Source of the DNA: Marivita geojedonensis
Lineage (GTDB): Bacteria; Pseudomonadota; Alphaproteobacteria; Rhodobacterales; Rhodobacteraceae
Length of the DNA stretch: 64,000 nt
Reading direction: 5' to 3'
Assembly (NCBI RefSeq): GCF_002115805.1
Contig: NZ_JFKC01000003.1
Coordinates: 62,001 to 126,000, forward strand
The notes beneath the pieces were generated by a model. That model had not been told where the DNA came from and ran no database searches. It saw only the letters and a program-made list of their open reading frames with translations. Position 1 is the stretch's first letter. The number at the start of each line of letters is the position of its first letter. This document shows, piece after piece, positions 1 to 64,000 of this stretch. Made by a program: the position numbers and the translations under genes.

Positions 1-194
1 GGACCTTCTTCCTCTATGTGTGGGAGCCTGCCGGAAACCGTATCGAACTGGCCAACGCTGGTGCGCGCCTGATCCTGCAGCCTGACTGGGAAACCGTCAC
101 CTGGACCGAGGATGAGCGAAAGAAGGGGCAGGCGTGGGGGCTCAAGACCATTGAGACCTTCCACACCCACGGCACACCTCCGGCAGAGGGCTGA
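1..194 (+). CDS. Extradiol ring-cleavage dioxygenase (catechol 2,3-dioxygenase type), C-terminal fragment
   Basis: Only the last 63 codons are inside the window; the reading frame starts at base 3 and stops at TGA 192-194. The visible residues include a vicinal-oxygen-chelate strand, LYVWEPAGNRIELAN, whose glutamate sits in the position of the iron ligand of type I extradiol dioxygenases. A tail with WTEDERKKGQAWG and FHTHGTPP follows, typical of catechol 2,3-dioxygenase C-termini. The family cleaves catechol-type rings next to the hydroxyls in the cytoplasm. The substrate cannot be told from this fragment, and the upstream operon is out of view. Confidence 0.75.
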   Translation, partial: TFFLYVWEPAGNRIELANAGARLILQPDWETVTWTEDERKKGQAWGLKTIETFHTHGTPPAEG

Positions 195-212
195 CGGACC
201 ACCGTGGATGTA

Positions 213-1004
213 ATGTCCCACGACATGGTCGATGCGTGGCTGTCCCGTCTTGTGCTGTCCTCTGACCTGCCCGTGACACTGGAGAGCCTGACCAAGATCA
301 CGCGTGCGCATCTGGACCGCATCCCCTTTGAGAACCTGACCGTTTTCTGCGGCGATGTTCCCGATATCAGTCTTGACGCGCTGGAAGAGAAGATTCTTCG
401 TCAAAGGCGTGGCGGATATTGCGTCGAGCTGAACCCACTCCTCTGCGCTGGTCTGCGCGCGCTGGGGTTCGACGCCCGGCTCCGGATGGCGCGGGTGCTC
501 TGGCAGCGAGACGCGCCGGGGCCGCGCAGCCATTGTTTGTGCCTCGTGCGGATCGGGGGGGACGAGTACCTCGTCGATGTGGGCTTTGGCGGTCCGGGTC
601 CGACCGCCCCGCTGCTTCTGGGATCAGATGGCCCCGACCTGCGGATTGCACCTCGGGACGGGCTGGGCACCGTTCTGAGCCGACAGGTGGGCAGGGGCGA
701 TTGGCGCGATCTCTATGCCTTTACCGACGAGATGACCACGATGTCGGATGTGCAGGCGGGCAACTGGCTGGCCGCGACCTTGCCGGGGTCGCTCTTTACC
801 CGCACCCTGATCGTGACCCGCCACAGCGGTGACACGCGCTTGGTGCTGGACGGCACGACATTTCGCAGATTTGCAGACGGCAGGGCGCCGGAGGCCGAGA
901 CTTTGCAAACTCCGGATGCGGTTCGGTCCTGCCTGCAGGACGCGTTCGGGATCGACCCACTTCCGGGGCTTGAGGACGCACTGATCCGCAAAGGGCTTTT
1001 TTGA
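213..1004 (+). CDS. Arylamine N-acetyltransferase (NAT family)
   Basis: This cytoplasmic enzyme class transfers acetyl from acetyl-CoA to arylamines, hydrazines or related amines through a cysteine thioester. The family triad is visible: Cys in RRGGYCVELN (about residue 70), His in PRSHCLCLV (about 107) and Asp in YLVDVGFGGPG (about 122). The length of about 263 residues is normal for bacterial NATs. A GTG nine bases upstream (204) is in frame and could be the start; I prefer ATG 213, but neither ribosome site is strong. It starts 18 bases after the dioxygenase fragment, so the two may be co-transcribed, which would suit aromatic-amine metabolism. The physiological substrate is unknown. Confidence 0.88.
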   Translation: MSHDMVDAWLSRLVLSSDLPVTLESLTKITRAHLDRIPFENLTVFCGDVPDISLDALEEKILRQRRGGYCVELNPLLCAGLRALGFDARLRMARVLWQRDAPGPRSHCLCLVRIGGDEYLVDVGFGGPGPTAPLLLGSDGPDLRIAPRDGLGTVLSRQVGRGDWRDLYAFTDEMTTMSDVQAGNWLAATLPGSLFTRTLIVTRHSGDTRLVLDGTTFRRFADGRAPEAETLQTPDAVRSCLQDAFGIDPLPGLEDALIRKGLF

Positions 1005-1019
1005 CCAAATGGTCAAAAA
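998..1019. terminator. Bidirectional terminator-like palindrome between convergent genes
   Basis: TTTTTGACCA (998-1007) pairs perfectly with TGGTCAAAAA (1010-1019) around AA. It overlaps the NAT stop codon and the end of the convergent ROK gene. The T and A tracts lie in the stem, so it could end transcription in either direction. The inner 14 bases, ACCAAATGGTCAAA, recur at 5455-5468. Confidence 0.6.
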
Positions 1020-2212
1020 GCGGCGAGCCCGGCATTGGTGTTCAGCAGGAACTGCGAAAAGATCGGGCTGCTCGCCGCACCGATGCCCCGCGCGTTTCCA
1101 CCGATGCTGCCCGGTTCGATCTGCGGCGCAATCAGACCACGGGTATCCTGATTGACCAGATAGCGCCGGACCCGTTCGACCAGTTCATTGCGAACCGGCT
1201 CCGGGAAGGCCCCGTCAATCAGCACCGCTTCGAAATCGATCACCGCGCAGACCGAGAGCGATGCTTTGGCCAGTTCCTGCGCCGTTTCACCGATCCAGGG
1301 CTCGACATAGCGGTTCAGATCACTCCAGTCCTGCGGTTGGTGCCAAAGAACGCGGGGGTCCAGCCCTGCCTGTTCCAGCCTGTCTTCGAGCAGGTGGATC
1401 GAGGCGACGTCGATCAACTGGCGGCTTTCCCCCAGCGGACCGGTGCTGCGCATTGACCCGAGTGCCCCTGCATTTCCCTGATTGCCTTCGAACACCGTGT
1501 CATTGACCACGACCCCGCCGCCGACGAAGGACCCGATGAAGAAATACGCATAGTCGCGGAAGCCATGGTTGCGCCCATATAGGTGTTCCGCCCGGCAGGC
1601 CGCAGTTGCGTCATTGACGACAAACACCGGAAGATCGCTGAAGCGGGCGACCTGTGCGCTGAAATCCAGATCTTTCCAGGATTGGAACTGTTGGGTCGGC
1701 GCGCCGATCAGATCATTCCATTTCCACAGCTCGAACGGCGCCGCGATTCCGATCCCGCAGAGCCGTGTCAGCGCGTCTTCGGACAGCTCTCCCAACAGGG
1801 ACTGCATTCCCGCTTCTAGAAAGGCAAAGACCTCGTCGGGCAGGGGGTATGCGTAGCTGGTCGATGTCTGCGCCCGGACGTTTCCGGTAAAATCCAGCAG
1901 CAGCAGGTCAGCGCTGCGGCGCCCGATCTTGAGGCCCAGAGACAGAACGCCATCCGGAGACAGTTCCATCGGAATAGAGGGCTTGCCCACCTTGCCGCGC
2001 ATCGGCTCGCCCCGGCGCAGAACGCCATCCTGTTCCAGCTTTCGAAAGATCACCGACACCGTCTGGGGCGACAGCCCGGTCAGACGCGCGAGTTCGATTC
2101 CCGGCATCGGGCCACGGCGCTGCAGCATGGAAAGAAGCAGGCGCTCATTGTGATTGCGCACGCCGCTTTGGTTCACACCGCCGCTTGCTGTCCTGATCTT
2201 CCCACCATCCAT
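1013..2212 (-). CDS. ROK-family transcriptional regulator of the adjacent fructose-type ABC operon
   Basis: The 399-residue protein has an N-terminal winged helix-turn-helix (about residues 20-75, including IELARLTGLSPQTVSVIFRK) followed by a ROK sugar-kinase-like domain. The usual ROK zinc motif CxCGxxGCxE is absent; the equivalent stretch reads AGALGSMRSTGPLGESRQL. That fits a regulator that binds sugar without kinase activity. It is divergent from frcB, and a perfect 21-bp palindrome lies in the shared promoter, so it most likely represses or activates frcBCA in response to the imported sugar. This arrangement is known for frcR-frcBCA in rhizobia and roseobacters. The role is inferred from position and family; the symbol frcR is plausible but not assigned. 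Confidence 0.87.
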   Translation of the reverse strand: MDGGKIRTASGGVNQSGVRNHNERLLLSMLQRRGPMPGIELARLTGLSPQTVSVIFRKLEQDGVLRRGEPMRGKVGKPSIPMELSPDGVLSLGLKIGRRSADLLLLDFTGNVRAQTSTSYAYPLPDEVFAFLEAGMQSLLGELSEDALTRLCGIGIAAPFELWKWNDLIGAPTQQFQSWKDLDFSAQVARFSDLPVFVVNDATAACRAEHLYGRNHGFRDYAYFFIGSFVGGGVVVNDTVFEGNQGNAGALGSMRSTGPLGESRQLIDVASIHLLEDRLEQAGLDPRVLWHQPQDWSDLNRYVEPWIGETAQELAKASLSVCAVIDFEAVLIDGAFPEPVRNELVERVRRYLVNQDTRGLIAPQIEPGSIGGNARGIGAASSPIFSQFLLNTNAGLAAF

Positions 2213-2264
2213 GGCGCGACATTACCCTGCGAAATGCATCTGCGTAAGATGCCAGACTATATTT

Positions 2265-2285
2265 AATAAATAAAGTTTATTTATT
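2265..2285. promoter_or_regulatory. Palindromic operator candidate for the ROK regulator
   Basis: AATAAATAAA (2265-2274), a central G, and TTTATTTATT (2276-2285) form a perfect 21-bp inverted repeat. It is extremely AT-rich in a GC-rich genome. A TTGACA hexamer (2288-2293) follows directly on the plus strand, although no convincing -10 is seen at standard spacing. AT-rich inverted repeats are typical ROK operators, for example those of NagC and Mlc. Confidence 0.65.
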
Positions 2286-2405
2286 TATTGACAGAGCCGT
2301 CATTATCTGGCCTTTTCGGCGTCAACCTGCAGCGGAATTTGCGGGCAGGGGGAACGGGCTCATGCAGGCCCGATGCTTAAAAAATCTGATTTCTGGGAGG
2401 AAACC

Positions 2406-3425
2406 ATGAAAAAACTTCTACTGAGTTCGGCAGTTGCTTTGGCGTCCATGTCCGGTGCAGCCCTTGCGGGTGGCCACGGTGTCAGCGCATGCCTGATCAC
2501 CAAAACCGACACCAACCCGTTCTTCGTGAAGATGCGCGAAGGCGCCGCCGCAAAGGCGGAAGAGTTGGGTGTCGAGCTCAACACCTATGCGGGCAAAATC
2601 GATGGTGACAACGAAACGCAGGTTGCCGCAATCGAGACCTGCATTGCCAATGGTGCCAAAGGTATCCTGCTCACGCCGTCTGACCCTGCGGCCATCGCTC
2701 CGGTTGTTGAGCAGGCCCGCGACCAGGGCATCCTCGTGATCGCGCTCGACACGCCGTTGGATCCGATTGACGCCGCCGACATGACCTTCGCCACCGACAA
2801 CTACAAAGCCGGTCAGCTGATCGGTCAGTGGGCGCGCGCGCAGCTGGGCGATGCGGCTTCGGAGGCAAAGATCGGTCTTCTGAATATCAATATTTCGCAG
2901 CCGACCGTGGGCGTTCTCCGCAACCAGGGCTTCCTCGAAGGGTTCGGGATCGATCTGGGTGATCCCAACAAGTGGGGTGACGAAACCGATCCGCGGATCG
3001 TCGGGCATGATGTGAGCGACGGTGCCGCTGACGGTGGCCGCAAGGGCATGGAAAACCTGCTCGCATCCGATCCGGGCATCAACGTGGTCTACACCATCAA
3101 CGAACCGGCCGCCGCTGGTGCATATGAAGCACTCAAGGCACTGGGCCGTGAAGACGACGTCCTGATCGTATCGGTGGATGGCGGCTGTCCCGGTGTCGCG
3201 AATGTCCGCGATGGCGTGATTGGCGCAACCTCGCAGCAGTATCCGCTGCTGATGGCGTCGCTGGGCATCGAGGCGATCGCCAAATTCGCGGAAACTGGTG
3301 AAAAGCCCGCGCCGACCGAAGGCAAGAACTTCTACGACACAGGCGTTGGCCTCGTCACCGACCAGCCCGTTGATGGTGTCGAGTCGATCAGTGTCGAGGA
3401 AGGTCTCGCACGCTGCTGGGGTTAA
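2406..3425 (+). CDS. frcB: Fructose-type sugar ABC transporter, periplasmic binding protein (FrcB-like)
   Basis: The 339-residue protein begins with a Sec signal peptide ([21 protein letters not shown]) and continues as a type I periplasmic binding protein (Peripla_BP_4). Its N-terminal strand reads [16 protein letters not shown] and a hinge-region segment reads [12 protein letters not shown] 2406 is chosen over the in-frame upstream 2373 because GGGAGG sits just before it and the signal peptide starts there. It should capture fructose, or related mannose or ribose, in the periplasm and deliver it to FrcC/FrcA. The specificity rests on the strong resemblance of its partner permease to FrcC and on the divergent ROK gene. 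Confidence 0.88.
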
Positions 3426-3436
3426 TCCCGCTTTTG

Positions 3437-3461
3437 CCGGGGGGCGCGCCGCGCCCTCCGG
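3437..3461 (+). promoter_or_regulatory. GC-rich intercistronic hairpin after frcB
   Basis: Bases 3437-3447 pair with 3451-3461 (11 bp, one G-U) around a GCC loop, starting 12 bases after the frcB stop. There is no T-tract. Such hairpins commonly stabilise the 5' part of an mRNA so that the binding protein is made in excess over the permease. Confidence 0.6.
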
Positions 3462-3557
3462 TCACGGCTTGTCAATTCACCACAACACCGGGTGTAATCC
3501 GCCATCCGTCGCACGCGGCGCGATGGCGATCCGGTTTTTCTGGCAGGAGTAGCTCTC

Positions 3558-4634
3558 ATGGCCTCTGACCGCACCAATGACAATTACGAGTCCGCACTTT
3601 CGGGTGCATCGACCGATGTCGCCTCTTTCGAGTACCACAAGAAAGGCTTTGTCGGACGACTGCACGATCTGCTGCACACAAACCCAGCGCTTGTTCCGCT
3701 GATCGTCCTTGTCGCGGCGATCATCATTTTCGGCATCGCGTTGGGCAGCAAATTCTTTTCGCCCTTTGCCCTGACGCTGATCCTGCAACAGGTGCAGATT
3801 GTCGGCGTTCTGGCGGCGGCGCAGAGCCTTATCATTCTGACCGCCGGAATCGACCTTTCGGTTGGGGCCATGGCGGTGATCTCGTCTGTGATCATGGGTC
3901 AGTTCACGTTCCGCTACGGCCTTCCGGCACCGATGGCGGTTGCAGCAGGGCTTGCCATCGGGACGGCGATCGGCGCGCTCAACGGGTGGCTCGTCAGCCG
4001 GGTCAAGCTGCCGCCCTTCATCGTGACACTGGGCATGTGGCAGATCGTTCTGGCGGCCAATTACCTGTTCTCGCGTAATGAAACGATCCGGGCACAGGAC
4101 ATCGAGGCGAATGCTCCGTTCCTGCACTTCATGGGTTACAAGTTCCAGATCGGCGGCGCGACCTTTACGCTGGGCGTTTTGGTGATGATCCTGCTGGTTC
4201 TGCTGCTGGCGTATGTCCTGCGCAACACGGCATGGGGCCGTCATGTCTATGCGGTGGGCGATGACCCGGAAGCCGCTCAGCTTGCCGGTGTGGATGTGCA
4301 CAAGACGCTGATGTCAGTCTACATGCTGGTCGGTTTTATCTGTGCCCTTGCGGGTTGGGTCATGATCGGTCGCTTCGGATCGGTGTCGCCTTCGGCTTCG
4401 ACGGGGATGATGGGCAACATCCAGTCCATTACCGCTGTGGTGATCGGGGGAATCTCGCTTTTTGGCGGGCGCGGCTCCATCCTTGGCGCGTTTTTCGGTG
4501 CGCTTATCGTGGGGGTGTTTGAACTTGGTCTGCGCATGGCGGGGGCCGACCCGCAATGGACCTTCCTTCTCATCGGTGCGCTCATCATCGCGGCTGTGTC
4601 TGTCGACCAATGGATCAGAAAGGTGTCAGCATAA
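3558..4634 (+). CDS. frcC: Fructose-type sugar ABC transporter permease (FrcC-like)
   Basis: This 358-residue inner-membrane protein belongs to the RbsC/BPD_transp_2 family, with about eight to ten hydrophobic segments. The family core AGIDLSVGAMAVISS is at about residues 93-107, and the C-terminal signature GGRGSILGAFFGALIVGV precedes the last helices. It closely resembles the Sinorhizobium meliloti fructose permease FrcC as I remember it, including the N-terminal extension and the stretch WGRHVYAVGDDPEAAQLAGV. An AGGAG ribosome site precedes ATG 3558. Its stop overlaps the frcA start (TAATG), implying translational coupling. Confidence 0.9.
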   Translation: MASDRTNDNYESALSGASTDVASFEYHKKGFVGRLHDLLHTNPALVPLIVLVAAIIIFGIALGSKFFSPFALTLILQQVQIVGVLAAAQSLIILTAGIDLSVGAMAVISSVIMGQFTFRYGLPAPMAVAAGLAIGTAIGALNGWLVSRVKLPPFIVTLGMWQIVLAANYLFSRNETIRAQDIEANAPFLHFMGYKFQIGGATFTLGVLVMILLVLLLAYVLRNTAWGRHVYAVGDDPEAAQLAGVDVHKTLMSVYMLVGFICALAGWVMIGRFGSVSPSASTGMMGNIQSITAVVIGGISLFGGRGSILGAFFGALIVGVFELGLRMAGADPQWTFLLIGALIIAAVSVDQWIRKVSA

Positions 4635-5401
4635 TGGAACCCATTCTCAAAGGACGGAATCTGGTCAAGCGGTACGGCAAGGTGACGGCGCTCGACCATT
4701 GCGACTTCGACCTCTATCCCGGCGAGATCCTTGCGGTCATTGGCGACAACGGGGCAGGCAAGTCGACACTGATCAAGGCGGTCTCGGGTGCGGTTGTCCC
4801 TGATGAGGGGACTGTGACGCTCGAAGGCAAGGAGGTGCGGTTCTCCTCTCCCATCGAAGCACGCGATGCCGGGATAGAGACCGTGTACCAGACGCTTGCC
4901 ATGTCGCCCGCTCTGTCGATCACCGACAACATGTTCATGGGGCGCGAATTGCGCATGCCGGGCGTGATGGGCAAGTGGTTCCGCAAACTGGACAAGCCCG
5001 CAATGGAGAAGTTCGCCCGCGAAAAGCTGTCGGAACTGGGATTGATGACGATCCAGAACATCAACCAGGCGGTGGAGACCCTGTCCGGGGGCCAGCGTCA
5101 GGGGGTCGCCGTGGCCCGTGCGGCGGCGTTCGGGTCCAAGGTCATCATTCTGGACGAACCGACAGCCGCGCTGGGGGTGAAGGAAAGCCGTAAGGTGCTG
5201 GAGCTGATCCAGGACGTGAAATCGCGCGGCATTCCGATCATCCTGATCAGCCACAACATGCCGCATGTGTTCGAGGTTGCGGACCGCATCCACGTGCACC
5301 GTCTGGGCAAGCGGCTCTGCGTGATAGACCCCAAGGACTACACCATGTCCGACGCGGTCGCGTTCATGACGGGGGCGAAGGAAGCACCGGAAGCGGCGTG
5401 A
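4634..5401 (+). CDS. frcA: Fructose-type sugar ABC transporter ATP-binding protein (FrcA-like)
   Basis: A single-domain ATPase of 255 residues with all ABC motifs: Walker A GDNGAGKST (37-45), Q-loop Q86, signature LSGGQ (150-154), Walker B ILDEPTAALG (D174, E175) and H-loop His207. It has one nucleotide-binding domain, unlike the fused two-domain RbsA type, which is as expected for FrcA. ATG 4634 overlaps the frcC stop by one base. A strong terminator at 5423-5454 ends the operon, so no kinase gene (frcK) is attached here. Confidence 0.9.
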   Translation: MEPILKGRNLVKRYGKVTALDHCDFDLYPGEILAVIGDNGAGKSTLIKAVSGAVVPDEGTVTLEGKEVRFSSPIEARDAGIETVYQTLAMSPALSITDNMFMGRELRMPGVMGKWFRKLDKPAMEKFAREKLSELGLMTIQNINQAVETLSGGQRQGVAVARAAAFGSKVIILDEPTAALGVKESRKVLELIQDVKSRGIPIILISHNMPHVFEVADRIHVHRLGKRLCVIDPKDYTMSDAVAFMTGAKEAPEAA

Positions 5402-5422
5402 TCTCAGCCGATATTGCGAATG

Positions 5423-5454
5423 CGGCCCGGTGGACCTGCCGGGCCGTTTTTTTT
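5423..5454 (+). terminator. Rho-independent terminator of frcBCA
   Basis: CGGCCCGG (5423-5430) pairs with CCGGGCCG (5439-5446) around an 8-base loop and is followed by eight T residues (5447-5454). Confidence 0.9.
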
Positions 5455-5468
5455 ACCAAATGGTCAAA
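5455..5468. repeat. Second copy of the ACCAAATGGTCAAA palindrome
   Basis: These 14 bases are identical to 1005-1018. Here the copy sits directly after the frcA terminator and about 100 bases before mscS, where it could serve as an operator; at 998-1019 it lies between convergent genes. Confidence 0.45.
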
Positions 5469-5570
5469 TTCTTTTTTGCGTGCTCGGGAACCGGGAGGGC
5501 GGTCATGCGTTTGCACTGGCAAACGTGGCCGTGAGCCGCGCAAAACGTATGGAACACAGGACAGACCCGC

Positions 5571-6500
5571 ATGGAAGAAGTAGAAGCCGTCGCAACAAGT
5601 GTTTGGGACCAGATCGCGTCGATCTTCACGATGGAGATCTACAACGGCAAATCCTTTGCCGACCTGCTGACACTGGAAGCCATGCTGTCGCTGCTGGGCA
5701 ATACGATTGCAGCCATTCTGATCCTGTGTGCGGGCTTCATTATCTCCGGCATTCTGAGCCGCCGCATCACGCGGATCGGGCAGATGCATGCAAGCCTGGA
5801 TGACACGCTCTTCGTCTTCTTCGGCAACATCGCGCGATACACGGTTCTGGCCTTCACCGCGCTGTTCGTGCTCAACACATTCGGGGTGCGGACGACCTCT
5901 GTGGTGGCCGTCATTGGTGCTGCCGGTCTGGCAATTGGTCTGGCGTTGCAGGGAACGCTGTCCAACGTCGCGGCGGGGGTGATGCTGATCCTGTTCCGGC
6001 CGTTGAAGAACGGCGATTTCGTGCAGGTCAATGACGTGGTCGGCACGGTCAAGGAAATCACGCTGAACTACACCGAGATCGCGGATGTCGGAAACGTGAA
6101 GGTGGTTGTCCCGAACTCCGAGGTCTGGGGCAACACGATCAAGAACTATTCCGGCTACAAAACCCGTCGCGCGGAATGGGAATTCGGTGTGGACTATGGC
6201 GCCAATCTGGCAGATGCGGAGCGGGTGATCCGTGACACGATCATGTCCGATCCCCGGTCGCACACGGACCCGGAGCCGTTCATTCAGGTCAACAACCTCA
6301 ACAGCAGCAGCGTGGATTTCCTTGTGCGCGTCTGGTGCGATGCGTCGGTCTATTTCCAGTATCAGGCCGATATGAAGCGCAAGGTGAAAGAGGCGCTGGA
6401 CAAGGCGGGTGTCGATATTCCGTTCCCGACGCGGACGCTTGTCATGCAGCGTGACGAGGCCGAACAGAAGAGCAAGGCCAAGCCGATCGCGGTGCAGTGA
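5571..6500 (+). CDS. Small-conductance mechanosensitive channel (MscS family)
   Basis: The 309-residue protein has three predicted inner-membrane helices. The third carries the glycine/alanine-rich pore pattern VVAVIGAAGLAIGLALQGTL followed by the RPLKNGDFV start of the beta domain. A cytoplasmic vestibule with VVVPNSEVWGNTIKNYS follows, as in MscS. It opens when membrane tension rises and releases solutes on osmotic downshift. Length and architecture match E. coli MscS (286 residues) with a short N-terminal amphipathic extension. It stands alone after a terminator and converges on the hydroxy-acid oxidase with only 3 bases between the stops. Confidence 0.93.
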   Translation: MEEVEAVATSVWDQIASIFTMEIYNGKSFADLLTLEAMLSLLGNTIAAILILCAGFIISGILSRRITRIGQMHASLDDTLFVFFGNIARYTVLAFTALFVLNTFGVRTTSVVAVIGAAGLAIGLALQGTLSNVAAGVMLILFRPLKNGDFVQVNDVVGTVKEITLNYTEIADVGNVKVVVPNSEVWGNTIKNYSGYKTRRAEWEFGVDYGANLADAERVIRDTIMSDPRSHTDPEPFIQVNNLNSSSVDFLVRVWCDASVYFQYQADMKRKVKEALDKAGVDIPFPTRTLVMQRDEAEQKSKAKPIAVQ

Positions 6501-6503
6501 CCG

Positions 6504-7601
6504 TCAGGCGGTCTGCAGTCCGGTCATGCCGGTCTGCGCCATGGCGATGCTCATCTCGTCACTGAGGACGGACCACATCTGGCGCAGCCCCACTTCGCCA
6601 CCCGCTGCCATGGCGAATTGCAGGATACGTCCGAAGAAACAGAAATCCGCACCGTGGACGAGCAGTTTGAGCGCGTCCTCGCCGGACCGCAGGCCGCTGT
6701 CGAAGAAAAGCGGATAGTCAGGGCCAACCGCCTCGCGGATGGCCAGCAGCGCCTCGACCGGCGTCGGGGCGCTTTCCAACTGCCTTGCGCCGTGGCTTGA
6801 GACCTGAATGGCATCCGCGCCGCTGTTCTTGAGGCGCAGAGCGTCTTCGGCATCCAGCACGCCTTTGACCACCAGCTTGCCGGGCCACATGTCGCGCATT
6901 CGCGCCAGCGTATCCCAATCCGCCTTGGCGCGGCTTTCGGTGCGGTCAAAGCTGTAGCCGGGCATCTGGAAATTCGCCATTTCGGGGCGGCCATGCAGCA
7001 GGGTGGAGATCGACCAGCGCGGGTGCAGGGCGAAATCGACGAACTGGCTGGGGCCGATGCGGAAGGGCATCTTGAACCCGCGCCGCAGCTCACGCGGGCG
7101 GCGGCCCACCTCGGGTACATCCACGGTTACCACCAGCGTTTCGTACCCAGCATCGCGGGCGCGTTCGACCAGTTTGAACGTACCGCTGCCATCGCCACTG
7201 AAATAGATCTGGAACCAGGCGTGTCCCTCGGCGACCTCGATGATCGTCTCAAGCGGGGTGGAGGCCACAGTCGACACGCCATGAGGCACTTTGAAATCCC
7301 GCGCGAGCCGCGCCAGCATCAGGTCTGCACCGGGGCAGGAGAGGTTGCACATGCCCATTGGCGCAATGCCGAAAGGGCGGTCTGCGGTTGCGCCGAATAG
7401 CGTGGTCGCCAAGGACCGTTGGCTCACATCCCGCAGGATACGGGGTCGCAGGGTCAGCGCATCCAGTGCCGCGCGGTTGCGGGTGAGCCCGGTTTCACGC
7501 CCGGCTGCCCCGTCAATATAGTCGAAAACCATCCACGGCAGACGGCGTCTGGCCAGCCGCCGGGCATCCTCGGCGGAATGAATGTGGTCGGCTGGGGCCA
7601 T
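6504..7601 (-). CDS. FMN-dependent alpha-hydroxy-acid oxidase/dehydrogenase
   Basis: The 365-residue TIM-barrel flavoprotein belongs to the lactate dehydrogenase (LldD)/glycolate oxidase family, which oxidises L-2-hydroxy acids to 2-oxo acids. Visible family elements are DYIDGAAGRE near the N-terminus, GIAPMGM, LVVKGVLDAEDA (FMN-binding Lys), IQVSSHGARQLE (catalytic His and substrate-binding Arg; the usual SNHGGRQLD is altered) and DSGLRSGEDALK with FFGR (FMN phosphate site). It is the last gene of the sulfonate-type operon, 12 bases after the stress protein. A role in oxidising sulfolactate, the product expected from HpsN, to sulfopyruvate is an attractive inference but unproven. Lactate or another hydroxy acid is the alternative. 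Confidence 0.85.
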   Translation of the reverse strand: MAPADHIHSAEDARRLARRRLPWMVFDYIDGAAGRETGLTRNRAALDALTLRPRILRDVSQRSLATTLFGATADRPFGIAPMGMCNLSCPGADLMLARLARDFKVPHGVSTVASTPLETIIEVAEGHAWFQIYFSGDGSGTFKLVERARDAGYETLVVTVDVPEVGRRPRELRRGFKMPFRIGPSQFVDFALHPRWSISTLLHGRPEMANFQMPGYSFDRTESRAKADWDTLARMRDMWPGKLVVKGVLDAEDALRLKNSGADAIQVSSHGARQLESAPTPVEALLAIREAVGPDYPLFFDSGLRSGEDALKLLVHGADFCFFGRILQFAMAAGGEVGLRQMWSVLSDEMSIAMAQTGMTGLQTA

Positions 7602-7613
7602 TTGTGGACGGGG

Positions 7614-8027
7614 TCAGTCGGTGTCGCGGTGGACATGCACGGCGCATGGTGCGTGGCGCACCACCCGCGCAGCTGTCGAGCCTAGGAAGAAGTCGCTCAA
7701 CCCCGGTTTGTGCGAACCGATCACGATGCAGTCGAACCCGTGCTCCTCGGCATAGTCGATAATCGTACGCGCGGAATGGCCTTTGACCAGAGCGGGTTTC
7801 ACGCCGTCCATACCGGCGATCTTTTCGTGCAGCCGTTCCCGGGCGCGTTCATACCCGGCCTTGACGACGTCTTCGTCCAGATATGCGCTGACGGTTCCCT
7901 GCGGCGCTTCGTAGACGTGAAGGGCGACAATCTCTCCGCCCTCGGAGCACAGCACCCGTGCCACTTCAAGCGTCTGGGGCGAAATGCCGTGATCGAGAGC
8001 CATGGGAACGAGGATCTTGTTGTACAT
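7614..8027 (-). CDS. Universal stress protein, UspA family
   Basis: The 137-residue single-domain Usp starts MYNKILVPMALDHG and ends with the nucleotide-binding pattern IGSHKPGLSDFFLGSTAARVVRHAPCAV, close to the G2xG9xG(S/T) motif of ATP-binding Usps. An AGGAG ribosome site precedes the start. Usp genes are repeatedly found with TRAP transporters (TeaD with TeaABC, TauZ with taurine TRAP genes), where they may modulate transport by nucleotide binding. Its place inside this TRAP operon suggests the same role. Confidence 0.9.
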   Translation of the reverse strand: MYNKILVPMALDHGISPQTLEVARVLCSEGGEIVALHVYEAPQGTVSAYLDEDVVKAGYERARERLHEKIAGMDGVKPALVKGHSARTIIDYAEEHGFDCIVIGSHKPGLSDFFLGSTAARVVRHAPCAVHVHRDTD

Positions 8028-8051
8028 GTCGGGTCTCCTGTCGGAAAAGGG

Positions 8052-9032
8052 TCAGGCCCAGGGGTCGAGAACGATTTTCGGTGTGGCGACCGCGCCGTTG
8101 CGCAGATCGTGAAACGCGGCGGCCCCTTCGGCCAGCGGGCGGGTCTGGAACCAGTCAAGAGGGCCAAGCCGCCCGTCAAAGATCGCGGCGGCCGTGTCGC
8201 GGAAGTCCTGCGCGGTATAGGTGTAGGTGCCGATGAACGTGATCTCCTGTAGCGTCATGCGGCGCACATCCAGACCGCCTGTGTCTTCGCCAAGGCCCAC
8301 ATGGGCGATCACGCCACCGGGCCGCGCATGGGCCGAGGCCGCCGCGCGGGTGGCGGCATAACCCACCGCGTCGATGATGAGGGGGTACATGCCATCCGGT
8401 TCGGCCAATGCGGTTTCCCCGCAGGTGTCGGTCAGGAACGCGCGTCGCGTCGGGTTGGGTTCGACCACGGTGACAGTTTCGATTCCCATCGCCTTGAGCG
8501 CGAGCAATGCCGCGAGACCGATGGCCCCGCCGCCGAGGACGAGGGCCTTGCGCTCCATCGACGGATGCAGCGCCGCCATGGCCAGCCGCGCCGCGTGCCA
8601 GCTCACCGCCAGGGGTTCGGCCAATGACGCTTTGTCCAGCGGAACATCGTCCGGCACGGTGACAAGGTTCGACGCGGGCATCGACACGTATTGGGCAAAG
8701 GCTCCTGGTCGCGGCTCCATCGAGATGATCTGGCGCGTGGGGCAGAGGTTCTCCCGCGCGCTTGTGCAGGCGGGGCAGGTGCCGCAGGTCACCAGCGGAT
8801 TGATCGTCACGCGGGTGCCATCCATCGGCCCGCCCTGAACCACGCCTGCTGCCTCGTGACCAAGGATCAGCGGGGCGGGGCGGCGGGCGTCATGGCCTAG
8901 ATAGGCGTGCATGTCGGACCCGCAGATGCCCACCGCTGCAATGCGGATCAGGTGCTCACCCTCGCGAGCGGTGATGTCGGGCACCTCCCGATAGGCCAGC
9001 GTTTCGACACCTTCGTAAATGAGCGCCTTCAT
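8052..9032 (-). CDS. Zinc-containing alcohol dehydrogenase, probable sulfopropanediol-type 2-dehydrogenase
   Basis: This 326-residue medium-chain dehydrogenase has catalytic zinc ligands Cys37 (GICGSD) and His59-Glu60 (GHE). A structural-zinc lobe, CGTCPACTSARENLC (83-97), and an NAD-binding turn, VLGGGAIGLAALL, are also present. The start at MKALIYEG is chosen because ATG 9032 overlaps the SDR stop as ATGA; a longer frame to 9266 runs through the SDR gene. In known DHPS (2,3-dihydroxypropane-1-sulfonate) clusters two dehydrogenases (HpsO, HpsP) interconvert the enantiomers through the 2-keto form. This gene and the SDR next to it fit that pair, but I cannot say which is which. Confidence 0.87.
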   Translation of the reverse strand: MKALIYEGVETLAYREVPDITAREGEHLIRIAAVGICGSDMHAYLGHDARRPAPLILGHEAAGVVQGGPMDGTRVTINPLVTCGTCPACTSARENLCPTRQIISMEPRPGAFAQYVSMPASNLVTVPDDVPLDKASLAEPLAVSWHAARLAMAALHPSMERKALVLGGGAIGLAALLALKAMGIETVTVVEPNPTRRAFLTDTCGETALAEPDGMYPLIIDAVGYAATRAAASAHARPGGVIAHVGLGEDTGGLDVRRMTLQEITFIGTYTYTAQDFRDTAAAIFDGRLGPLDWFQTRPLAEGAAAFHDLRNGAVATPKIVLDPWA

Positions 9033-9790
9033 TTCGCGGTAAACCCTCCGTCTACCATGAGAACCTGACCCGTCACATAGGCCGATGCGTCCGAGCAGAG
9101 GAACAGGATCGGGCCGTCGATATCCTCCATCGTGCCATTGCGCCCGATGCAGGTCTGTGCCGCGTTGCGGGCGGCGCGGTCTGGGTCGGAAAACACCGCC
9201 TGTGTGAGTTCGGTTGGAAAGAACCCCGGACCGATGGCATTGGCGGTGATGCCATGGGGCGACCACGCTTCGGCCATGGCGCGGGTCAGTTGGGCAATGC
9301 CGCCCTTGGTCGCGCCATAGGCGATGCCGCCCGGAAAGGCGCGTGTGGATTGGAGCGAGGCGAAGTTGACGATGCGGCCCCAGCCTTTCGCCTTCATCGC
9401 GGGCACCAGAGCCTGTGACAGAAAGAACGGGGCCGACAGGTTCAGCGCCAGCGTCACGTCCCAGCCGTCGGGGGTCACGTCATCTGCTGCCTCACGGGTG
9501 TTGATCCCCGCGGCGTGGACCACGATGTCGGGTGCGCCGAACGGGGCCGAGATCGCCTCGACCAGCGCGGGCAGTCCATCGCGGTCGGTCACGTCGCCGA
9601 CCACACCGGCGGCTGCAAAGCCGATCTCCTTGCAGAGGCTCTCCAGCTCGTTCTGCCGCCGCGCGACCCCGACGACCATCGCGCCGGCCGCCGCCAGCTT
9701 GATTGCCGCCCGCCGCCCGAGGCCGGAACTGGCCCCGGTGACGACAGCCACCTTGCCGCCAAGGTGGAACAGGTCTGCGATGTCAGCCAT
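9029..9790 (-). CDS. Short-chain dehydrogenase/reductase (SDR), probable HpsO/HpsP partner
   Basis: This classical 253-residue SDR has the cofactor motif TGASSGLG (18-25), a variant HAAG (92-95) in place of NNAG, and the catalytic Ser145, Tyr158 and Lys162 (YGATK). The C-terminus reads TGQVLMVDGGFTAK. It overlaps hpsN by 8 bases and the zinc dehydrogenase by 4, so all three are translationally coupled. That supports a shared pathway, oxidising or epimerising a 2-hydroxyl of the imported C3 sulfonate. The substrate is inferred from context only. Confidence 0.88.
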   Translation of the reverse strand: MADIADLFHLGGKVAVVTGASSGLGRRAAIKLAAAGAMVVGVARRQNELESLCKEIGFAAAGVVGDVTDRDGLPALVEAISAPFGAPDIVVHAAGINTREAADDVTPDGWDVTLALNLSAPFFLSQALVPAMKAKGWGRIVNFASLQSTRAFPGGIAYGATKGGIAQLTRAMAEAWSPHGITANAIGPGFFPTELTQAVFSDPDRAARNAAQTCIGRNGTMEDIDGPILFLCSDASAYVTGQVLMVDGGFTAK

Positions 9791-11090
9791 CTGCGGTCAG
9801 GTCGAAATTCACGCCTGGGAAGTACTTGGCCAGACGCACATCCGCCGCGCGGGCGTGGCCTTCCATGCCTTCCAGACGCGAGATGCGCGCAGTGGCTTCG
9901 GCAATCGCCTTGGAGCCTTCGCGTGTGGCGCGCTGCCAGGTGACGATCTTCATGTACTTGTGCACTGACAGACCGCCCGTGTAGCTGGCCGCTCCGGACG
10001 TCGGCAGAACGTGGTTGGTGCCGGTCGCCTTGTCGCCATAGGACACGGTGGTTTCCTCACCAAGGAAGAGCGAGCCGTAGCAGGTCAGGCGGTTGAGCCA
10101 CCAATCCAGATCGTCGGCCTGCACCGTCAGGTGTTCGGGCGCGTAGTCGTCGGAACAGGCGGCCATTTCCTCGCGATCCGAACAGAGGATCACCTCGGCG
10201 TAGTCGCGCCATGCGGCGGCGGCGTTCTGGCTGTTCACTTCCGGCAGGTCAGCGATCAGACCGGGGACCAGCTCCATCACCTTTTCCGCGAGCGCGCGGT
10301 TGTCCGTCACCAGCCAGACCGGCGAGTTGTAGCCGTGCTCGGCCTGGCTCACGAGGTCGGTCGCCACGATATGCGCGTCGGCTGTGCTGTCGGCGAGGAT
10401 CAGGCTGTCGGTCGGGCCTGCGATCATGTCGATGCCAACGCGGCCAAAGAGGATGCGCTTGGCTTCGGCAACGAACTGGTTGCCGGGGCCGACAAGGATG
10501 TTGGCCTTGGGCAGGCCGAACAGGCCGAACGTCATTGCAGCCACGCCCTGCACGCCGCCCATCGCCATGATCTTGTCGGCCCCGCAGATATGCGCAGCGT
10601 AGACGATGGCAGGGGCAACACCGACACCGGGACGGGGCGGAGAGCAGGCGGTGATATGACGGCATCCCGCAACCTTGGCGGTTGTCACAGTCATGATGGC
10701 CGACGCGATGTGGCTGTAGCGCCCACCCGGCACATAGCAACCCGCCGCATCCACCGGGATCGCCTTCTGACCGGCGATCATGCCCGGCACGATCTCCACT
10801 TCGACATCGGACACCGTGCCTTTCTGGGCTTCGGCAAACCGTTTGACGTTGCTGTGGGCAAACTCGATGTCGCGCTTGAGCTTCTCAGGGACCAAGGCTG
10901 CGGCGGCAGCAATGTCGTCCTCGGTAAGAAGGATGTTGCCCTCGTACTTGTCGAACTTCTTGGCATAGTCCAGCGCAGTCGCGTCTCCTCCGGCCTCGAT
11001 ATCATCCAGAATGGATTTCACCGTTTCGTGCACCTCGGACGCATCCGATTTTGCCGTCAGGGTCGCCTTTTTCAGATATTCACGTGTCAT
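9783..11090 (-). CDS. hpsN: Sulfopropanediol 3-dehydrogenase (HpsN), HisD family
   Basis: This 435-residue paralogue of histidinol dehydrogenase keeps the zinc ligands (Gln249, His252, Asp353, His412) and the catalytic Glu319-His320 (PEHL). HpsN oxidises (R)-2,3-dihydroxypropane-1-sulfonate twice with NAD to (R)-sulfolactate in the cytoplasm. The call as HpsN rather than biosynthetic HisD rests on the neighbours (TRAP transporter, two more dehydrogenases, no his genes). It also rests on sequence features I associate with HpsN, such as QAEHGYNSPVWL where HisD has a DPDAQ-type stretch. The genes that desulfonate sulfolactate (suyAB, cuyA or comDE/xsc) are not in the window. Confidence 0.8.
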   Translation of the reverse strand: MTREYLKKATLTAKSDASEVHETVKSILDDIEAGGDATALDYAKKFDKYEGNILLTEDDIAAAAALVPEKLKRDIEFAHSNVKRFAEAQKGTVSDVEVEIVPGMIAGQKAIPVDAAGCYVPGGRYSHIASAIMTVTTAKVAGCRHITACSPPRPGVGVAPAIVYAAHICGADKIMAMGGVQGVAAMTFGLFGLPKANILVGPGNQFVAEAKRILFGRVGIDMIAGPTDSLILADSTADAHIVATDLVSQAEHGYNSPVWLVTDNRALAEKVMELVPGLIADLPEVNSQNAAAAWRDYAEVILCSDREEMAACSDDYAPEHLTVQADDLDWWLNRLTCYGSLFLGEETTVSYGDKATGTNHVLPTSGAASYTGGLSVHKYMKIVTWQRATREGSKAIAEATARISRLEGMEGHARAADVRLAKYFPGVNFDLTADG

Positions 11091-11102
11091 AGTCAGGAGG
11101 TC

Positions 11103-12431
11103 CTACTTGTAGATGTCCGGCAGGAGCGTTGTGGAAATCGCGGGAACATAGGCGATCAGAAGTACCACGACGAACATGCACAGCACGAAAGGAACGGCGC
11201 GGGCGGCGATCTTGAGGATGGATTCCCCGGTGATCCCCGACACGACGAAAAGGTTAAGCCCAAGTGGCGGCGTAATGAAGCCCACACCGAGCGCGGTGAT
11301 CATCATGATGCAGAACTGGATTTCGTTCATGCCGATATTGTCGGCCAGCGGCTTCAGGATGGGCGCGAGGATCACGATGTTGGGCGTGGTTTCCATCACG
11401 CAACCGGCTGCAATCAGAATACCGATCATCAGCAGGATGAGCAGCCACGGTTCGTTGGTCAGGCCGGTGACCGATGTCACGAAGCCCTGCGGCACACCCA
11501 TGATCGCCAGCGCTTCCGCCAGCGGGGCGGAGAAGGCGATGATCGGCAGGATCACACCGTTGACCTTCGCGGAACTGACCAGCATTGCCGGGAAATCCGC
11601 GAGCGTGAGCGTGCGCAGGATGAACCCCATGATGATGGTCACCACAACCGCCGTGGCACCGGCCTCGGTCGGGGTCAGACGACCCGAGAAAATACCGTAG
11701 AAAATGATCCCCGGCACGATGAAGGCGTACCAGCCGGACTTGAGCGACCGGCCCAGGTTGCCTGCCCATTCGCCCATGCTCATGTTGCCGCCACCTTCAT
11801 AGGCGTAGATGCGGTTCATGATCAGGTTGGTGATCAGGATCGACACGAGGATCGCAAGACCGGGGATCAGCGCCGCAAGGAACAGGGTCGACGCAGAGAT
11901 GCCCAGAACGAGACCGATGATGATATAGGCGATCGACGGCGGGATCAGGATGCCGGTACACGCGCCCGCCGCGACCAGCGCACAGGCATAGGGACGGGGA
12001 TAGCCGGATTCCACCAGCCGCGCGATGGTCATCCGCCCGACGGCGGCAGCACCGGCGGCATCGGAACCCGAGATGGCTGCGAACATCCCGCAGACAAGAA
12101 CGGTCGCAGATCCGAACCCGCCCTTGGCAAAGCAGGTCAGAGCCTCGGCCACATCGAGGAATTTCCGCGACAGCCCGGTGCGCACCAGCACGTCGCCCGT
12201 CAGGATGAAGAGCGGCACCGCTGTCAGCGCGAAGGCGTCGATGCCGGTGAAGAGCTTTTCGCCCACAAGGCTCAGCGGCAGGTCGCCCGACATCACCAGC
12301 ATGGCGATGGCGGCGGTACCGATGGCGGCCCAGACAGGCACGGCCAGCGCGATGAGGCCGACGAAGATGATCACCGGCAGGTAGAAATCCCAGCCCAGTT
12401 CCACCGTTTGATTCATGGTTTGCCACAGCAT
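11103..12431 (-). CDS. hpsM: TRAP transporter large permease (DctM type), probable HpsM
   Basis: This 442-residue inner-membrane protein has about 12 hydrophobic segments and belongs to the DctM/YiaN family. Conserved stretches include PLFILTGDVLVRTGL, GSDAAGAAAVGRMTI, GACTGILIPPSIAYI and ITPPLGLNLFVVSGI. It is the Na+-coupled translocation subunit of a TRAP transporter. The start at 12431 is supported by GAGG about ten bases upstream; an in-frame ATG lies 15 bases further in. It follows the DctQ gene by 12 bases. The symbol follows the HpsKLM naming used in sulfonate-degrading roseobacters and depends on the operon assignment. Confidence 0.8.
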   Translation of the reverse strand: MLWQTMNQTVELGWDFYLPVIIFVGLIALAVPVWAAIGTAAIAMLVMSGDLPLSLVGEKLFTGIDAFALTAVPLFILTGDVLVRTGLSRKFLDVAEALTCFAKGGFGSATVLVCGMFAAISGSDAAGAAAVGRMTIARLVESGYPRPYACALVAAGACTGILIPPSIAYIIIGLVLGISASTLFLAALIPGLAILVSILITNLIMNRIYAYEGGGNMSMGEWAGNLGRSLKSGWYAFIVPGIIFYGIFSGRLTPTEAGATAVVVTIIMGFILRTLTLADFPAMLVSSAKVNGVILPIIAFSAPLAEALAIMGVPQGFVTSVTGLTNEPWLLILLMIGILIAAGCVMETTPNIVILAPILKPLADNIGMNEIQFCIMMITALGVGFITPPLGLNLFVVSGITGESILKIAARAVPFVLCMFVVVLLIAYVPAISTTLLPDIYK

Positions 12432-12443
12432 GTGTCAGGCTCC

Positions 12444-12956
12444 TCAATCAAACAGCTTGTCGCCTTCGTAGACGGGTGTTCCGTCCCGAAGTGACCGCCA
12501 GTCACGAACAAAGGATTGCAGAAGCCGCCAGATCATCAGGGCAAAACCGACTGGCACAGCCATCAGAAACCAGACTTTGGAAATGCGCAGCCCGTCTGTC
12601 ACCGATCCGAACTTCATCGACACATGCACGGTTTCCAGCGACCAGTAGAGCGCGATGATGGCCACCCCGAACATCACCAGATCACCGAAGATATAAAGAA
12701 CCGCCTTCGGGCGCGGCCCGAGGTAATGCATGATCACGTCGATGCGGATATGCGCGCGTTCCTTGACCGCCGCAGCGGCCCCGATCCACGCAAGGTAGAT
12801 AAAGGAATACCGAACGATTTCTTCGCCCCAGATCGAGGAGAATGAGAAGATTTCGCGCCGCAGCACCTCGATGGCCATCGTGATGACCAGCATCACGTAG
12901 AAGACCAGAAGCAACCAGCGTTCGGCATCGCGATCGATTTGTCGCCAGACAGACAT
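12444..12956 (-). CDS. hpsL: TRAP transporter small permease (DctQ type), probable HpsL
   Basis: The 170-residue protein has four hydrophobic helices and the DctQ-family pattern WGEEIVRYSFIYLAWIGAAAAVKERAHIRIDV (about residues 42-73). It is the small membrane subunit that pairs with the large permease. It lies 12 bases upstream of hpsM and 117 bases downstream of the binding-protein gene. A strong hairpin sits in that gap, so it is probably expressed at a lower level than the binding protein. Confidence 0.8.
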   Translation of the reverse strand: MSVWRQIDRDAERWLLLVFYVMLVITMAIEVLRREIFSFSSIWGEEIVRYSFIYLAWIGAAAAVKERAHIRIDVIMHYLGPRPKAVLYIFGDLVMFGVAIIALYWSLETVHVSMKFGSVTDGLRISKVWFLMAVPVGFALMIWRLLQSFVRDWRSLRDGTPVYEGDKLFD

Positions 12957-13040
12957 GTGGTGGCCTTTCGATGGGCACAGACCGGCTGTTCGCGCGAAGG
13001 GCGCGGATGCTCCGGTACGGTGCCTGGAAAGTAGAGTGGG

Positions 13041-13066
13041 GGCGGGCGCCGGATCGGGCGCCCGCC
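13041..13066 (-). promoter_or_regulatory. GC-rich intercistronic hairpin after the TRAP binding-protein gene
   Basis: GGCGGGCGCC (13041-13050) and GGCGCCCGCC (13057-13066) form a perfect 10-bp stem with a 6-base loop, seven bases beyond the dctP-type stop on the minus strand. There is no T-tract, so mRNA stabilisation or partial attenuation is more likely than full termination. Confidence 0.65.
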
Positions 13067-13073
13067 GACGACA

Positions 13074-14222
13074 TTACGCGTCGTGGACGTAGTATTTGCC
13101 CTGGGTTCCGGCGGCTTCTTCCAGTTTGGCGAAGGCGTCCATGGAGCCGGCAAGCTCTGTCTTGAACTCGTCCCATTCGGAACGCTGGTAGCCACCGGCT
13201 TCTTTCCATTCGGCCAGTTGGTCGTCGCTCAGCGAGTGGAATTCGACACCGGCCTTGGCCAGTTCTGCCATCGCATAGGCGCGGGCAGACGGAACCTTGG
13301 CAAGGTTCTGGTGCGCGGTCATTTCCGAACCCCACATGATGCCGTCCTGAACGTCGGCGGGCATGGAGTTGAACCATTCGAGGTTACAGGAATAGACCTG
13401 ACTGTCCGGCACCGCCTGTGTGAAGGTCACGTGGCTCAGGATGTCTTTGAAGCCGAATACGTAAAGCGCGCCCACGGACGGGTCGAGAGCATCGGCCACA
13501 CCCTGTTTGATAGCGGACGGGGTTTCGCCCCAGGCCACCGGCGTCGGGTTTGCGCCAACCATACGGTAGTACTGCTGGAGCATCTTGGACCCCGGCACGC
13601 GGAACTTGACGCCGCTCAGGTCGCTTGGGCTGAGAACGGCACCGGCACCACCTTTGCGCACCGCGACAACACGCGGGTCGATATTGACATAGAACAGCGC
13701 CTTGAAGCCGTTGGCTTCGACCTTCGGGTGGACTTCTGCGTTCCAGAAATCCGAATTCACGAGGTTGGTGAAACGCTGGTTCGAGCCGCAGAGATACGGC
13801 ATGTTGATCAGGTCGACCGTCGATGCGAACGGCGCGAAGTTGGACAGCGAGTGCTGCGCGGCCTGAATGGTGCCGCCCTGAACCGCCTGAACCAGTGCGC
13901 CGCCGGCGCCCAGCTGACCACCGGGGGCCAGTTTGACATAGACCTTGCCGTTGGTGGCGTTCTGGATGTTTTCCTTCAGGTCGAGCTGCATGATCGGATA
14001 GCTGCGCGACGCGCCCAGCACATAGGCTGTAGCCACAACCATCGTGTGCTCTGCCGCGTTTTCACGCTCGCGCTCTTCGTTTGCGGTCTGTGCGGCCGCT
14101 TCCGAGGACCAAAGCGTGCCAGCCGCGCCGGCCACCATTGCAGCGGTAAAGCTGCCGGTGCCCACCAGTTTCAGGAAATTGCGACGCTCGGCGGATGCGA
14201 GCTCCTTGCGTTCATCGGTCAT
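13074..14222 (-). CDS. hpsK: TRAP transporter periplasmic binding protein (DctP type), probable HpsK, Tat-exported
   Basis: This 382-residue DctP-family protein carries a twin-arginine signal near its N-terminus (ERRNFLKLVG, then a hydrophobic stretch ending about EAAAQ). Family features include GQLGAGGALVQAVQGGTIQAA and the ligand-arginine region GVKFRVPGSKMLQQYYRMVG (about 200-220). The start at 14222 (MTDERKE) is chosen because GGAGGAG lies just upstream; the in-frame 14237 start has no site. In the hps context it should bind 2,3-dihydroxypropane-1-sulfonate or a similar anion in the periplasm and hand it to the Q/M membrane pair. Tat export suggests folding before secretion. Confidence 0.82.
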   Translation of the reverse strand: MTDERKELASAERRNFLKLVGTGSFTAAMVAGAAGTLWSSEAAAQTANEERERENAAEHTMVVATAYVLGASRSYPIMQLDLKENIQNATNGKVYVKLAPGGQLGAGGALVQAVQGGTIQAAQHSLSNFAPFASTVDLINMPYLCGSNQRFTNLVNSDFWNAEVHPKVEANGFKALFYVNIDPRVVAVRKGGAGAVLSPSDLSGVKFRVPGSKMLQQYYRMVGANPTPVAWGETPSAIKQGVADALDPSVGALYVFGFKDILSHVTFTQAVPDSQVYSCNLEWFNSMPADVQDGIMWGSEMTAHQNLAKVPSARAYAMAELAKAGVEFHSLSDDQLAEWKEAGGYQRSEWDEFKTELAGSMDAFAKLEEAAGTQGKYYVHDA

Positions 14223-14243
14223 CTGGTCTCCTCCCATTGGACC

Positions 14244-14429
14244 TCAGCTGCCGTTTTTGTTCTTTCGGTCAGCCTCTTTTTTGAGAATGGCAACGACGAA
14301 CAGGATCGACGCCGCGAACAGAACCAACATCTCCCCAACGTCCGAGAGGAACGCAGCGTTCGAAGCTGCACCCAGCGCGACATTGGCGAAGTAGACGACA
14401 AAGACGGCGATGGATGCAGAAAGAAACAC
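14244..14429 (-). CDS. Small two-helix membrane protein at the head of the TRAP operon
   Basis: This is a 61-residue frame with GTG start, two hydrophobic segments (about residues 4-24 and 33-49) and a positively charged tail KKEADRKNKNGS. It ends 21 bases before the binding-protein start and lies just inside the LacI operators, so it would be the first gene of the operon. The ribosome site is weak (a GGGGG run about 11 bases upstream). I recognise no family. It may be an accessory subunit of the transporter, or not be translated at all. Confidence 0.5.
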   Translation of the reverse strand: MFLSASIAVFVVYFANVALGAASNAAFLSDVGEMLVLFAASILFVVAILKKEADRKNKNGS

Positions 14430-14465
14430 GGTGCGGCCCCCGGTGTGGCTTGATTCTGACCTTAG

Positions 14466-14479
14466 TGTAAGCGCTTACA
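14466..14479. promoter_or_regulatory. LacI-family operator 1
   Basis: TGTAAGCGCTTACA is a perfect 14-bp palindrome with the central CG typical of LacI/GalR-family operators. It lies in the divergent region between the TRAP operon and the LacI-type regulator. Confidence 0.85.
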
Positions 14480-14488
14480 TTCGATTCA

Positions 14489-14502
14489 TGCAAGCGCTTA
14501 CA
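14489..14502. promoter_or_regulatory. LacI-family operator 2
   Basis: TGCAAGCGCTTACA differs from operator 1 at one position. The centres are 23 bp apart, about two helical turns, so two dimers could bind the same DNA face. Confidence 0.85.
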
Positions 14503-14573
14503 TTTTGCGGTGTCAGATATTATGCTAATAAAGGCGGCGAAATCGGCTGTGTGTTGTTTTGAAAGGGCCATTG

Positions 14574-15596
14574 ATGACCGAGTTGCGATCGGTGCCAACG
14601 CTGGACGATGTCGCCCGGACCGCCGGGGTCTCGACGGCAACCGTGTCGCGCTGTCTGAATTCGCCAGAGCGCGTTGTCGAACAAACCCGCAAACGCGTCA
14701 TGTCTGCGGTGGAACAGCTTGGATACACACCGAATTTCGGCGCCCGCGCCATGGCCGCGAAACGCACATTCACAATCGGTGCAATCATCCCGACCATGGA
14801 AAACGCGATCTTCGCGCGGGGCCTTCAGGCCTTCCAGGAAGAGCTTCACGCACGCGGATACACTTTGCTTGTTTCCAGTTCGCTCTACCAGCCCGAGGTC
14901 GAGGACGAACAGATCCGGTCGCTGGTGGCGCGGGGTGCCGATGGACTGCTTCTGATCGGCCATGATCGCGATCCCTCGGTTTACAGCTATCTTCAAAGCC
15001 GTGCGATCCCCGTACTGTCCGCCTGGGTCTATCTTCCGGAGAGTGACCAGCCCACGGTCGGGTTCGACAACCGGCAGTCGATGCGGGCGCTGGCGCAGAA
15101 GGTCATCGATTTCGGCCATCGTCGCATCGGCATGATTTCCGGGGTGACCAAGGGCAATGACCGGGCGGCGGCCCGTCTTGCCGGGCTGCGCGATGCACTG
15201 GCGGCGAACGGGCTCGATCCAGAGGCAATGCCATTGATCGAAACGCCCTACGAGATCGAGAACGGCGCGGTGGCGCTTCAGTCTCTGATGGCATCGGATG
15301 ACCCGCCCAGCGTGGTCATGTGCGGCAACGATGTTCTGGCCGTGGGTGCGCTGCGCGGCGCGCGCGATATGGGGCTCTCGGTGCCGGACGACGTGTCGAT
15401 TACCGGTTTTGACGACATCGAACTGGCCCGCATCGTCACGCCGCAGATCACGACCGTGCACGTTCCGCATCGCGAGATGGGACGCAAAGCCGCCCAGGCG
15501 CTGATCGACATGGTGGAAAAGCGCAGCACCGGCGCGTCGGTTGAACTGAAAAGCACGCTGCAGATCCGCGACTCCCTGCGGGACCTGACGCGCTGA
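14574..15596 (+). CDS. LacI-family transcriptional regulator of the sulfonate/TRAP operon
   Basis: The 340-residue protein has an N-terminal LacI helix-turn-helix (TLDDVARTAGVSTATVSRCLN) and the hinge-helix pattern NFGARAMAAKRT. A type I periplasmic-binding-like effector domain follows, with VMCGNDVLAVGALRGARDMG and SITGFDDIELARIVTPQ. ATG 14574 follows GAAAGGG by six bases. Two LacI-type operators lie 72-108 bases upstream, between it and the divergent TRAP operon, so it probably controls both. The effector is unknown; an imported sulfonate or a pathway intermediate is the natural guess. Confidence 0.92.
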   Translation: MTELRSVPTLDDVARTAGVSTATVSRCLNSPERVVEQTRKRVMSAVEQLGYTPNFGARAMAAKRTFTIGAIIPTMENAIFARGLQAFQEELHARGYTLLVSSSLYQPEVEDEQIRSLVARGADGLLLIGHDRDPSVYSYLQSRAIPVLSAWVYLPESDQPTVGFDNRQSMRALAQKVIDFGHRRIGMISGVTKGNDRAAARLAGLRDALAANGLDPEAMPLIETPYEIENGAVALQSLMASDDPPSVVMCGNDVLAVGALRGARDMGLSVPDDVSITGFDDIELARIVTPQITTVHVPHREMGRKAAQALIDMVEKRSTGASVELKSTLQIRDSLRDLTR

Positions 15597-15649
15597 TCTC
15601 GACCATCGACAAGCCCGTATGAACGCAGTACGCCCGCAGCCTGTAGTCA

Positions 15650-17149
15650 ATGGCAGAGTGCGGGATGGTCACGCAGAACGGGACGGGACATGCGCGCGCC
15701 CTGATGATCCAGGGCACCGGGTCGAATGTCGGCAAGTCGATGCTGGTCGCAGGGCTGTGCCGGGCGGCGCATCTGCGTGGTCTCTCGGTCGCGCCGTTCA
15801 AGCCGCAGAACATGTCGAACAATGCTGCCGTGACCGCCGATGGGGGCGAGATCGGTCGCGCGCAGGCGTTGCAGGCGATTGCTTGCGGGCGCGACCTGTC
15901 GGTGCATATGAATCCCGTTCTGCTCAAACCCGAAAGCGACCGGGGCTCGCAGGTCATCGTGCAGGGACAGGTGCGCGGCTGGCTGGAGGCGCGCCGCTTT
16001 CGCGAGGATCGGGGTGTGCTTCTGGACGTGGTTCTGGACAGTTTCCACGCTTTGGCCAAAACTGCGGATCTGATCCTTGTCGAAGGCGCCGGCAGCCCGG
16101 CCGAGGTGAACCTCCGGCGCGGTGACATTGCGAATATGGGCTTTGCCTGTGCGGCGGATGTGCCGGTGATCCTGGCCGGGGACATCGATCGAGGTGGGGT
16201 GATTGCGCAGATCGTCGGCACGCATAGGGTGATGACCGACGAAGATGTGGCGCAGGTTGCCGGGTTTCTGGTGAACAAGTTTCGGGGGGACGTATCCCTG
16301 TTCGACGACGGCTATCGCGCGATCGAGGATCACACCGGCTGGACCGGCTATGGCGTGCTGCCGTGGTTTGACGCCGCGCATCTGTTGCCAGCCGAGGATG
16401 CAGTCGAACTGGCCGAGACCGGGGGCGGGCAGGGGTTCCACATCGCCTGTCCGATGCTGTCTCGGATCGCCAATTTTGACGACCTCGACCCGCTCAAGGC
16501 CGAACCGAACATCCGGCTGACGATGGTACCGCCGGGACAGGCGCTGCCCGGAGATGCCGATCTGATCGTCTTGCCCGGCACCAAATCCACCCGCGCCGAT
16601 CTGGCGTTTCTCCGGGCGCAGGGCTGGGACATCGATATCGTCGCCCATCTGCGGCGCGGTGGTCGGGTCTTGGGGATTTGCGGCGGGTACCAGATGCTTG
16701 GCACCCGTATCGACGATCCCGACGGGTTGGAAGGCGAGGCGGGCACAACGCAGGGGCTGGGTCTGCTGGACGTCATCACCGAGATGCAGCCGCGCAAGAC
16801 GCTGACCCGCGTGGACGCGGTGCATGTTCCGACGGGGGCAGGCTTTGACGGCTATGAAATTCATATCGGCCAGACCAGCGGCCCGGACAGCGTGCGTCCG
16901 TTCGCCCGGATCGGAGATGCGCCCGACGGGGCCGTGTCCGGCAATGGCCGGGTGATGGGTACCTACCTTCATGGGCTTTTCGCCAATGGCGGCTTCCGGC
17001 AGGCCTTCCTTCAGCAGATGGGGCACGCCTCGGGTGGGGCGGATTACATGCGTACGGTCGAACGGACGCTGAACGACCTTGCGGCGCATATGGAGGCGCA
17101 TCTCGACATTGACGGACTGTTGGCAGCGGCGCGCCCGATCCGGGCTTAA
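15650..17149 (+). CDS. cobQ: Adenosylcobyric acid synthase (CobQ/CbiP)
   Basis: The 499-residue cytoplasmic enzyme amidates four carboxylates of adenosylcobyrinic acid a,c-diamide, using glutamine and ATP, in B12 synthesis. The N-terminal synthetase domain starts with the P-loop-like [11 protein letters not shown] (22-32). The glutamine amidotransferase domain has nucleophile Cys344 ([10 protein letters not shown]) and His441 (TYLHGLF). Full length for the family. No other cob gene is nearby, and its stop overlaps the convergent glpR end by 4 bases. The window's methylmalonyl-CoA mutase and BchE both depend on B12. Confidence 0.93.
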
Positions 17150-17910
17150 GGCCGTGCGACCACCACTTCGGTGTCCCAGACCGCGCATTTCTCGGGCAGG
17201 TCGGCGGGCAGGGGGGCATCGGTGAACACCGTGTCGATCTCGGACAGAGACGCGATCCGGGCCGGGGCATTTCGTTTGAGCTTCGACGCATCTGCCACCA
17301 GATAGGTTTTGCGCGACTGCTGCAGGATGGCCTGGCTGACGCCCACCTCCTGAATGTCGAAATCGAGCAGATCCCCATCCGGATCGAGCGCCGAACAGCC
17401 GATGATCGCCAGATCGAACTTGAACTGCAGGATCGTGTCGGTCGCCAGTTTGCCGACCAGTCCGCCATCCGTGCGTCTCAGGTTTCCGCCCGTCACCACC
17501 ACTTCGCAATCCTGCGTTTCGGCAAGGATGTTGGCCACGTTCATGTTGTTGGTGATCACAAGCAGGTTCCGGTGATTGCGCAGTTCCCGCGCCACGGCCT
17601 CCGTGCTGGTGCCAATATTCAGGAACAGCGAGATATTGTTTGGTATCCGCGCCGCGCAGGCTTTGGCCATCGCCGTCTTGGCCCGCGCATTCAGAACTCG
17701 GCGTTCCTCGTATCCGATATTGCTGGTGCTTGACGGCAGCATCGCCCCGCCATGCACCCGTTCCAACCGGCCTTCCTCGGCCAGATCGGAGAGATCCCGT
17801 CGGATCGTCTGCAGCGTGACGCCGAAATGCTGGGCCAGTCCTTCGACCGTGACCTTTCCATCCTTCCGCGCGATTTCAAGGATATCTCGGTGGCGAAAGG
17901 CATGGGACAT
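17146..17910 (-). CDS. glpR: Glycerol-3-phosphate regulon repressor (GlpR, DeoR family)
   Basis: The 254-residue protein begins [20 protein letters not shown] and has a DeoR winged helix with [19 protein letters not shown] (about 22-40). The sugar-phosphate sensor domain includes [16 protein letters not shown] and [16 protein letters not shown], and then [17 protein letters not shown]. The start at 17910 is preferred over the longer frame to 18003, whose extra residues are not DeoR-like. It is divergent from glpD, and a tandem direct repeat lies upstream of glpD. GlpR releases DNA when glycerol 3-phosphate binds; assignment to this regulon rests on the glpD adjacency. Confidence 0.88.
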
Positions 17911-18052
17911 GGGCAGTCTCGGTCTGGTCTTTTGGGGCTGTCGCTGCGGCGGGTCCGGTATGATACCTGCGGCAGACGCCGGTTTTCCGATCATAGCGGG
18001 CATTTGCCCTGAAAACCTAATGTCAAATTCCGTTTGTATTCAAATGGATGCG

Positions 18053-18111
18053 CAAAAGCGAACAAAAGCGAAAAAAATCGCCTTGCATGGCTCCGTGCTG
18101 GCGCGCATAAA
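18053..18111 (+). promoter_or_regulatory. glpD promoter with tandem GlpR-type operator
   Basis: CAAAAGCGAA occurs twice with no spacer (18053-18062 and 18063-18072), a perfect direct repeat at one helical turn, as seen for DeoR-family targets. A candidate promoter follows: TTGCAT (18083-18088), a 17-base spacer and CATAAA (18106-18111), 35 bases before the glpD start. Confidence 0.6.
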
Positions 18112-18146
18112 CTGGGCGCGGTTTCGGAGCCTTGGGAGGTGGTGCG

Positions 18147-19742
18147 GTGATCGACCGGAATGTCGAGCCAACGGATCTTTTCATCATCGGAGGCGGCATC
18201 AACGGCTGCGGTATTGCGCGCGATGCGGCTGGTCGAGGATTGTCCGTGACGCTGGCTGAAATGAACGATCTCGCGTCTGCGACGTCTTCTGCGTCGACCA
18301 AGCTGTTTCATGGCGGTCTGCGCTATCTCGAATACTTTGAATTCCGTCTGGTGCGCGAAGCGTTGGTGGAACGCGAAGTTCTGCTGCGGGCCATGCCGCA
18401 TATCAGCTGGCCGATGAGATTTGTTCTGCCTTATCATAAGGATATGCGGTTCGAGTCCGATACGCCTACGTCGCGCCTTCTGAGCTATGCCATGCCGTGG
18501 ATGAAGGGGCGTCGACCGACGTGGCTGATCCGTCTGGGGTTGTTCCTTTATGATCATCTGGGTGGACGCAGAATTCTGCCGGGAACATCTACCCTCGACC
18601 TGCATGGCCGTCCGGAAGGCGCACCGTTGGAGGATCGCTTTGCCAAGGCCTACGAATATTCTGATTGCTGGGTCGAGGATTCCCGCCTTGTGGTTCTGAA
18701 CGCCCGCGATGCCGAAGCACGGGGAGCCACCATTCTGCCGCGCACCAAGGTTGTCTCAGCGGCGCGGGAGGGCGGTCTCTGGCGCATAGAAACGCAAAAT
18801 TCCGAAAGCAATCAAACCCATGTGCATCATGCGAAGATGCTGGTGAATGCCGGTGGTCCGTGGGTCGGTGACATCATCCAGACCAAGGTGCGGCTGAATT
18901 CGAAAGAGGGTGTGCGCCTTGTGCGCGGGTCGCACATTGTGACCCGCAGGCTCTATGATCACGACAAGTGCTACTTTTTCCAGGGCACCGATGGCCGGAT
19001 CATCTTTGCCATTCCCTATGAGACCGATTTCACCCTGATCGGCACCACTGACGCAGAGCATGACGATCCGTCGAACAAACCGGTCTGCACACCGCAGGAG
19101 CAAGGCTACCTGCTGAATTTCGCAAATCAGTATTTCAAGCAGAATCTGTCTGACGCCGATGTGGTCTGGACCTATTCCGGCGTCCGTCCGCTTTATGACG
19201 ACGGGGCCAGCAGCGCGACGGCGGCGACGCGCGATTACACGCTCAAGGTCGATGCCGATGGCGGTGCGCCTGTGCTGAATATCTTCGGTGGCAAGATCAC
19301 GACCTATCGCCGTCTGGCCGAAAGCGCACTTGAGAAGATCGCAGAGCATCTGCCCAACGTGAAAGGGCCGTGGACTGCCGGAGTGCCGCTGCCCGGTGGC
19401 GACTTTGCTGTCGATGGGTTCGATGCGCTGGTCGCGGATGTGCAGAACCGCTTCCCTTTCCTTGACCGGTTCTGGGCGCGCCGGCTTGTGCGTGCCTACG
19501 GAACCGAGGCTGTCGGGATGCTCGGCTCCGCGCGCGAAGCGGCGGATCTGGGTCAGGACTTCGGTGCGACTCTGACGGAAACCGAGGTCCGCTGGCTCAT
19601 GGAGAACGAATACGCCCATACCGCAGAGGATGTGGTCTGGCGTCGCAACAAGCTCGGTCTCAGACTAAGCACGGAACAGATCCAGGCACTGGACATTTGG
19701 ATGGCCAAGCACCTGCGCACGCTGTCCAAAGCCGCAGAATAG
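18147..19742 (+). CDS. glpD: Aerobic glycerol-3-phosphate dehydrogenase (GlpD)
   Basis: The 531-residue FAD enzyme oxidises sn-glycerol 3-phosphate to dihydroxyacetone phosphate at the inner membrane and passes electrons to quinone. The FAD-binding GGGINGCGIARDAAGRG is near residue 18. Also visible are TSSASTKLFHGGLRYLE (about 46-62), a VYSGVRPL-like motif (TYSGVRPLYDDG) and NIFGGKITTYRRLAE. GTG 18147 is chosen because GGGAGG (18134-18139) sits 7 bases upstream; a TTG at 18132 is in frame but would include that site. A C-terminal helical domain follows. It is probably repressed by the divergent glpR. Confidence 0.93.
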   Translation: MIDRNVEPTDLFIIGGGINGCGIARDAAGRGLSVTLAEMNDLASATSSASTKLFHGGLRYLEYFEFRLVREALVEREVLLRAMPHISWPMRFVLPYHKDMRFESDTPTSRLLSYAMPWMKGRRPTWLIRLGLFLYDHLGGRRILPGTSTLDLHGRPEGAPLEDRFAKAYEYSDCWVEDSRLVVLNARDAEARGATILPRTKVVSAAREGGLWRIETQNSESNQTHVHHAKMLVNAGGPWVGDIIQTKVRLNSKEGVRLVRGSHIVTRRLYDHDKCYFFQGTDGRIIFAIPYETDFTLIGTTDAEHDDPSNKPVCTPQEQGYLLNFANQYFKQNLSDADVVWTYSGVRPLYDDGASSATAATRDYTLKVDADGGAPVLNIFGGKITTYRRLAESALEKIAEHLPNVKGPWTAGVPLPGGDFAVDGFDALVADVQNRFPFLDRFWARRLVRAYGTEAVGMLGSAREAADLGQDFGATLTETEVRWLMENEYAHTAEDVVWRRNKLGLRLSTEQIQALDIWMAKHLRTLSKAAE

Positions 19743-19914
19743 GGAAACCGGTTTGACGAGACACCATGACCACCGGGATGGATGGCAGCTTTGGAGGATG
19801 CGCTGATCCGGTCTCGGCAGTCGGCTAAGGACAGGATGGCTCTTGGGCTTGACCCTAGGACCTCGGACCGTAGAGATCATCGGGACACGCCCGGTGACGA
19901 CCACAAAACAAATT

Positions 19915-19941
19915 GGGCCATCCGGTAGCATCGGGTGGTCC
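19915..19941 (+). promoter_or_regulatory. Hairpin in the glpK leader
   Basis: In the 228-base gap between glpD and glpK, bases 19915-19923 pair with 19933-19941 (9 bp including two G-U) around a 9-base loop. It lies 29 bases before the glpK start. No T-tract follows; it may affect translation or RNA stability. Confidence 0.3.
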
Positions 19942-19970
19942 TTTGAGCCAAAAAGGGAGGCCCGCCGCAC

Positions 19971-21461
19971 ATGACCCATATCCTTGCCATCGACCAGGGC
20001 ACGACCTCGACGCGCGCCATCCTGTTTGATGAGACCCTCAGCGTCGTTGCTTCGGCGCAGGAAGAATTCACCCAGCACTATCCGCAAAGCGGTTGGGTCG
20101 AGCATGACCCCTCGGACCTGTGGTCGACCACCGCCGCCACCTGCCGTGCGGCCATCGAAAAGGCGGGCGGCGGCACCGCAGATATCGCGGCCATCGGGAT
20201 TACGAACCAGCGGGAAACCACGCTGGTCTGGGATCGCAAGACCGGGAAGCCGGTGTTCAACGCCATCGTCTGGCAGGACCGCCGGACCTCCGAGTTATGC
20301 AAGGGGCTCAAGGCCGAAGGGTTCGAAGGGGTCGTAACCGACCGCACCGGCCTGCTGCTCGACCCCTATTTCAGCGGCACAAAACTGGCCTGGATTCTCG
20401 ACAATGTGGACGGCGTGCGCGCACGCGCCGAAGCAGGCGAACTGGCCTTTGGCACCGTCGATACCTGGCTTGTGTGGAACCTGACGGGGGGCAAGGTCCA
20501 TGTCACCGACGCCACCAACGCCGCCCGCACGATGCTCTACGATATCCGCAAAGGCCGCTGGTCGAGAACCATCTGCGACAAGCTGGGCATCCCGATGTCG
20601 CTGTTGCCCGAGGTCAAGGATTGCGCCGCCGATTTCGGCGAAACCCGTCCCGATCTTTTCGGCCGCGCCATCCCGATCTGCGGCATCGCGGGCGATCAGC
20701 AGGCAGCAACCGTGGGGCAGGCCTGTTTCAAGCCGGGGATGCTGAAATCTACCTACGGCACCGGCTGCTTCGCGCTGCTCAACACGGGCGACACGCCTGT
20801 GACCTCGACCAACCGACTGCTGACGACGATCGCGTATCAGTTGGATGGCAAACCCACCTACGCGCTTGAAGGGTCGATCTTCATCGCGGGGGCGGTCGTG
20901 CAATGGCTGCGCGACGGGCTCAAGATCATCCGCGAGGCAAAAGAGACCCAGCCACTTGCCGAAAAAGCCGACGACACGCAGGACGTGGTGCTTGTGCCCG
21001 CGTTCACCGGCCTCGGCGCACCCTATTGGAACGCCGAATGCCGTGGCGCGATCTTTGGCCTGACCCGCAATTCCGGGCCAGAGGAATTCGCCCGTGCCGC
21101 GCTGGAAAGCGTCGGCTACCAGACCCGCGATCTGCTGGAGGCGATGAAGGCCGATTGGTCCGGCCAGTCAGAAACCGCTTTGCGTGTTGATGGCGGAATG
21201 AGCGCGTCCGATTGGACCATGCAGTTCCTGTCCGACATCATCGACGCCCCCGTGGAGCGCCCCAAGGTGCTGGAAACCACCGCGATGGGCGCGGCGTGGC
21301 TCGCGGGCTACAAGGCCGGTGTATTGCCCGACATGGAGGCCTTTGCCGCGCAATGGGCGGTCGACGGCCGGTTTGAGCCGGACATGGCGGCCGATGTGCG
21401 CGAGCGGAAATACGGCGCGTGGAAGCGCGCGATTGACGCGACCATCGGGTTTGCGGGGTAG
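19971..21461 (+). CDS. glpK: Glycerol kinase (GlpK)
   Basis: This 496-residue FGGY-family kinase makes glycerol 3-phosphate from glycerol and ATP in the cytoplasm. The N-terminal phosphate-binding sequence is [15 protein letters not shown]. Other conserved parts are [61 protein letters not shown] and the C-terminal [23 protein letters not shown] precedes the ATG. No glpF facilitator or ugp transporter gene is nearby. Base usage in glpK is visibly more GC-skewed than in glpD, although they belong to one pathway. Confidence 0.95.
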
Positions 21462-21514
21462 GGCGCTCGGTCCAATCCGGCCAGCCTGGCGGTACGCCGG
21501 GCCGCGTCCCTCGC

Positions 21515-22504
21515 TCACCCCACCTTCAGCACAATCTTCCCGATATGGGTCGACCCTTCCATCCGCGCATGGGCCTTCGCGGCATCCGCGAGGGCAAACT
21601 CGCTGTCCATCACCGGCGCAATGCGGCCTGAGGCCAGATGCGGCCAGACTTCTTTCTCAAGGTCGTGGGCGATGGCGGCTTTGGCGGCGACCGACTGCGG
21701 GCGCAGGGTCGATCCGGTCAGTGTCAGCCTTCGGGTCATCATCTGCACGAAATTCATTTCGACCTTCGGCCCTTGCAGGAACGCGATCTGCACCAGCCGC
21801 CCATCATCGGCCAGCGCCTTGACGTTGCGCGGCAGGTAATCCCCGCCCACCATGTCGAGGATCACATCCGCACCGCCCATCGCGCGCATCGCATCGACGA
21901 AATCCACCTCTCGGTAGTTCCACGCCGCCTCGGCCCCCAGCGCCAGACAGGCGTTGCACTTGTCCGCAGATCCGGCGGTGGTGAACACCCGCGCGCCGCG
22001 CAGGGCCGCCAGTTGGATCGCGGTGGTGCCGATTCCGGACGATCCACCATGCACCAAGAACCGCTCGCCCGCCTGCAGCGCACCGCGCCGGAACACATTT
22101 GACCAAACGGTAAAATATGTCTCGCAGAGTGCCGCCGCCTGATCCATCGGCATGCTCTCGGGCACCGGCAGCGCGTGATCGGCATCGGTGGTGACGTATT
22201 CCGCATAGCCGCCCCCGGGAAGCAGCGCCGTCACCGCGTCCCCCACGGTCCAGCGCGCCACATCCGGTCCAACCGCCGCCACGATGCCAGCGGCCTCAAG
22301 CCCGGGCAGGGGCGAGGCATCGGGCGGAGGGTTGTAGAGTCCCGCGCGTTGCAGCGCATCGGGCCGATTGACCCCGGCATAGGCGACCTTGATCAGGATC
22401 TCACCCGCCTTGGGGACGGGCACGGGAACTGTCACAGGCTGCAAGACCTCAGGCCCGCCATGGGTGGTGATCTCGACAGCGGTCATGGAGGTGGGAAGCG
22501 TCAT
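21515..22504 (-). CDS. NAD(P)H:quinone oxidoreductase, PIG3 family (zinc-free MDR)
   Basis: The 329-residue medium-chain reductase lacks zinc-binding cysteines. It has the quinone-oxidoreductase N-terminus (GEILIKVAYAGVNRPDALQRAG), a Rossmann motif VHGGSSGIGTTAIQLAA, and ends AHARMEGSTHIGKIVLKVG, which is typical of PIG3-type enzymes. These reduce quinones with NADPH. The start at 22504 (MTLPTS) is chosen; an in-frame ATG 18 bases further in (MTAVEIT) is also possible. It converges on glpK and stands alone. Confidence 0.88.
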   Translation of the reverse strand: MTLPTSMTAVEITTHGGPEVLQPVTVPVPVPKAGEILIKVAYAGVNRPDALQRAGLYNPPPDASPLPGLEAAGIVAAVGPDVARWTVGDAVTALLPGGGYAEYVTTDADHALPVPESMPMDQAAALCETYFTVWSNVFRRGALQAGERFLVHGGSSGIGTTAIQLAALRGARVFTTAGSADKCNACLALGAEAAWNYREVDFVDAMRAMGGADVILDMVGGDYLPRNVKALADDGRLVQIAFLQGPKVEMNFVQMMTRRLTLTGSTLRPQSVAAKAAIAHDLEKEVWPHLASGRIAPVMDSEFALADAAKAHARMEGSTHIGKIVLKVG

Positions 22505-22728
22505 GGCGGTACGGGCTCCTGTCTGTTGGCCTTCCTTGTGTCGCAGATTGCGGGCGCTCTGCAAGTCCACGGAACAGAGTTTCCGTCAGTCCGCTGAAAC
22601 CGAAATGCTGTTCTTCGGAAGGACGGCGAACCGCGTGCGAACGTTCTTTCACATACACCAACAGTTGTGAGGTGCTCCGCGATGCCCTAATCCTGTGCGC
22701 AACCAAACAGTTCCAAGGGGAGAGAACC

Positions 22729-24018
22729 ATGACTGACGGACCGAGCTACGGTTTCGACACGCTTCAAATCCACGCCGGCGCGCGGCCCGATCCGGCCACC
22801 GGCGCTCGGCAGGTGCCGATCTACCAGACAACCGCTTACGTGTTCCGCGATGCCGATCACGCGGCGGCGCTCTTCAACCTTCAGGAAGTGGGCTACATCT
22901 ACTCCCGTCTGACCAACCCGACCGTCGCAGCGCTGCAGGAGCGGCTCGCAACGCTGGAAGGCGGTGTGGGCGCGGTCTGCTGTTCTTCGGGTCACGCGGC
23001 ACAGATCATGGCGCTGTTCCCGCTGATGGGTCCGGGCAAGAACATCGTCGCTTCGACCCGTCTTTACGGCGGTACGGTCACGCAGTTCAGCCAGACGATC
23101 AAACGCTTCGGCTGGTCCGCGACCTTTGTCGATTTCGACGATCTTGATGCGGTGAAAGCGGCAATCAACGACGACACCCGCGCGGTGTTCTGCGAATCCA
23201 TCGCCAACCCCGGCGGCTACATCACCGATCTCGATGCGATCTCGGCCATCTCCGACGCGGCTGGCATCCCGCTCATCGTCGACAACACCTCGGCCACGCC
23301 GTATCTCTGTCGCCCGATCGAACATGGCGCCACACTGGTGGTGCATTCGATGACCAAGTACCTGACCGGCAACGGCACGGTCACAGGTGGCGTCGTGGTG
23401 GACAGCGGCAAGTTCGACTGGTCCGCCTCTGACAAGTTTCCGTCGCTCAGCGCGCCGGAACCGGCCTATCACGGGCTCAAATTCCACGAGACCTTCGGTC
23501 CGCTCGCCTTCACCTTCCACGGCATCGCCATCGGTCTGCGCGACCTCGGCATGACGCTGAACCCGCAGGCGGCGCATTACACGCTGATGGGGATCGAGAC
23601 CCTGTCGCTGCGGATGCAGAAGCACGTCGAGAACGCGATGGAAGTGGCAGGCTGGCTTGAAACTCATGACGCGGTCGAAGCTGTGACCTATGCGGGTCTG
23701 CCATCGTCGCCTTACAATGACCGCGTGGCGCGCATCTGCCCGAAAGGGGCAGGCGGCCTGTTCACGGTCAAACTGAAAGGTGGCTATGACGCCTGTGTGA
23801 AGTTCGTCGACTCGCTCGAGATCTTCAGCCATGTGGCCAATCTTGGCGATACGCGGAGCCTTGTGATCCACTCGGCCTCCACCACACACCGTCAGCTGAC
23901 GCCAGAGCAGCAGGAAGCGGCGGGCGCAGGCCCCAGCGTCGTGCGGATTTCCATCGGCATCGAAGACCCGGCTGACCTGATCGCGGATTTGAATCAGGCG
24001 CTGAACGCAGCCAGGTAA
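22729..24018 (+). CDS. metY: O-acetylhomoserine sulfhydrylase (MetY)
   Basis: This 429-residue PLP enzyme of the Cys/Met metabolism family makes homocysteine from O-acetylhomoserine and sulfide. It starts MTDGPSYGFDTLQIHAGARPD, has YSRLTNPT near residue 55, and the PLP-lysine region VHSMTKYLTGNGTVTGG. The C-terminus has SLVIHSASTTHRQLT. The GGGGAGAG ribosome site fixes the start at 22729; the longer frame from 22672 lies in the leader. The 224-base gap upstream was checked for SAM-II or SAM/SAH riboswitch motifs without a convincing match. Confidence 0.93.
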   Translation: MTDGPSYGFDTLQIHAGARPDPATGARQVPIYQTTAYVFRDADHAAALFNLQEVGYIYSRLTNPTVAALQERLATLEGGVGAVCCSSGHAAQIMALFPLMGPGKNIVASTRLYGGTVTQFSQTIKRFGWSATFVDFDDLDAVKAAINDDTRAVFCESIANPGGYITDLDAISAISDAAGIPLIVDNTSATPYLCRPIEHGATLVVHSMTKYLTGNGTVTGGVVVDSGKFDWSASDKFPSLSAPEPAYHGLKFHETFGPLAFTFHGIAIGLRDLGMTLNPQAAHYTLMGIETLSLRMQKHVENAMEVAGWLETHDAVEAVTYAGLPSSPYNDRVARICPKGAGGLFTVKLKGGYDACVKFVDSLEIFSHVANLGDTRSLVIHSASTTHRQLTPEQQEAAGAGPSVVRISIGIEDPADLIADLNQALNAAR

Positions 24019-24023
24019 GGCGG

Positions 24024-24088
24024 AAGGCCCTTCTAGGGGCCTTTCCCACAGTTTCGAAAGTGCGGCAAGCCCGTTCGAACGGGCTTGC
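24024..24088. terminator. Pair of terminator hairpins between convergent metY and the MBL hydrolase
   Basis: AAGGCCC (24024-24030) pairs with GGGCCTT (24037-24043). Then GCAAGCCCGT (24065-24074) pairs with ACGGGCTTGC (24079-24088) around TCGA, a perfect 24-base palindrome. T-tracts are short, so efficiency is uncertain, but their position between two convergent stops supports termination in both directions. Confidence 0.6.
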
Positions 24089-24097
24089 AACTCAGCC

Positions 24098-24790
24098 TCA
24101 AAGGCTGATCGGCTGCATCACCTCAGGCTCGATGACCTCCACATCCGGCAGGCTGGCCTTCAGAACGTCCGCAGTCTGCTCCAGCAGCGGGAATGTGCGG
24201 TAGTGGCAGGGGATGACCGTTTTGAAATTGAAGTACCGCTTGGCCGCATAGGCCGCGCCTGCCATGTCCATGGTGAAGTGACCCCCTGCGGACAGGATGC
24301 CGATGTCCGGTTGGTAGTAATCCCCGATCCAGTCCATATCGGCCATGATCGCCGTATCGCCGGACAGGTAGATCGTGTGCCCATCCCCGTTGATGATGAA
24401 CCCGGTCTCCATCCCCATGTAGACGGGGCGTTCATCGACAACCATGGATGAAGAATGAGATGCGGGGACCATGCTCACGGTCACGTTGCCAAAGCTCAGT
24501 GTGCCGCCCTTGTTGAAGCCGGCCCCTTCGACAGCTCCCTGTCCGAAAAGGTAGTTCGCCAGTTCGTAGATTGCGCTGACCGGCGCGCCGGTCTTTTTCG
24601 AAATTTCCACCACATCGGTCGTGTGATCGAAATGCCCGTGTGTGACGAGGATCTGCGTCGCCCCGGCGATGGCGGCCTCGTGATCCTGCCCTTCCATCAT
24701 CGGATTGCCGTTCAGCCACGGATCGACCAGCAGAATCTGGTCGCCAATCTCGATCCGGAACGATCCGTGTCCAAGCCAAATGATGTTCAT
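24098..24790 (-). CDS. Metal-dependent hydrolase of the metallo-beta-lactamase fold (UPF0173/YtkL-like)
   Basis: The 230-residue protein begins MNIIWLGHGSFRIEI, the UPF0173 signature. It carries the metal-binding HGHFDHT (about residues 51-57), ASHSSS (about 110), LSGDTA (about 143) and a late CHYRTFP. These place it with L-ascorbate-6-phosphate lactonase-like MBL hydrolases; the true substrate is unknown. AGGAGG lies 6 bases before ATG 24790, ruling out the longer start at 24817. It is divergent from bchE, and the bchE regulatory sites lie 73-123 bases from its start. Confidence 0.9.
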   Translation of the reverse strand: MNIIWLGHGSFRIEIGDQILLVDPWLNGNPMMEGQDHEAAIAGATQILVTHGHFDHTTDVVEISKKTGAPVSAIYELANYLFGQGAVEGAGFNKGGTLSFGNVTVSMVPASHSSSMVVDERPVYMGMETGFIINGDGHTIYLSGDTAIMADMDWIGDYYQPDIGILSAGGHFTMDMAGAAYAAKRYFNFKTVIPCHYRTFPLLEQTADVLKASLPDVEVIEPEVMQPISL

Positions 24791-24862
24791 GTCCTGTCCT
24801 CCTGACTCCCTGTGCATCGCAGGCTAGCACAGCGCGCGCGAGGTGAAAGAGGGCGGCGTATT

Positions 24863-24876
24863 TTGATCTATGTCAA
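24863..24876. promoter_or_regulatory. FNR/FnrL-type binding site upstream of bchE
   Basis: TTGATCTATGTCAA matches the FNR consensus TTGAT-N4-ATCAA at nine of ten defined positions. In Rhodobacter species FnrL activates bchE under low oxygen, so the match is where it should be. Confidence 0.75.
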
Positions 24877-24895
24877 TTTAAAATGACGCCAATAC

Positions 24896-24913
24896 TGTCA
24901 GGATAAGTTTACA
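24896..24913. promoter_or_regulatory. PpsR/CrtJ-type binding site upstream of bchE
   Basis: TGT (24896-24898), 12 bases, then ACA (24911-24913) gives the exact TGT-N12-ACA consensus of the aerobic photosynthesis repressor CrtJ/PpsR. A near copy, TGT-N12-ACG, lies at 24871-24888 and overlaps the FNR-like box. Both are just upstream of the GGGGAGAG ribosome site of bchE. Confidence 0.7.
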
Positions 24914-24931
24914 CATACGGGGAGAGTCGCC

Positions 24932-26596
24932 ATGCGCATACTGTTTGTCCATCCGAACTACCGATCCGGCGGCGCCGAGATCGCGGGCACATGGCCTCCG
25001 GCATGGGTGGCGTATCTGTCAGGTCATCTGCGACAGGCCGGCTTTGACGACATTCATTTCATCGACGCGATGACCGATGATGTCTCGGATGCCGAACTGG
25101 CCCGGCGTATGGAGGCGCTGGACCCGGATGTTGTGGGTGTGACCGCAATCACCCCGTCCATCTACCGCGCGGAAGATGTGCTGAAGGTCGCCAGCGAGGT
25201 GGTACCCGATGCCGTGCGGATGCTGGGCGGGGTGCACGCGACCTTCATGTTCAAACAGGTTCTTTCGGAAGCGCCCTGGGTCGATGTCATCGTGCGGGGC
25301 GAGGGCGAAGAGATCTGCACCGAACTGATGCTCGCCATCGAGGACGGTCGCTGGCCCGCCGACAGGCACAGGATCAGGGGTCTAGCGTTCAAGGACGGTG
25401 ACCAGATCGTCGCGACCCCGGCGGCGAGCACGGTCAAGGACCTGTCGAAGATCAAGCCGGACTGGACCGTTCTGGAGTGGTCGAAATACATCTACATCCC
25501 GCTGGGCACGCGCGTGGCGATCCCGAACCTTGCGCGCGGCTGTCCGTTCACCTGTTCGTTCTGTTCCCAGTGGAAATTCTGGCGCGACTACCGCGTGCGC
25601 GATCCGAAGGATGTGGTCGACGAGATCGAAGATCTGGTCGAAAACCACGGTGTCGGGTTCTTCATCCTTGCCGACGAAGAACCCACCATCAACAAGAAGA
25701 AATTCGTCGCCTTCTGTCAGGAGCTGATCGACCGGGAGCTGCCGGACAAGGTCAAGTGGGGCATCAACACCCGCGTGACCGACATCTACCGCGACCGCGA
25801 TCTGCTCAAGTTTTACCGCAAGGCGGGGCTGGTTCATGTGAGCCTTGGCACCGAGGCCGCGGCGCAGATGAAGCTGGACGTGTTCAACAAGGAAACCAAG
25901 GTCGACGAGAACAAGACCGCGATCCGACTTCTGCGCGAAGCCGATATCCTGGTCGAGGCACAGTTCATCGTCGGGCTGGACAACGAAACGCCGGAAACTC
26001 TGGAAGAGACCTACCAGATGGCGTGGGACTGGCAGCCTGATCTGGCGAACTGGTCGATGTACACACCGTGGCCCTTCACGCCGCTGTTTCAGGAGTTGAA
26101 GGACCAGGTCGAGATCTATGACTTCTCCAAATACAATTTCGTAACGCCGATCATGAAACCGGCCGCGATGGAGCGGGGGGAATTGCTTGACGGGGTGATG
26201 AACAACTATCGGCGTTTCTACATGAAGAAGGCGCTCTTCCATTACCCGTGGCGCGGCACCGGATTCAGACGGCGCTATCTGCTTGGCTGTCTTTACGCCT
26301 TCCTCAAGGCCGGGGTTGGACGCACCTTCTACGATCTGGGCAAGGCGGGCTACTGGGGGCCGCAGACCAAGAAGTCGGTGGATTTCCATTTCGACGAAAC
26401 CCGCCAACTGGCCGAAGCCCAGCTTGAGGACTGGGAAGCCTCGGCCGACAAGGCCGCAGCAGCCAGGGAACGGCGCGAGGCGGTCAAGGCACAGATGAAG
26501 GAACGCGCTGCCGAACGGTCGCAGGACTTCAGGATGCCCAACGGGGCCGAGGTGAAGGCCTGTGGAGGCGGCACTCAGCAAATGGAGGACGTCTGA
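24932..26596 (+). CDS. bchE: Anaerobic Mg-protoporphyrin IX monomethyl ester cyclase (BchE)
   Basis: This 554-residue radical-SAM enzyme forms ring E of bacteriochlorophyll without oxygen. The N-terminal cobalamin-binding domain begins [19 protein letters not shown]. The radical-SAM cluster motif is Cys204-x3-Cys208-x2-Cys211 in [17 protein letters not shown]. Much of the protein agrees with Rhodobacter BchE as I remember it, for example [12 protein letters not shown] and [16 protein letters not shown]. It overlaps bchJ by 35 bases. No other bch, puf or crt gene is in the window, so the pair lies outside a photosynthesis gene cluster here. The upstream FNR and PpsR sites imply induction at low oxygen. 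Confidence 0.95.
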
Positions 26597-27185
26597 GGAT
26601 GCCCATCGCGGCGCCCTGATCGGGCCGAACGCGATCCTTCAGCTTCTGCCGCAGATCGAACGCATCGGCGGAGAGGCGCGCGTGGCGCAAATGCTGGCAG
26701 AGGCTGGCGTGTTCGAGGTGCCCGACGGACTTCACATGATCCCCGAAGGCGATGCGGCGCGTCTGCATCAGGTTCTGCGGCGCGATGAGCCGGTTCTGGC
26801 CCCGGAACTGGCCGCCGAGGCGGGCAGGGGGACGGCCGAATATATCCTCGCGCACCGGATTCCACGTCCGGCCCAATGGCTGCTCAAGGCGCTTCCGGCC
26901 CCTCTGGCGGCGCGCAGCCTTGCGCGGGCTATTTCCAAACATGCCTGGACGTTCGCAGGCTCCGGCCGGTTCGTTGCACGCGGGCCGTGGCGGTTCGAAA
27001 TCGCGGACAACCCCATCGTTCACGGTGAACACAGCGAAAGCCCGCTGTGCCAGTGGCACGCGGCGGTGTTCGAACACCTGTACCGTGTTCTGGTGCATCC
27101 GAATGTCACCTGCCGCGAGGTGTCTTGCTGTGCGATGTCCCCGAACTCGTCCTGTCAGTTTGAATTGACACTCGCGCGGAGCTGA
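26562..27185 (+). CDS. bchJ: BchJ, bacteriochlorophyll synthesis protein (V4R domain)
   Basis: The 207-residue protein follows bchE as in the Rhodobacter photosynthesis cluster and has the family's [10 protein letters not shown] start region. The C-terminal V4R cysteine region reads [21 protein letters not shown] (about 183-203). BchJ was first called a 4-vinyl reductase; later work suggests it helps handle or channel tetrapyrrole intermediates rather than carrying out the reduction. GTG 26562 lies inside the end of bchE (35-base overlap), and no later good start exists, so expression should be coupled. Confidence 0.85.
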
Positions 27186-27381
27186 TCCGCGCCATCGCGA
27201 CCCGCACGGCGTTTTTCCGCTTTTGTGGCTTGGGTTGCGCAGCTATGGTGTATCTGCGACATAGCTTCAGTGATCCCGCCGGGATTGCGGTCAAAGTGTC
27301 AACATGTCCGTGCTCAGGGGTGGGCGCAGGCGTCCTGCACGTCAGGTTTCAAAGACATCGCGTTATCGGGGGGCTGCGCGG

Positions 27382-28566
27382 GTGAATATCCAGAAGTCAC
27401 AAGATATTACCGAGTTTCCCTCTGCGCCGAGTGCAGACCATGAAGAGCGGCTGTCCGATCCCGAGCGACTTTTGGCGCTGGCCGAAACCGAGATCATGGA
27501 TTCGCCCCCCGAGGACGTGTTCGACCGCGCAGCGCGTCTGGCCACGACCGCGCTGGGCGTGCCGTTGGGCCTTGCGTCTTTCGTCGACGACCGCCGCCAG
27601 TTCTTCAAGGCTCAGTGCGGGCTGCCCGAGGCAGAGGCCGCAAAACGGGAAACGCCGCTGAGCCATTCCTTCTGCCAGTATGTCGTTGCACATGACCGCA
27701 CGCTTGCGGTGTCGGACGCGCGCGACCACCCTCTGCTCAGGTCGAATGGTGCCGTGTCCGACATGGATGTGATCGCCTATTTGGGTGTTCCGATCCACGC
27801 GCCGGGTGGACAGAGTATCGGATCGTTCTGCGCCATCGACGACAAGCCGCGGACATGGTCCGAACGTGATGTGGAGGTCATGACCGATCTGGCCGGAATG
27901 GTCGAAACAGAGCTTCAGCTGCGCCACGAGCGCGACGCGATGGAGACTCTGGCGCGCGAACTCAATCACCGGGTCAAGAACCTCTTTTCGATCGTCGGAG
28001 GCATGGTCACCCTCACGGCGCGGTCGTCCGAAACGCCCTCCGAAATGGCGCAGGTGCTGCAAGGGCGTCTTTCCGCGCTGGACTGGGCCCATTCGATGAT
28101 CAGCCCGGCGCTGAGCGAGGGCGATCTGGCAACGCGCAGCATAGACCTTCGTGCGCTGGTCGAGCGTCTGGTGCAACCGCATCTGACCAGCGGGGCCGAC
28201 AGGCTCGGCATCGACGTGCCGGATCTGGAACTGTCCGGCCGTGTGGTTACCGATCTGGCTCTGGTGATCCATGAACTGGCCACCAACGCCGCCAAATACG
28301 GCGCGCTGTCGGGTCCGGAGGGGCGGGTGGATGTTTCCGGCACGCTGGACGAAACGACGCTTGAGGTGATCTGGCGGGAAGCGGGTGGTCCCGATATCCC
28401 CGAGGCCCCATCGGAAACCGGTTTCGGCAGTCGCCTCATCGAGTTGACGATCGTGCGTCAGATGAACGGCGGGCTTGAGACCACGTGGCACAGATCGGGG
28501 GTCGTCCATTGCCTGACCGTGCCGCGCACCGTGATTGCGCCGAAGGTCGATCCATCGGCATCCTGA
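27382..28566 (+). CDS. GAF-domain sensor histidine kinase, HWE family
   Basis: The 394-residue soluble kinase has an N-terminal GAF domain (about residues 30-175, with FCQYVVAHDRTLAVSDAR and YLGVPIHAPGGQSIGSFC). The dimerisation/phosphoacceptor region has His196 (ELNHRVKNLFSIV), and the ATPase domain has an N-box with His (LVIHELATNAAKYGAL). The WxE motif (VIWREAGGP) defines the HWE family. No transmembrane helix is seen. GTG 27382 follows a GGGGGG stretch; ATG 27304 is an alternative. No response regulator is adjacent. The GAF lacks an obvious bilin cysteine context, so redox, ligand or general-stress sensing cannot be separated. Confidence 0.85.
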   Translation: MNIQKSQDITEFPSAPSADHEERLSDPERLLALAETEIMDSPPEDVFDRAARLATTALGVPLGLASFVDDRRQFFKAQCGLPEAEAAKRETPLSHSFCQYVVAHDRTLAVSDARDHPLLRSNGAVSDMDVIAYLGVPIHAPGGQSIGSFCAIDDKPRTWSERDVEVMTDLAGMVETELQLRHERDAMETLARELNHRVKNLFSIVGGMVTLTARSSETPSEMAQVLQGRLSALDWAHSMISPALSEGDLATRSIDLRALVERLVQPHLTSGADRLGIDVPDLELSGRVVTDLALVIHELATNAAKYGALSGPEGRVDVSGTLDETTLEVIWREAGGPDIPEAPSETGFGSRLIELTIVRQMNGGLETTWHRSGVVHCLTVPRTVIAPKVDPSAS

Positions 28567-28694
28567 AGGGCGCGAAACCCGGGCAAACCCGTCACGGCGT
28601 GGTGAAGCCCCGGCTGCGCACTTGAACCCCCCTGCGCCTATCGCTAAACGCTGCCAAAGATCAGCGTGCCATAGAACCAGAGGGACCTCGCCTC

Positions 28695-28982
28695 ATGTCC
28701 ATTGATATCGAAACCGCCGCCCGTGTGGCCAAGCTCGCGCGCATCCGCGTCGAAGACGACGCTCTGCCCGCGCTGGCCCAGGAATTCAGCAATATTCTCG
28801 GCTTTATCGAGCAGCTGAACGAGGTCGATGTCGAGGGTGTGGAGCCGATGGTCAGCGTCGAGCCGATGCGCCTCAAGCGCCGCAAGGACGGCGTGACCGA
28901 CGGCGGTATGCAGGACAAGATTCTGTCCAACGCGCCTGACGCCCGCGAGGGCTTTTTCGCCGTGCCGAAGGTGGTGGAATAA
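28695..28982 (+). CDS. gatC: Asp/Glu-tRNA amidotransferase subunit C (GatC)
   Basis: The 95-residue GatC starts [19 protein letters not shown] and contains [22 protein letters not shown], the family core. It bridges GatA and GatB in the enzyme that amidates mischarged Glu-tRNA(Gln) or Asp-tRNA(Asn). GAGGGA precedes the start, and the stop overlaps the gatA ATG by one base. gatB is not in the window. Confidence 0.95.
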
Positions 28983-30466
28983 TGACCGATCTGACCAAGC
29001 TCAAAATCTCCGAGGCCCGCGACGCGCTGCGCAAGGGCGACGTGTCCTCCGTCGAACTGACCGAAGCCTGCCTTGCCGCGATCGACAAGGCCGACGCCTT
29101 GGGCGCGTTTGTGCACAAGACACCCGACGTGGCGATGGATCAGGCAAAATCCGCCGATGACCGGATCAAGGCCGGGGGCGCTCCCGACCTCTGCGGCATC
29201 CCGCTCGGCATCAAGGATCTCTTCTGCACCAAAGGTGTGCCGTCTCAGGCCGCCAGCGCGATCCTCAACGGCTTCAAGCCGGAATATGAAAGCACCGTCA
29301 CCAGCCAGCTTTTCGATGCCGGCTCGGTCATGCTGGGCAAGCTCAACATGGACGAATTCGCCATGGGCTCGTCGAACGAAACCTCGACCTACGGCAACGC
29401 GATCAACCCGTGGCGCCGTGGCAATGACGACACCGCGCTGACACCGGGCGGCTCCTCCGGTGGCTCTGCCTCCGCCGTTGCCGCAGACCTCTGCCTTGGC
29501 GCGACCGGAACCGACACCGGCGGCTCGATCCGCCAGCCCGCCGCCTTTACCGGCATCACCGGCATCAAGCCGACTTACGGCCGCTGCTCGCGCTGGGGCA
29601 TCGTCGCCTTTGCCTCCTCGCTGGATCAGGCGGGCCCGATGACCAAAGACGTGCGCGATGCGGCCATCATGCTTGAAGCGATGTGCGGCCACGACCCGAA
29701 GGACAGCACAAGCGCTGATCTGGCCGTGCCGAATTTCGAGGCCATGCTGACCGGCGACATCAAAGGCAAGACCATCGGCATTCCGCGCGAATACCGCATG
29801 GACGGTATGCCGGACGAGATCGAGGCGCTCTGGGCCGAAGGCCGCAAGATGCTCGAAGACGCAGGCGCGGTGATCAAGGACATCTCGCTCCCGCACACCA
29901 AATACGCGCTGCCGGCCTACTACGTGATCGCGCCGGCCGAGGCGTCCTCGAACCTCGCACGCTATGACGGCGTGCGCTACGGTCACCGCGCGAAGCTGGC
30001 GCAGGGCGACGGCATCACCGAAATGTACGAGAAAACCCGCGCCGAAGGCTTCGGTCCCGAAGTCCAGCGCCGCGTGATGGTCGGCACCTATGTGCTCTCC
30101 GCAGGCTTCTACGACGCGTACTACAACCGCGCGCGCAAGGTCCGCACCCTGATCAAAAAGGACTTCGAGGACGTCTTCGCCCAAGGTGTGGATGCGATCC
30201 TGACACCAGCCACGCCGTCCTCCGCGTTCGAGTTGGGCAAAGAGCACACCGATCCGGTCGAGATGTATCTCAACGACGTATTCACCGTGACCGTGAACCT
30301 CGCTGGCCTGCCGGGCATCTCGGTGCCTGCAGGTCTCGACAAGCAGGGGCTTCCGCTGGGCCTGCAACTGATCGGCCGCCCGTGGGAAGAGGGTGATCTG
30401 CTGAATACCGCCTACGCGCTCGAGCAGGCGGCGGGCTTTGTGGCGAAGCCCACCCAATGGTGGTAA
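28982..30466 (+). CDS. gatA: Asp/Glu-tRNA amidotransferase subunit A (GatA)
   Basis: This 494-residue amidase-signature protein has the catalytic triad Lys78 (GIKDLF), cis-Ser158 (GGSSGGSA) and Ser182 ([11 protein letters not shown]). GatA hydrolyses glutamine and supplies ammonia to GatB. The length is standard, and it is translationally coupled to gatC. No terminator is seen before the following lipoprotein gene. Confidence 0.96.
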
Positions 30467-30488
30467 AACGCGCCGAATGAGGCAGGAT

Positions 30489-31202
30489 ATGACCCAGAAA
30501 CAAGGCTTTTTTCGCGTGTTTGCCGGGAGCGTTGCGCTCCTGGTGCTGACCGCCTGCACCAGCGAGGTGCCGGACAGCGCCCGTGGCGTCGGCTTTGATG
30601 ATTACGACACCTACCAGCAGCGCCGCGATGCGGTGCTGGAAGGACGCGCGGCACCGACGACAATCGGTGCGCCGCCGCAGGTCACCGGCGCACCGCTTTC
30701 CGCCACCGGCCCGCTGGATCAGGCCGCACTCGATGCGCGCCGGGCCAATTCCGGCGTCGATCCGGTGCAGGCTTCTCCTGGCAACCCGGCCCCTCAGATC
30801 GTCGAAAACGCGGTCGGGATTTCGGACGAAAACGATTTCAACGCCGTCTCGAACACCCGCAGCATCGAAGGGGACGCGGCGCTGATCGCGCAGAACCGCG
30901 CGCGGTACCAGATCATCCAGCCCGAGGCCTTGCCCACGCGGCCCGGCACAGATCGTCCCAATATCGTGGCCTACGCGCTGCAAACCACCAATCCGAAGGG
31001 CGCGCCGATCTATCGCCGCTCGTCCTTTGCTTCCGAAAGCCGTCATCTGCGCAACTGCGCGGCCTTCGCGTCGGCAGATCTGGCGCAGGAGGAGTTCCTC
31101 GCCAATGGCGGGCCCGAGCGGGACCGTCAGAACCTCGACCCCGATGGCGACGGTTTCGCATGCACATGGGATCCGGCCCCGTTCCGGGCGGTGCGCAACT
31201 GA
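30489..31202 (+). CDS. Predicted lipoprotein with C-terminal excalibur-type calcium-binding motif
   Basis: The 237-residue protein has a lipoprotein signal (FAGSVALLVLTAC, Cys about 24), then a low-complexity Pro/Ala/Thr-rich linker. The C-terminal module has two cysteines and the acidic loop DPDGDGFACTW, resembling the excalibur domain (DxDxDGxxC). GAGG precedes ATG 30489; ATG 30477 upstream is possible. It follows gatA by 22 bases and overlaps the amidase gene by 43 bases, suggesting a joint envelope role. The function is unknown. Confidence 0.75.
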   Translation: MTQKQGFFRVFAGSVALLVLTACTSEVPDSARGVGFDDYDTYQQRRDAVLEGRAAPTTIGAPPQVTGAPLSATGPLDQAALDARRANSGVDPVQASPGNPAPQIVENAVGISDENDFNAVSNTRSIEGDAALIAQNRARYQIIQPEALPTRPGTDRPNIVAYALQTTNPKGAPIYRRSSFASESRHLRNCAAFASADLAQEEFLANGGPERDRQNLDPDGDGFACTWDPAPFRAVRN

Positions 31203-31861
31203 CGGCGCACTGGCATCCCTCGCCAAATTGCGGGCCGCGGCGGGATGGCGCGCGGCCTGACCTGATTGTTCTGCACTACACGGCAATGGACTGCGCCGAA
31301 AAGGCGCGCGACTGGCTCTGCCATGCCGACGCGCAGGTGTCGGCACATTACGTGGTCGCGCCAAATGGCACGGTTTGGCAACTGGTCGACGAAGCCGACC
31401 GCGCGTGGCATGCCGGGGCAGGGGCCTGGGGGCCGGTCACGGATGTGAATTCGCGCTCCATCGGAATCGAGATCTCGAATACCGGCAGCACGCCCTTTGC
31501 AGCAAAGCAGATGGACGCGCTCGACACTCTGGTGGCCGGGATCATGGACCGGCACGCCATTCCGCCGGAACGGGTGATCGGCCATTCCGACATGGCACCG
31601 GGCCGCAAGATCGATCCCGGCCCGCGTTTCGACTGGCAAAGACTGGCGCGTCAGCGCCTCGCCATCTGGCCGGATGCACGGGGAGAAGGCGATTTCACCG
31701 AAAACGCACGCCGTTTCGGCTACACCGCCGAGGTCCCTCTCGACACGCTGCTGCACAGCTTCCGCCTGCGCTTCCGTCCGGGCATAACAGGTCCGCTCGA
31801 CGACACAGACCGCGCGATCATGGCCAATCTTGCACAGCGCTGGCCGGTCGCCGCGTCCTGA
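31160..31861 (+). CDS. N-acetylmuramoyl-L-alanine amidase (Amidase_2/AmpD type)
   Basis: The 233-residue protein has the zinc amidase pattern: LIVLHYTAMD (zinc His39), SAHYVVAPNGTVWQLVDEADRAWHAG, SIGIEISN, and GHSDMAPGRKIDPGPRFDW with the second His and Asp ligands. Such enzymes cut the amide between muramic acid and the peptide stem during murein recycling. No signal peptide is apparent, which favours a cytoplasmic AmpD-like recycling role. The start overlaps the preceding lipoprotein gene by 43 bases; a second ATG is 6 bases further in, and neither has a clear ribosome site. Confidence 0.88.
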   Translation: MHMGSGPVPGGAQLTAHWHPSPNCGPRRDGARPDLIVLHYTAMDCAEKARDWLCHADAQVSAHYVVAPNGTVWQLVDEADRAWHAGAGAWGPVTDVNSRSIGIEISNTGSTPFAAKQMDALDTLVAGIMDRHAIPPERVIGHSDMAPGRKIDPGPRFDWQRLARQRLAIWPDARGEGDFTENARRFGYTAEVPLDTLLHSFRLRFRPGITGPLDDTDRAIMANLAQRWPVAAS

Positions 31862-31947
31862 TCTTCTCTGTTTTCCAAATACCTCGGGGGTCTGGGGGTC
31901 GTCCATTGGGCTTGAACCAATGGCGCACAAATGAACGCCCCCCCCCA

Positions 31948-31989
31948 GTGTTTCCGTCGACGGAAACACGCGATGCGTCGTCGCATCGC
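31948..31989. repeat. Two-dyad palindromic element, copy A
   Basis: A perfect 22-base palindrome (31948-31969, core TTTCCGTCGACGGAAA) is followed at once by GCGATGCG (31970-31977) paired with CGCATCGC (31982-31989). It lies between the convergent amidase and pccR stops. The same two dyads in reverse order occur at 43275-43315 and 61837-61875. Confidence 0.7.
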
Positions 31990-31997
31990 TCGTGCGC

Positions 31998-33395
31998 TCA
32001 ACTCAATTCGTAGGGCAGGATCCCCCGCCGATGCGGCTGGATCGTCAGCTTCCGTTCCAGCGGCGGGACCGAACGCTGGTGGCAATTTGCCCGTTCGCAG
32101 ATCCGGCAGGAAATCCCGATCGGCTCAAACGCGCCGTCGCGATTCAGGTCGAGCCCATCCGCATAGACCAGCGCGCCCGCGTGTTTGACCTCGCATCCCA
32201 AAGCAATCGCATAGCGCCGGACCGGCGCGCCGAAATGCCCGCCCGTCTTGGACACATCCCGCGCCAATGAAATATACCGCACACCGTCCGGGGTTTCCGC
32301 AAGCTGTCGCAGGAACCGGCCGGGTGTCTCGAACGCACGATGTACGTTCCACAACGGACAGGCGCCCCCGAAGCGGGCGAATTGCAACCGTGTGGCCGAG
32401 TGGCGCTTGGTGATGGTGCCCGCCTGATCGACCCGGACAAAGAAGAACGGGATGCCCTTCGCGCCGGGCCTTTGCAGAGTCGAAAGGCGATGCGCCACCT
32501 GTTCGATGGACGCGCCAAAGCGGCGTGCCATCAGTTCAAGATCGTGCCGCGTGTCGTGGGCTGCCTGAAGGAATTGGCCGTAGGGCATCACGGCAGCCCC
32601 GGCAAAATAGTTCGCCAATCCCAGCCGCGCGATGGCGCGCGCGGCGTCGGATTGGAACCGACCCAGATCAAGTGTTGCATCCAAAAGCTTGCCGTGCCGC
32701 GTCAGCGCAAGTTGCAGCATCATCTGGAAGGTCTGGGTCTCGGGGGCGGCAAGCGATGACAGCGTCACCTCCTGCCGCAACTCATCAAAGCGGCGCAGTT
32801 CCGGCATATTGGCAAAGCGCACATGCAGTCCTTCGGCCTCCAGCCCGCGAATGGCGGCGCGGACGCGGTCGCTGCCGGTCAGCTTGGTCGCCACATGTTC
32901 TGCGGCCTTGTCCACGGCGTCGATGTAGTTGTCGCAGTAGTGGAAAAAGTCCCGCACTTCTTCCCAGGGCGAGGGTTGCAACTGCGCGCCTTCGCGCCCC
33001 AGCGCCTCATCCAGGGATGCCAGCCGCTCATGGGTCTGGCGATAGGCGCGGTGCAGTTCCAGAAAGGCGCGGGCCAGCCCCGGCGCGTTGGAGGCGGTCA
33101 GGCGCAGGTCGGCCACAGGGGGTGCGGCGTCGGCAAAGACCGGATCGGCCAGCGCCTCGCGCATGTCCGAGATCATGCGCTCTGCATCGCCCTGTCCCAA
33201 CTCGGTGACATCGACGCCGAATTCCTGCGCCAGCGCCAGCACCACCGTGGTGGAGAGCGGGCGCTTGTTGTTCTCCATCTGGTTCAGATAGGGCAGGGAC
33301 ACGCCCAGCTTGGCCGCGAAATCGCGCTGGGTGATGCCCAGCCGGGTGCGGATCTCGCGCAGCTTGGCTCCGGCATAGAGTTTCTGTGTCGCCAT
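31998..33395 (-). CDS. pccR: Short-chain fatty acyl-CoA regulator PccR (XRE/ScfR family)
   Basis: The 465-residue regulator has an N-terminal XRE helix-turn-helix (ITQRDFAAKLGVSLPYLNQMENNKRPLS, about 21-48), a central ImmA/IrrE-like DUF955 region and a C-terminal DUF2083-type domain with cysteines (SCRICERANCHQRS). This is the ScfR architecture of RamB, MccR and PccR. PccR of Rhodobacter sphaeroides controls propionyl-CoA carboxylase and methylmalonyl-CoA mutase genes through TTTGCAAA-type sites. Such sites are present upstream of this gene and of pccB, and all the target genes are nearby. The effector is probably an acyl-CoA. Confidence 0.88.
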   Translation of the reverse strand: MATQKLYAGAKLREIRTRLGITQRDFAAKLGVSLPYLNQMENNKRPLSTTVVLALAQEFGVDVTELGQGDAERMISDMREALADPVFADAAPPVADLRLTASNAPGLARAFLELHRAYRQTHERLASLDEALGREGAQLQPSPWEEVRDFFHYCDNYIDAVDKAAEHVATKLTGSDRVRAAIRGLEAEGLHVRFANMPELRRFDELRQEVTLSSLAAPETQTFQMMLQLALTRHGKLLDATLDLGRFQSDAARAIARLGLANYFAGAAVMPYGQFLQAAHDTRHDLELMARRFGASIEQVAHRLSTLQRPGAKGIPFFFVRVDQAGTITKRHSATRLQFARFGGACPLWNVHRAFETPGRFLRQLAETPDGVRYISLARDVSKTGGHFGAPVRRYAIALGCEVKHAGALVYADGLDLNRDGAFEPIGISCRICERANCHQRSVPPLERKLTIQPHRRGILPYELS

Positions 33396-33409
33396 GGCAT
33401 CCTCGGGGC

Positions 33410-33447
33410 TTTGCAGCTTTGCAGACTGTCAGAACCGAGTTTGCAAA
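33410..33447. promoter_or_regulatory. PccR-type boxes upstream of pccR
   Basis: TTTGCAGC and TTTGCAGA are adjacent (33410-33425), and a perfect TTTGCAAA lies at 33440-33447, touching the end of the MFS gene. The position suggests autoregulation of pccR. Confidence 0.7.
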
Positions 33448-33448
33448 T

Positions 33449-34678
33449 TCACTCTGCGCTGTCCAGCCCCGCCAGCCGCGCAGAGCGCCAGATCACAAGC
33501 TGGATCGCGATGATGGCGCAGATCGCGGTGGCCAGCATGATCCACAGCAGCGGCCATGGGCCGGACCCGGGCACCAGAAGCGCGCCCGCCAGCGCTGACA
33601 GGCCCGCGCCTCCGCCAAGCATGATCGCGCCGCCAAGGCCCGATGCCGTGCCCGCCAGATGCGGCCGCACCGACAGCATGCCCGCGGTTGCGTTGGGGAT
33701 GGTCATGCCGTTTCCGAGGCCGACAAAGGTCATGAAGCCGAAGAAGGTCCATTCCGAGCCAAGGCCAAGCCAGAAAACGAGCATGGACAGGACGATCCCG
33801 GTGCAGTTGATCAGCGTTCCGACAAAGACCATGCGGTTCACCCCGATCCGGGCCGAGAACCGGCCGGACACGAAGTTCCCGAGGAAATAGCCGATCGCGG
33901 GTGCGCCGAAGAAGAAGCCCAGAACAGCTGGCGACATGCCGAAGACTTCGGTTCCGACAAAGGGGGCGCCACCCAGATAGGCAAAGAACGCGCCTGACGA
34001 CATGCCCGAGGCAATCGCATAGCCCCAGAAGCGTGGGCTGGTCAGAAGCTCGGGGTACTGGGCGAACTGCTGGCCGAGACTCAGCCCGCTTGTCGCGGCG
34101 GTTTCGCCGAGATCGCTCCATGTCAGCCAGAACAGGCCAAGGCCGAGGATCAGGAGAAGCCAGAAATTCGCCTGCCAGCCGAAATACTGATCCAGCACGC
34201 CGCCGAAGGCCGGGCCGATCATCGGAACCACGGCCATGCCCATGGTGACATAGCCGATCATCGAGGCTGCCTGATCCTGCGGCACGCAGTCGCGTACCAC
34301 CGCGCGGCTGAGCACCATCGCGGTCACGATCACCGCCTGCGCCATGCGGAAGCCGAGGAAGGTATAGATGTCGGGCGCATAGATGCAGCCGAGCGTCGCC
34401 AGGCAGAACCCGCCGATTCCCCACAGGATGACCGGTCGGCGGCCCAGCTTGTCGGAGATCGGACCGATCAGAACCTGAAGCACCGCATTCACACCCAGAT
34501 AGACCGCGACCGACAGTTGCATCAGGCGGTATTCGGTGTTGAAATACGCGGTCATGTTGGGCAGGGACGGCAGGAAAATGTTCATGACCAACGCCGAAAG
34601 TCCTGCGAGCAGGATCAGTGTGACAATATGCGGCGGTGTGGAACGGTCGAGAAATCGGACCCGTGAGGCGTAACTCAT
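33449..34678 (-). CDS. MFS transporter of the Bcr/CflA drug-efflux family
   Basis: The 409-residue protein has 12 predicted transmembrane helices. Conserved parts are [27 protein letters not shown] in helix 1-2, [16 protein letters not shown] (the MFS loop 2-3 motif, about 72-87) and [10 protein letters not shown]. Members export drugs or metabolites by proton antiport. It lies 53 bases upstream of pccR on the same strand and shares with pccB a divergent region full of TTTGCAAA boxes. It may therefore be in the propionate regulon, for example as an acid or acyl exporter; that role is inferred. A longer overlapping frame to 34793 is a different, spurious frame. Confidence 0.87.
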
Positions 34679-34715
34679 TACCTATCGCTACGCCCGGGCT
34701 TCGGGATTGTCCATA

Positions 34716-34789
34716 TTTGCAGGCGTAACGATACAATTTGCAGTTTTGCAAATTGCAACTGACCTCATTTCCATAGTTTGCAAATTTGC
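34716..34789. promoter_or_regulatory. Cluster of PccR-type boxes in the pccB/MFS divergent promoter
   Basis: Matches are TTTGCAGG (34716-34723), TTTGCA (34737-34742) followed by TTTGCAAA (34745-34752) and TTGCAA (34753-34758), then TTTGCAAA (34777-34784) running into ATTTGC (to 34789). As I recall, the published PccR operator is two TTTGCAAA units with a short spacer. Confidence 0.8.
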
Positions 34790-34853
34790 TCATTTACGCT
34801 TGAGACGCTACCGCGCCTCAGTATGTTCGCCACAAAGCGAAAAGGGACGGTCC

Positions 34854-36386
34854 ATGAAAGACATTCTGCAAGAGTTGGAAACGCGCCGCGCCGATGCCCG
34901 TATGGGCGGCGGACAGAAACGCATCGATGCGCAGCACGCGCGGGGCAAGCTGACAGCGCGCGAGCGGGTCGAACTGCTGCTCGATGAGGGCAGCTTTGAA
35001 GAATACGATATGTTCGTGACCCATCGCTGTACCGATTTCGGGATGGAGAAGAACCGCCCCGCAGGCGATGGCGTGGTCACCGGCTGGGGTACGATCAATG
35101 GCCGGATGGTCTATGTGTTCAGCCAGGACTTCACTGTTCTGGGTGGATCGGTGTCGGCCACACATGCGATGAAGATCTGCAAAATCATGGATATGGCGAT
35201 GCAGAACGGCGCGCCGGTGATCGGGATCAACGACTCGGGTGGTGCGCGGATTCAGGAAGGCGTCGACAGCCTTGCGGGCTACGGCGAGGTGTTCCAGCGC
35301 AACATCATGGCGTCGGGTGTGGTGCCGCAGATCAGCGTGATCATGGGACCGTGCGCCGGTGGTGCCGTGTATTCGCCCGCGATGACCGACTTCATCTTCA
35401 TGGTGAAGGACAGCTCTTACATGTTCGTGACAGGTCCGGACGTGGTCAAGACCGTGACCAACGAGCATGTCACTGCCGAGGAACTGGGCGGCGCGACAAC
35501 GCACACGCGCAAGTCGTCCGTCGCCGATGGTGCGTTCGAAAACGATGTGGAAGCACTTGCCGAAGTGCGCCGACTGGTGGACTTCCTTCCGCTGAACAAC
35601 CGTCAACCCAGCCCGACGCGGCCGTTCTTCGACGATGTGGACCGGGTGGAGGATTCGCTCGACACGCTGGTGCCGGAGAACGCCAACACGCCTTACGACA
35701 TGAAGGAATTGATCCTCAAGATCGCGGACGAGGGCGATTTCTACGAAATTCAGGAAGACTTCGCCAAGAACATCATCACCGGCTTTGTCCGCCTCGAAGG
35801 GCAGACCGTGGGTGTGGTGGCGAACCAGCCGATGGTGCTGGCCGGTGTTCTGGACATCGACAGCGCCCGCAAGGCTGCACGGTTCGTGCGCTTCTGCGAC
35901 TGCTTCGGGATTCCGATCCTGACGCTGGTGGACGTGCCGGGCTTCCTGCCGGGCACCAGCCAGGAATACAACGGCGTCATCAAGCACGGCGCGAAACTGC
36001 TCTTTGCCTATGGCGAAGCGACAGTGCCGAAGGTGACGGTGATTACCCGCAAAAGCTATGGCGGCGCTTACGTGGTTATGGCGTCCAAGCACCTGCGTGC
36101 GGATGTGAACTATGCGTGGCCGACCTCGGAGATTGCGGTGATGGGGGCCAAGGGTGCCACCGAGATCATTCACCGTGCCGATGCGGGCAATCCGGAGAAG
36201 ATCGCGGCGCACACCCAGGAATACGAGGACCGCTTTGCCAACCCGTTCGTGGCGGCAGAGCGTGGCTTCATCGACGAGGTGATCCAGCCGCGCAGCACGC
36301 GCAAGCGGGTGGCCCGTGCGTTCGCCGCGCTGCGGTCGAAGCAGCAGTCGATGCCGTGGAAGAAGCACGACAACATTCCGTTGTGA
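34854..36386 (+). CDS. pccB: Propionyl-CoA carboxylase beta subunit (PccB)
   Basis: This 510-residue carboxyltransferase subunit moves CO2 from biotin to propionyl-CoA, giving methylmalonyl-CoA. Visible motifs are [31 protein letters not shown] (17-47), [28 protein letters not shown] and [24 protein letters not shown]. The start at 34854 follows AAAAGGGA and gives the exact usual family length. It pairs with pccA 1.9 kb downstream, separated by four small genes. Confidence 0.96.
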
Positions 36387-36396
36387 TCGGAACTGA

Positions 36397-36416
36397 GGTG
36401 CGTGTGCGCACGCACC
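36397..36416 (+). repeat. GGTGCGTG hairpin repeat after pccB
   Basis: GGTGCGTG (36397-36404) pairs with CACGCACC (36409-36416) around TGCG, ten bases after the pccB stop and just before the GGGAGGAGG site of the next gene. It resembles short dispersed hairpins common in Rhodobacterales intergenic DNA. Confidence 0.45.
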
Positions 36417-36435
36417 CTACGGGAGGAGGTCATCT

Positions 36436-36843
36436 GTGGCGAGAGGTGGAGCTTGGCAGCATCTGACAGCGGGCGCTCTGGCGCTTGGCGGGACAGCTGC
36501 GTTCGCCGCCGATGACCTGCTTCCTGTTCCGTCCGGCCAGCCGGTCAGCTTCCAGGAAATGCTCTGGGACCGGCCCGGCGGGGGGCTGATCTACCGCTTC
36601 CGGTTTGTTGCGCCCGAGATCGGGCAGGATGGCCGGGAATACGAGGATGTGGAAGTCGACATGCATCATCTGTGCGAAACCTTCGCCATACCGCGCCTTG
36701 CCGAGACCGGGCCGAAGCCCAGTCAGATCGTGATTTCCTTTGGTCAGGAAGAGACCGAATTCGGCGTCGCCAACGAAGACGTCATCCAGTTTTTCGAGGC
36801 GTATCGCGTCGAAGACGGAACCTGCATCTTGGAGTTTTTCTGA
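36436..36843 (+). CDS. Predicted secreted protein of unknown function (DUF6497-like) after pccB
   Basis: The 135-residue product starts at GTG 36436, six bases after a GGGAGGAGG site. A signal peptide reads to about AAFAADDL. The mature part is acidic with PGGGLIYRFRFVAPEIG and a paired-cysteine layout (Cys in HHLCETF and DGTCILEFF), suggesting a small periplasmic disulfide protein. It looks like the short protein often found between pccB and pccA in roseobacters; the DUF number is from memory. No function can be assigned. Confidence 0.7.
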   Translation: MARGGAWQHLTAGALALGGTAAFAADDLLPVPSGQPVSFQEMLWDRPGGGLIYRFRFVAPEIGQDGREYEDVEVDMHHLCETFAIPRLAETGPKPSQIVISFGQEETEFGVANEDVIQFFEAYRVEDGTCILEFF

Positions 36844-37057
36844 TGCGTCCACAATATGTTGCGGCACACAGTTCAAGCCCGAACCGGTTTGAGTCTTTTG
36901 CGTCACAGGGGCGCGATGTTGCGGGCTGTGGATATCTTTTCGCCCCCGTTTCAGGGTATTCTGAGGCCGACTGCACCCAAGCAGTCATTACCTCGAACCG
37001 AGGACAGGCAGGACCAGCAGGTCTTGTTGGGTCCTTTGAACCTGACAGGAGAACAAG

Positions 37058-37204
37058 ATGTCCAAGAGCATCAAGCTTCTTGCCGCAGTCGGTCTTTTTG
37101 CAGTCCTGTCCGCGTGCGGACAGAAGCAGGCCGAAGAAGAGTTTGTGGTTATCGACCCTGAGCCGATCAGCCACGAGCCCGCGTACACAGGCAAGTACAA
37201 GTAA
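37058..37204 (+). CDS. Small lipoprotein, 48 residues
   Basis: The frame starts at ATG 37058 with AGGAGAAC before it and encodes MSKSIKLLAAVGLFAVLSAC, a clear lipoprotein signal with lipobox LSAC (Cys20). A short acidic mature part of 29 residues follows (EEEFVVIDPEP). A terminator (37214-37241) follows the stop. Ribosome site, lipobox and terminator together make it a convincing gene despite its size. The role is unknown. Confidence 0.75.
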   Translation: MSKSIKLLAAVGLFAVLSACGQKQAEEEFVVIDPEPISHEPAYTGKYK

Positions 37205-37213
37205 CCTTGAAAC

Positions 37214-37241
37214 GGGGCGGGCAGAGGCGTCCGCCCCCTTT
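37214..37241 (+). terminator. Terminator after the 48-residue lipoprotein
   Basis: GGGGCGG (37214-37220) pairs with CCGCCCC (37231-37237), followed by CTTTTC. The loop is 10 bases. Confidence 0.65.
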
Positions 37242-37267
37242 TCCCGATCGCTTCGCGGGGGTGTCCC

Positions 37268-37627
37268 ATGCTGAAGCATCGCGGCTTTCCGGGGCGGCTT
37301 CCCGGTACGGATTTCCAGTTCGTCATTCGCAGACCGAACCCCAAGGGGGTGACGCCGCTGATCAAGCGCGAGCGGTACCGCGACCGCAAGGCCGTGGATC
37401 GCAAGGCCGACACGGCTTTCATGGCGGCACTTTGGGCGCATTTCGGGGATGAACCCTTTGAGCGGGGCAATCTCGATGCCGGGCGACTGAGCTGGCTCTT
37501 CGGGCGCGAAGTGCTGCCCTATGACGACCCGTTCGATCCTGTCAGCTATGAAGCTCTGCTGATCATCAACGAGCCCGTGGCGCGGGCGTCGTTCCCCGAA
37601 GCCTTCGACGATGGGGAATGGGCGTGA
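37268..37627 (+). CDS. Conserved-looking hypothetical protein, 119 residues
   Basis: The product starts at ATG 37268 and is soluble with no signal peptide. It is rich in Arg/Lys early (RRPNPKGVTPLIKRERYRDRK) and ends with a compact domain (LLIINEPVARASFPEAFDD). Codon use matches the neighbouring genes, which argues for a real gene, but I recognise no family. It sits between the small lipoprotein and an orphan terminator in the pcc locus. Confidence 0.55.
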   Translation: MLKHRGFPGRLPGTDFQFVIRRPNPKGVTPLIKRERYRDRKAVDRKADTAFMAALWAHFGDEPFERGNLDAGRLSWLFGREVLPYDDPFDPVSYEALLIINEPVARASFPEAFDDGEWA

Positions 37628-37964
37628 TGTTGCTGACGGTGCTGAGGAATGCGCGGGAAAAGGCCGATACCTTGGGTTGTGCAACATCCAAGATTGACGC
37701 GTTACGCGGTTCTGACACTGTGGACATGTTCCTAGTGACATGGCGTTGGCAGATTGCGCCAGTTGTTCACCGTTACCCTTCCCCTGTCGGGCGTCTTGGT
37801 CATACCCCATGCCAAGCGCCCGACTTTTTGCGTTCTGAAACAGGATGTTACAGTTTAAGGCAAGGTTTTGCCCAATCGCGCGGGTTTTCCGCTGAGGGCT
37901 GGAACCGGGCCGCGATCCGGGGTGTTACTGCTCTTCAGGCAACGACCTGCAAAGGAGCAGACAG
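37628..37964 (+). other. 337-base gap with an internal intrinsic terminator; possible small RNA or long 3' UTR
   Basis: No convincing gene is seen. The main feature is the terminator at 37786-37829. TTGACG at 37694-37699 could be a -35, but no -10 at normal spacing is evident. Confidence 0.4.
37786..37829 (+). terminator. Strong intrinsic terminator 159 bases after the preceding stop
   Basis: GTCGGGCG (37786-37793) and CTTGG (37795-37799) pair with CCAAG (37812-37816) and CGCCCGAC (37817-37824), a 13-bp stem with one bulged T, followed by five Ts (37825-37829). Confidence 0.8.
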
Positions 37965-38180
37965 ATGGACACTCACAACATCAAACCGGCATCGGCTTTT
38001 GCCCTCGTTGCGCTGCTGGGCCTCGCGGCCTGTGGCGACACTCTTGGGGAACAGGTGCTGCTTGGCGGCGCGGCGGGCGGCGGGACAGCCGCGGCAGCCG
38101 GAGGCGACCCGCTCACGGGGGCAGCTGTCGGAGCTGCGGCCAATGTCGCCTATTGCCAAACCTATCCGGAACGCTGCTGA
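37965..38180 (+). CDS. Small glycine/alanine-rich lipoprotein, 71 residues
   Basis: ATG 37965 follows AAAGGAG. The N-terminus has a lipoprotein signal with lipobox LAAC (Cys23). The mature part is a Gly/Ala-rich segment (LLGGAAGGGTAAAAGG, DPLTGAAVGAAANVAYC) resembling glycine-zipper lipoproteins, ending with a second cysteine pair (YCQTYPERC). A strong terminator follows at 38214. It is likely anchored at the envelope; the role is unknown. Confidence 0.75.
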   Translation: MDTHNIKPASAFALVALLGLAACGDTLGEQVLLGGAAGGGTAAAAGGDPLTGAAVGAAANVAYCQTYPERC

Positions 38181-38213
38181 CGCATCGGGCCACCACTCTT
38201 CCATTCGAAATGC

Positions 38214-38247
38214 GACCGTCCGGGCTTGCCGCCCGGGCGGTCTTTTT
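38214..38247 (+). terminator. Intrinsic terminator upstream of pccA
   Basis: Bases 38214-38225 pair with 38231-38242 (12 bp, one G-U) around TTGCC and are followed by TTTTT (38243-38247). pccA therefore needs its own promoter or read-through. Confidence 0.9.
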
Positions 38248-38306
38248 CATGCCATCGCTGCGGGACATGTCCCGGGCCAAGAAAAGACTGACGGAAAGGG
38301 ACAGAC

Positions 38307-40307
38307 ATGTTCGACAAGATCCTGATTGCCAACCGAGGCGAGATTGCCTGCCGGGTGATCAAGACCGCCCGCAAGATGGGCATCAAGACCGTGGCGATTT
38401 ATTCGGACGCCGACAAGCACGCGCTGCATGTCGAAATGGCAGACGAGGCGGTACATATCGGCCCGCCGCCGGCGAACCAGTCCTATATCGTCATCGACAA
38501 GGTGATGGACGCGATCAAGCAGACGGGCGCACAGGCGGTGCATCCGGGCTACGGCTTCCTGTCGGAGAACCCGAAGTTTGCCGAGGCGCTTGAGGCTGCG
38601 GGCGTTGCCTTCATCGGACCGCCGAAAGGGGCGATCGAGGCGATGGGGGACAAGATCACCTCCAAGAAGATTGCGCAGGAGGCCAAGGTGTCCACCGTGC
38701 CGGGCTACATGGGTCTGATCGAGGATGCCGAAGAGGCGGTGAAGATCTCGAACGAGATCGGCTACCCGGTGATGATCAAGGCCTCCGCCGGCGGTGGCGG
38801 CAAGGGCATGCGGATCGCGTGGAACGACACCGAGGCGCGCGAGGGCTTCCAGTCGTCCAAGAACGAGGCTGCAAACAGCTTTGGCGATGACCGGATCTTC
38901 ATCGAAAAGTTCGTCACCCAGCCGCGTCACATCGAGATCCAGGTGCTGTGCGATGCGCATGGCAACGGGATCTACCTGAACGAGCGGGAATGTTCGATCC
39001 AGCGCCGCAACCAGAAGGTGGTTGAAGAAGCGCCGTCGCCCTTCCTTGACGAGGCCACCCGCAAGGCGATGGGCGAACAGTCGGTCGCTCTGGCCAAGGC
39101 GGTGGGATACGCCAGCGCGGGCACGGTGGAATTCATCGTCGATGGCGAGAAGAACTTCTACTTCCTCGAGATGAACACCCGTCTTCAGGTGGAACACCCG
39201 GTGACAGAACTGATCACCGGTGTCGATCTGGTCGAACAGATGATCCGCGTTGCCAATGGTGAGCCGCTGACGATCACGCAGGACGATGTGAAAATCAACG
39301 GCTGGGCCATCGAGAACCGCCTTTACGCCGAAGACCCGTATCGCGGCTTCCTGCCGTCGATCGGTCGTCTGACCCGGTACCGCCCGCCGGCAGAGGGGGA
39401 ACTCGGTGCGGGTTTGGTGCGCAATGACACCGGCGTCTACGAAGGCGGTGAGATCAGCATGTATTACGACCCCATGATCGCCAAGCTCTGCACCTGGGCG
39501 CCGAGCCGGGGCGAGGCCATCGAGGTGATGCGCACGGCGCTCGACAGTTTCGAGGTCGAGGGCATCGGACACAACCTGCCGTTCCTGTCAGCGGTGATGG
39601 ACCACCCGAAATTCATCTCGGGTGACATGACCACGGCCTTTATCGCCGAGGAATACCCCGACGGATTTGAGGGCGTTACGCTGGACGACGACGCTCTGCG
39701 CGGTATCGCGGCGGCCTGTGCGGCGATGAACCGGGTTGCCGAAATCCGGCGGACCCGTATCACCGGAACGCTCGACAACCACGAGCGCCATGTCGGTGAA
39801 GACTGGAACGTCGCACTGCAGGGGCAGGATTTCGACGTGACCATCGCGGCGGATCATGGCGGGTCGACCGTCACGTTCACCGATGGGTCGGAGATCCGCG
39901 TGAGCGGTGACTGGACGCCAGGGGATCAGCTTGCCCGCATGACGGTCAACGGTGCGCCTTTGGTGATGAAGGTCGGCAAAATACCGGGCGGGTTCCGTAT
40001 CCGGTCGCGCGGGGCCGAGTTGAAGGTCCATGTCCGTACGCCGCGTCAGGCGGAACTTGCCCGCAAGATGCCCGAGAAGGTTCCACCGGACACCTCCAAG
40101 ATGCTTCTCTGTCCGATGCCGGGTCTGATCGTGAAGGTCGACGTGGAAGAGGGACAGGAAGTGCAGGAAGGTCAGGCGCTGTGCACTGTCGAGGCGATGA
40201 AGATGGAAAACATCCTGCGCGCCGAACGCAAAGGCGTCGTCTCCAAGATCAACGCGGCGGCTGGCGACAGTCTTGCCGTGGACGACGTGATCATGGAGTT
40301 CGAATAA
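38307..40307 (+). CDS. pccA: Propionyl-CoA carboxylase alpha subunit, biotin carboxylase + carrier (PccA)
   Basis: The 666-residue protein starts MFDKILIANRGEIACRVIKTARKMG. It contains the biotin carboxylase ATP-grasp motif ASAGGGGKGMRIA (about 157-169) and FLEMNTRLQVEHPVTE (catalytic region). It ends with a biotin carrier domain whose EAMKMEN puts biotin on Lys632. It carboxylates biotin with ATP and bicarbonate; PccB transfers the CO2 to propionyl-CoA. The length is normal for Rhodobacterales PccA. A terminator precedes it, so it is not simply co-transcribed with pccB. Confidence 0.96.
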   Translation: MFDKILIANRGEIACRVIKTARKMGIKTVAIYSDADKHALHVEMADEAVHIGPPPANQSYIVIDKVMDAIKQTGAQAVHPGYGFLSENPKFAEALEAAGVAFIGPPKGAIEAMGDKITSKKIAQEAKVSTVPGYMGLIEDAEEAVKISNEIGYPVMIKASAGGGGKGMRIAWNDTEAREGFQSSKNEAANSFGDDRIFIEKFVTQPRHIEIQVLCDAHGNGIYLNERECSIQRRNQKVVEEAPSPFLDEATRKAMGEQSVALAKAVGYASAGTVEFIVDGEKNFYFLEMNTRLQVEHPVTELITGVDLVEQMIRVANGEPLTITQDDVKINGWAIENRLYAEDPYRGFLPSIGRLTRYRPPAEGELGAGLVRNDTGVYEGGEISMYYDPMIAKLCTWAPSRGEAIEVMRTALDSFEVEGIGHNLPFLSAVMDHPKFISGDMTTAFIAEEYPDGFEGVTLDDDALRGIAAACAAMNRVAEIRRTRITGTLDNHERHVGEDWNVALQGQDFDVTIAADHGGSTVTFTDGSEIRVSGDWTPGDQLARMTVNGAPLVMKVGKIPGGFRIRSRGAELKVHVRTPRQAELARKMPEKVPPDTSKMLLCPMPGLIVKVDVEEGQEVQEGQALCTVEAMKMENILRAERKGVVSKINAAAGDSLAVDDVIMEFE

Positions 40308-40408
40308 TCAATGACCCTTGCCTGCGCGATATCACGCCACATGGGCACCGGTTCGACTGGTGCTCCCATGGGGATGTCGGGCAGGCTGTCCGGCTGCGGG
40401 ATCAGGAC

Positions 40409-40888
40409 TCAGAGGCCCGATGCCCGGCGGTCGCGGATTTCCTGCTGCCGGATCGGCATCTTGTCGATGGAACGGGTCAGCTCTCGCACGCTCCACGGCA
40501 GGGGTTTGCGCAGTTTGACCTGCCCATCCTTGCCGATCAGCGCCAGCATGAAGCCCCGGGGGCGCAGCTTCGTGCGCACATCGGTCTGTGCGGCCGGATC
40601 GGTGTCCGTGATGACCACGACATCGCGTTCGCGCAATTCGTCCAGTTCGCGGGTCAGGTATTGCATCTGTTGGATGAAGAGCGGGTCCGCCGGGGAATTT
40701 GCAAAGACCAGCACAGGGCGGGCGATCCAGAGATATTCATCAAGATTGACGTCTTTGGCATCGAAAATCACCTGCACCTCTTCCGCTTCCGCCTGCACGG
40801 AGGTGTCCGCAGCGTTTGCGGACAGAGGTAGGATCGCTGCGGCAAGCGCCAGAATGAGTGGTCTGAATGTCTTCATATTCCAAAACAT
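40409..40888 (-). CDS. Secreted DUF4174-type protein between pccA and mcm
   Basis: The 159-residue product has a signal peptide (LILALAAAILPLSANAA). The DUF4174 core reads YLWIARPVLVFANSPADPLFIQQMQYL with RDVVVITDTDP and KPLPWSVRELTRSIDKMPIRQQE. The fold is thioredoxin-like but lacks a CxxC pair. The start at 40888 (MFWNMKTF) has GAAG upstream; ATG 40876 is the alternative. It is antisense to the surrounding propionate genes. Function unknown, probably periplasmic. Confidence 0.8.
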   Translation of the reverse strand: MFWNMKTFRPLILALAAAILPLSANAADTSVQAEAEEVQVIFDAKDVNLDEYLWIARPVLVFANSPADPLFIQQMQYLTRELDELRERDVVVITDTDPAAQTDVRTKLRPRGFMLALIGKDGQVKLRKPLPWSVRELTRSIDKMPIRQQEIRDRRASGL

Positions 40889-41130
40889 AGTGCGGGCTTC
40901 TTCCAATGCGAAGGGGCCGCTGCACAGCCACGTACAAAATTTCGGCATTCAGCCGGGCGACCGTACGAAGAGGGCGTGATGCAGGAACAGACGCATACCG
41001 ATCAACCGGGCAGCCGCAGGGGGCTGCCCATCGGGGCCGTGCATGGGCCGGCACCGCTACGAACACACCATGCCGCGATCCGCTGCACATGCGGATCCGG
41101 CTTTGACGAGAACCAGAGGACCACATCACG

Positions 41131-43260
<2,130 letters not shown>

Positions 43261-43274
43261 TCTGAAGGCGCGCG

Positions 43275-43315
43275 GACGCGTCCACGCGTCTGCGATTTTC
43301 CGTTGACGGAAAATC
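43275..43315. repeat. Two-dyad palindromic element, copy B
   Basis: GACGCGT (43275-43281) pairs with ACGCGTC (43284-43290). GATTTTCCGT (43294-43303) pairs with ACGGAAAATC (43306-43315) around TG. It starts 14 bases after the mutase stop. Confidence 0.7.
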
Positions 43316-43337
43316 CGTGGCATGTGTCGATGTACGT

Positions 43338-43958
43338 ATGGACTTCGAACTCGATCATATCGCGGTGGCTGGCGAGACGCTGGCCGATGCCGTTGAACAC
43401 TCCGAAGCGGTGCTGGGTGTGCCGCTTCTTCCCGGCGGGCAGCACAGCCATTTCGCCACCCACAACCAGCTTCTCGGGCTCGAGGACGGACTTTATTTCG
43501 AGGCCATCGCCATCGACCCGTCGCAGCCGACGCCAGCGTTCCCGCGCTGGTTCGGGCTGGATGAGTTCCGGGGTGCGGCGCGACTCGACAAATGGATCAT
43601 CCGCTGTTCGGACATCGCAGCAGCGCAGGATGCGTTTCCCGAAGCCGGAGCGCCGGTTCGGCTGTCTCGGGGCCATCTGAGCTGGACGATGCTTGTGCCG
43701 CGCGATGGCCGCTTGCCGTTTGGCGGGCAGTTTCCGGCGATCATTCAATGGCATACCGATACCCCTCCGGGGCAGACTCTGTCCTCGTCCGGGCTGCGCC
43801 TGCGCAGCCTGACGGTGTCGGGTCCGGATGCACATGCTCTGGCTGAACGGCTTTCTCCTGCGTTTCGGGACGCGCGTGTTCGGTTCGAAACGGCAGACGA
43901 CCGGGAATTGGTTGCGGAGTTCACCGCGCCGGACGGCACGTCGCTGGTGCTCAGATGA
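43338..43958 (+). CDS. VOC-superfamily protein (glyoxalase-like domain)
   Basis: The 206-residue protein begins MDFELDHIAVAGETLADAVEHSEAVLGVPLLPGGQHSHFATHNQLL (about 46 residues), the Glyoxalase_3-like pattern with an early metal-candidate His. It also has LYFEAIAIDP and ends FTAPDGTSLVLR. The superfamily covers isomerases, dioxygenases and resistance proteins, so the reaction is not assignable. An upstream GTG (43317) is in frame. Its stop overlaps the next gene as ATGA. Confidence 0.8.
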   Translation: MDFELDHIAVAGETLADAVEHSEAVLGVPLLPGGQHSHFATHNQLLGLEDGLYFEAIAIDPSQPTPAFPRWFGLDEFRGAARLDKWIIRCSDIAAAQDAFPEAGAPVRLSRGHLSWTMLVPRDGRLPFGGQFPAIIQWHTDTPPGQTLSSSGLRLRSLTVSGPDAHALAERLSPAFRDARVRFETADDRELVAEFTAPDGTSLVLR

Positions 43959-44434
43959 TCATCCGTCCGGGGCGACCCGAGGATGCGGCGCCACTGACGG
44001 CGATCCTGAACGATGTGATCGACAACACGACCATCACCTTTACCTCGGACCGGAAGACCGAAGCGATGGTCCGTGACGACATCGCGTCGCGTGGCCCGGC
44101 CTATCAGGTTGTCGAGATCGATGGCGTTGCCGCGGGCTACGCGAGTTTCTTCCCGTTTCGCAGCGGTCCTGGGTATGCTTGGACGAAAGAACATTCCATA
44201 GCGCTGGGGCAGGGTGCGCGGGGTCAGGGTGCCGGACGAGCCCTGATGACGGCTCTGGAAGAGGTTGCGCGCGGGGAGGGGGTGCATTCCCTCATCGCCG
44301 GTGTCAGTGGCGAAAACCCGTCCGGCCGCGCGTTTCATGTGGCAATCGGATTTGTCGAAGTCGCCACTCTGCCCGAGGTGGGGTTCAAGTTCGGGCGCTG
44401 GATCGACCTTGTGCTGATGCAGAAAAAGCTCTGA
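43955..44434 (+). CDS. GNAT acetyltransferase of the phosphinothricin/methionine-sulfoximine type
   Basis: The 159-residue GNAT starts MIIRPGRPEDAAPLTAILNDVIDNTT. The acetyl-CoA pyrophosphate loop is GQGARGQGAGRALM (Q/RxxGxG/A). Other conserved parts are YAWTKEHSIAL and SGRAFHVAIGFVEVATLPEVGFKFGRWIDLVLMQK, the pat/bar subfamily C-terminus. Members acetylate phosphinothricin, methionine sulfoximine or similar amino acids. It is translationally coupled to the VOC gene. Confidence 0.9.
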   Translation: MIIRPGRPEDAAPLTAILNDVIDNTTITFTSDRKTEAMVRDDIASRGPAYQVVEIDGVAAGYASFFPFRSGPGYAWTKEHSIALGQGARGQGAGRALMTALEEVARGEGVHSLIAGVSGENPSGRAFHVAIGFVEVATLPEVGFKFGRWIDLVLMQKKL

Positions 44435-44476
44435 TGCCGCACTGACAATTTGCGTGCTCTGCCATAGACTGAAGGC

Positions 44477-45160
44477 ATGTCGATCTGGACACGCATTGCG
44501 GACGCCGTTTCGGCCCTTGCCTCGGGCGAGGGCCTGGCTGCGGTGTTCGACCGGCTGCGGACGCCACCGGAAAAGACCGTGGCGTTTACCATTGCCGTGA
44601 TCGCCCTGTCGGCCAAGATGGCGAAGGCTGACGGGCTTGTGACCCGTGACGAGGTCATGGCCTTTCGCGAGGTGTTTCACATTCCGCCCGAGGACGAGGC
44701 GGGTGCGGCACGCGTGTTCAACCTTGCGCGTCAGGACGTGGCCGGATTCGAGGATTATGCCAAACGCATTCGCGCGATGTTCGGACAGGATCAGGGTACG
44801 CTTTGCGATCTGATGGAAGGTCTGTTTCATATCGCGATGGCTGATGGCACCTATCATCCGGGCGAAGATGCGTTCCTGCTGCGGGTGGCTGAAATCTTCG
44901 AACTGCCGGAAAGTTCGTTCCGCCGCCTCAGAACGCGCTTTGTGCCCGATGCCGCACCCGACCCCTATGACGTGCTTGGGGTCTCGCCGGATATGCCGCT
45001 TTCGGAAATCCGCTCTGCGTGGCGTCAACTGGTGCGCGACAGCCATCCGGACCGGATGATCGCCCGTGGGGTGCCGGAGGAGGCGGTCAAGCTGTCGGAG
45101 CGTCGTCTCATCGATATCAACCGCGCCTGGGAGGAAATCGCGGCGCGGGAGCACGCCTGA
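44477..45160 (+). CDS. TerB-DnaJ protein (DjlA-like)
   Basis: The 227-residue protein has an N-terminal TerB-like helical domain (about 30-150, with IALSAKMAKADGLVTRDEV and LFHIAMADGTYHPGED). A C-terminal J-domain (about 163-225) has the essential HPD in VRDSHPDRM. This is the DjlA arrangement without its usual N-terminal membrane helix. It probably stimulates DnaK ATPase for some envelope or stress-related clients. The EEP-family gene follows after 10 bases. Confidence 0.9.
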   Translation: MSIWTRIADAVSALASGEGLAAVFDRLRTPPEKTVAFTIAVIALSAKMAKADGLVTRDEVMAFREVFHIPPEDEAGAARVFNLARQDVAGFEDYAKRIRAMFGQDQGTLCDLMEGLFHIAMADGTYHPGEDAFLLRVAEIFELPESSFRRLRTRFVPDAAPDPYDVLGVSPDMPLSEIRSAWRQLVRDSHPDRMIARGVPEEAVKLSERRLIDINRAWEEIAAREHA

Positions 45161-45170
45161 AGCGGCACGG

Positions 45171-46202
45171 ATGAGACTTGCCACCTACAATGTCGAATGG
45201 TTCGACGCGCTGTTCGACGATAGCGGGCAGCTTCTCGTGGACGACGCATGGTCCGCCCGCCACAACGTGACCCGGGCCATGCAGATCGAGGCCTTGGGCA
45301 TCGTCTTTACCGCCATGGACGCGGACGCGGTGATGGTGGTCGAAGCGCCCGACACAAACCGGCAGCGCGACACGGTGCGCGCGCTCGAGGGCTTTGCCGA
45401 GGCGTTCAGTCTTCGGGCCCGCAGGGCGGTCATGGGCTTCAGCAATGACACCCAGCAGGAGATTGCATTGCTGTACGATCCGGACATCGTGTCGGCCCGG
45501 CATGATCCGAGAGGGCAGGCTCCGGTGCCGGGCGCGCCGCAGGTCGATGGTGCGCCCCGCTTTGACGGCACTTTCCGCATCGACCTCGATATCGACGCGA
45601 CCGAGGACCGGGTGGTGTTCTCCAAGCCGCCGCTGGAAGTGGCAATGACGGTGCGGGCCACAGGGGAAACGATCCGCCTGATCGGTGCGCATCTGAAATC
45701 CAAGGCCCCCCATGGCGCAACCAACCGAGACGAGGTGATGCGCCTGTCGATTGCCAACCGCCGCAAGCAGCTTGCGCAGGCGATCTGGTTGCGGACCCGG
45801 GTGGCCGAACATCTGGACGCCGCAGAGCCGCTGATCGTCATGGGCGATCTGAACGACGGTCCGGGGCTTGATGAGTATGAGCATCTGTTCGGGCGCAGCT
45901 CGGTCGAGATTGTCATGGGGCACGGAGATCATGTGCTCTTCGATCCCAACGCGGCGCAGGCTCTGTCCCGCAAGTTCGGCCCCCAGCCCACCACGGCACG
46001 GTTCTACCTGTCTCAGGAAGAGCGGTATCTTCAGGCGCTGCTGGACTACGTGATGGTGTCTCCTGATCTGCGGGAAAAGGCGGTCCGGTGGCGCATCTGG
46101 CACCCGTTCGACGATCCGGCCTGCTGGAAGACGGTCGAACTGCGCGAGGCCTTGCTGACCGCGTCGGATCACTTCCCGGTGACGCTGGATCTTGATCTCT
46201 GA
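45171..46202 (+). CDS. Endonuclease/exonuclease/phosphatase (EEP) family protein
   Basis: The 343-residue cytoplasmic protein has the EEP fold motifs: start RLATYNVEWFDALF, VMVVEAPD with the metal Glu region, GAHLKSKAP, VMGDLNDGPG and the final TASDHFPVTLDLDL with the catalytic Asp-His. The family cuts phosphodiesters in DNA, RNA, inositol phosphates or sphingomyelin; the substrate is unknown. ATG 45171 is used, as upstream codons overlap the DjlA-like gene in another frame. Confidence 0.85.
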   Translation: MRLATYNVEWFDALFDDSGQLLVDDAWSARHNVTRAMQIEALGIVFTAMDADAVMVVEAPDTNRQRDTVRALEGFAEAFSLRARRAVMGFSNDTQQEIALLYDPDIVSARHDPRGQAPVPGAPQVDGAPRFDGTFRIDLDIDATEDRVVFSKPPLEVAMTVRATGETIRLIGAHLKSKAPHGATNRDEVMRLSIANRRKQLAQAIWLRTRVAEHLDAAEPLIVMGDLNDGPGLDEYEHLFGRSSVEIVMGHGDHVLFDPNAAQALSRKFGPQPTTARFYLSQEERYLQALLDYVMVSPDLREKAVRWRIWHPFDDPACWKTVELREALLTASDHFPVTLDLDL

Positions 46203-46238
46203 GGTGAAATCCGCGCCGGGATCGCTTATATTGGCCGC

Positions 46239-46601
46239 ATGAAACAGATTTCTGCATATGCGCTTGCGGCGGCCCTTCTTGCGACGGGCGCATCCGCCGA
46301 GGAAAACGGCACCAGCCTCATGGAAGAGGGGGCTAAGCTGTTTTTCCGGGGATTGATGGAAGAAATGGAACCCGCCCTGCGTGAACTCGAAGGGCTGGCC
46401 GAAGACATTGAACCGGCGCTGCGCAGTTTTGCCGAGGAGATGGGACCGGCTCTGCGGGAGCTGATGGCGCAGGTCGAGGATTGGTCCGCCTATGAGCCGC
46501 CGGTGGTATTGCCCAACGGGGACATTCTTCTCAAACGCAAGCAGGACGCGCCGCCGCTTGATGATCTCCCGCCGCCCGAGGACGGCGAGATCGACATCTG
46601 A
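46239..46601 (+). CDS. Small secreted acidic protein with amphipathic helices
   Basis: The 120-residue product has a signal peptide (ISAYALAAALLATGASA). The mature part is mostly acidic amphipathic helix with repeated units (EEMEPALRELEGLAEDIEPALRSFAEEMGPALRELM). It ends in a proline/acidic tail (LDDLPPPEDGEIDI). Such short secreted proteins are common in Rhodobacteraceae and are often mislabelled; no function can be given. It converges on the YeeE gene with three bases between the stops. Confidence 0.75.
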   Translation: MKQISAYALAAALLATGASAEENGTSLMEEGAKLFFRGLMEEMEPALRELEGLAEDIEPALRSFAEEMGPALRELMAQVEDWSAYEPPVVLPNGDILLKRKQDAPPLDDLPPPEDGEIDI

Positions 46602-46604
46602 CCC

Positions 46605-47657
46605 TTACTCAGCGGGCTGTGCGTAGGCTGTCTGGCGCGCGGGCTTCAGCGCCGCGTTGGTGAGCAGCGCGCCCCCGGCGATCGACAGAATGGCGAGCAG
46701 TGCCGCGAAGGAAAGGGTCGGCACGCCAGCGAGACCCGCGCCCACGGTGCAGCCGCCGGCCAGAACGCCACCGACACCCATAAGAACCGCACCACCCGCA
46801 TAGCGACCGGTTTCTGCCGGTGCGTGGAAGGATTGCCACTGGAAGCTGCCGAAGATCAGCGAGGACACCAGCGCCCCGATCACCACGCCGCCGATCAGGC
46901 CCACACCGAAATTGGCGGGGATCGAGGTAGAGGCGACGGTCCAGAAGAGCGTGTCGGCAAAGGGTGCGGTGAACGACAGGCTTTCCAGCGCCACCGGGTC
47001 GAAATCGTCATAGAGGACGAAGCCCGTTCCAACCCACCCTGCCGGCACCAAGGCCCCCAGAAGTGCAGCCATTACCAGTGTGATGACCCGGTTTCCTGAG
47101 CGGGCTGCAATGGCCAGTGCGACAGCGGCGATGATCACGGACCAGACCAACGCGCCGCCGGGCAGCGCGGCCAGAGAGACAGTGTCGCCCAACGAAACGG
47201 TGACGGAACCCAGTGTCGTGCGGACCGGGGCCAGTATGCCTTTCAGCGTTGCATGGGCGGTGATGGCGAAGACCAGCAGCACAAAGACGGCGCGCAGGTT
47301 GCCGCTGGCAGACAGCACGGTCAGCCGCGAGACACAGCCACGCGTCAGCACCATCCCGGCGCCGAACATCAACCCGCCGAGCACGATGGCGAGGATCGGC
47401 AACTCTCCGGACATGAAGCGGTGGTCGTCGAAGGTGATGAAGCCGGACAGAACTGCGGCCTGAGTGCCAAGCACGGCCACGGCCAGCGCGGTCAACCAGA
47501 CGCCGAGCGCCTGTTTGCGGTCGTCCCCGACGAGCCCGCGGCGGAAGCAGAATTTCGTGCGCTCGGCCAGCAGACCGAACACGGCGCCAAGGACCAGCGC
47601 CAGACCCACCGCCACTTGCGGCGCGGTGTAATTCTCAAAGCCCAGGGATTCGAACAT
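46605..47657 (-). CDS. YeeE/YedE-family (DUF395) sulfur-compound transporter
   Basis: The 350-residue inner-membrane protein has about ten helices and two related halves. Conserved cysteines are in TKFCFRRG (about residue 36), TRGCVSRL (about 107) and GGCTVGAGLAGVP (about 310). The same pattern carries thiosulfate in the YeeE/TsuA family, so uptake of thiosulfate or another sulfur species is likely. GGAG precedes ATG 47657; the longer frame is not supported. A perfect GGAATATATTCC palindrome lies 38 bases upstream and could be its operator. Confidence 0.88.
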   Translation of the reverse strand: MFESLGFENYTAPQVAVGLALVLGAVFGLLAERTKFCFRRGLVGDDRKQALGVWLTALAVAVLGTQAAVLSGFITFDDHRFMSGELPILAIVLGGLMFGAGMVLTRGCVSRLTVLSASGNLRAVFVLLVFAITAHATLKGILAPVRTTLGSVTVSLGDTVSLAALPGGALVWSVIIAAVALAIAARSGNRVITLVMAALLGALVPAGWVGTGFVLYDDFDPVALESLSFTAPFADTLFWTVASTSIPANFGVGLIGGVVIGALVSSLIFGSFQWQSFHAPAETGRYAGGAVLMGVGGVLAGGCTVGAGLAGVPTLSFAALLAILSIAGGALLTNAALKPARQTAYAQPAE

Positions 47658-47694
47658 GGGTCGCTCCTTCCATTTGCCTTGAGGCCAGATGGAG

Positions 47695-47706
47695 GGAATA
47701 TATTCC
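47695..47706. promoter_or_regulatory. Palindrome upstream of the YeeE-type gene
   Basis: GGAATATATTCC is a perfect 12-bp palindrome, 38 bases before the transporter start on the minus strand. It is AT-rich in otherwise GC-rich DNA. ArsR-family sulfide sensors (BigR/SqrR) use GAAT/ATTC-type sites and often control YeeE genes, but no such regulator is in the window. Confidence 0.4.
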
Positions 47707-47788
47707 TGCGGCAAGGGTGGGGCAGCGCCTTTGAGGCGCTCCCTGGGGGATTGGGTCTTGGGATTTCGCTTCAGGCCAGAACGCTGTT

Positions 47789-47810
47789 CCGATTTTTCAA
47801 GAAAAATCGG
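47789..47810 (-). terminator. Terminator-like palindrome after the peptide ABC permease operon
   Basis: CCGATTTTTC (47789-47798) pairs perfectly with GAAAAATCGG (47801-47810) around AA, 64 bases beyond the last permease stop. T-runs are inside the stem; no tail of Ts follows. Confidence 0.5.
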
Positions 47811-47873
47811 GTCCGGCGTTCGGCGGCGGGCGTGCTCCTCAAGCCGATCAATCTTATTTCACTTGTACGCCTG

Positions 47874-48854
47874 TCACCGGCCCCGGATGCGGGGGTCCAG
47901 CGCGTCGCGCAGGCCGTCACCCAGATAGTTCACGCTCAGCACCGTCAGCGAGATCGCGATGCCCGGCAGGTAGACCCGTTCGGGGAACTGCTGCATCCGC
48001 TGTACCGCGTCGGCGAGCATCTTGCCCCATGTCGGGAAGTCGGACGGGAAACCGACGCCAAGGAAGCTGAGCGCGCTTTCGGTGATGATCGCGGTGGCGA
48101 GGCCAAGCGTGGCCGAGACCATGATCGGTGACAGCACGTTGGGCAGCAGGTGACGCTGCACGATGCGGAAGGGCGTGGTGCCAATGGAGCGCGCAGCCAG
48201 AATGAACTCACGTTCCTTGAGCGCGAGGATATCGCCGCGCACGATGCGGGCGGTGGGCATCCAGCTTGTTATGGCGATGATGCCGACGATCAGCACGAAC
48301 ATCCCGCCTTCGGGACCGAATGCCTCGCGCAGGGGCTGGCGGAAGAGCGTCACAGCCACCAGCAGCAGGGGCAGGATCGGCAGCGACAGGAACAGGTCTG
48401 TGAGACGCATGAGCAGCCCGTCGGCCTTGCGCACGAACCCCGCCAGAACACCGACCGTGGTGCCGATGATCAGGCTCAGAACCATTGCGGCCCAACCGAC
48501 GGCCATGGATGTCCGCCCGCCCTGGATGATCTGCGCGAGCTGATCGCGGCCCAGCTGATCCGTGCCGAACGGGCGGTTCCAGGCGACCTTGGCCCCGCTG
48601 TCCCACAGAAGGTTCCAGATCGGGCGCAGGTCCTTGTTGCGGATGTCGAGCTTCTGCGCGTCCACCTGCCAGAGATACGGGCCAAGCAGGACGGCCAGAG
48701 TGATGAACAGCAGAAACCCGCCGCCGAACATGGCGCCCTTGTGCTTGCGGAACTGGTCCCAGACATCGAGCCATTGGCTGCGCGGCGGCTCCAGCGGGCC
48801 TTTGTCGGCCAGCGCTTCGATCGGGGTCGGAGTGGCTTGGACGGGCTCAGTCAT
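47874..48854 (-). CDS. Peptide-type ABC transporter permease (DppC/OppC family)
   Basis: The 326-residue inner-membrane protein has an N-terminal helix (FLLFITLAVLLGPYLW), the OppC N-domain, and five further helices with the EAA-like loop AARSIGTTPFRIVQRHLLPNVLSPI (about 225-249). The start at 48854 (MTEPVQ) is chosen; it overlaps the DppB-type stop by 8 bases. It forms the channel with the upstream permease for a peptide or peptide-like substrate. Confidence 0.9.
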   Translation of the reverse strand: MTEPVQATPTPIEALADKGPLEPPRSQWLDVWDQFRKHKGAMFGGGFLLFITLAVLLGPYLWQVDAQKLDIRNKDLRPIWNLLWDSGAKVAWNRPFGTDQLGRDQLAQIIQGGRTSMAVGWAAMVLSLIIGTTVGVLAGFVRKADGLLMRLTDLFLSLPILPLLLVAVTLFRQPLREAFGPEGGMFVLIVGIIAITSWMPTARIVRGDILALKEREFILAARSIGTTPFRIVQRHLLPNVLSPIMVSATLGLATAIITESALSFLGVGFPSDFPTWGKMLADAVQRMQQFPERVYLPGIAISLTVLSVNYLGDGLRDALDPRIRGR

Positions 48855-49884
48855 AGCGGATCCTCGGGTCGAGAAGGCCGTAGAGGATATCGGCAATCAG
48901 GTTGAAGAGAACGATCAGCACGGCAAAGATGAAGGTCAGCGTCATCACCATCGGCAGGTCATTGGCAAAGAGCGCCGTGATCAGAAGCTGCCCGATGCCA
49001 TTCACCTTGAACACGTTCTCGGTGATGATCGCGCCGCCGAAGATCGACGGCACGTTGAGTGCGATGACGGTGATGACCGGGATCATCGAATTGCGCAGCA
49101 CGTGCACGGTCACAACGACAGCCTCGCTCAGACCTTTTGCCCGGGCGGTGCGCACGTAGTCCTGATTCAGGTTGTCCAGCATCGACGCGCGCATGTAGCG
49201 GCTGATCTGCGCCGTGGTCTGAAGGGCCAGTACCATCACCGGCAGGATCATCTGCTGAAGCTGGTATTTGAAGCTGGCCCAGTCGTTCACCACATGGGTT
49301 GTGTCATAAATCGACGGGAACCAGCCCAGCTGTACGGAGAAGATCACGATCAGCAGCGGGCCGGTGAAGAACGGCGGGATCGAAAAGCCGATCATCGTGA
49401 TGAACGTCCCGGACTGGTCGAAGACCGAATACTGCCGGTAGGCCGAATAGATGCCGATGGGCAGGGCGATCAGGATGCCCACCACGTAGGCCATGCCAAC
49501 GACCCAGAGCGTTTGCGGGATGCGCTGGATCACGATGTCCATCACCGGCGAACGGGTCTGCCAGGAGATGACGCGCAGTTCGCCCTGGTAAAGCTGGGTG
49601 TCCGGCAGCCAGCCCAGAAGGGTGCTTGAATTGGTCAGCCAGTCGATAAAGACCTTTGGCTCCAGCCAGAAGACCTGCACCAGCCATTTCCAGTATTGCA
49701 CCAGCGGTGGTTCACCCACCCCAAGCGCCTCGCGCATCTTCTGCTTCACCTCGGGCGGTACCGTCAGGGGTACCTGCGCCATCGGGTCACCGGGGGCGAG
49801 CTGGAGCAGCATGAATATGACAAAACTGATGAACAGAAGCGTCGGAACGGCAAGAACAAGTCGTCGGACGGCGAAGGTCAGCAT
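48847..49884 (-). CDS. Peptide-type ABC transporter permease (DppB/OppB family)
   Basis: The 345-residue permease starts with the DppB-type helix MLTFAVRRLVLAVPTLLFISFVIFMLL and has the conserved loop RTARAKGLSEAVVVTVHVLRNSMIPVITVIAL (about 232-263). An insert of about 60 residues after the first helix (WYWKWLVQVFWLEPKVFIDW-like region) is longer than in E. coli DppB. It lies 86 bases downstream of the binding-protein gene, with a strong hairpin in between. Confidence 0.9.
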   Translation of the reverse strand: MLTFAVRRLVLAVPTLLFISFVIFMLLQLAPGDPMAQVPLTVPPEVKQKMREALGVGEPPLVQYWKWLVQVFWLEPKVFIDWLTNSSTLLGWLPDTQLYQGELRVISWQTRSPVMDIVIQRIPQTLWVVGMAYVVGILIALPIGIYSAYRQYSVFDQSGTFITMIGFSIPPFFTGPLLIVIFSVQLGWFPSIYDTTHVVNDWASFKYQLQQMILPVMVLALQTTAQISRYMRASMLDNLNQDYVRTARAKGLSEAVVVTVHVLRNSMIPVITVIALNVPSIFGGAIITENVFKVNGIGQLLITALFANDLPMVMTLTFIFAVLIVLFNLIADILYGLLDPRIRYD

Positions 49885-49927
49885 CGTGTGGCGCCTCGGG
49901 TCATTAGTCTTTTACGGGAAACGAAAA

Positions 49928-49954
49928 GCAGGGTGGGCATGGTGCCCACCCTGC
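49928..49954 (-). promoter_or_regulatory. Strong hairpin/attenuator after the peptide binding-protein gene
   Basis: GCAGGGTGGGCA (49928-49939) pairs perfectly with TGCCCACCCTGC (49943-49954) around TGG; on the minus strand TTTT follows at once (49924-49927). It lies 16 bases beyond the binding-protein stop, so it can terminate part of the transcripts before the permease genes. Confidence 0.75.
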
Positions 49955-49970
49955 GATCACAGGCGTGCGA

Positions 49971-51677
49971 TCATTTGGACTTGATGCGGTACCAGTCCGC
50001 AACGTTCCACAGTTCGCTGTCCCAAACGTTCAGCACGACACCGCCAAGGGTGGTTGCGTGTGCCGAAAGACGACCACGGTGCACCAGCGGGATCATCCCG
50101 CCGTTGTCGACCATCATCCCGCTCAGCTCACGGCCGATGCGCTGACGCTCTGCCATGTCTGCGGTCTTGGTCAGCTCTGCATGCAGCGCGTCGAACTCTT
50201 CCATGCAGAAGCGGCTGATGTTTTCACCCTGCCACTGTGTTTCCGGGCGCGGAGCCTTGTCGCACAGGCCGTTGCCGAGATAGGTCTGCGGGTCGGTGCC
50301 GTTGAAGGTGTTCGCGTACATTTCCACGTCTGCGTAGAACTTCTGGAACGTGTCGGGCGAACCCGGGTCACCACCGAAGAAGACCGACGCATCGATGTTG
50401 CGCAGTTCGACTTCAAAGCCGATCTGTTCCCACCATTCCTTGATCAGCGCCTGGAAGTCCTGACGGACGGCGTTGGTCGAGGTCTGGTAAAGGATCGAAA
50501 GCGGCACGCCGTTGTGCTCGCGCACGCCGTCGCCGTCGCTGTCGACGATGCCTGCGCCATCGAGAAGCGCTTTCGCGCCGTCGAGGTCCTGCACGTCACA
50601 GCCGTCGAATGTGGACGCAAACGCTTCGGGGGCCGGAACCCACGAGCAGCCGATCTTGCCGGCTTGACCATAGCCGATTTCCACCAGCAGCGGGCGGTCG
50701 ATTGCCATCGACATCGCCTTGTAGACCGCCGGTTCCTGCAGGAACGGATGCGGGTGCGCCGCGGTGGAACGCTCGCCTTCGGGCAGGTTCGGATCAGGGT
50801 TGGTCTGGTTGATCATGATGCGCTCGAGCAGCGGGCCGAAGCCTGCGATCGGAACGCCTTTGCCGCCTTCCTGCATCTGCGCAATCACGTCGGGTGCCAG
50901 CTGGAGGTTCCAGGCGTAGTCGAATTCACCGGTTTCCATCACGGCCTGACCTGCTGCGCGGGCATCGCCGCCGCCTTTGAAGGTCACGCTTGCGAAGGCG
51001 GGCTTCGCCGGATCACGGTAGTTTTCGTTTGCGGCCATGGTGATCACGTCGTTCGGCTTGAACTCGGTGACGACAAACGGGCCGGTGCCGATCGGGTTGA
51101 AGTTCTGCTCGGTGCAGGTGGAGGCCGCCGCGCCCATGCAGCTTTCGAACTGCGCTTTCTGCAGGATCGGGCTTTCGCCACCCACAAACGGGCCATAGGG
51201 GTTCGGGGTCGGGCCGCCGAAATTCACGACGACGGTCAGGTCGTCCGGGGTCTCGACGCTGGTGACGCCTTCGAATTTGGTGATCTGTGCGCAGCCGCCT
51301 TCGGGATGCGTGCAGTACGCGTGGGTGAAGGCCACGTCCGCAGAAGTGAACGCGCTGCCATCCGACCATGTCAGTCCGGGGGTGATTTTCCACGTGATCG
51401 AGGTCAGGTCTTCGCTGACGCCGCCATTGGCGACCGTCGGGATCTCTTCGACGAGCCACGGAACCAGCTCGCCTTTTTCGTTATAGCGCGCCAGCGGTTC
51501 GATGATCATCGACGCGGATTCCACGTCTTTCGTCCCGCCCGACAGGAACGGGTTCAGAATCGACGGAGCCTGCCAGTAGATGATCTTGACCTCGCCGTCG
51601 GCGCCACGCTCGGCAAACGCGGCAGGCGCAAGTGCAACGGCAGCCGCAGCACCCATGAGTAGGGATTTGAGTTTCAT
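49971..51677 (-). CDS. Peptide-type ABC transporter periplasmic binding protein (SBP_bac_5)
   Basis: The 568-residue protein has a signal peptide (MKLKSLLMGAAAAVALAPAAFA) and an SBP_bac_5 fold, with WKITPGLTWSDGSAFTSADVAFT (about 96-118) and NPIGTGPFVVTEFKPND. Internal cysteines (THPEGGC, ESCMGAAASTCTEQ) suggest periplasmic disulfides. The start at 51677 is chosen over the longer frame because the signal peptide begins there. It should bind peptides or N-acyl/opine-like compounds for the DppB/DppC pair. The double ATPase is encoded divergently. Confidence 0.88.
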   Translation of the reverse strand: MKLKSLLMGAAAAVALAPAAFAERGADGEVKIIYWQAPSILNPFLSGGTKDVESASMIIEPLARYNEKGELVPWLVEEIPTVANGGVSEDLTSITWKITPGLTWSDGSAFTSADVAFTHAYCTHPEGGCAQITKFEGVTSVETPDDLTVVVNFGGPTPNPYGPFVGGESPILQKAQFESCMGAAASTCTEQNFNPIGTGPFVVTEFKPNDVITMAANENYRDPAKPAFASVTFKGGGDARAAGQAVMETGEFDYAWNLQLAPDVIAQMQEGGKGVPIAGFGPLLERIMINQTNPDPNLPEGERSTAAHPHPFLQEPAVYKAMSMAIDRPLLVEIGYGQAGKIGCSWVPAPEAFASTFDGCDVQDLDGAKALLDGAGIVDSDGDGVREHNGVPLSILYQTSTNAVRQDFQALIKEWWEQIGFEVELRNIDASVFFGGDPGSPDTFQKFYADVEMYANTFNGTDPQTYLGNGLCDKAPRPETQWQGENISRFCMEEFDALHAELTKTADMAERQRIGRELSGMMVDNGGMIPLVHRGRLSAHATTLGGVVLNVWDSELWNVADWYRIKSK

Positions 51678-51945
51678 TCGTCTCTCCTTGTTGGACACAG
51701 TTTTTCCGTGTCGTTCTCGTTGTGGTGGGAAACTCCGGGATTTGCTCCGTCGCGGCGCCATGCGGATCACACAGGTTCACGTTTGACAAAACGCAGGTCT
51801 TTTTCCCCCTGATTGCGCATCGAAACAGCTTTTGAGCAAAATGCAAGTCCTCTGGGAGCGATAACAGAGGCGACGTGGAGACAGCGTTTGACTCTGGCGG
51901 AACTGTGGTTAGCGTTTGGGCAACGTCAGAATAAGGACCGCGCCC

Positions 51946-53766
51946 ATGCCGGACGGCAGCATTGCCCAGATTCAGAATCTTCGCGTTGAATTCCAGACAA
52001 AGTCCGGAACCGTGGTGGGGGTTGAAGACGTCTCGTTCGAGATCAATCCCGGCGAAACCGTTTGCGTGGTGGGCGAATCCGGGTCGGGCAAATCGGTGTC
52101 CTCGCTGGCTCTAATGCGGCTTATCGAGTTCGGCGGCGGCGACATTGCGGGCGGGCGCCTGCTTTTCGATCGCAAGGATCAGGGCAAGGTCGATCTGTCG
52201 GAAACCGATCAGGATCTGATGCGCACGATCCGGGGCAACGAGATCGGTATGATTTTCCAGGAGCCGATGACCGCGCTCAACCCGGTGTTCACGGTGGGGC
52301 GGCAGCTGACCGAAGGGTTGCGGCTGCACAAGGGCATGTCGCGGGCACAGGCCGAAGCGCGGGCACTGGAGCTTCTGCGTCAGGTGCGCATCCCGGAACC
52401 GGAACGGCGGCTGAAACAGTATCCGCACGAACTGTCCGGCGGGATGCGGCAGCGCGTGGTCATCGCGATGGCGCTCGCCTGTGAACCGCGTCTGCTGATC
52501 GCGGACGAGCCGACGACAGCGCTGGACGTGACAATCCAGGCCGAGATTCTGGCTCTGATGGACCGGCTCAAGCGTGAGACCGGCACGGCCGTGATGTTCA
52601 TCACGCATGACATGGCCGTGGTCGCGCAGATGGCTGACCGCGTTGTGGTGATGTTCCGCGGGAACAAGGTTGAAGAAGGCACGGTCGAAGAGATTTTCGA
52701 AAACCCGCAGCACCCCTACACGCAGGCGTTGCTGGCAGCAGTTCCCAAGCTGGGCGAAATGACAGGCACCGATCTGCCGCGCCCGATGCGTCTGCTTGGG
52801 CGGGACGGGTCTGACGTGCCGCCGATCACCGGATCGGACGAGGTTCTGCTGGAGGTCAAACACCTCACGACGCGGTTTCCGGTCAAGGGGGGCTTCTTCC
52901 GTCGCACCGTTGCGAATGTGCACGCGGTCGAGGACGTGTCCTTTTCCGTAAACAAGGGGCAGACGCTCAGTCTTGTGGGCGAATCCGGCTGCGGGAAATC
53001 GACGGCGGGGCGGTCCATTCTGAGGCTGGTGGAGCCGCAGACGGGCAGCATCTTCCTTGATGGTAAGGACATCATGGCGCTCAGTCAGCCCGAACTGCGC
53101 AATGCGCGGCGCGACATGCAGATGGTGTTCCAGGATCCGTTTGCCTCGCTCAATCCGCAGATGCAGCTGGCCGATCAGGTCTCGGAGCCGATGCGCAATT
53201 TCGGTATGGGATCCAGTGCGGAGATGCGCAAACGGGTCGAAATGCTGTTCGACCGGGTCGAACTGCCGCGCAGTTTCATGCAGCGCTATCCGCATGAATT
53301 GTCCGGTGGACAGCGTCAGCGGATCGCGATTGCCCGCGCACTGGCGCTGAACCCCAAGCTCATCGTTGCGGACGAGGCGGTATCGGCGCTCGATGTGTCG
53401 GTGCAGGCGCAGGTGTTGAACCTGATGCTGGAACTTCAGGCAGAACTGGGACTGTCCTATCTTTTCATCAGTCACGACATGGCCGTGGTCGAACGAGTGA
53501 GCCATTATGTCGGGGTGATGTATCTGGGACGGATTGTGGAGCTTGGCCCACGTCGGGCAGTGTTTGAGAACCCGCAGCATCCCTATACGCAGGCACTTAT
53601 GAAAGCGGTGCCGATTGCCGATCCGCGCAAGCGCAAGTCAGAGAAAGATCTGAATTTCAAACCGATTCCCTCGCCGATCCACGGTCTTGACTACGATCCG
53701 GCTCCCTCGGAGTACCGCGAAGTCGAACCCGGTCACAAAGTGCTGATCACCGACAGCGGCTACTGA
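51946..53766 (+). CDS. Fused double ATP-binding protein of a peptide ABC transporter (GsiA/DppD-DppF type)
   Basis: The 606-residue protein has two ABC domains in tandem. The first has Walker A GESGSGKSVSSL (about 43), signature LSGGMRQRV and Walker B LLIADEPTTALD. The second has Walker A GESGCGKSTAGRS (about 347), LSGGQRQRI and LIVADEAVSALD. Each half ends with the oligopeptide-type C-terminal region (ENPQHPYTQALL and ENPQHPYTQALM). It energises the DppB/DppC channel encoded on the other strand; the shared 268-base region must hold both promoters. The start at 51946 follows AAGGA; GTG/ATG codons 30 bases upstream are less likely. Confidence 0.92.
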   Translation: MPDGSIAQIQNLRVEFQTKSGTVVGVEDVSFEINPGETVCVVGESGSGKSVSSLALMRLIEFGGGDIAGGRLLFDRKDQGKVDLSETDQDLMRTIRGNEIGMIFQEPMTALNPVFTVGRQLTEGLRLHKGMSRAQAEARALELLRQVRIPEPERRLKQYPHELSGGMRQRVVIAMALACEPRLLIADEPTTALDVTIQAEILALMDRLKRETGTAVMFITHDMAVVAQMADRVVVMFRGNKVEEGTVEEIFENPQHPYTQALLAAVPKLGEMTGTDLPRPMRLLGRDGSDVPPITGSDEVLLEVKHLTTRFPVKGGFFRRTVANVHAVEDVSFSVNKGQTLSLVGESGCGKSTAGRSILRLVEPQTGSIFLDGKDIMALSQPELRNARRDMQMVFQDPFASLNPQMQLADQVSEPMRNFGMGSSAEMRKRVEMLFDRVELPRSFMQRYPHELSGGQRQRIAIARALALNPKLIVADEAVSALDVSVQAQVLNLMLELQAELGLSYLFISHDMAVVERVSHYVGVMYLGRIVELGPRRAVFENPQHPYTQALMKAVPIADPRKRKSEKDLNFKPIPSPIHGLDYDPAPSEYREVEPGHKVLITDSGY

Positions 53767-53797
53767 CCACATGCGGTTTGGCCTGTAGGCTCAACCC

Positions 53798-54733
53798 ATG
53801 AAACGGTTTCTGTTGCGTCTTTTGCGTGGGGGTATGGCGGTGTTTGCGCTGGTGACCCTGGTTGCCTGCGCGCTGCATGTCACCAACAGCGACTCTGACG
53901 TGTCGGTACAGGCCCCCGAAGGCGACGCACTTCGGATCGCCAGCTACAACGTGCACTACATCATCCTCGGGCAGGAGACCGGGGCTTGGTCCGTCGGTGA
54001 CTGGGATCGTCGGAAAGCGCCATTGGACAAGGCTTTCAAGGCGTTACGGGCCGATATTGTTGCGTTTCAGGAGATGGAAAGCTTTCAGCGCGGCAGCGAT
54101 GGCTCGGTCAATCTGGCCCGCGACTACCTGTTGGATCAGAATTCGGAATACAGTGTGACGGCCACCGGAGACTGGCGCGAATTTCCATCGACACAGCCTT
54201 TCTTCTATTTGAAGAAACGTCTGCAACCACTTGAACAGGGATGGTTTTTCTTTTCCGAAACGCCGGATGTGATCTATTCACGGACCTTCAACGGGTCTTA
54301 CCCGGCCTTTGCGTCCTGGGCGCGGTTTGAGGACCGCGACACGGGGGATCGGTTCCGTGTGGTGAATGTGCATTTCGAATATTCCAGCCGCTCGAACCGC
54401 CGGCTGTCGGCAGAATTGGTGCGGGATCGTCTGACGCCGTGGACCGAGGCCGGAGAGACCGTGTTTCTGGTTGGCGATCTCAATGCGCTGCACGGGTCGC
54501 GCACGATGGACATACTCGAAGAGTCTGGTGTCCGATTCGATCAGACGCCCGGCGCGACGTACTACTTGAACAGAGGCGTGCATCTTATTGGAGCCATTGA
54601 CCATTTAAGCCGCACACCGGATGTTGATCTCGCCGCCGGACCAGTTGTTCTGCAAGAGAAGTTTGACGGCGAATGGCCATCGGACCATCATCCGGTTTAC
54701 GCAGATTACCTGCTGCCCTCAGCCCAGAAGTGA
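53798..54733 (+). CDS. Exported EEP-family (endonuclease/exonuclease/phosphatase) protein
   Basis: The 311-residue protein has an N-terminal basic-hydrophobic leader ending LVAC (Cys24), fitting a lipoprotein or membrane anchor. The EEP domain includes RIASYNVHYIILG, DIVAFQEMESF (metal Glu), VVNVHFEYSS, FLVGDLNALHGS and WPSDHHPVYADYLL (catalytic Asp-His). It probably acts on phosphodiesters outside the cytoplasm, for example nucleic acid or phospholipid. It follows the ATPase gene by 31 bases and precedes the deacetylase by 4, so it is in the same transcription unit. Confidence 0.82.
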   Translation: MKRFLLRLLRGGMAVFALVTLVACALHVTNSDSDVSVQAPEGDALRIASYNVHYIILGQETGAWSVGDWDRRKAPLDKAFKALRADIVAFQEMESFQRGSDGSVNLARDYLLDQNSEYSVTATGDWREFPSTQPFFYLKKRLQPLEQGWFFFSETPDVIYSRTFNGSYPAFASWARFEDRDTGDRFRVVNVHFEYSSRSNRRLSAELVRDRLTPWTEAGETVFLVGDLNALHGSRTMDILEESGVRFDQTPGATYYLNRGVHLIGAIDHLSRTPDVDLAAGPVVLQEKFDGEWPSDHHPVYADYLLPSAQK

Positions 54734-54737
54734 GACC

Positions 54738-55904
54738 ATGCCCAATCGCCTGACACCGCGCCAGATTCTTGACCAACTGGTAAAATTTCCAACCGTCAGC
54801 CGTGACACCAACCTGCCGCTGATCGACTGGGTCGAGGAATACCTGTCGGAACACGGGGTGCAGAGCCACCGGCATGTGAAATCTGACGATCCGACCAAGG
54901 CCGCGCTGTTTGCGCATGTCGGGCCAGAGGTCGGCGGCGGGGTGGTTCTGTCCGGTCACACCGACGTGGTGCCTACTGATGGTCAGCCATGGAGCACCGA
55001 TCCTTTCACCGTGATCGAAAAGGACGGCAAACTGTTCGGGCGCGGCACGACAGACATGAAGGGCTTTGACGCGTTGGCCATCTGGGCACTGGTCGAGGCA
55101 CAGCATCGCGGCGTGTCACGGCCTGTGCAGGTTGCGCTCAGCTATGACGAGGAAATCGGCTGCACCGGCGCGCCACCCCTGATCGAGGCGATGCAGGGCG
55201 TGGTGCCCAAAGCCGAGACGGTGATCGTGGGAGAACCGACGATGCTCAAGGCTGTGACCGGGCATAAAGGCGGCAACACATTCTGGGTGCATATGCATGG
55301 GTTCGAGGTTCATTCCTCGATCATGCACACCGGCGTCAGCGCCATCATGTACGGGGCCAAGCTGATCGAGTGGGCGAACCGCATGAACGCGGAAAGTGCC
55401 GCTGCCGAACCGGGGCCGATCGCGGCGCAGTTCAACCCGCCTTACACCAATGTGCATGTCGGCCAAATCAAAGGCGGCACGGCACACAACATCACCGCCA
55501 AGGATTGCGAGTTCGGTCTGGGCTTCCGCGTCGTGCCGGGCGAAACGCTCGAACAATGGGAGTCCAAGCTGCGCGAGGCGGCTGCTGAGATCGAGGCGGA
55601 AATGAAAGCTGTGCGCCCCGAGGCGTGGATCGAGATCACGCCCGTGTTTTCCCTGCCACCCTTCAAGCCCGAAGATGGTGGCGCCGCGGAAACGCTTGTG
55701 CGGCAGCTGACCGGCGACAACGGCACGCAGTACGTGTCCTACGGCACCGAGGCGAGCCATTTCCAGAGCGCGGGCTATTCGGTTGTGGTCTGCGGCCCCG
55801 GTGACATTGCGGTGGCGCATCAGCCGGACGAATACATCACCGTCGCACAGTTCAACGAAGGACAGGCGTTCATGGAACGGCTGCTGGAGCATCTCTCGGC
55901 ATGA
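54738..55904 (+). CDS. argE: Acetylornithine deacetylase-like M20 peptidase (ArgE type)
   Basis: The 388-residue zinc hydrolase has the M20 motifs LSGHTDVVPTDGQPW (first zinc His and Asp), DMKGFDALAIWA (bridging Asp), YDEEIGCTGAPPLI (catalytic Glu pair), and a late GTEASHFQSAGYSVVVCGPG. It agrees with ArgE, which deacetylates N-acetylornithine in arginine synthesis. In this peptide-uptake operon it could instead free amino acids from N-acyl compounds. ATG 54738 is 4 bases after the EEP stop, and the FAD-oxidase start overlaps its stop. Confidence 0.87.
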   Translation: MPNRLTPRQILDQLVKFPTVSRDTNLPLIDWVEEYLSEHGVQSHRHVKSDDPTKAALFAHVGPEVGGGVVLSGHTDVVPTDGQPWSTDPFTVIEKDGKLFGRGTTDMKGFDALAIWALVEAQHRGVSRPVQVALSYDEEIGCTGAPPLIEAMQGVVPKAETVIVGEPTMLKAVTGHKGGNTFWVHMHGFEVHSSIMHTGVSAIMYGAKLIEWANRMNAESAAAEPGPIAAQFNPPYTNVHVGQIKGGTAHNITAKDCEFGLGFRVVPGETLEQWESKLREAAAEIEAEMKAVRPEAWIEITPVFSLPPFKPEDGGAAETLVRQLTGDNGTQYVSYGTEASHFQSAGYSVVVCGPGDIAVAHQPDEYITVAQFNEGQAFMERLLEHLSA

Positions 55905-57250
55905 TGCCTTTCCCGATTTCCGAAGCGAGCCCGGTGGCCTTTCCCGGACCACCGCCATCCGAGACCGATGTGGTGGTTATTGGTGGCGGGGTGATCGGTG
56001 TTTGCACGGCGCTGTACCTCGCCCGCAAGGGGCGGCGGGTGGTGCTGCTCGAAAAGGGGCGCATCGCGGGAGAGCAATCCTCGCGCAACTGGGGCTGGAT
56101 CCGGCAGCAGGGGCGCGACCCTGACGAATTGCCGATCATGGTCGAGGCGAACCGCCTCTGGACCGAGTTGGCCAGCCAGACGAATGTGGATATCGGCCTC
56201 AAACGGACCGGTGTGTCCTATCTCGCGGAGAGCGAGAAAGAGCTGCAGGGCTTTGCCGATTGGCTGCCCTATGCCACCGCACAGGGCGTGGATACCGAGG
56301 TGTTGGACCGCGCCGCGCTCAAAGTGCGGTTCCCGGAACTGGCCGGGGGTGAATTCACCGGTGCGCTGACCACTCCCTCGGACATGCGGGCCGAGCCTTG
56401 GGTTGCGGTGCCTGCGCTGGCCGGGATCGCGGTGCGCGAAGGCGCGGTGATCGTAGAGGGCTGTGCCGCGCGCAAGCTGGACATCGCGGCGGGGCGTATC
56501 ATCGGAGTGTTCAGCGAGGCTGGGCGGATCGCCTGTTCCGACGTGGTGGTCGCGGGGGGCGCGTGGTCTTCGCTGTTCCTGCGGGCGCATGGGGTGGCAA
56601 TCCCACAGCTTTCCGTGCGCGCCAGTGTGGGTGCGAGCGAGCCGGTGCATCTGCCGCATCAGGGTGCTGCGGCGGGGGGCAAGTTCGCCTTCCGCACGCG
56701 TGCGGATGGTGGGGCGTCGCTGGCGGCAGGCGGCTTTCACGAGCTTTTCGTGGGGCCGGACGCGTTCCGCGCACTGCCGAAGTTCCGCGCGCAGCTGATG
56801 GCCGATCCGTTCGGCACGCGCTTTTTGCCGATGGCCCCCAAGGGCTACCCGGATGGTTGGGGCACCAAGCGCCAATGGGCCGAGGACGAGGTGTCGCCCT
56901 TCGAGGGCATCCGCGTGCTGAACCCGACGCCGCACGCCGGCAAGCTGCGCAAGGTGGCAGCGGAGGTGGAAAAGCTGTTTCCCGAGGTGGGACCGATCCG
57001 CTACCGCGCGATGTGGGCAGGGATGATCGACACAATGCCAGACGTTGTTCCGGTGGTGGACCGGGTGGATGCGATTCCCGGTCTGACGATCGGAACGGGG
57101 ATGAGCGGGCATGGGTTCGGCATCGGTCCGGGCATGGGCCGGGTGCTGGCCGATCTGGTCTGCGGCGATGCGCCGGGGCATGACCTGCGCCGTTTCCGGT
57201 ACGGTCGTTTCAGCGATGGCAGTCGCATGGAATTGGGACCGGCGCTTTAG
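55901..57250 (+). CDS. FAD-dependent amine/D-amino-acid oxidase-like oxidoreductase (DAO family)
   Basis: The 449-residue flavoprotein has the FAD-binding VVVIGGGVIGVCTALYLARKGRRVVLLEKG (about 24-53) and SRNWGWIRQQGRD just after it. The C-terminus reads IGTGMSGHGFGIGPGMGRVLADLV. The DAO family oxidises D-amino acids, sarcosine or related amines. ATG overlaps the ArgE-type stop (ATGA), so the pair is coupled. The combination of peptide transporter, deacylase and amine oxidase suggests breakdown of an N-acylated or unusual amino acid, with D-amino acids and opines as candidates. Confidence 0.87.
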   Translation: MMPFPISEASPVAFPGPPPSETDVVVIGGGVIGVCTALYLARKGRRVVLLEKGRIAGEQSSRNWGWIRQQGRDPDELPIMVEANRLWTELASQTNVDIGLKRTGVSYLAESEKELQGFADWLPYATAQGVDTEVLDRAALKVRFPELAGGEFTGALTTPSDMRAEPWVAVPALAGIAVREGAVIVEGCAARKLDIAAGRIIGVFSEAGRIACSDVVVAGGAWSSLFLRAHGVAIPQLSVRASVGASEPVHLPHQGAAAGGKFAFRTRADGGASLAAGGFHELFVGPDAFRALPKFRAQLMADPFGTRFLPMAPKGYPDGWGTKRQWAEDEVSPFEGIRVLNPTPHAGKLRKVAAEVEKLFPEVGPIRYRAMWAGMIDTMPDVVPVVDRVDAIPGLTIGTGMSGHGFGIGPGMGRVLADLVCGDAPGHDLRRFRYGRFSDGSRMELGPAL

Positions 57251-57318
57251 CCCCCCTTGAAGCCGGGCGCAGTCTGCGCCACCTTCATGGCGAGACACCC
57301 CATTCACCAGACACGAGG

Positions 57319-58491
57319 ATGACCCATATGCCGGTCAAGAACCGCTTTGCCGAATTGCAGGATGAAATCACCGCATGGCGACGGGATTTCCATGAAAACC
57401 CGGAAATTCTGTTCGAAACGCACCGCACAAGCGCGCTTGTGGCCGAGCGGCTCAAGGAGTTTGGCTGCGATGAGATCGTCACCGGCATTGGGCGTACCGG
57501 GGTCGTCGGTGTCATCAAGGGCAAGAGCGATACGTCCGGCAAGGTCATTGGCCTGCGCGCCGACATGGATGCGCTGCCGATCCACGAACAGACGGGGTTG
57601 GAGTACAAATCCAAGACCGATGGCGCGATGCATGCCTGTGGTCACGACGGCCATACCGCGATGCTCTTGGGTGCAGCCAAGTACCTGTCCGAGACCCGCA
57701 ATTTCGACGGCACGGTTGTGGTGATCTTCCAGCCCGCAGAAGAGGGCGGCGGCGGTGGCCGTGAGATGTGCGAAGATGGCATGATGGAGCGCTGGGGCAT
57801 CCAGGAGGTGTACGGGATGCACAACTGGCCCGGAAAGCCGGTTGGCAGCTTTGCCATCCGTCCCGGCGCGTTCTTTGCCGCAACGGACCAGTTCGACATC
57901 ACCTTCGAGGGGCGCGGGGGACATGCGGCCAAGCCACAGGAAACGGTGGACACCACCGTGATGGCGGCGCAGGCGGTGCTGGCGTTGCAGACCATCGCAA
58001 GCCGGAACGCCGATCCGATTGATCAGGTCGTGGTGTCGGTGACCTCTTTCGAGACCTCGTCCAAGGCGTTCAACGTGATCCCTCAGCGGGTTCAGCTCAA
58101 AGGCACTGTGCGCACCATGTCCAAGGATATGCGCGACCTGGCCGAGACGCGGATCAAGGATATCTGCGCCGGGATCGCCGCGACATTCGGCGGGACCGTG
58201 GACGTCACATACCACCGCGGTTATCCGGTGATGGTGAATCACGAGGAACAGACGGATTTCGCCGCCGAGGTTGCCAAGGCGGTCTCGGGTGACTGCGAAG
58301 AGGCTCCGCTGGTGATGGGCGGCGAGGATTTCGCCTTCATGCTCGAAGAACGCCCCGGTGCCTACATCCTTGTCGGCAATGGCGACAGCGCGGCTGTGCA
58401 TCACCCGGAATACAACTTCAACGACGAGGCGATTCCGGCGGGCTGTTCGTGGTGGGCCGAGATCGTCGAACGCCGGATGCCTGCGGCGTAA
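57319..58491 (+). CDS. M20D amidohydrolase (hippurate hydrolase/N-acyl-amino-acid type)
   Basis: The 390-residue M20D enzyme has GLRADMDALPIHEQTGL (about 78-94), the metal Cys107-Gly-His109 (MHACGHDGHT), QPAEEGGGGGREM (Glu141, Glu142) and FEGRGGHAAKPQ. It ends with MGGEDFAFMLEERPGAYILVGNG. The family removes acyl groups from N-acyl amino acids (hippurate, indole-acetyl and similar conjugates). It follows the oxidase by 68 bases on the same strand and ends in a terminator, giving a catabolic run of three enzymes next to a peptide transporter. Confidence 0.9.
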   Translation: MTHMPVKNRFAELQDEITAWRRDFHENPEILFETHRTSALVAERLKEFGCDEIVTGIGRTGVVGVIKGKSDTSGKVIGLRADMDALPIHEQTGLEYKSKTDGAMHACGHDGHTAMLLGAAKYLSETRNFDGTVVVIFQPAEEGGGGGREMCEDGMMERWGIQEVYGMHNWPGKPVGSFAIRPGAFFAATDQFDITFEGRGGHAAKPQETVDTTVMAAQAVLALQTIASRNADPIDQVVVSVTSFETSSKAFNVIPQRVQLKGTVRTMSKDMRDLAETRIKDICAGIAATFGGTVDVTYHRGYPVMVNHEEQTDFAAEVAKAVSGDCEEAPLVMGGEDFAFMLEERPGAYILVGNGDSAAVHHPEYNFNDEAIPAGCSWWAEIVERRMPAA

Positions 58492-58827
58492 GTCCTCGCG
58501 TCAGTGTAATTGGAACGGCGGGCTGTGGTGGTCCGCCGTTTTGCTATCCGGCCACCTTCGCGAAGGTCAACGTGTTTGCGAGGGCGTCGCGACGAAGCCC
58601 ATTGGCTGAGCATGGGTGCGGCATCGCGACAGCCAAAGGCCAATCGTGCAGAAAAGCGCCATTGGGGTGCGCGCGCGCCAGGATCAGATTGGATGCCGCG
58701 CACTCAGATTTGGACAAACAGTGCGGGCGCAGCTCTCGGACGCATCGTGCATCCGTTTCAACACTTGGATCGGCCAAGTGACATCAAAGACGGTTGAGGT
58801 TACTTACGTAGGGTCAGGAGTTGCACC
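58492..58827. other. 336-base gap, no gene recognised; terminator at its start
   Basis: The gap holds the terminator at 58514-58542 and then unrecognised sequence. Short frames exist on both strands but lack ribosome sites and familiar sequence. It has the look of decayed DNA ahead of the atypical hydrolase gene. Confidence 0.4.
58514..58542 (+). terminator. Intrinsic terminator after the M20D amidohydrolase
   Basis: AACGGCGG (58514-58521) pairs with CCGCCGTT (58533-58540) around an 11-base loop, ending in TTTT (58539-58542). Confidence 0.8.
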
Positions 58828-59625
58828 ATGCCCAAATTGAATTTCGTTGAACACGGCTCTGGGTTTCCGTTGCTTGTCCTTCACGGAGGCAAGCTGGACC
58901 ATCGACACATGGTTGATGCCATTGAACCCTGCTTTCCAGGGCTGGACGGGTGGCGCAGGGTGTACGTGGACTTGCCCGGATGCGGACAATCATCCGGTTT
59001 TCAGGAGGTCCGGTCACAGAACGATGTTGCTAGTTGCGTCCTTGATTTTGCGCGTTCCATTTCAGATGGCAACGGTGTCGCCGTGATTGGTGAATCGCGT
59101 GGTAGCTACATCGCTCAGGGTTTGGGGTATTCCCATCCGGAATTCATTGCAGGCTTGTGTCTTATCGTGCCGGGGGGATTTCCCACGGACCCGCCGCCGC
59201 CAAAGCCTGCAGCCCGGCCCATGATTGCCGAACCACACCTGCTTGAAGGCCAGCCATCTGCGGTGACGGGCCGGGCCGAAAGACTGGTGATCCAGAACGC
59301 CGAGATCATTGAGAAAATCCGCCGCACCAAGGTGCCGGCTGCTGAGATGCATGACAGTGATCTCGAGGCGCGCGTGGCAGATCATTTTCTTTTCACTTAC
59401 CACGATGACATGCTGGCATCGCGTTTCGACAAGCCTTCGTTGATCGTGTCCGGACGGCAGGATTCGATCTCCGGCTATGTCGACACGATGGCGATGCTGG
59501 AAAGCTATCCGCGGGCCACCTACGGGCTGCTCGACATGGCAGGACATTCGCTGAGTTGGGAGCGCCCGGCTCTTTTCAAAGCCATGTTGCAGGACTGGCT
59601 CACGAGGCTCACACTGGCAATCTGA
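58828..59625 (+). CDS. Alpha/beta-hydrolase
   Basis: The 265-residue protein has the alpha/beta-hydrolase fold: oxyanion region LLVLHGGKLDHRHM, nucleophile Ser90 in GESRGSY, a later Asp in SGRQDSI and catalytic His in MAGHSLSWERP. The substrate is unknown. Its codons are visibly less GC-rich at third positions than those of its neighbours, and it stands alone after a 336-base gap, which suggests recent acquisition. AGGAG precedes the ATG. Confidence 0.85.
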   Translation: MPKLNFVEHGSGFPLLVLHGGKLDHRHMVDAIEPCFPGLDGWRRVYVDLPGCGQSSGFQEVRSQNDVASCVLDFARSISDGNGVAVIGESRGSYIAQGLGYSHPEFIAGLCLIVPGGFPTDPPPPKPAARPMIAEPHLLEGQPSAVTGRAERLVIQNAEIIEKIRRTKVPAAEMHDSDLEARVADHFLFTYHDDMLASRFDKPSLIVSGRQDSISGYVDTMAMLESYPRATYGLLDMAGHSLSWERPALFKAMLQDWLTRLTLAI

Positions 59626-59745
59626 CGCCAGTATGTAAAAGAGCGAGCGCTGGACAGTTATCCGCTGTGCGGCGTCAACGCTCCGGTGACGGACCGGCCA
59701 TCCCGCGTTGGCGTCACGAAGATCACCCATCCGCGCCATTTCATG

Positions 59746-59770
59746 AAAAAGGCGGGCCTTTCAGCCCGCC
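59746..59770 (-). terminator. Terminator of rsgA
   Basis: GGCGGGC (59751-59757) pairs with GCCCGCC (59764-59770) around CTTTCA. On the minus strand it is followed by five Ts (59746-59750), 11 bases after the rsgA stop. Confidence 0.85.
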
Positions 59771-59781
59771 GTTCTTGCGTT

Positions 59782-60819
59782 TCAATCCTCATACCCGCGC
59801 TTGTAGCGGCTTTTCGTGCTCATCGCCTCTTTCACCACCCGGCCAAAGGATTTCTGCCGGGCGCGGGCGGCGGCGATGGTTTCGGAGTTGTACTGATCCT
59901 CGCGCCGCAGTTTCTGCCAGCGATCGAACCGGGCTTGTTCGAGCGACCCATTCTCCAGAGCCGCTTTGACCGCACATCCGGGTTCGGTGTCATGTGCGCA
60001 GTTCGAGAATTTGCACTCTGCCGCAAGAGTCTCGATGTCGTCGAACAGCTCTTCCAACCCGCCGCTGGTGCCCGAGAGTTGCAGTTCGCGCATCCCCGGC
60101 GTGTCGATCAGCCAGCCGCCCGCCAGTGTCGGACGCAGGGCGCGATGGGTGGTGGTGTGGCGGCCCTTGGCGTCGTCCTCGCGGATGCCCTGGGTGGCTT
60201 CGGTCTCGCCCGTTAGGGCGTTGCGCAGGGTTGTCTTGCCGACACCGGAGGAGCCGAGCAGCGCCAAGGTCTGCGCATTGCGGCACCACGGGGTGAGGCG
60301 TTTCACGTCCTCTGGATCCTTGGCGTTGACGGTGATCGCCGTGACCAGCGGTGACATCCTCTCGGCTTTCCGCTTGTAGCTGTCGGGATCATCGCAGAGA
60401 TCGGCCTTGGTGAGGATCACCAGCGGCAGAGCGTTCGATGCGAGGGCGAGGGCCAGGTACCGCTCCAGCCGCGCGACGTTGAAATCGGCGTTGCACGAGG
60501 TGACAAGGCCCACGGTGTCGACATTGGCCGCGATGCGCTGCGCGCCCACGGCATGACCCGCCGCGCGGCGGTGCAGGTCGGTGACGGGGTCAAGCCTGCG
60601 GAGCGCGCTGGTGCCGTCGGTCAGCACCCAGTCGCCCACGGCATAGGCCCCGGCGCTGTCGGTGGGGATGAGGCGCAGATCGCCCGCTTCGGACAGCGCG
60701 ATGAGCTGGCTGCGATGCACCTCTGAGATGCGGGCAGGGGTGAGGGCAGCGTCATCTTCGGAGAGCTGACGCGCAAAGTGGTCCGACCATCCGAGATCGG
60801 TCAGGGTATATGTGGTCAA
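59782..60819 (-). CDS. rsgA: Ribosome-assembly GTPase RsgA
   Basis: The 345-residue protein has an N-terminal OB-fold and a circularly permuted GTPase in which G4 (LVILTKAD) comes before G1 (LGSSGVGKTTL) and G3 (DTPGMREL). A C-terminal zinc-finger region has ECKFSNCAHDTEPGCAV (Cys/His ligands). RsgA helps mature the 30S subunit. No ATG fits the N-terminus; TTG 60819 with AGGA about eight bases upstream (LTTYTLTDLG) is the best start. Upstream frame residues to 60912 are not family-like. Confidence 0.92.
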   Translation of the reverse strand: MTTYTLTDLGWSDHFARQLSEDDAALTPARISEVHRSQLIALSEAGDLRLIPTDSAGAYAVGDWVLTDGTSALRRLDPVTDLHRRAAGHAVGAQRIAANVDTVGLVTSCNADFNVARLERYLALALASNALPLVILTKADLCDDPDSYKRKAERMSPLVTAITVNAKDPEDVKRLTPWCRNAQTLALLGSSGVGKTTLRNALTGETEATQGIREDDAKGRHTTTHRALRPTLAGGWLIDTPGMRELQLSGTSGGLEELFDDIETLAAECKFSNCAHDTEPGCAVKAALENGSLEQARFDRWQKLRREDQYNSETIAAARARQKSFGRVVKEAMSTKSRYKRGYED

Positions 60820-61024
60820 GGGAGTATTCCTGTCGCTGAGAAGCCTGCCCCGGTGGGGCAATTGTTCAGACCAGGTGCGGCGATCAGCCTGACACCCGCA
60901 GGGTGCGCACAATCTCCATCATGTCCTCCTGCATCTCAGCTTCGGATAGCGCCATTATACCTGCGGTGCTGCGGGACGCCAAGCGGCATCTGGTCATTCG
61001 GCCAAACCGTTGCTAAGCGGACGC

Positions 61025-61831
61025 ATGACCATGCCATCTCATGCCACTGTCGCCTGCATCAAATGGGGCACGCTGTTCGGACCGGAATATGTCAACCGGC
61101 TTTATTCCGGGGTGCGGCGCAACCTGTCCTGCCCGGTGCGGTTCCTGTGCATGACGGAACATGCCGAGGGGCTGCATCCCGAGATCGAGGTTCTGGACCT
61201 GCCGGTGGAGCCTTTTGCCGAGCCGATGGCGGCGGCGCTGAAGGTGGCGAACCGACAGGGGGCGATGCGCAAGGTATCGCTGTTCAAGCCGGGGTTGATC
61301 CCTGATCTGGAGGGTCCGGTTCTGGGGTTCGATCTGGACGTGGTCATCACCGGATCGCTGGACGATCTGCTGACCCTGGCCCCGGGCCATGTGGTGATGC
61401 GCCACGACTGGACCGAGGCGCGCAAGGGGCGGCCCACCGGGCACGGGTCGGTGTTTCGCTATGATCCGGCGGTGCATGGGTTTCTGTACGAGGATCTGGC
61501 GGCAGACGCGTATCGCGAGGTTGAAATCGCGCGCGGGTCAGAGCAGCGCTATACCTCACACAAGGCAATGGAGAACGGAGTTTTTACCTATATTCCGGGG
61601 AATTGGGTGGTGAGCTTCAAGTATGATTGCAATCCGTTTCCAGGCAATTACCTGCATCCGGCGCGTCTGCCGGGCGATGCGCGGGTCGTGTGTTTCCACG
61701 GGCGGCCCAAGATGCCTGAGGCGGTTGCGGGGTATCGCGGGTCGCTGATCCGATACGCCAGGCCGACGCCGTGGTTGCAGGAGCATTGGATTGACCGGGC
61801 CAAGGCGGATCTTGGTGAGCGCTGGGGCTAG
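61025..61831 (+). CDS. Glycosyltransferase-like protein with DxD motif
   Basis: The 268-residue protein has a nucleotide-sugar site VLGFDLDVVITGSLDDLL containing DLD (about residues 100-117). An early VACIKWGTLFGPEYVNRLYSGVRRNL and a late VVCFHGRPKMPE are as in small GT8/GT32-like transferases. No signal peptide or membrane helix is evident. Acceptor and sugar are unknown; cell-surface glycan synthesis is likely. ATG 61025 is used; TTG 61010 is in frame. A two-dyad repeat begins 6 bases after its stop. Confidence 0.75.
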   Translation: MTMPSHATVACIKWGTLFGPEYVNRLYSGVRRNLSCPVRFLCMTEHAEGLHPEIEVLDLPVEPFAEPMAAALKVANRQGAMRKVSLFKPGLIPDLEGPVLGFDLDVVITGSLDDLLTLAPGHVVMRHDWTEARKGRPTGHGSVFRYDPAVHGFLYEDLAADAYREVEIARGSEQRYTSHKAMENGVFTYIPGNWVVSFKYDCNPFPGNYLHPARLPGDARVVCFHGRPKMPEAVAGYRGSLIRYARPTPWLQEHWIDRAKADLGERWG

Positions 61832-61836
61832 GTGGA

Positions 61837-61875
61837 CGATGCGTTGACGCATCGCCTGTTTCCGTTGACGGAAAC
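61837..61875. repeat. Two-dyad palindromic element, copy C
   Basis: CGATGCGT (61837-61844) pairs with ACGCATCG (61847-61854) around TG. GTTTCCGT (61858-61865) pairs with ACGGAAAC (61868-61875) around TG. Layout and spacing match copy B. Confidence 0.7.
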
Positions 61876-61992
61876 TGGCGCGCGGAACGGAGACAGACCG
61901 GCAAGAATACCCTGATGGGCGGCTGGACTCTTGCGGGCGCTTGCGCGAACGGGGTAAGAGCGGACAAGAGCATTCGAGGGAAGGGCAACGCG

Positions 61993-63255
61993 ATGCGTCG
62001 AGTAGTTGTGACGGGCTTGGGATTGGTGACACCGTTGGCAGACGGGGTCGAGGCGAGTTGGTCGCGCCTCCTGGACGGGCAGTCCGGCGCAGGAACGATT
62101 TCGAAATTCGACGCGAGCCATCTGGCGACGACCTATGCCTGCGAAGTGCCCTATGGTGATGGCTCGGATGGGACGTTCAATCCCGATGCCTATCTGGAGA
62201 AGAAAGAACAGCGTAAAGTCGACGAGTTCATCCTGTTCGGTATGGCGGCTGCGCAGCAGGCGGTGACGGATGCGGGCTGGATGCCTGAGGACGAGGAAAG
62301 CCGGTTGCGCACCGGTGTGATGATTGGGTCGGGGATCGGTGGTCTTAATTCCATCGCCGAAACCGCGCTCTTGATCCGTGACAAGGGCCCGCGCCGGGTG
62401 TCGCCGTTCTTTATCCCGGGCGCGCTGATCAACCTGATTTCGGGCAATGTGTCGATCAAATACGGCTTCAAGGGGCCGAACCACGCGGTTGTGACGGCGT
62501 GTTCGACGGGTGCCCATGCGATTGGTGATGCGGCGCGGCTGATCATGTTCGGAGATGCGGATGTGATGGTGGCCGGTGGCGCCGAGGCGGCGATTTCCGA
62601 AATCGGGATCGCGGGCTTCAACGCGTGCAAGGCGCTGTCCACCAAGCGTGGCGATGATCCGAAGGCGGCGAGCCGTCCTTACGATGCGGACCGTGACGGG
62701 TTTGTCATGGGAGAGGGTGCGGGCGTCGTGGTGCTTGAAGAATACGAACACGCCAAGGCGCGTGGCGCCAAGATTTACGCCGAGGTTTGTGGTTATGGCC
62801 TGTCGGGGGATGCCTATCACATCACTGCGCCGTCCGAGGATGGTGAAGGTGGTGAGCGCTCGATGCGCGCGGCGTTGAAGCACGCAGGGATCGAGCCCGC
62901 GGATATCGACTACATCAACGCGCATGGCACCTCGACCATGGCGGATGTGATCGAATTGGGCGCGGTCGAGCGGATGATGGGGGATGCGGCGGGCAAGGTG
63001 ACGATGTCATCGACCAAATCCGCGACAGGACACCTTCTGGGCGCGGCCGGGGCAATCGAGGCGATCTTCTCGATCCTTGCGATCCGGGATCAGGTTGCGC
63101 CGCCGACGCTGAACCTCGACACGCCTGCTGTCGAGACGGCTGTCGATCTGGCTCCGAAGGTCAAGCGGGAGCGCGAGATCACCTATGCACTGTCGAACTC
63201 GTTCGGCTTTGGCGGCACCAATGCCAGCGTCGTTTTCGGGCGGGTGGATCGCTAA
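61993..63255 (+). CDS. fabF: 3-oxoacyl-[acyl-carrier-protein] synthase II (FabF)
   Basis: The 420-residue condensing enzyme starts MRRVVVTGLGLVTPLADGV. The catalytic residues are in VTACSTGAHA (Cys), NAHGTST (His), SSTKSATGH (Lys) and TGHLLGAAG (His), and it ends SNSFGFGGTNASVVFGR. It elongates fatty acids by condensing malonyl-ACP with acyl-ACP. AGGGAAGGG precedes ATG 61993; the longer frame from 61915 is leader. mltG follows after 3 bases, the usual fabF-mltG order. Confidence 0.95.
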   Translation: MRRVVVTGLGLVTPLADGVEASWSRLLDGQSGAGTISKFDASHLATTYACEVPYGDGSDGTFNPDAYLEKKEQRKVDEFILFGMAAAQQAVTDAGWMPEDEESRLRTGVMIGSGIGGLNSIAETALLIRDKGPRRVSPFFIPGALINLISGNVSIKYGFKGPNHAVVTACSTGAHAIGDAARLIMFGDADVMVAGGAEAAISEIGIAGFNACKALSTKRGDDPKAASRPYDADRDGFVMGEGAGVVVLEEYEHAKARGAKIYAEVCGYGLSGDAYHITAPSEDGEGGERSMRAALKHAGIEPADIDYINAHGTSTMADVIELGAVERMMGDAAGKVTMSSTKSATGHLLGAAGAIEAIFSILAIRDQVAPPTLNLDTPAVETAVDLAPKVKREREITYALSNSFGFGGTNASVVFGRVDR

Positions 63256-63258
63256 ATC

Positions 63259-64000
63259 ATGTGGCGTCACATTGCGTCTAACGCACTGACTTTTCTCGTC
63301 GTTCTGTTCTTTCTGTTCGGCGGCGTCCTGATCTGGGCGCAGAACAGTTACGTCTCGGAAGGGCCGTTGGAGCAGGCAATCTGCGTGCAGGTCGAACGCG
63401 GGAGCAATTTTCGTCGGGTGTCCGAGTCCCTTGCAGAGGATGGCGCTGTGTCCAGCGCGGCGCTGTTCAGGATCGGTGCGGATTATGCGGGAAAGACCTC
63501 GCAGTTGAAGGCGGGGTCGTACCTTGTGCCCGAAGGCGCGTCGATGGCGCAGATCGTCGATATCGTGACGCGGGGCGGGGCGAGCACCTGCGGTACTGAA
63601 GTGGTCTATCGCGTGGGCATCACGCGCGCCACGGTGCAGGTTCGGGAGCTTGACCCGGCGACCGGACGCTTTGTTGAAATTGCAGAGTTCGATCCGGCTG
63701 AGGATGCGGTTCCGGAAGAGTATACCGAGGTGAAGGCCGAAGCCGATACGCGGTATCGGGTGGCTCTGGCGGAAGGTGTGACCAGCTGGCAGATCGTGCA
63801 GGAGCTGAACCAGATCGACGTTCTGGAGGGCGAGATCGAAGAGATCCCGGCAGAGGGGTCTCTGGCCCCTGACAGTTATGAAATCAGCCCCGGCGACACG
63901 CGGGCTGAGCTGCTGGAGCGGATGGTGTCGGCGCAGGACCGGATTCTGGCGGAAGCCTGGGCAAACCGGCAGGACGGTCTGCCGTATGACAGCCCCGAGG
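63259..64000 (+). CDS. mltG: Endolytic murein transglycosylase MltG, N-terminal part (cut by window end)
   Basis: The frame opens at ATG 63259 and runs to the window end without a stop (247 codons). A single N-terminal membrane helix (LTFLVVLFFLFGGVLIW) is followed by the LysM-like region (VERGSNFRRVSESLAEDG). The YceG core then begins with YRVALAEGVTSWQIVQELN and EGSLAPDSYEI. MltG cuts nascent glycan strands at the inner membrane and helps set chain length. An insert of about 40 residues rich in acidic residues (ELDPATGRFVEIAEFDPAED) lies before the core. The catalytic Glu is beyond the window. Confidence 0.9.
   Translation, partial: MWRHIASNALTFLVVLFFLFGGVLIWAQNSYVSEGPLEQAICVQVERGSNFRRVSESLAEDGAVSSAALFRIGADYAGKTSQLKAGSYLVPEGASMAQIVDIVTRGGASTCGTEVVYRVGITRATVQVRELDPATGRFVEIAEFDPAEDAVPEEYTEVKAEADTRYRVALAEGVTSWQIVQELNQIDVLEGEIEEIPAEGSLAPDSYEISPGDTRAELLERMVSAQDRILAEAWANRQDGLPYDSPE

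Follow-up and report, generated by a model that had tools for sequence, protein, structure and literature searches.

In bacteriochlorophyll synthesis, bchE encodes the ring-closing enzyme that works independently of oxygen. Dual control of this gene by FnrL and PpsR is already known in Rhodobacter. Both proteins bind at the R. sphaeroides gene, FnrL as an activator (PMC2908626, PMC4263372) and PpsR as a repressor (PMC4344238). Altering the T of TCAA at -57 of the R. sphaeroides promoter costs about 90% of the FnrL-driven activity (PMC4263372). In microarrays of fnrL mutants of the same species, bchE was unchanged or changed in the opposite direction, so that activation was seen in promoter fusions only (PMC4263372), and opposite effects of FnrL on bchE have been reported for the two Rhodobacter species (PMC4634722). 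Occupancy of bchE by R. capsulatus CrtJ in vivo is comparable in air and in the light without oxygen (PMC5362033), and simple release therefore does not account for everything. The CrtJ motifs of R. capsulatus bchEJGP are called mutually distant in a discussion passage (PMC6199135). The CrtJ operator of R. capsulatus bchC consists of two TGT-N12-ACA palindromes, 8 bp apart, over the -35 and -10 regions (PMC5362033, PMC6199135).

For roseobacters the picture comes from Dinoroseobacter shibae, where PpsR follows blue light via the protein LdaP, the photosynthesis cluster is reported not to be oxygen-regulated, and PpsR boxes cover the -10 and -35 regions of the bchF promoter (PMC10890935). FnrL-dependent induction of photosynthesis genes has been reported for this species, bchE being unmentioned in the available part of that report (PMC5398030). 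Likewise, the accessible text on D. shibae PpsR describes no FNR site at bchE (PMC10890935). As far as the open-licence PMC literature is accessible, we found no mention in it of a half-site shared by FnrL and PpsR, or of the mirror image of this arrangement that is described below.

The bchE locus of Marivita geojedonensis

The window analysed here is a stretch of 64,000 nucleotides from the draft genome of M. geojedonensis (4.3 Mb, 73 contigs). It carries bchE at 24932-26596 on the plus strand (TIGR02026, 830 bits, 6.2e-250), followed on the same strand by bchJ at 26562-27185 (TIGR02019, 2e-55), whose start codon is uncertain. The start of bchJ overlaps the end of bchE, and both genes probably form an operon. 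A gap of 114 bp separates bchE from a divergent metal-dependent hydrolase gene (24098-24817, minus strand; PRK00685). Within this gap lies an array of 51 bp, all parts of which are given on the plus strand.

The array begins with an FNR/FnrL-type box, TTGATCTATGTCAA, at 24863-24876 (centre 24869.5), assigned by motif match and by comparison with relatives. It is one base off the consensus, with G for A in GTCAA, and fits the relaxed FnrL form RTCAA that is present in ChIP-supported FnrL sites of R. sphaeroides and R. capsulatus (PMC2908626, PMC4634722). The hexamer TGTCAA at 24871-24876 is common to this box and to an upper PpsR/CrtJ-type box, TGTCAATTTAAAATGACG, at 24871-24888, which has one mismatch (ACG for ACA) and stands at register +8, counted from the start of the FNR box. 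A lower PpsR/CrtJ-type box, TGTCAGGATAAGTTTACA, at 24896-24913 (register +33), matches TGT-N12-ACA exactly. The two PpsR boxes start 25 bp apart and leave a gap of 7 bp; a likely ribosome-binding site, GGGGAGAG, can be read at 24919-24926. The preliminary description of this DNA had read all three boxes correctly, the upper one as a near copy that overlaps the FNR box.

It had also taken the boxes as direct motif evidence for redox control. On the single sequence the motifs occur near chance level. The strict FNR pattern with at most one mismatch is found three times in the window, where 1.17 occurrences are expected, and 12 of 100 shuffles reach three; TGT-N12-ACA is found nine times against 7.69 expected, and an exact match to it by itself proves nothing. 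In view of these unimpressive window statistics, relatives were compared. Each motif is weak alone, and it is the conservation among relatives, which exceeds chance, that is decisive.

A position of bchE outside a photosynthesis cluster agrees with the 73-contig draft, in which bchE lies on contig C23, crtA, crtI, crtD and bchY on C4, and ppsR and bchN on C17. In R. sphaeroides, by contrast, bchE adjoins ppsR. In D. shibae, bchEJ (Dshi_2637/2636) carries locus numbers far removed from those of the main cluster (Dshi_35xx) (PMC10890935).

Two minor observations concern the downstream side. The next gene after bchJ (27304-28566) encodes a histidine-kinase-like protein that matches blue-light and PhyK kinase models, in all cases below cut-off. 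Inside the end of bchJ, at 27153-27170, there is a palindromic PpsR-like site, TGTCAGTTTGAATTGACA. A similar late site, 2.28-2.54 kb past the bchE start, occurs at 16 other loci among 72 family loci, all 16 of them beside ppsR; at the R. sphaeroides-type locus L072 its reverse complement equals the PpsR site printed for R. sphaeroides bchG-pucC-bchP (PMC4344238). The site at 27153-27170 could be a relic of such a layout. It is absent from the same-genus relative and was set aside.

Conservation of the FNR box and its presumed regulator

A search for BchE covered 394 genomes of the family, and 78 upstream regions, the window's included, were compared. L100 (a duplicate of L015) and the bchE pieces of G147, G344, G021 and G296 were left out. 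The rows were anchored on the FNR box, which partly fixes the FNR columns, and not on the PpsR half-sites. An exact TTGAY-N4-RTCAA is present in 74 of the 78 promoters, three have one mismatch, and one has no FNR box. In this last case (L067) the upstream DNA is a single open frame up to the start codon, and hence the promoter may sit farther upstream. In the remaining 77 rows the distance from the start of the FNR box to the start codon ranges from 62 to 103 bases. The T of TCAA is found at -57 from the start codon in L072 as well as in the commonest layout (22 of 77 rows). The FNR letters of L072 are those of the printed FnrL ChIP-chip site of R. sphaeroides bchE (PMC2908626), and its letters at +33 are those of the printed PpsR ChIP-seq site (PMC4344238). 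One locus (L091, G242:C26), whose bchE match covers the first 89 residues only and contains an internal stop, retains the FNR box together with both PpsR boxes, these two in exact form.

The preliminary description had staked its case on the presence of fnrL and ppsR in the genome, and both were found. The host FnrL carries CSDCPIRHRAVC, with the N-terminal cysteines, as well as ETVSR. Its gene (C12:269440-270183, minus strand) is closely preceded by an FNR box, TTGATCTGTGTCAA, at G000:C12:270194-270207, which suggests that fnrL may be autoregulated. In total, 46 TTGAY-N4-RTCAA sites occur in the host genome, including the one at 24863-24876.

The main activator at the FNR box might also be another Crp/Fnr regulator of the CrpK, Dnr or FixK type. 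CrpK, for example, binds to the bchE promoter of R. sphaeroides and activates it (PMC4263372), D. shibae has three Dnr regulators besides FnrL (PMC5398030), and the host genome has seven HTH_Crp_2 matches over cut-off, where two of the five examined in full (L096, L097) are without the cysteine motif. Against this stands the finding of an FnrL-like protein (E <= 1e-60) in 77 of the 78 bchE genomes, the one miss being a genome that is 84% complete, and the ChIP-supported binder in R. sphaeroides is FnrL (PMC2908626). We consider a different main activator unlikely; it is in any case compatible with our preferred explanation, a promoter activated by FnrL and carrying its own PpsR operator.

PpsR boxes at two fixed registers

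Exact PpsR boxes concentrate at two registers. At +8 from the FNR box, 43 of the 78 promoters have an exact box and 59 have one with at most one mismatch; at +33 the numbers are 43 and 57. With shuffled flanks, 0.81 exact boxes would be expected at +8 and 0.02 at +33. Among the 77 rows, exact boxes were found at six other registers, once each. At least one exact PpsR box is present in 71 of the 78 promoters and at least one within one mismatch in 76, and seven have no exact box at +8 or +33. Both boxes within one mismatch, with starts 25 bp apart, are found in 40. Thus, the conservation in relatives keeping bchE that the preliminary description had called for is found for both kinds of box. 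Column information is also in line with this, amounting to about 0.7-1.3 bits in the PpsR half-sites versus 0.02-0.24 bits upstream of the FNR box (78 promoters). Three loci (L023, L052, L058) are instructive: the FNR box starts 92-103 bases upstream of the gene, and the +33 box has not moved, so the spacing is a property of the promoter and not of the distance to the gene. Taken together, these comparisons argue that the array is a real, conserved regulatory array.

In the 77 rows both PpsR boxes are exact in 15, only one or the other in 28 and 28, and neither in 6, an anticorrelation with p = 3e-5, not corrected for kinship. One PpsR box may weaken where the other is strong. Among the 20 loci adjacent to ppsR (adjacency was assigned by hand), the upper box is exact in 5 versus 38 of 58 elsewhere, and the lower box in 16 versus 27 of 58. 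As most of the ppsR-adjacent loci lack an exact upper box, the overlap with the FNR box is dispensable for dual control. R. sphaeroides resembles our locus in the gene, the two regulators, the FNR position and the +33 PpsR box (PMC2908626, PMC4344238, PMC4263372). However, its FNR half-site reads GCATCAA, and there is no overlapping upper PpsR box; its ChIP-seq table holds a second PpsR motif for bchEJ (PMC4344238). CATCAA, an FnrL half-site that lacks TGT, is naturally present in 5 of the 78 family promoters.

PpsR exceeds the model cut-off in all 78 bchE genomes (read by hand) and in 164 of the 394 family genomes overall. The gene directly ahead of the host ppsR encodes a protein with a B12-binding domain, which by its resemblance could be AerR/PpaA. 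The host PpsR itself (TIGR02040, 470.9 bits, cut-off 275.4) has two cysteines, C259 and C430.

What PpsR responds to is a separate question. Low-oxygen activation together with repression in air had been proposed for this gene. The dual control by FnrL and PpsR stands, being known from R. sphaeroides (PMC2908626, PMC4344238, PMC4263372), but the words "in air" are unsafe for roseobacters, where, by analogy with D. shibae, PpsR may answer light rather than air (PMC10890935). Here PpsR might conceivably respond to light or to a B12 photoreceptor, or also act as an activator. This would agree with the control of D. shibae PpsR by LdaP, with the AerR-CrtJ complex proposed as an activator in R. capsulatus (PMC5362033), and with the B12-binding domain encoded next to the host ppsR. 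On the other hand, the two host cysteines are retained at the spacing of the CrtJ redox pair, C249/C420 (PMC5362033). We regard such a departure from repression in air as doubtful, yet as the most serious of the alternatives considered here.

The shared half-site

As a control for the overlap, FNR boxes were taken from ccoN, which is a standard target of FnrL; the 65 bchE-bearing genomes searched gave 63 upstream regions. At bchE, the FNR half that is shared with the upper PpsR box carries TGT in 58 of 77 rows. At ccoN, TGT occurs in none of 104 boxes in the gene-side half and in 29 of 104 in the opposite half. The ACA that completes a PpsR box is present in 43 of the 58 TGT-bearing rows at bchE versus 1 of 29 at ccoN. 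Across the bchE rows TGT and ACA travel together: 43 have both, 15 TGT only, 6 ACA only and 13 neither (p = 0.002, kinship uncorrected).

These counts bear on a simpler reading, namely that the two regulators merely have similar half-site preferences. TGTCAA would then be kept for FnrL, PpsR would act via the lower box, and the overlap would have no role of its own. The half-sites of FnrL and PpsR are indeed nearly identical, and a TGTCAA half is found on either strand in 13 of the 46 FNR boxes of the host genome (hand count). Moreover, L072, of the R. sphaeroides type, has an FNR box without TGT and the lower box only, and is still regulated by both factors. Nevertheless, similar preferences leave the difference in the ACA partner between bchE and ccoN and the joint occurrence of TGT and ACA unexplained, and the mirror register that recurs outside the family speaks against them as well. 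We hold this reading to be quite improbable, slightly more so than a different main activator. If instead the overlap matters, it offers a reason why FNR boxes of bchE so often end in TGTCAA.

Predicted promoter geometry and proposed mechanism

Inside the lower PpsR box, 71 of 77 rows have A at +37 and 61 of 77 have T at +41. These resemble the pair of positions that is best conserved in a -10 hexamer, for which CAGGAT at 24899-24904 is the candidate in the window, as judged from the conserved columns. Transcription would then start near +48, predicted from geometry only at 24911 in the window (plus strand), which would place the centre of the FNR box at -41.5, a class II position. The PpsR boxes are predicted to span about -40 to -23 (upper) and -15 to +3 (lower).

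The commonest letters at +20 to +25, within the downstream half of the upper box, are TTGACA, and this might be read as a sigma-70 -35 hexamer instead of a PpsR half-site. It is, however, only 10 bp from the -10-like A+37/T+41, where 16-18 bp are needed, and was rejected on this spacing; in addition, the window has ATGACG at this place, and promoters of the mirror register have this PpsR box on the upstream side of most of the FNR box. We give this reading hardly any credence.

In our judgement, the array is likely to represent a class II FnrL-activated promoter with a built-in tandem PpsR operator. At low oxygen, FnrL on 24863-24876 (about -41.5) would recruit RNA polymerase to the -10 element inside 24896-24913. 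Active PpsR on both TGT-N12-ACA boxes would cover the -35 and -10 regions. FnrL and PpsR are probably not accommodated together, since the downstream FNR half-site, TGTCAA, is also part of the upper PpsR box. Repression would thus act in two ways, by blocking the polymerase and by PpsR evicting FnrL. Such eviction is, from the motif arrangement, the best though unproven reading of the overlap. The fixed overlap register, together with its mirror image, lends support to the competition between the regulators that the preliminary description had considered possible; exclusive binding is what the overlap would suggest.

The putative operator resembles that of R. capsulatus bchC and, as a roseobacter promoter with PpsR boxes predicted to lie over -10 and -35, that of D. 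shibae bchF. It differs from bchC in its gap of 7 bp, in that the pair lies about 7 bp farther downstream relative to the predicted start, and in the overlap of the FNR box with the upper palindrome, which the available text on bchC does not describe (PMC5362033, PMC6199135).

The mirror register outside the family

A first search of the class, covering 385 genomes, yielded six BchE loci outside the family. Two of them (L161, L166) have an exact FNR box together with an exact +33 box, and L165, which is the same place as L167, has a one-mismatch FNR box with an exact +8 box. L163 shows a PpsR box and no FNR box, L162 only an FNR box with one mismatch, and L164 neither.

A scan of GTDB gave 532 confirmed relatives, of which the best 80, ranked from an outside query, were taken as a sample; these are bchE loci from alpha-, beta- and gammaproteobacteria. 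Among the 80, 75 have an FNR-like box (two mismatches or fewer) and five have none. The search for the best box in the outside rows favours FNR-like boxes that stand beside PpsR half-sites, and we therefore rely on exact/exact counts. Exact FNR boxes in the expected zone were found at 38 of the best 80 loci. Beside these 38, an exact PpsR box stands at -12 in eight, at +8 in seven and at +33 in four, against 0.10, 0.25 and 0.01 expected; no further register rises above two. Register -12 mirrors +8 exactly (14 - 18 - 8). It was found in three Falsiroseomonas, two Rhodoferax, two uncultured Burkholderiales and one uncultured betaproteobacterium, and register +8 in two Burkholderiaceae, in one Alsobacter, one Rhabdaerophilum, one member each of Beijerinckiaceae and Rhodospirillales, and in an unplaced alphaproteobacterium. 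Judged from the tree and allowing for near-identical rows, these correspond to about three (-12) and about five (+8) independent groups. The array is not universal, as 31 of the best 80 outside loci, including Bradyrhizobium and Novosphingobium, have an FNR-like box and neither PpsR register.

For the history of the registers, a BchE tree of 100 rows was used (20 from the family and the 80 outside loci), which contains 14 of the 15 loci on the strict +8 list. It implies at least two register changes with exact/exact rows and up to five with relaxed rows, where L179 and L207 were relabelled from +8 to -12 by hand. A single clade of mirror rows was rejected on this tree, the group having been named after the data were seen. 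The mirror rows also show weak A+37 and T+41 signals (0.70 and 0.60 bits).

More tentatively, with a confidence that falls just short of even, we propose that the shared half-site is a 26-bp composite switch for mutual exclusion that has arisen or flipped more than once at bchE, in the +8 form in Rhodobacteraceae and others and in the -12 form in Roseomonadaceae and betaproteobacterial lineages. If this holds for the mirror form, whose PpsR box would lie upstream of the predicted core promoter, eviction of FnrL would be the main route of repression there. Promoters with the one exact register and promoters with its mirror image form natural pairs in which blocking of the polymerase could be told apart from eviction of the activator.

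Composite sites elsewhere in the genomes

A genome-wide search for the strict FNR box combined with the upper box gave no match in the host genome or in the same-genus relative. In the family, the pattern occurs in 90 of the 394 genomes at 107 places, 41 of them at bchE (hand count). Seven of the 66 places not at bchE were inspected. One coincides with a bchC promoter, others adjoin crtD, ubiU/ubiD-type genes and ccoN, the rest lying next to genes with no family match or to a trimethylamine methyltransferase-like gene. A +8 composite stands in the interval from a UbiU gene to a UbiD-family gene (L310 1581-1606, G365), another ahead of ccoN (L311 2973-2998, G386), and a third in the interval of crtD and a prenyl-diphosphate-synthase-like gene (L312 1515-1540, G029). 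At the bchC promoter (L313 1544-1595, G196), an FNR box overlaps a PpsR box, and a second PpsR box stands 26 bp away.
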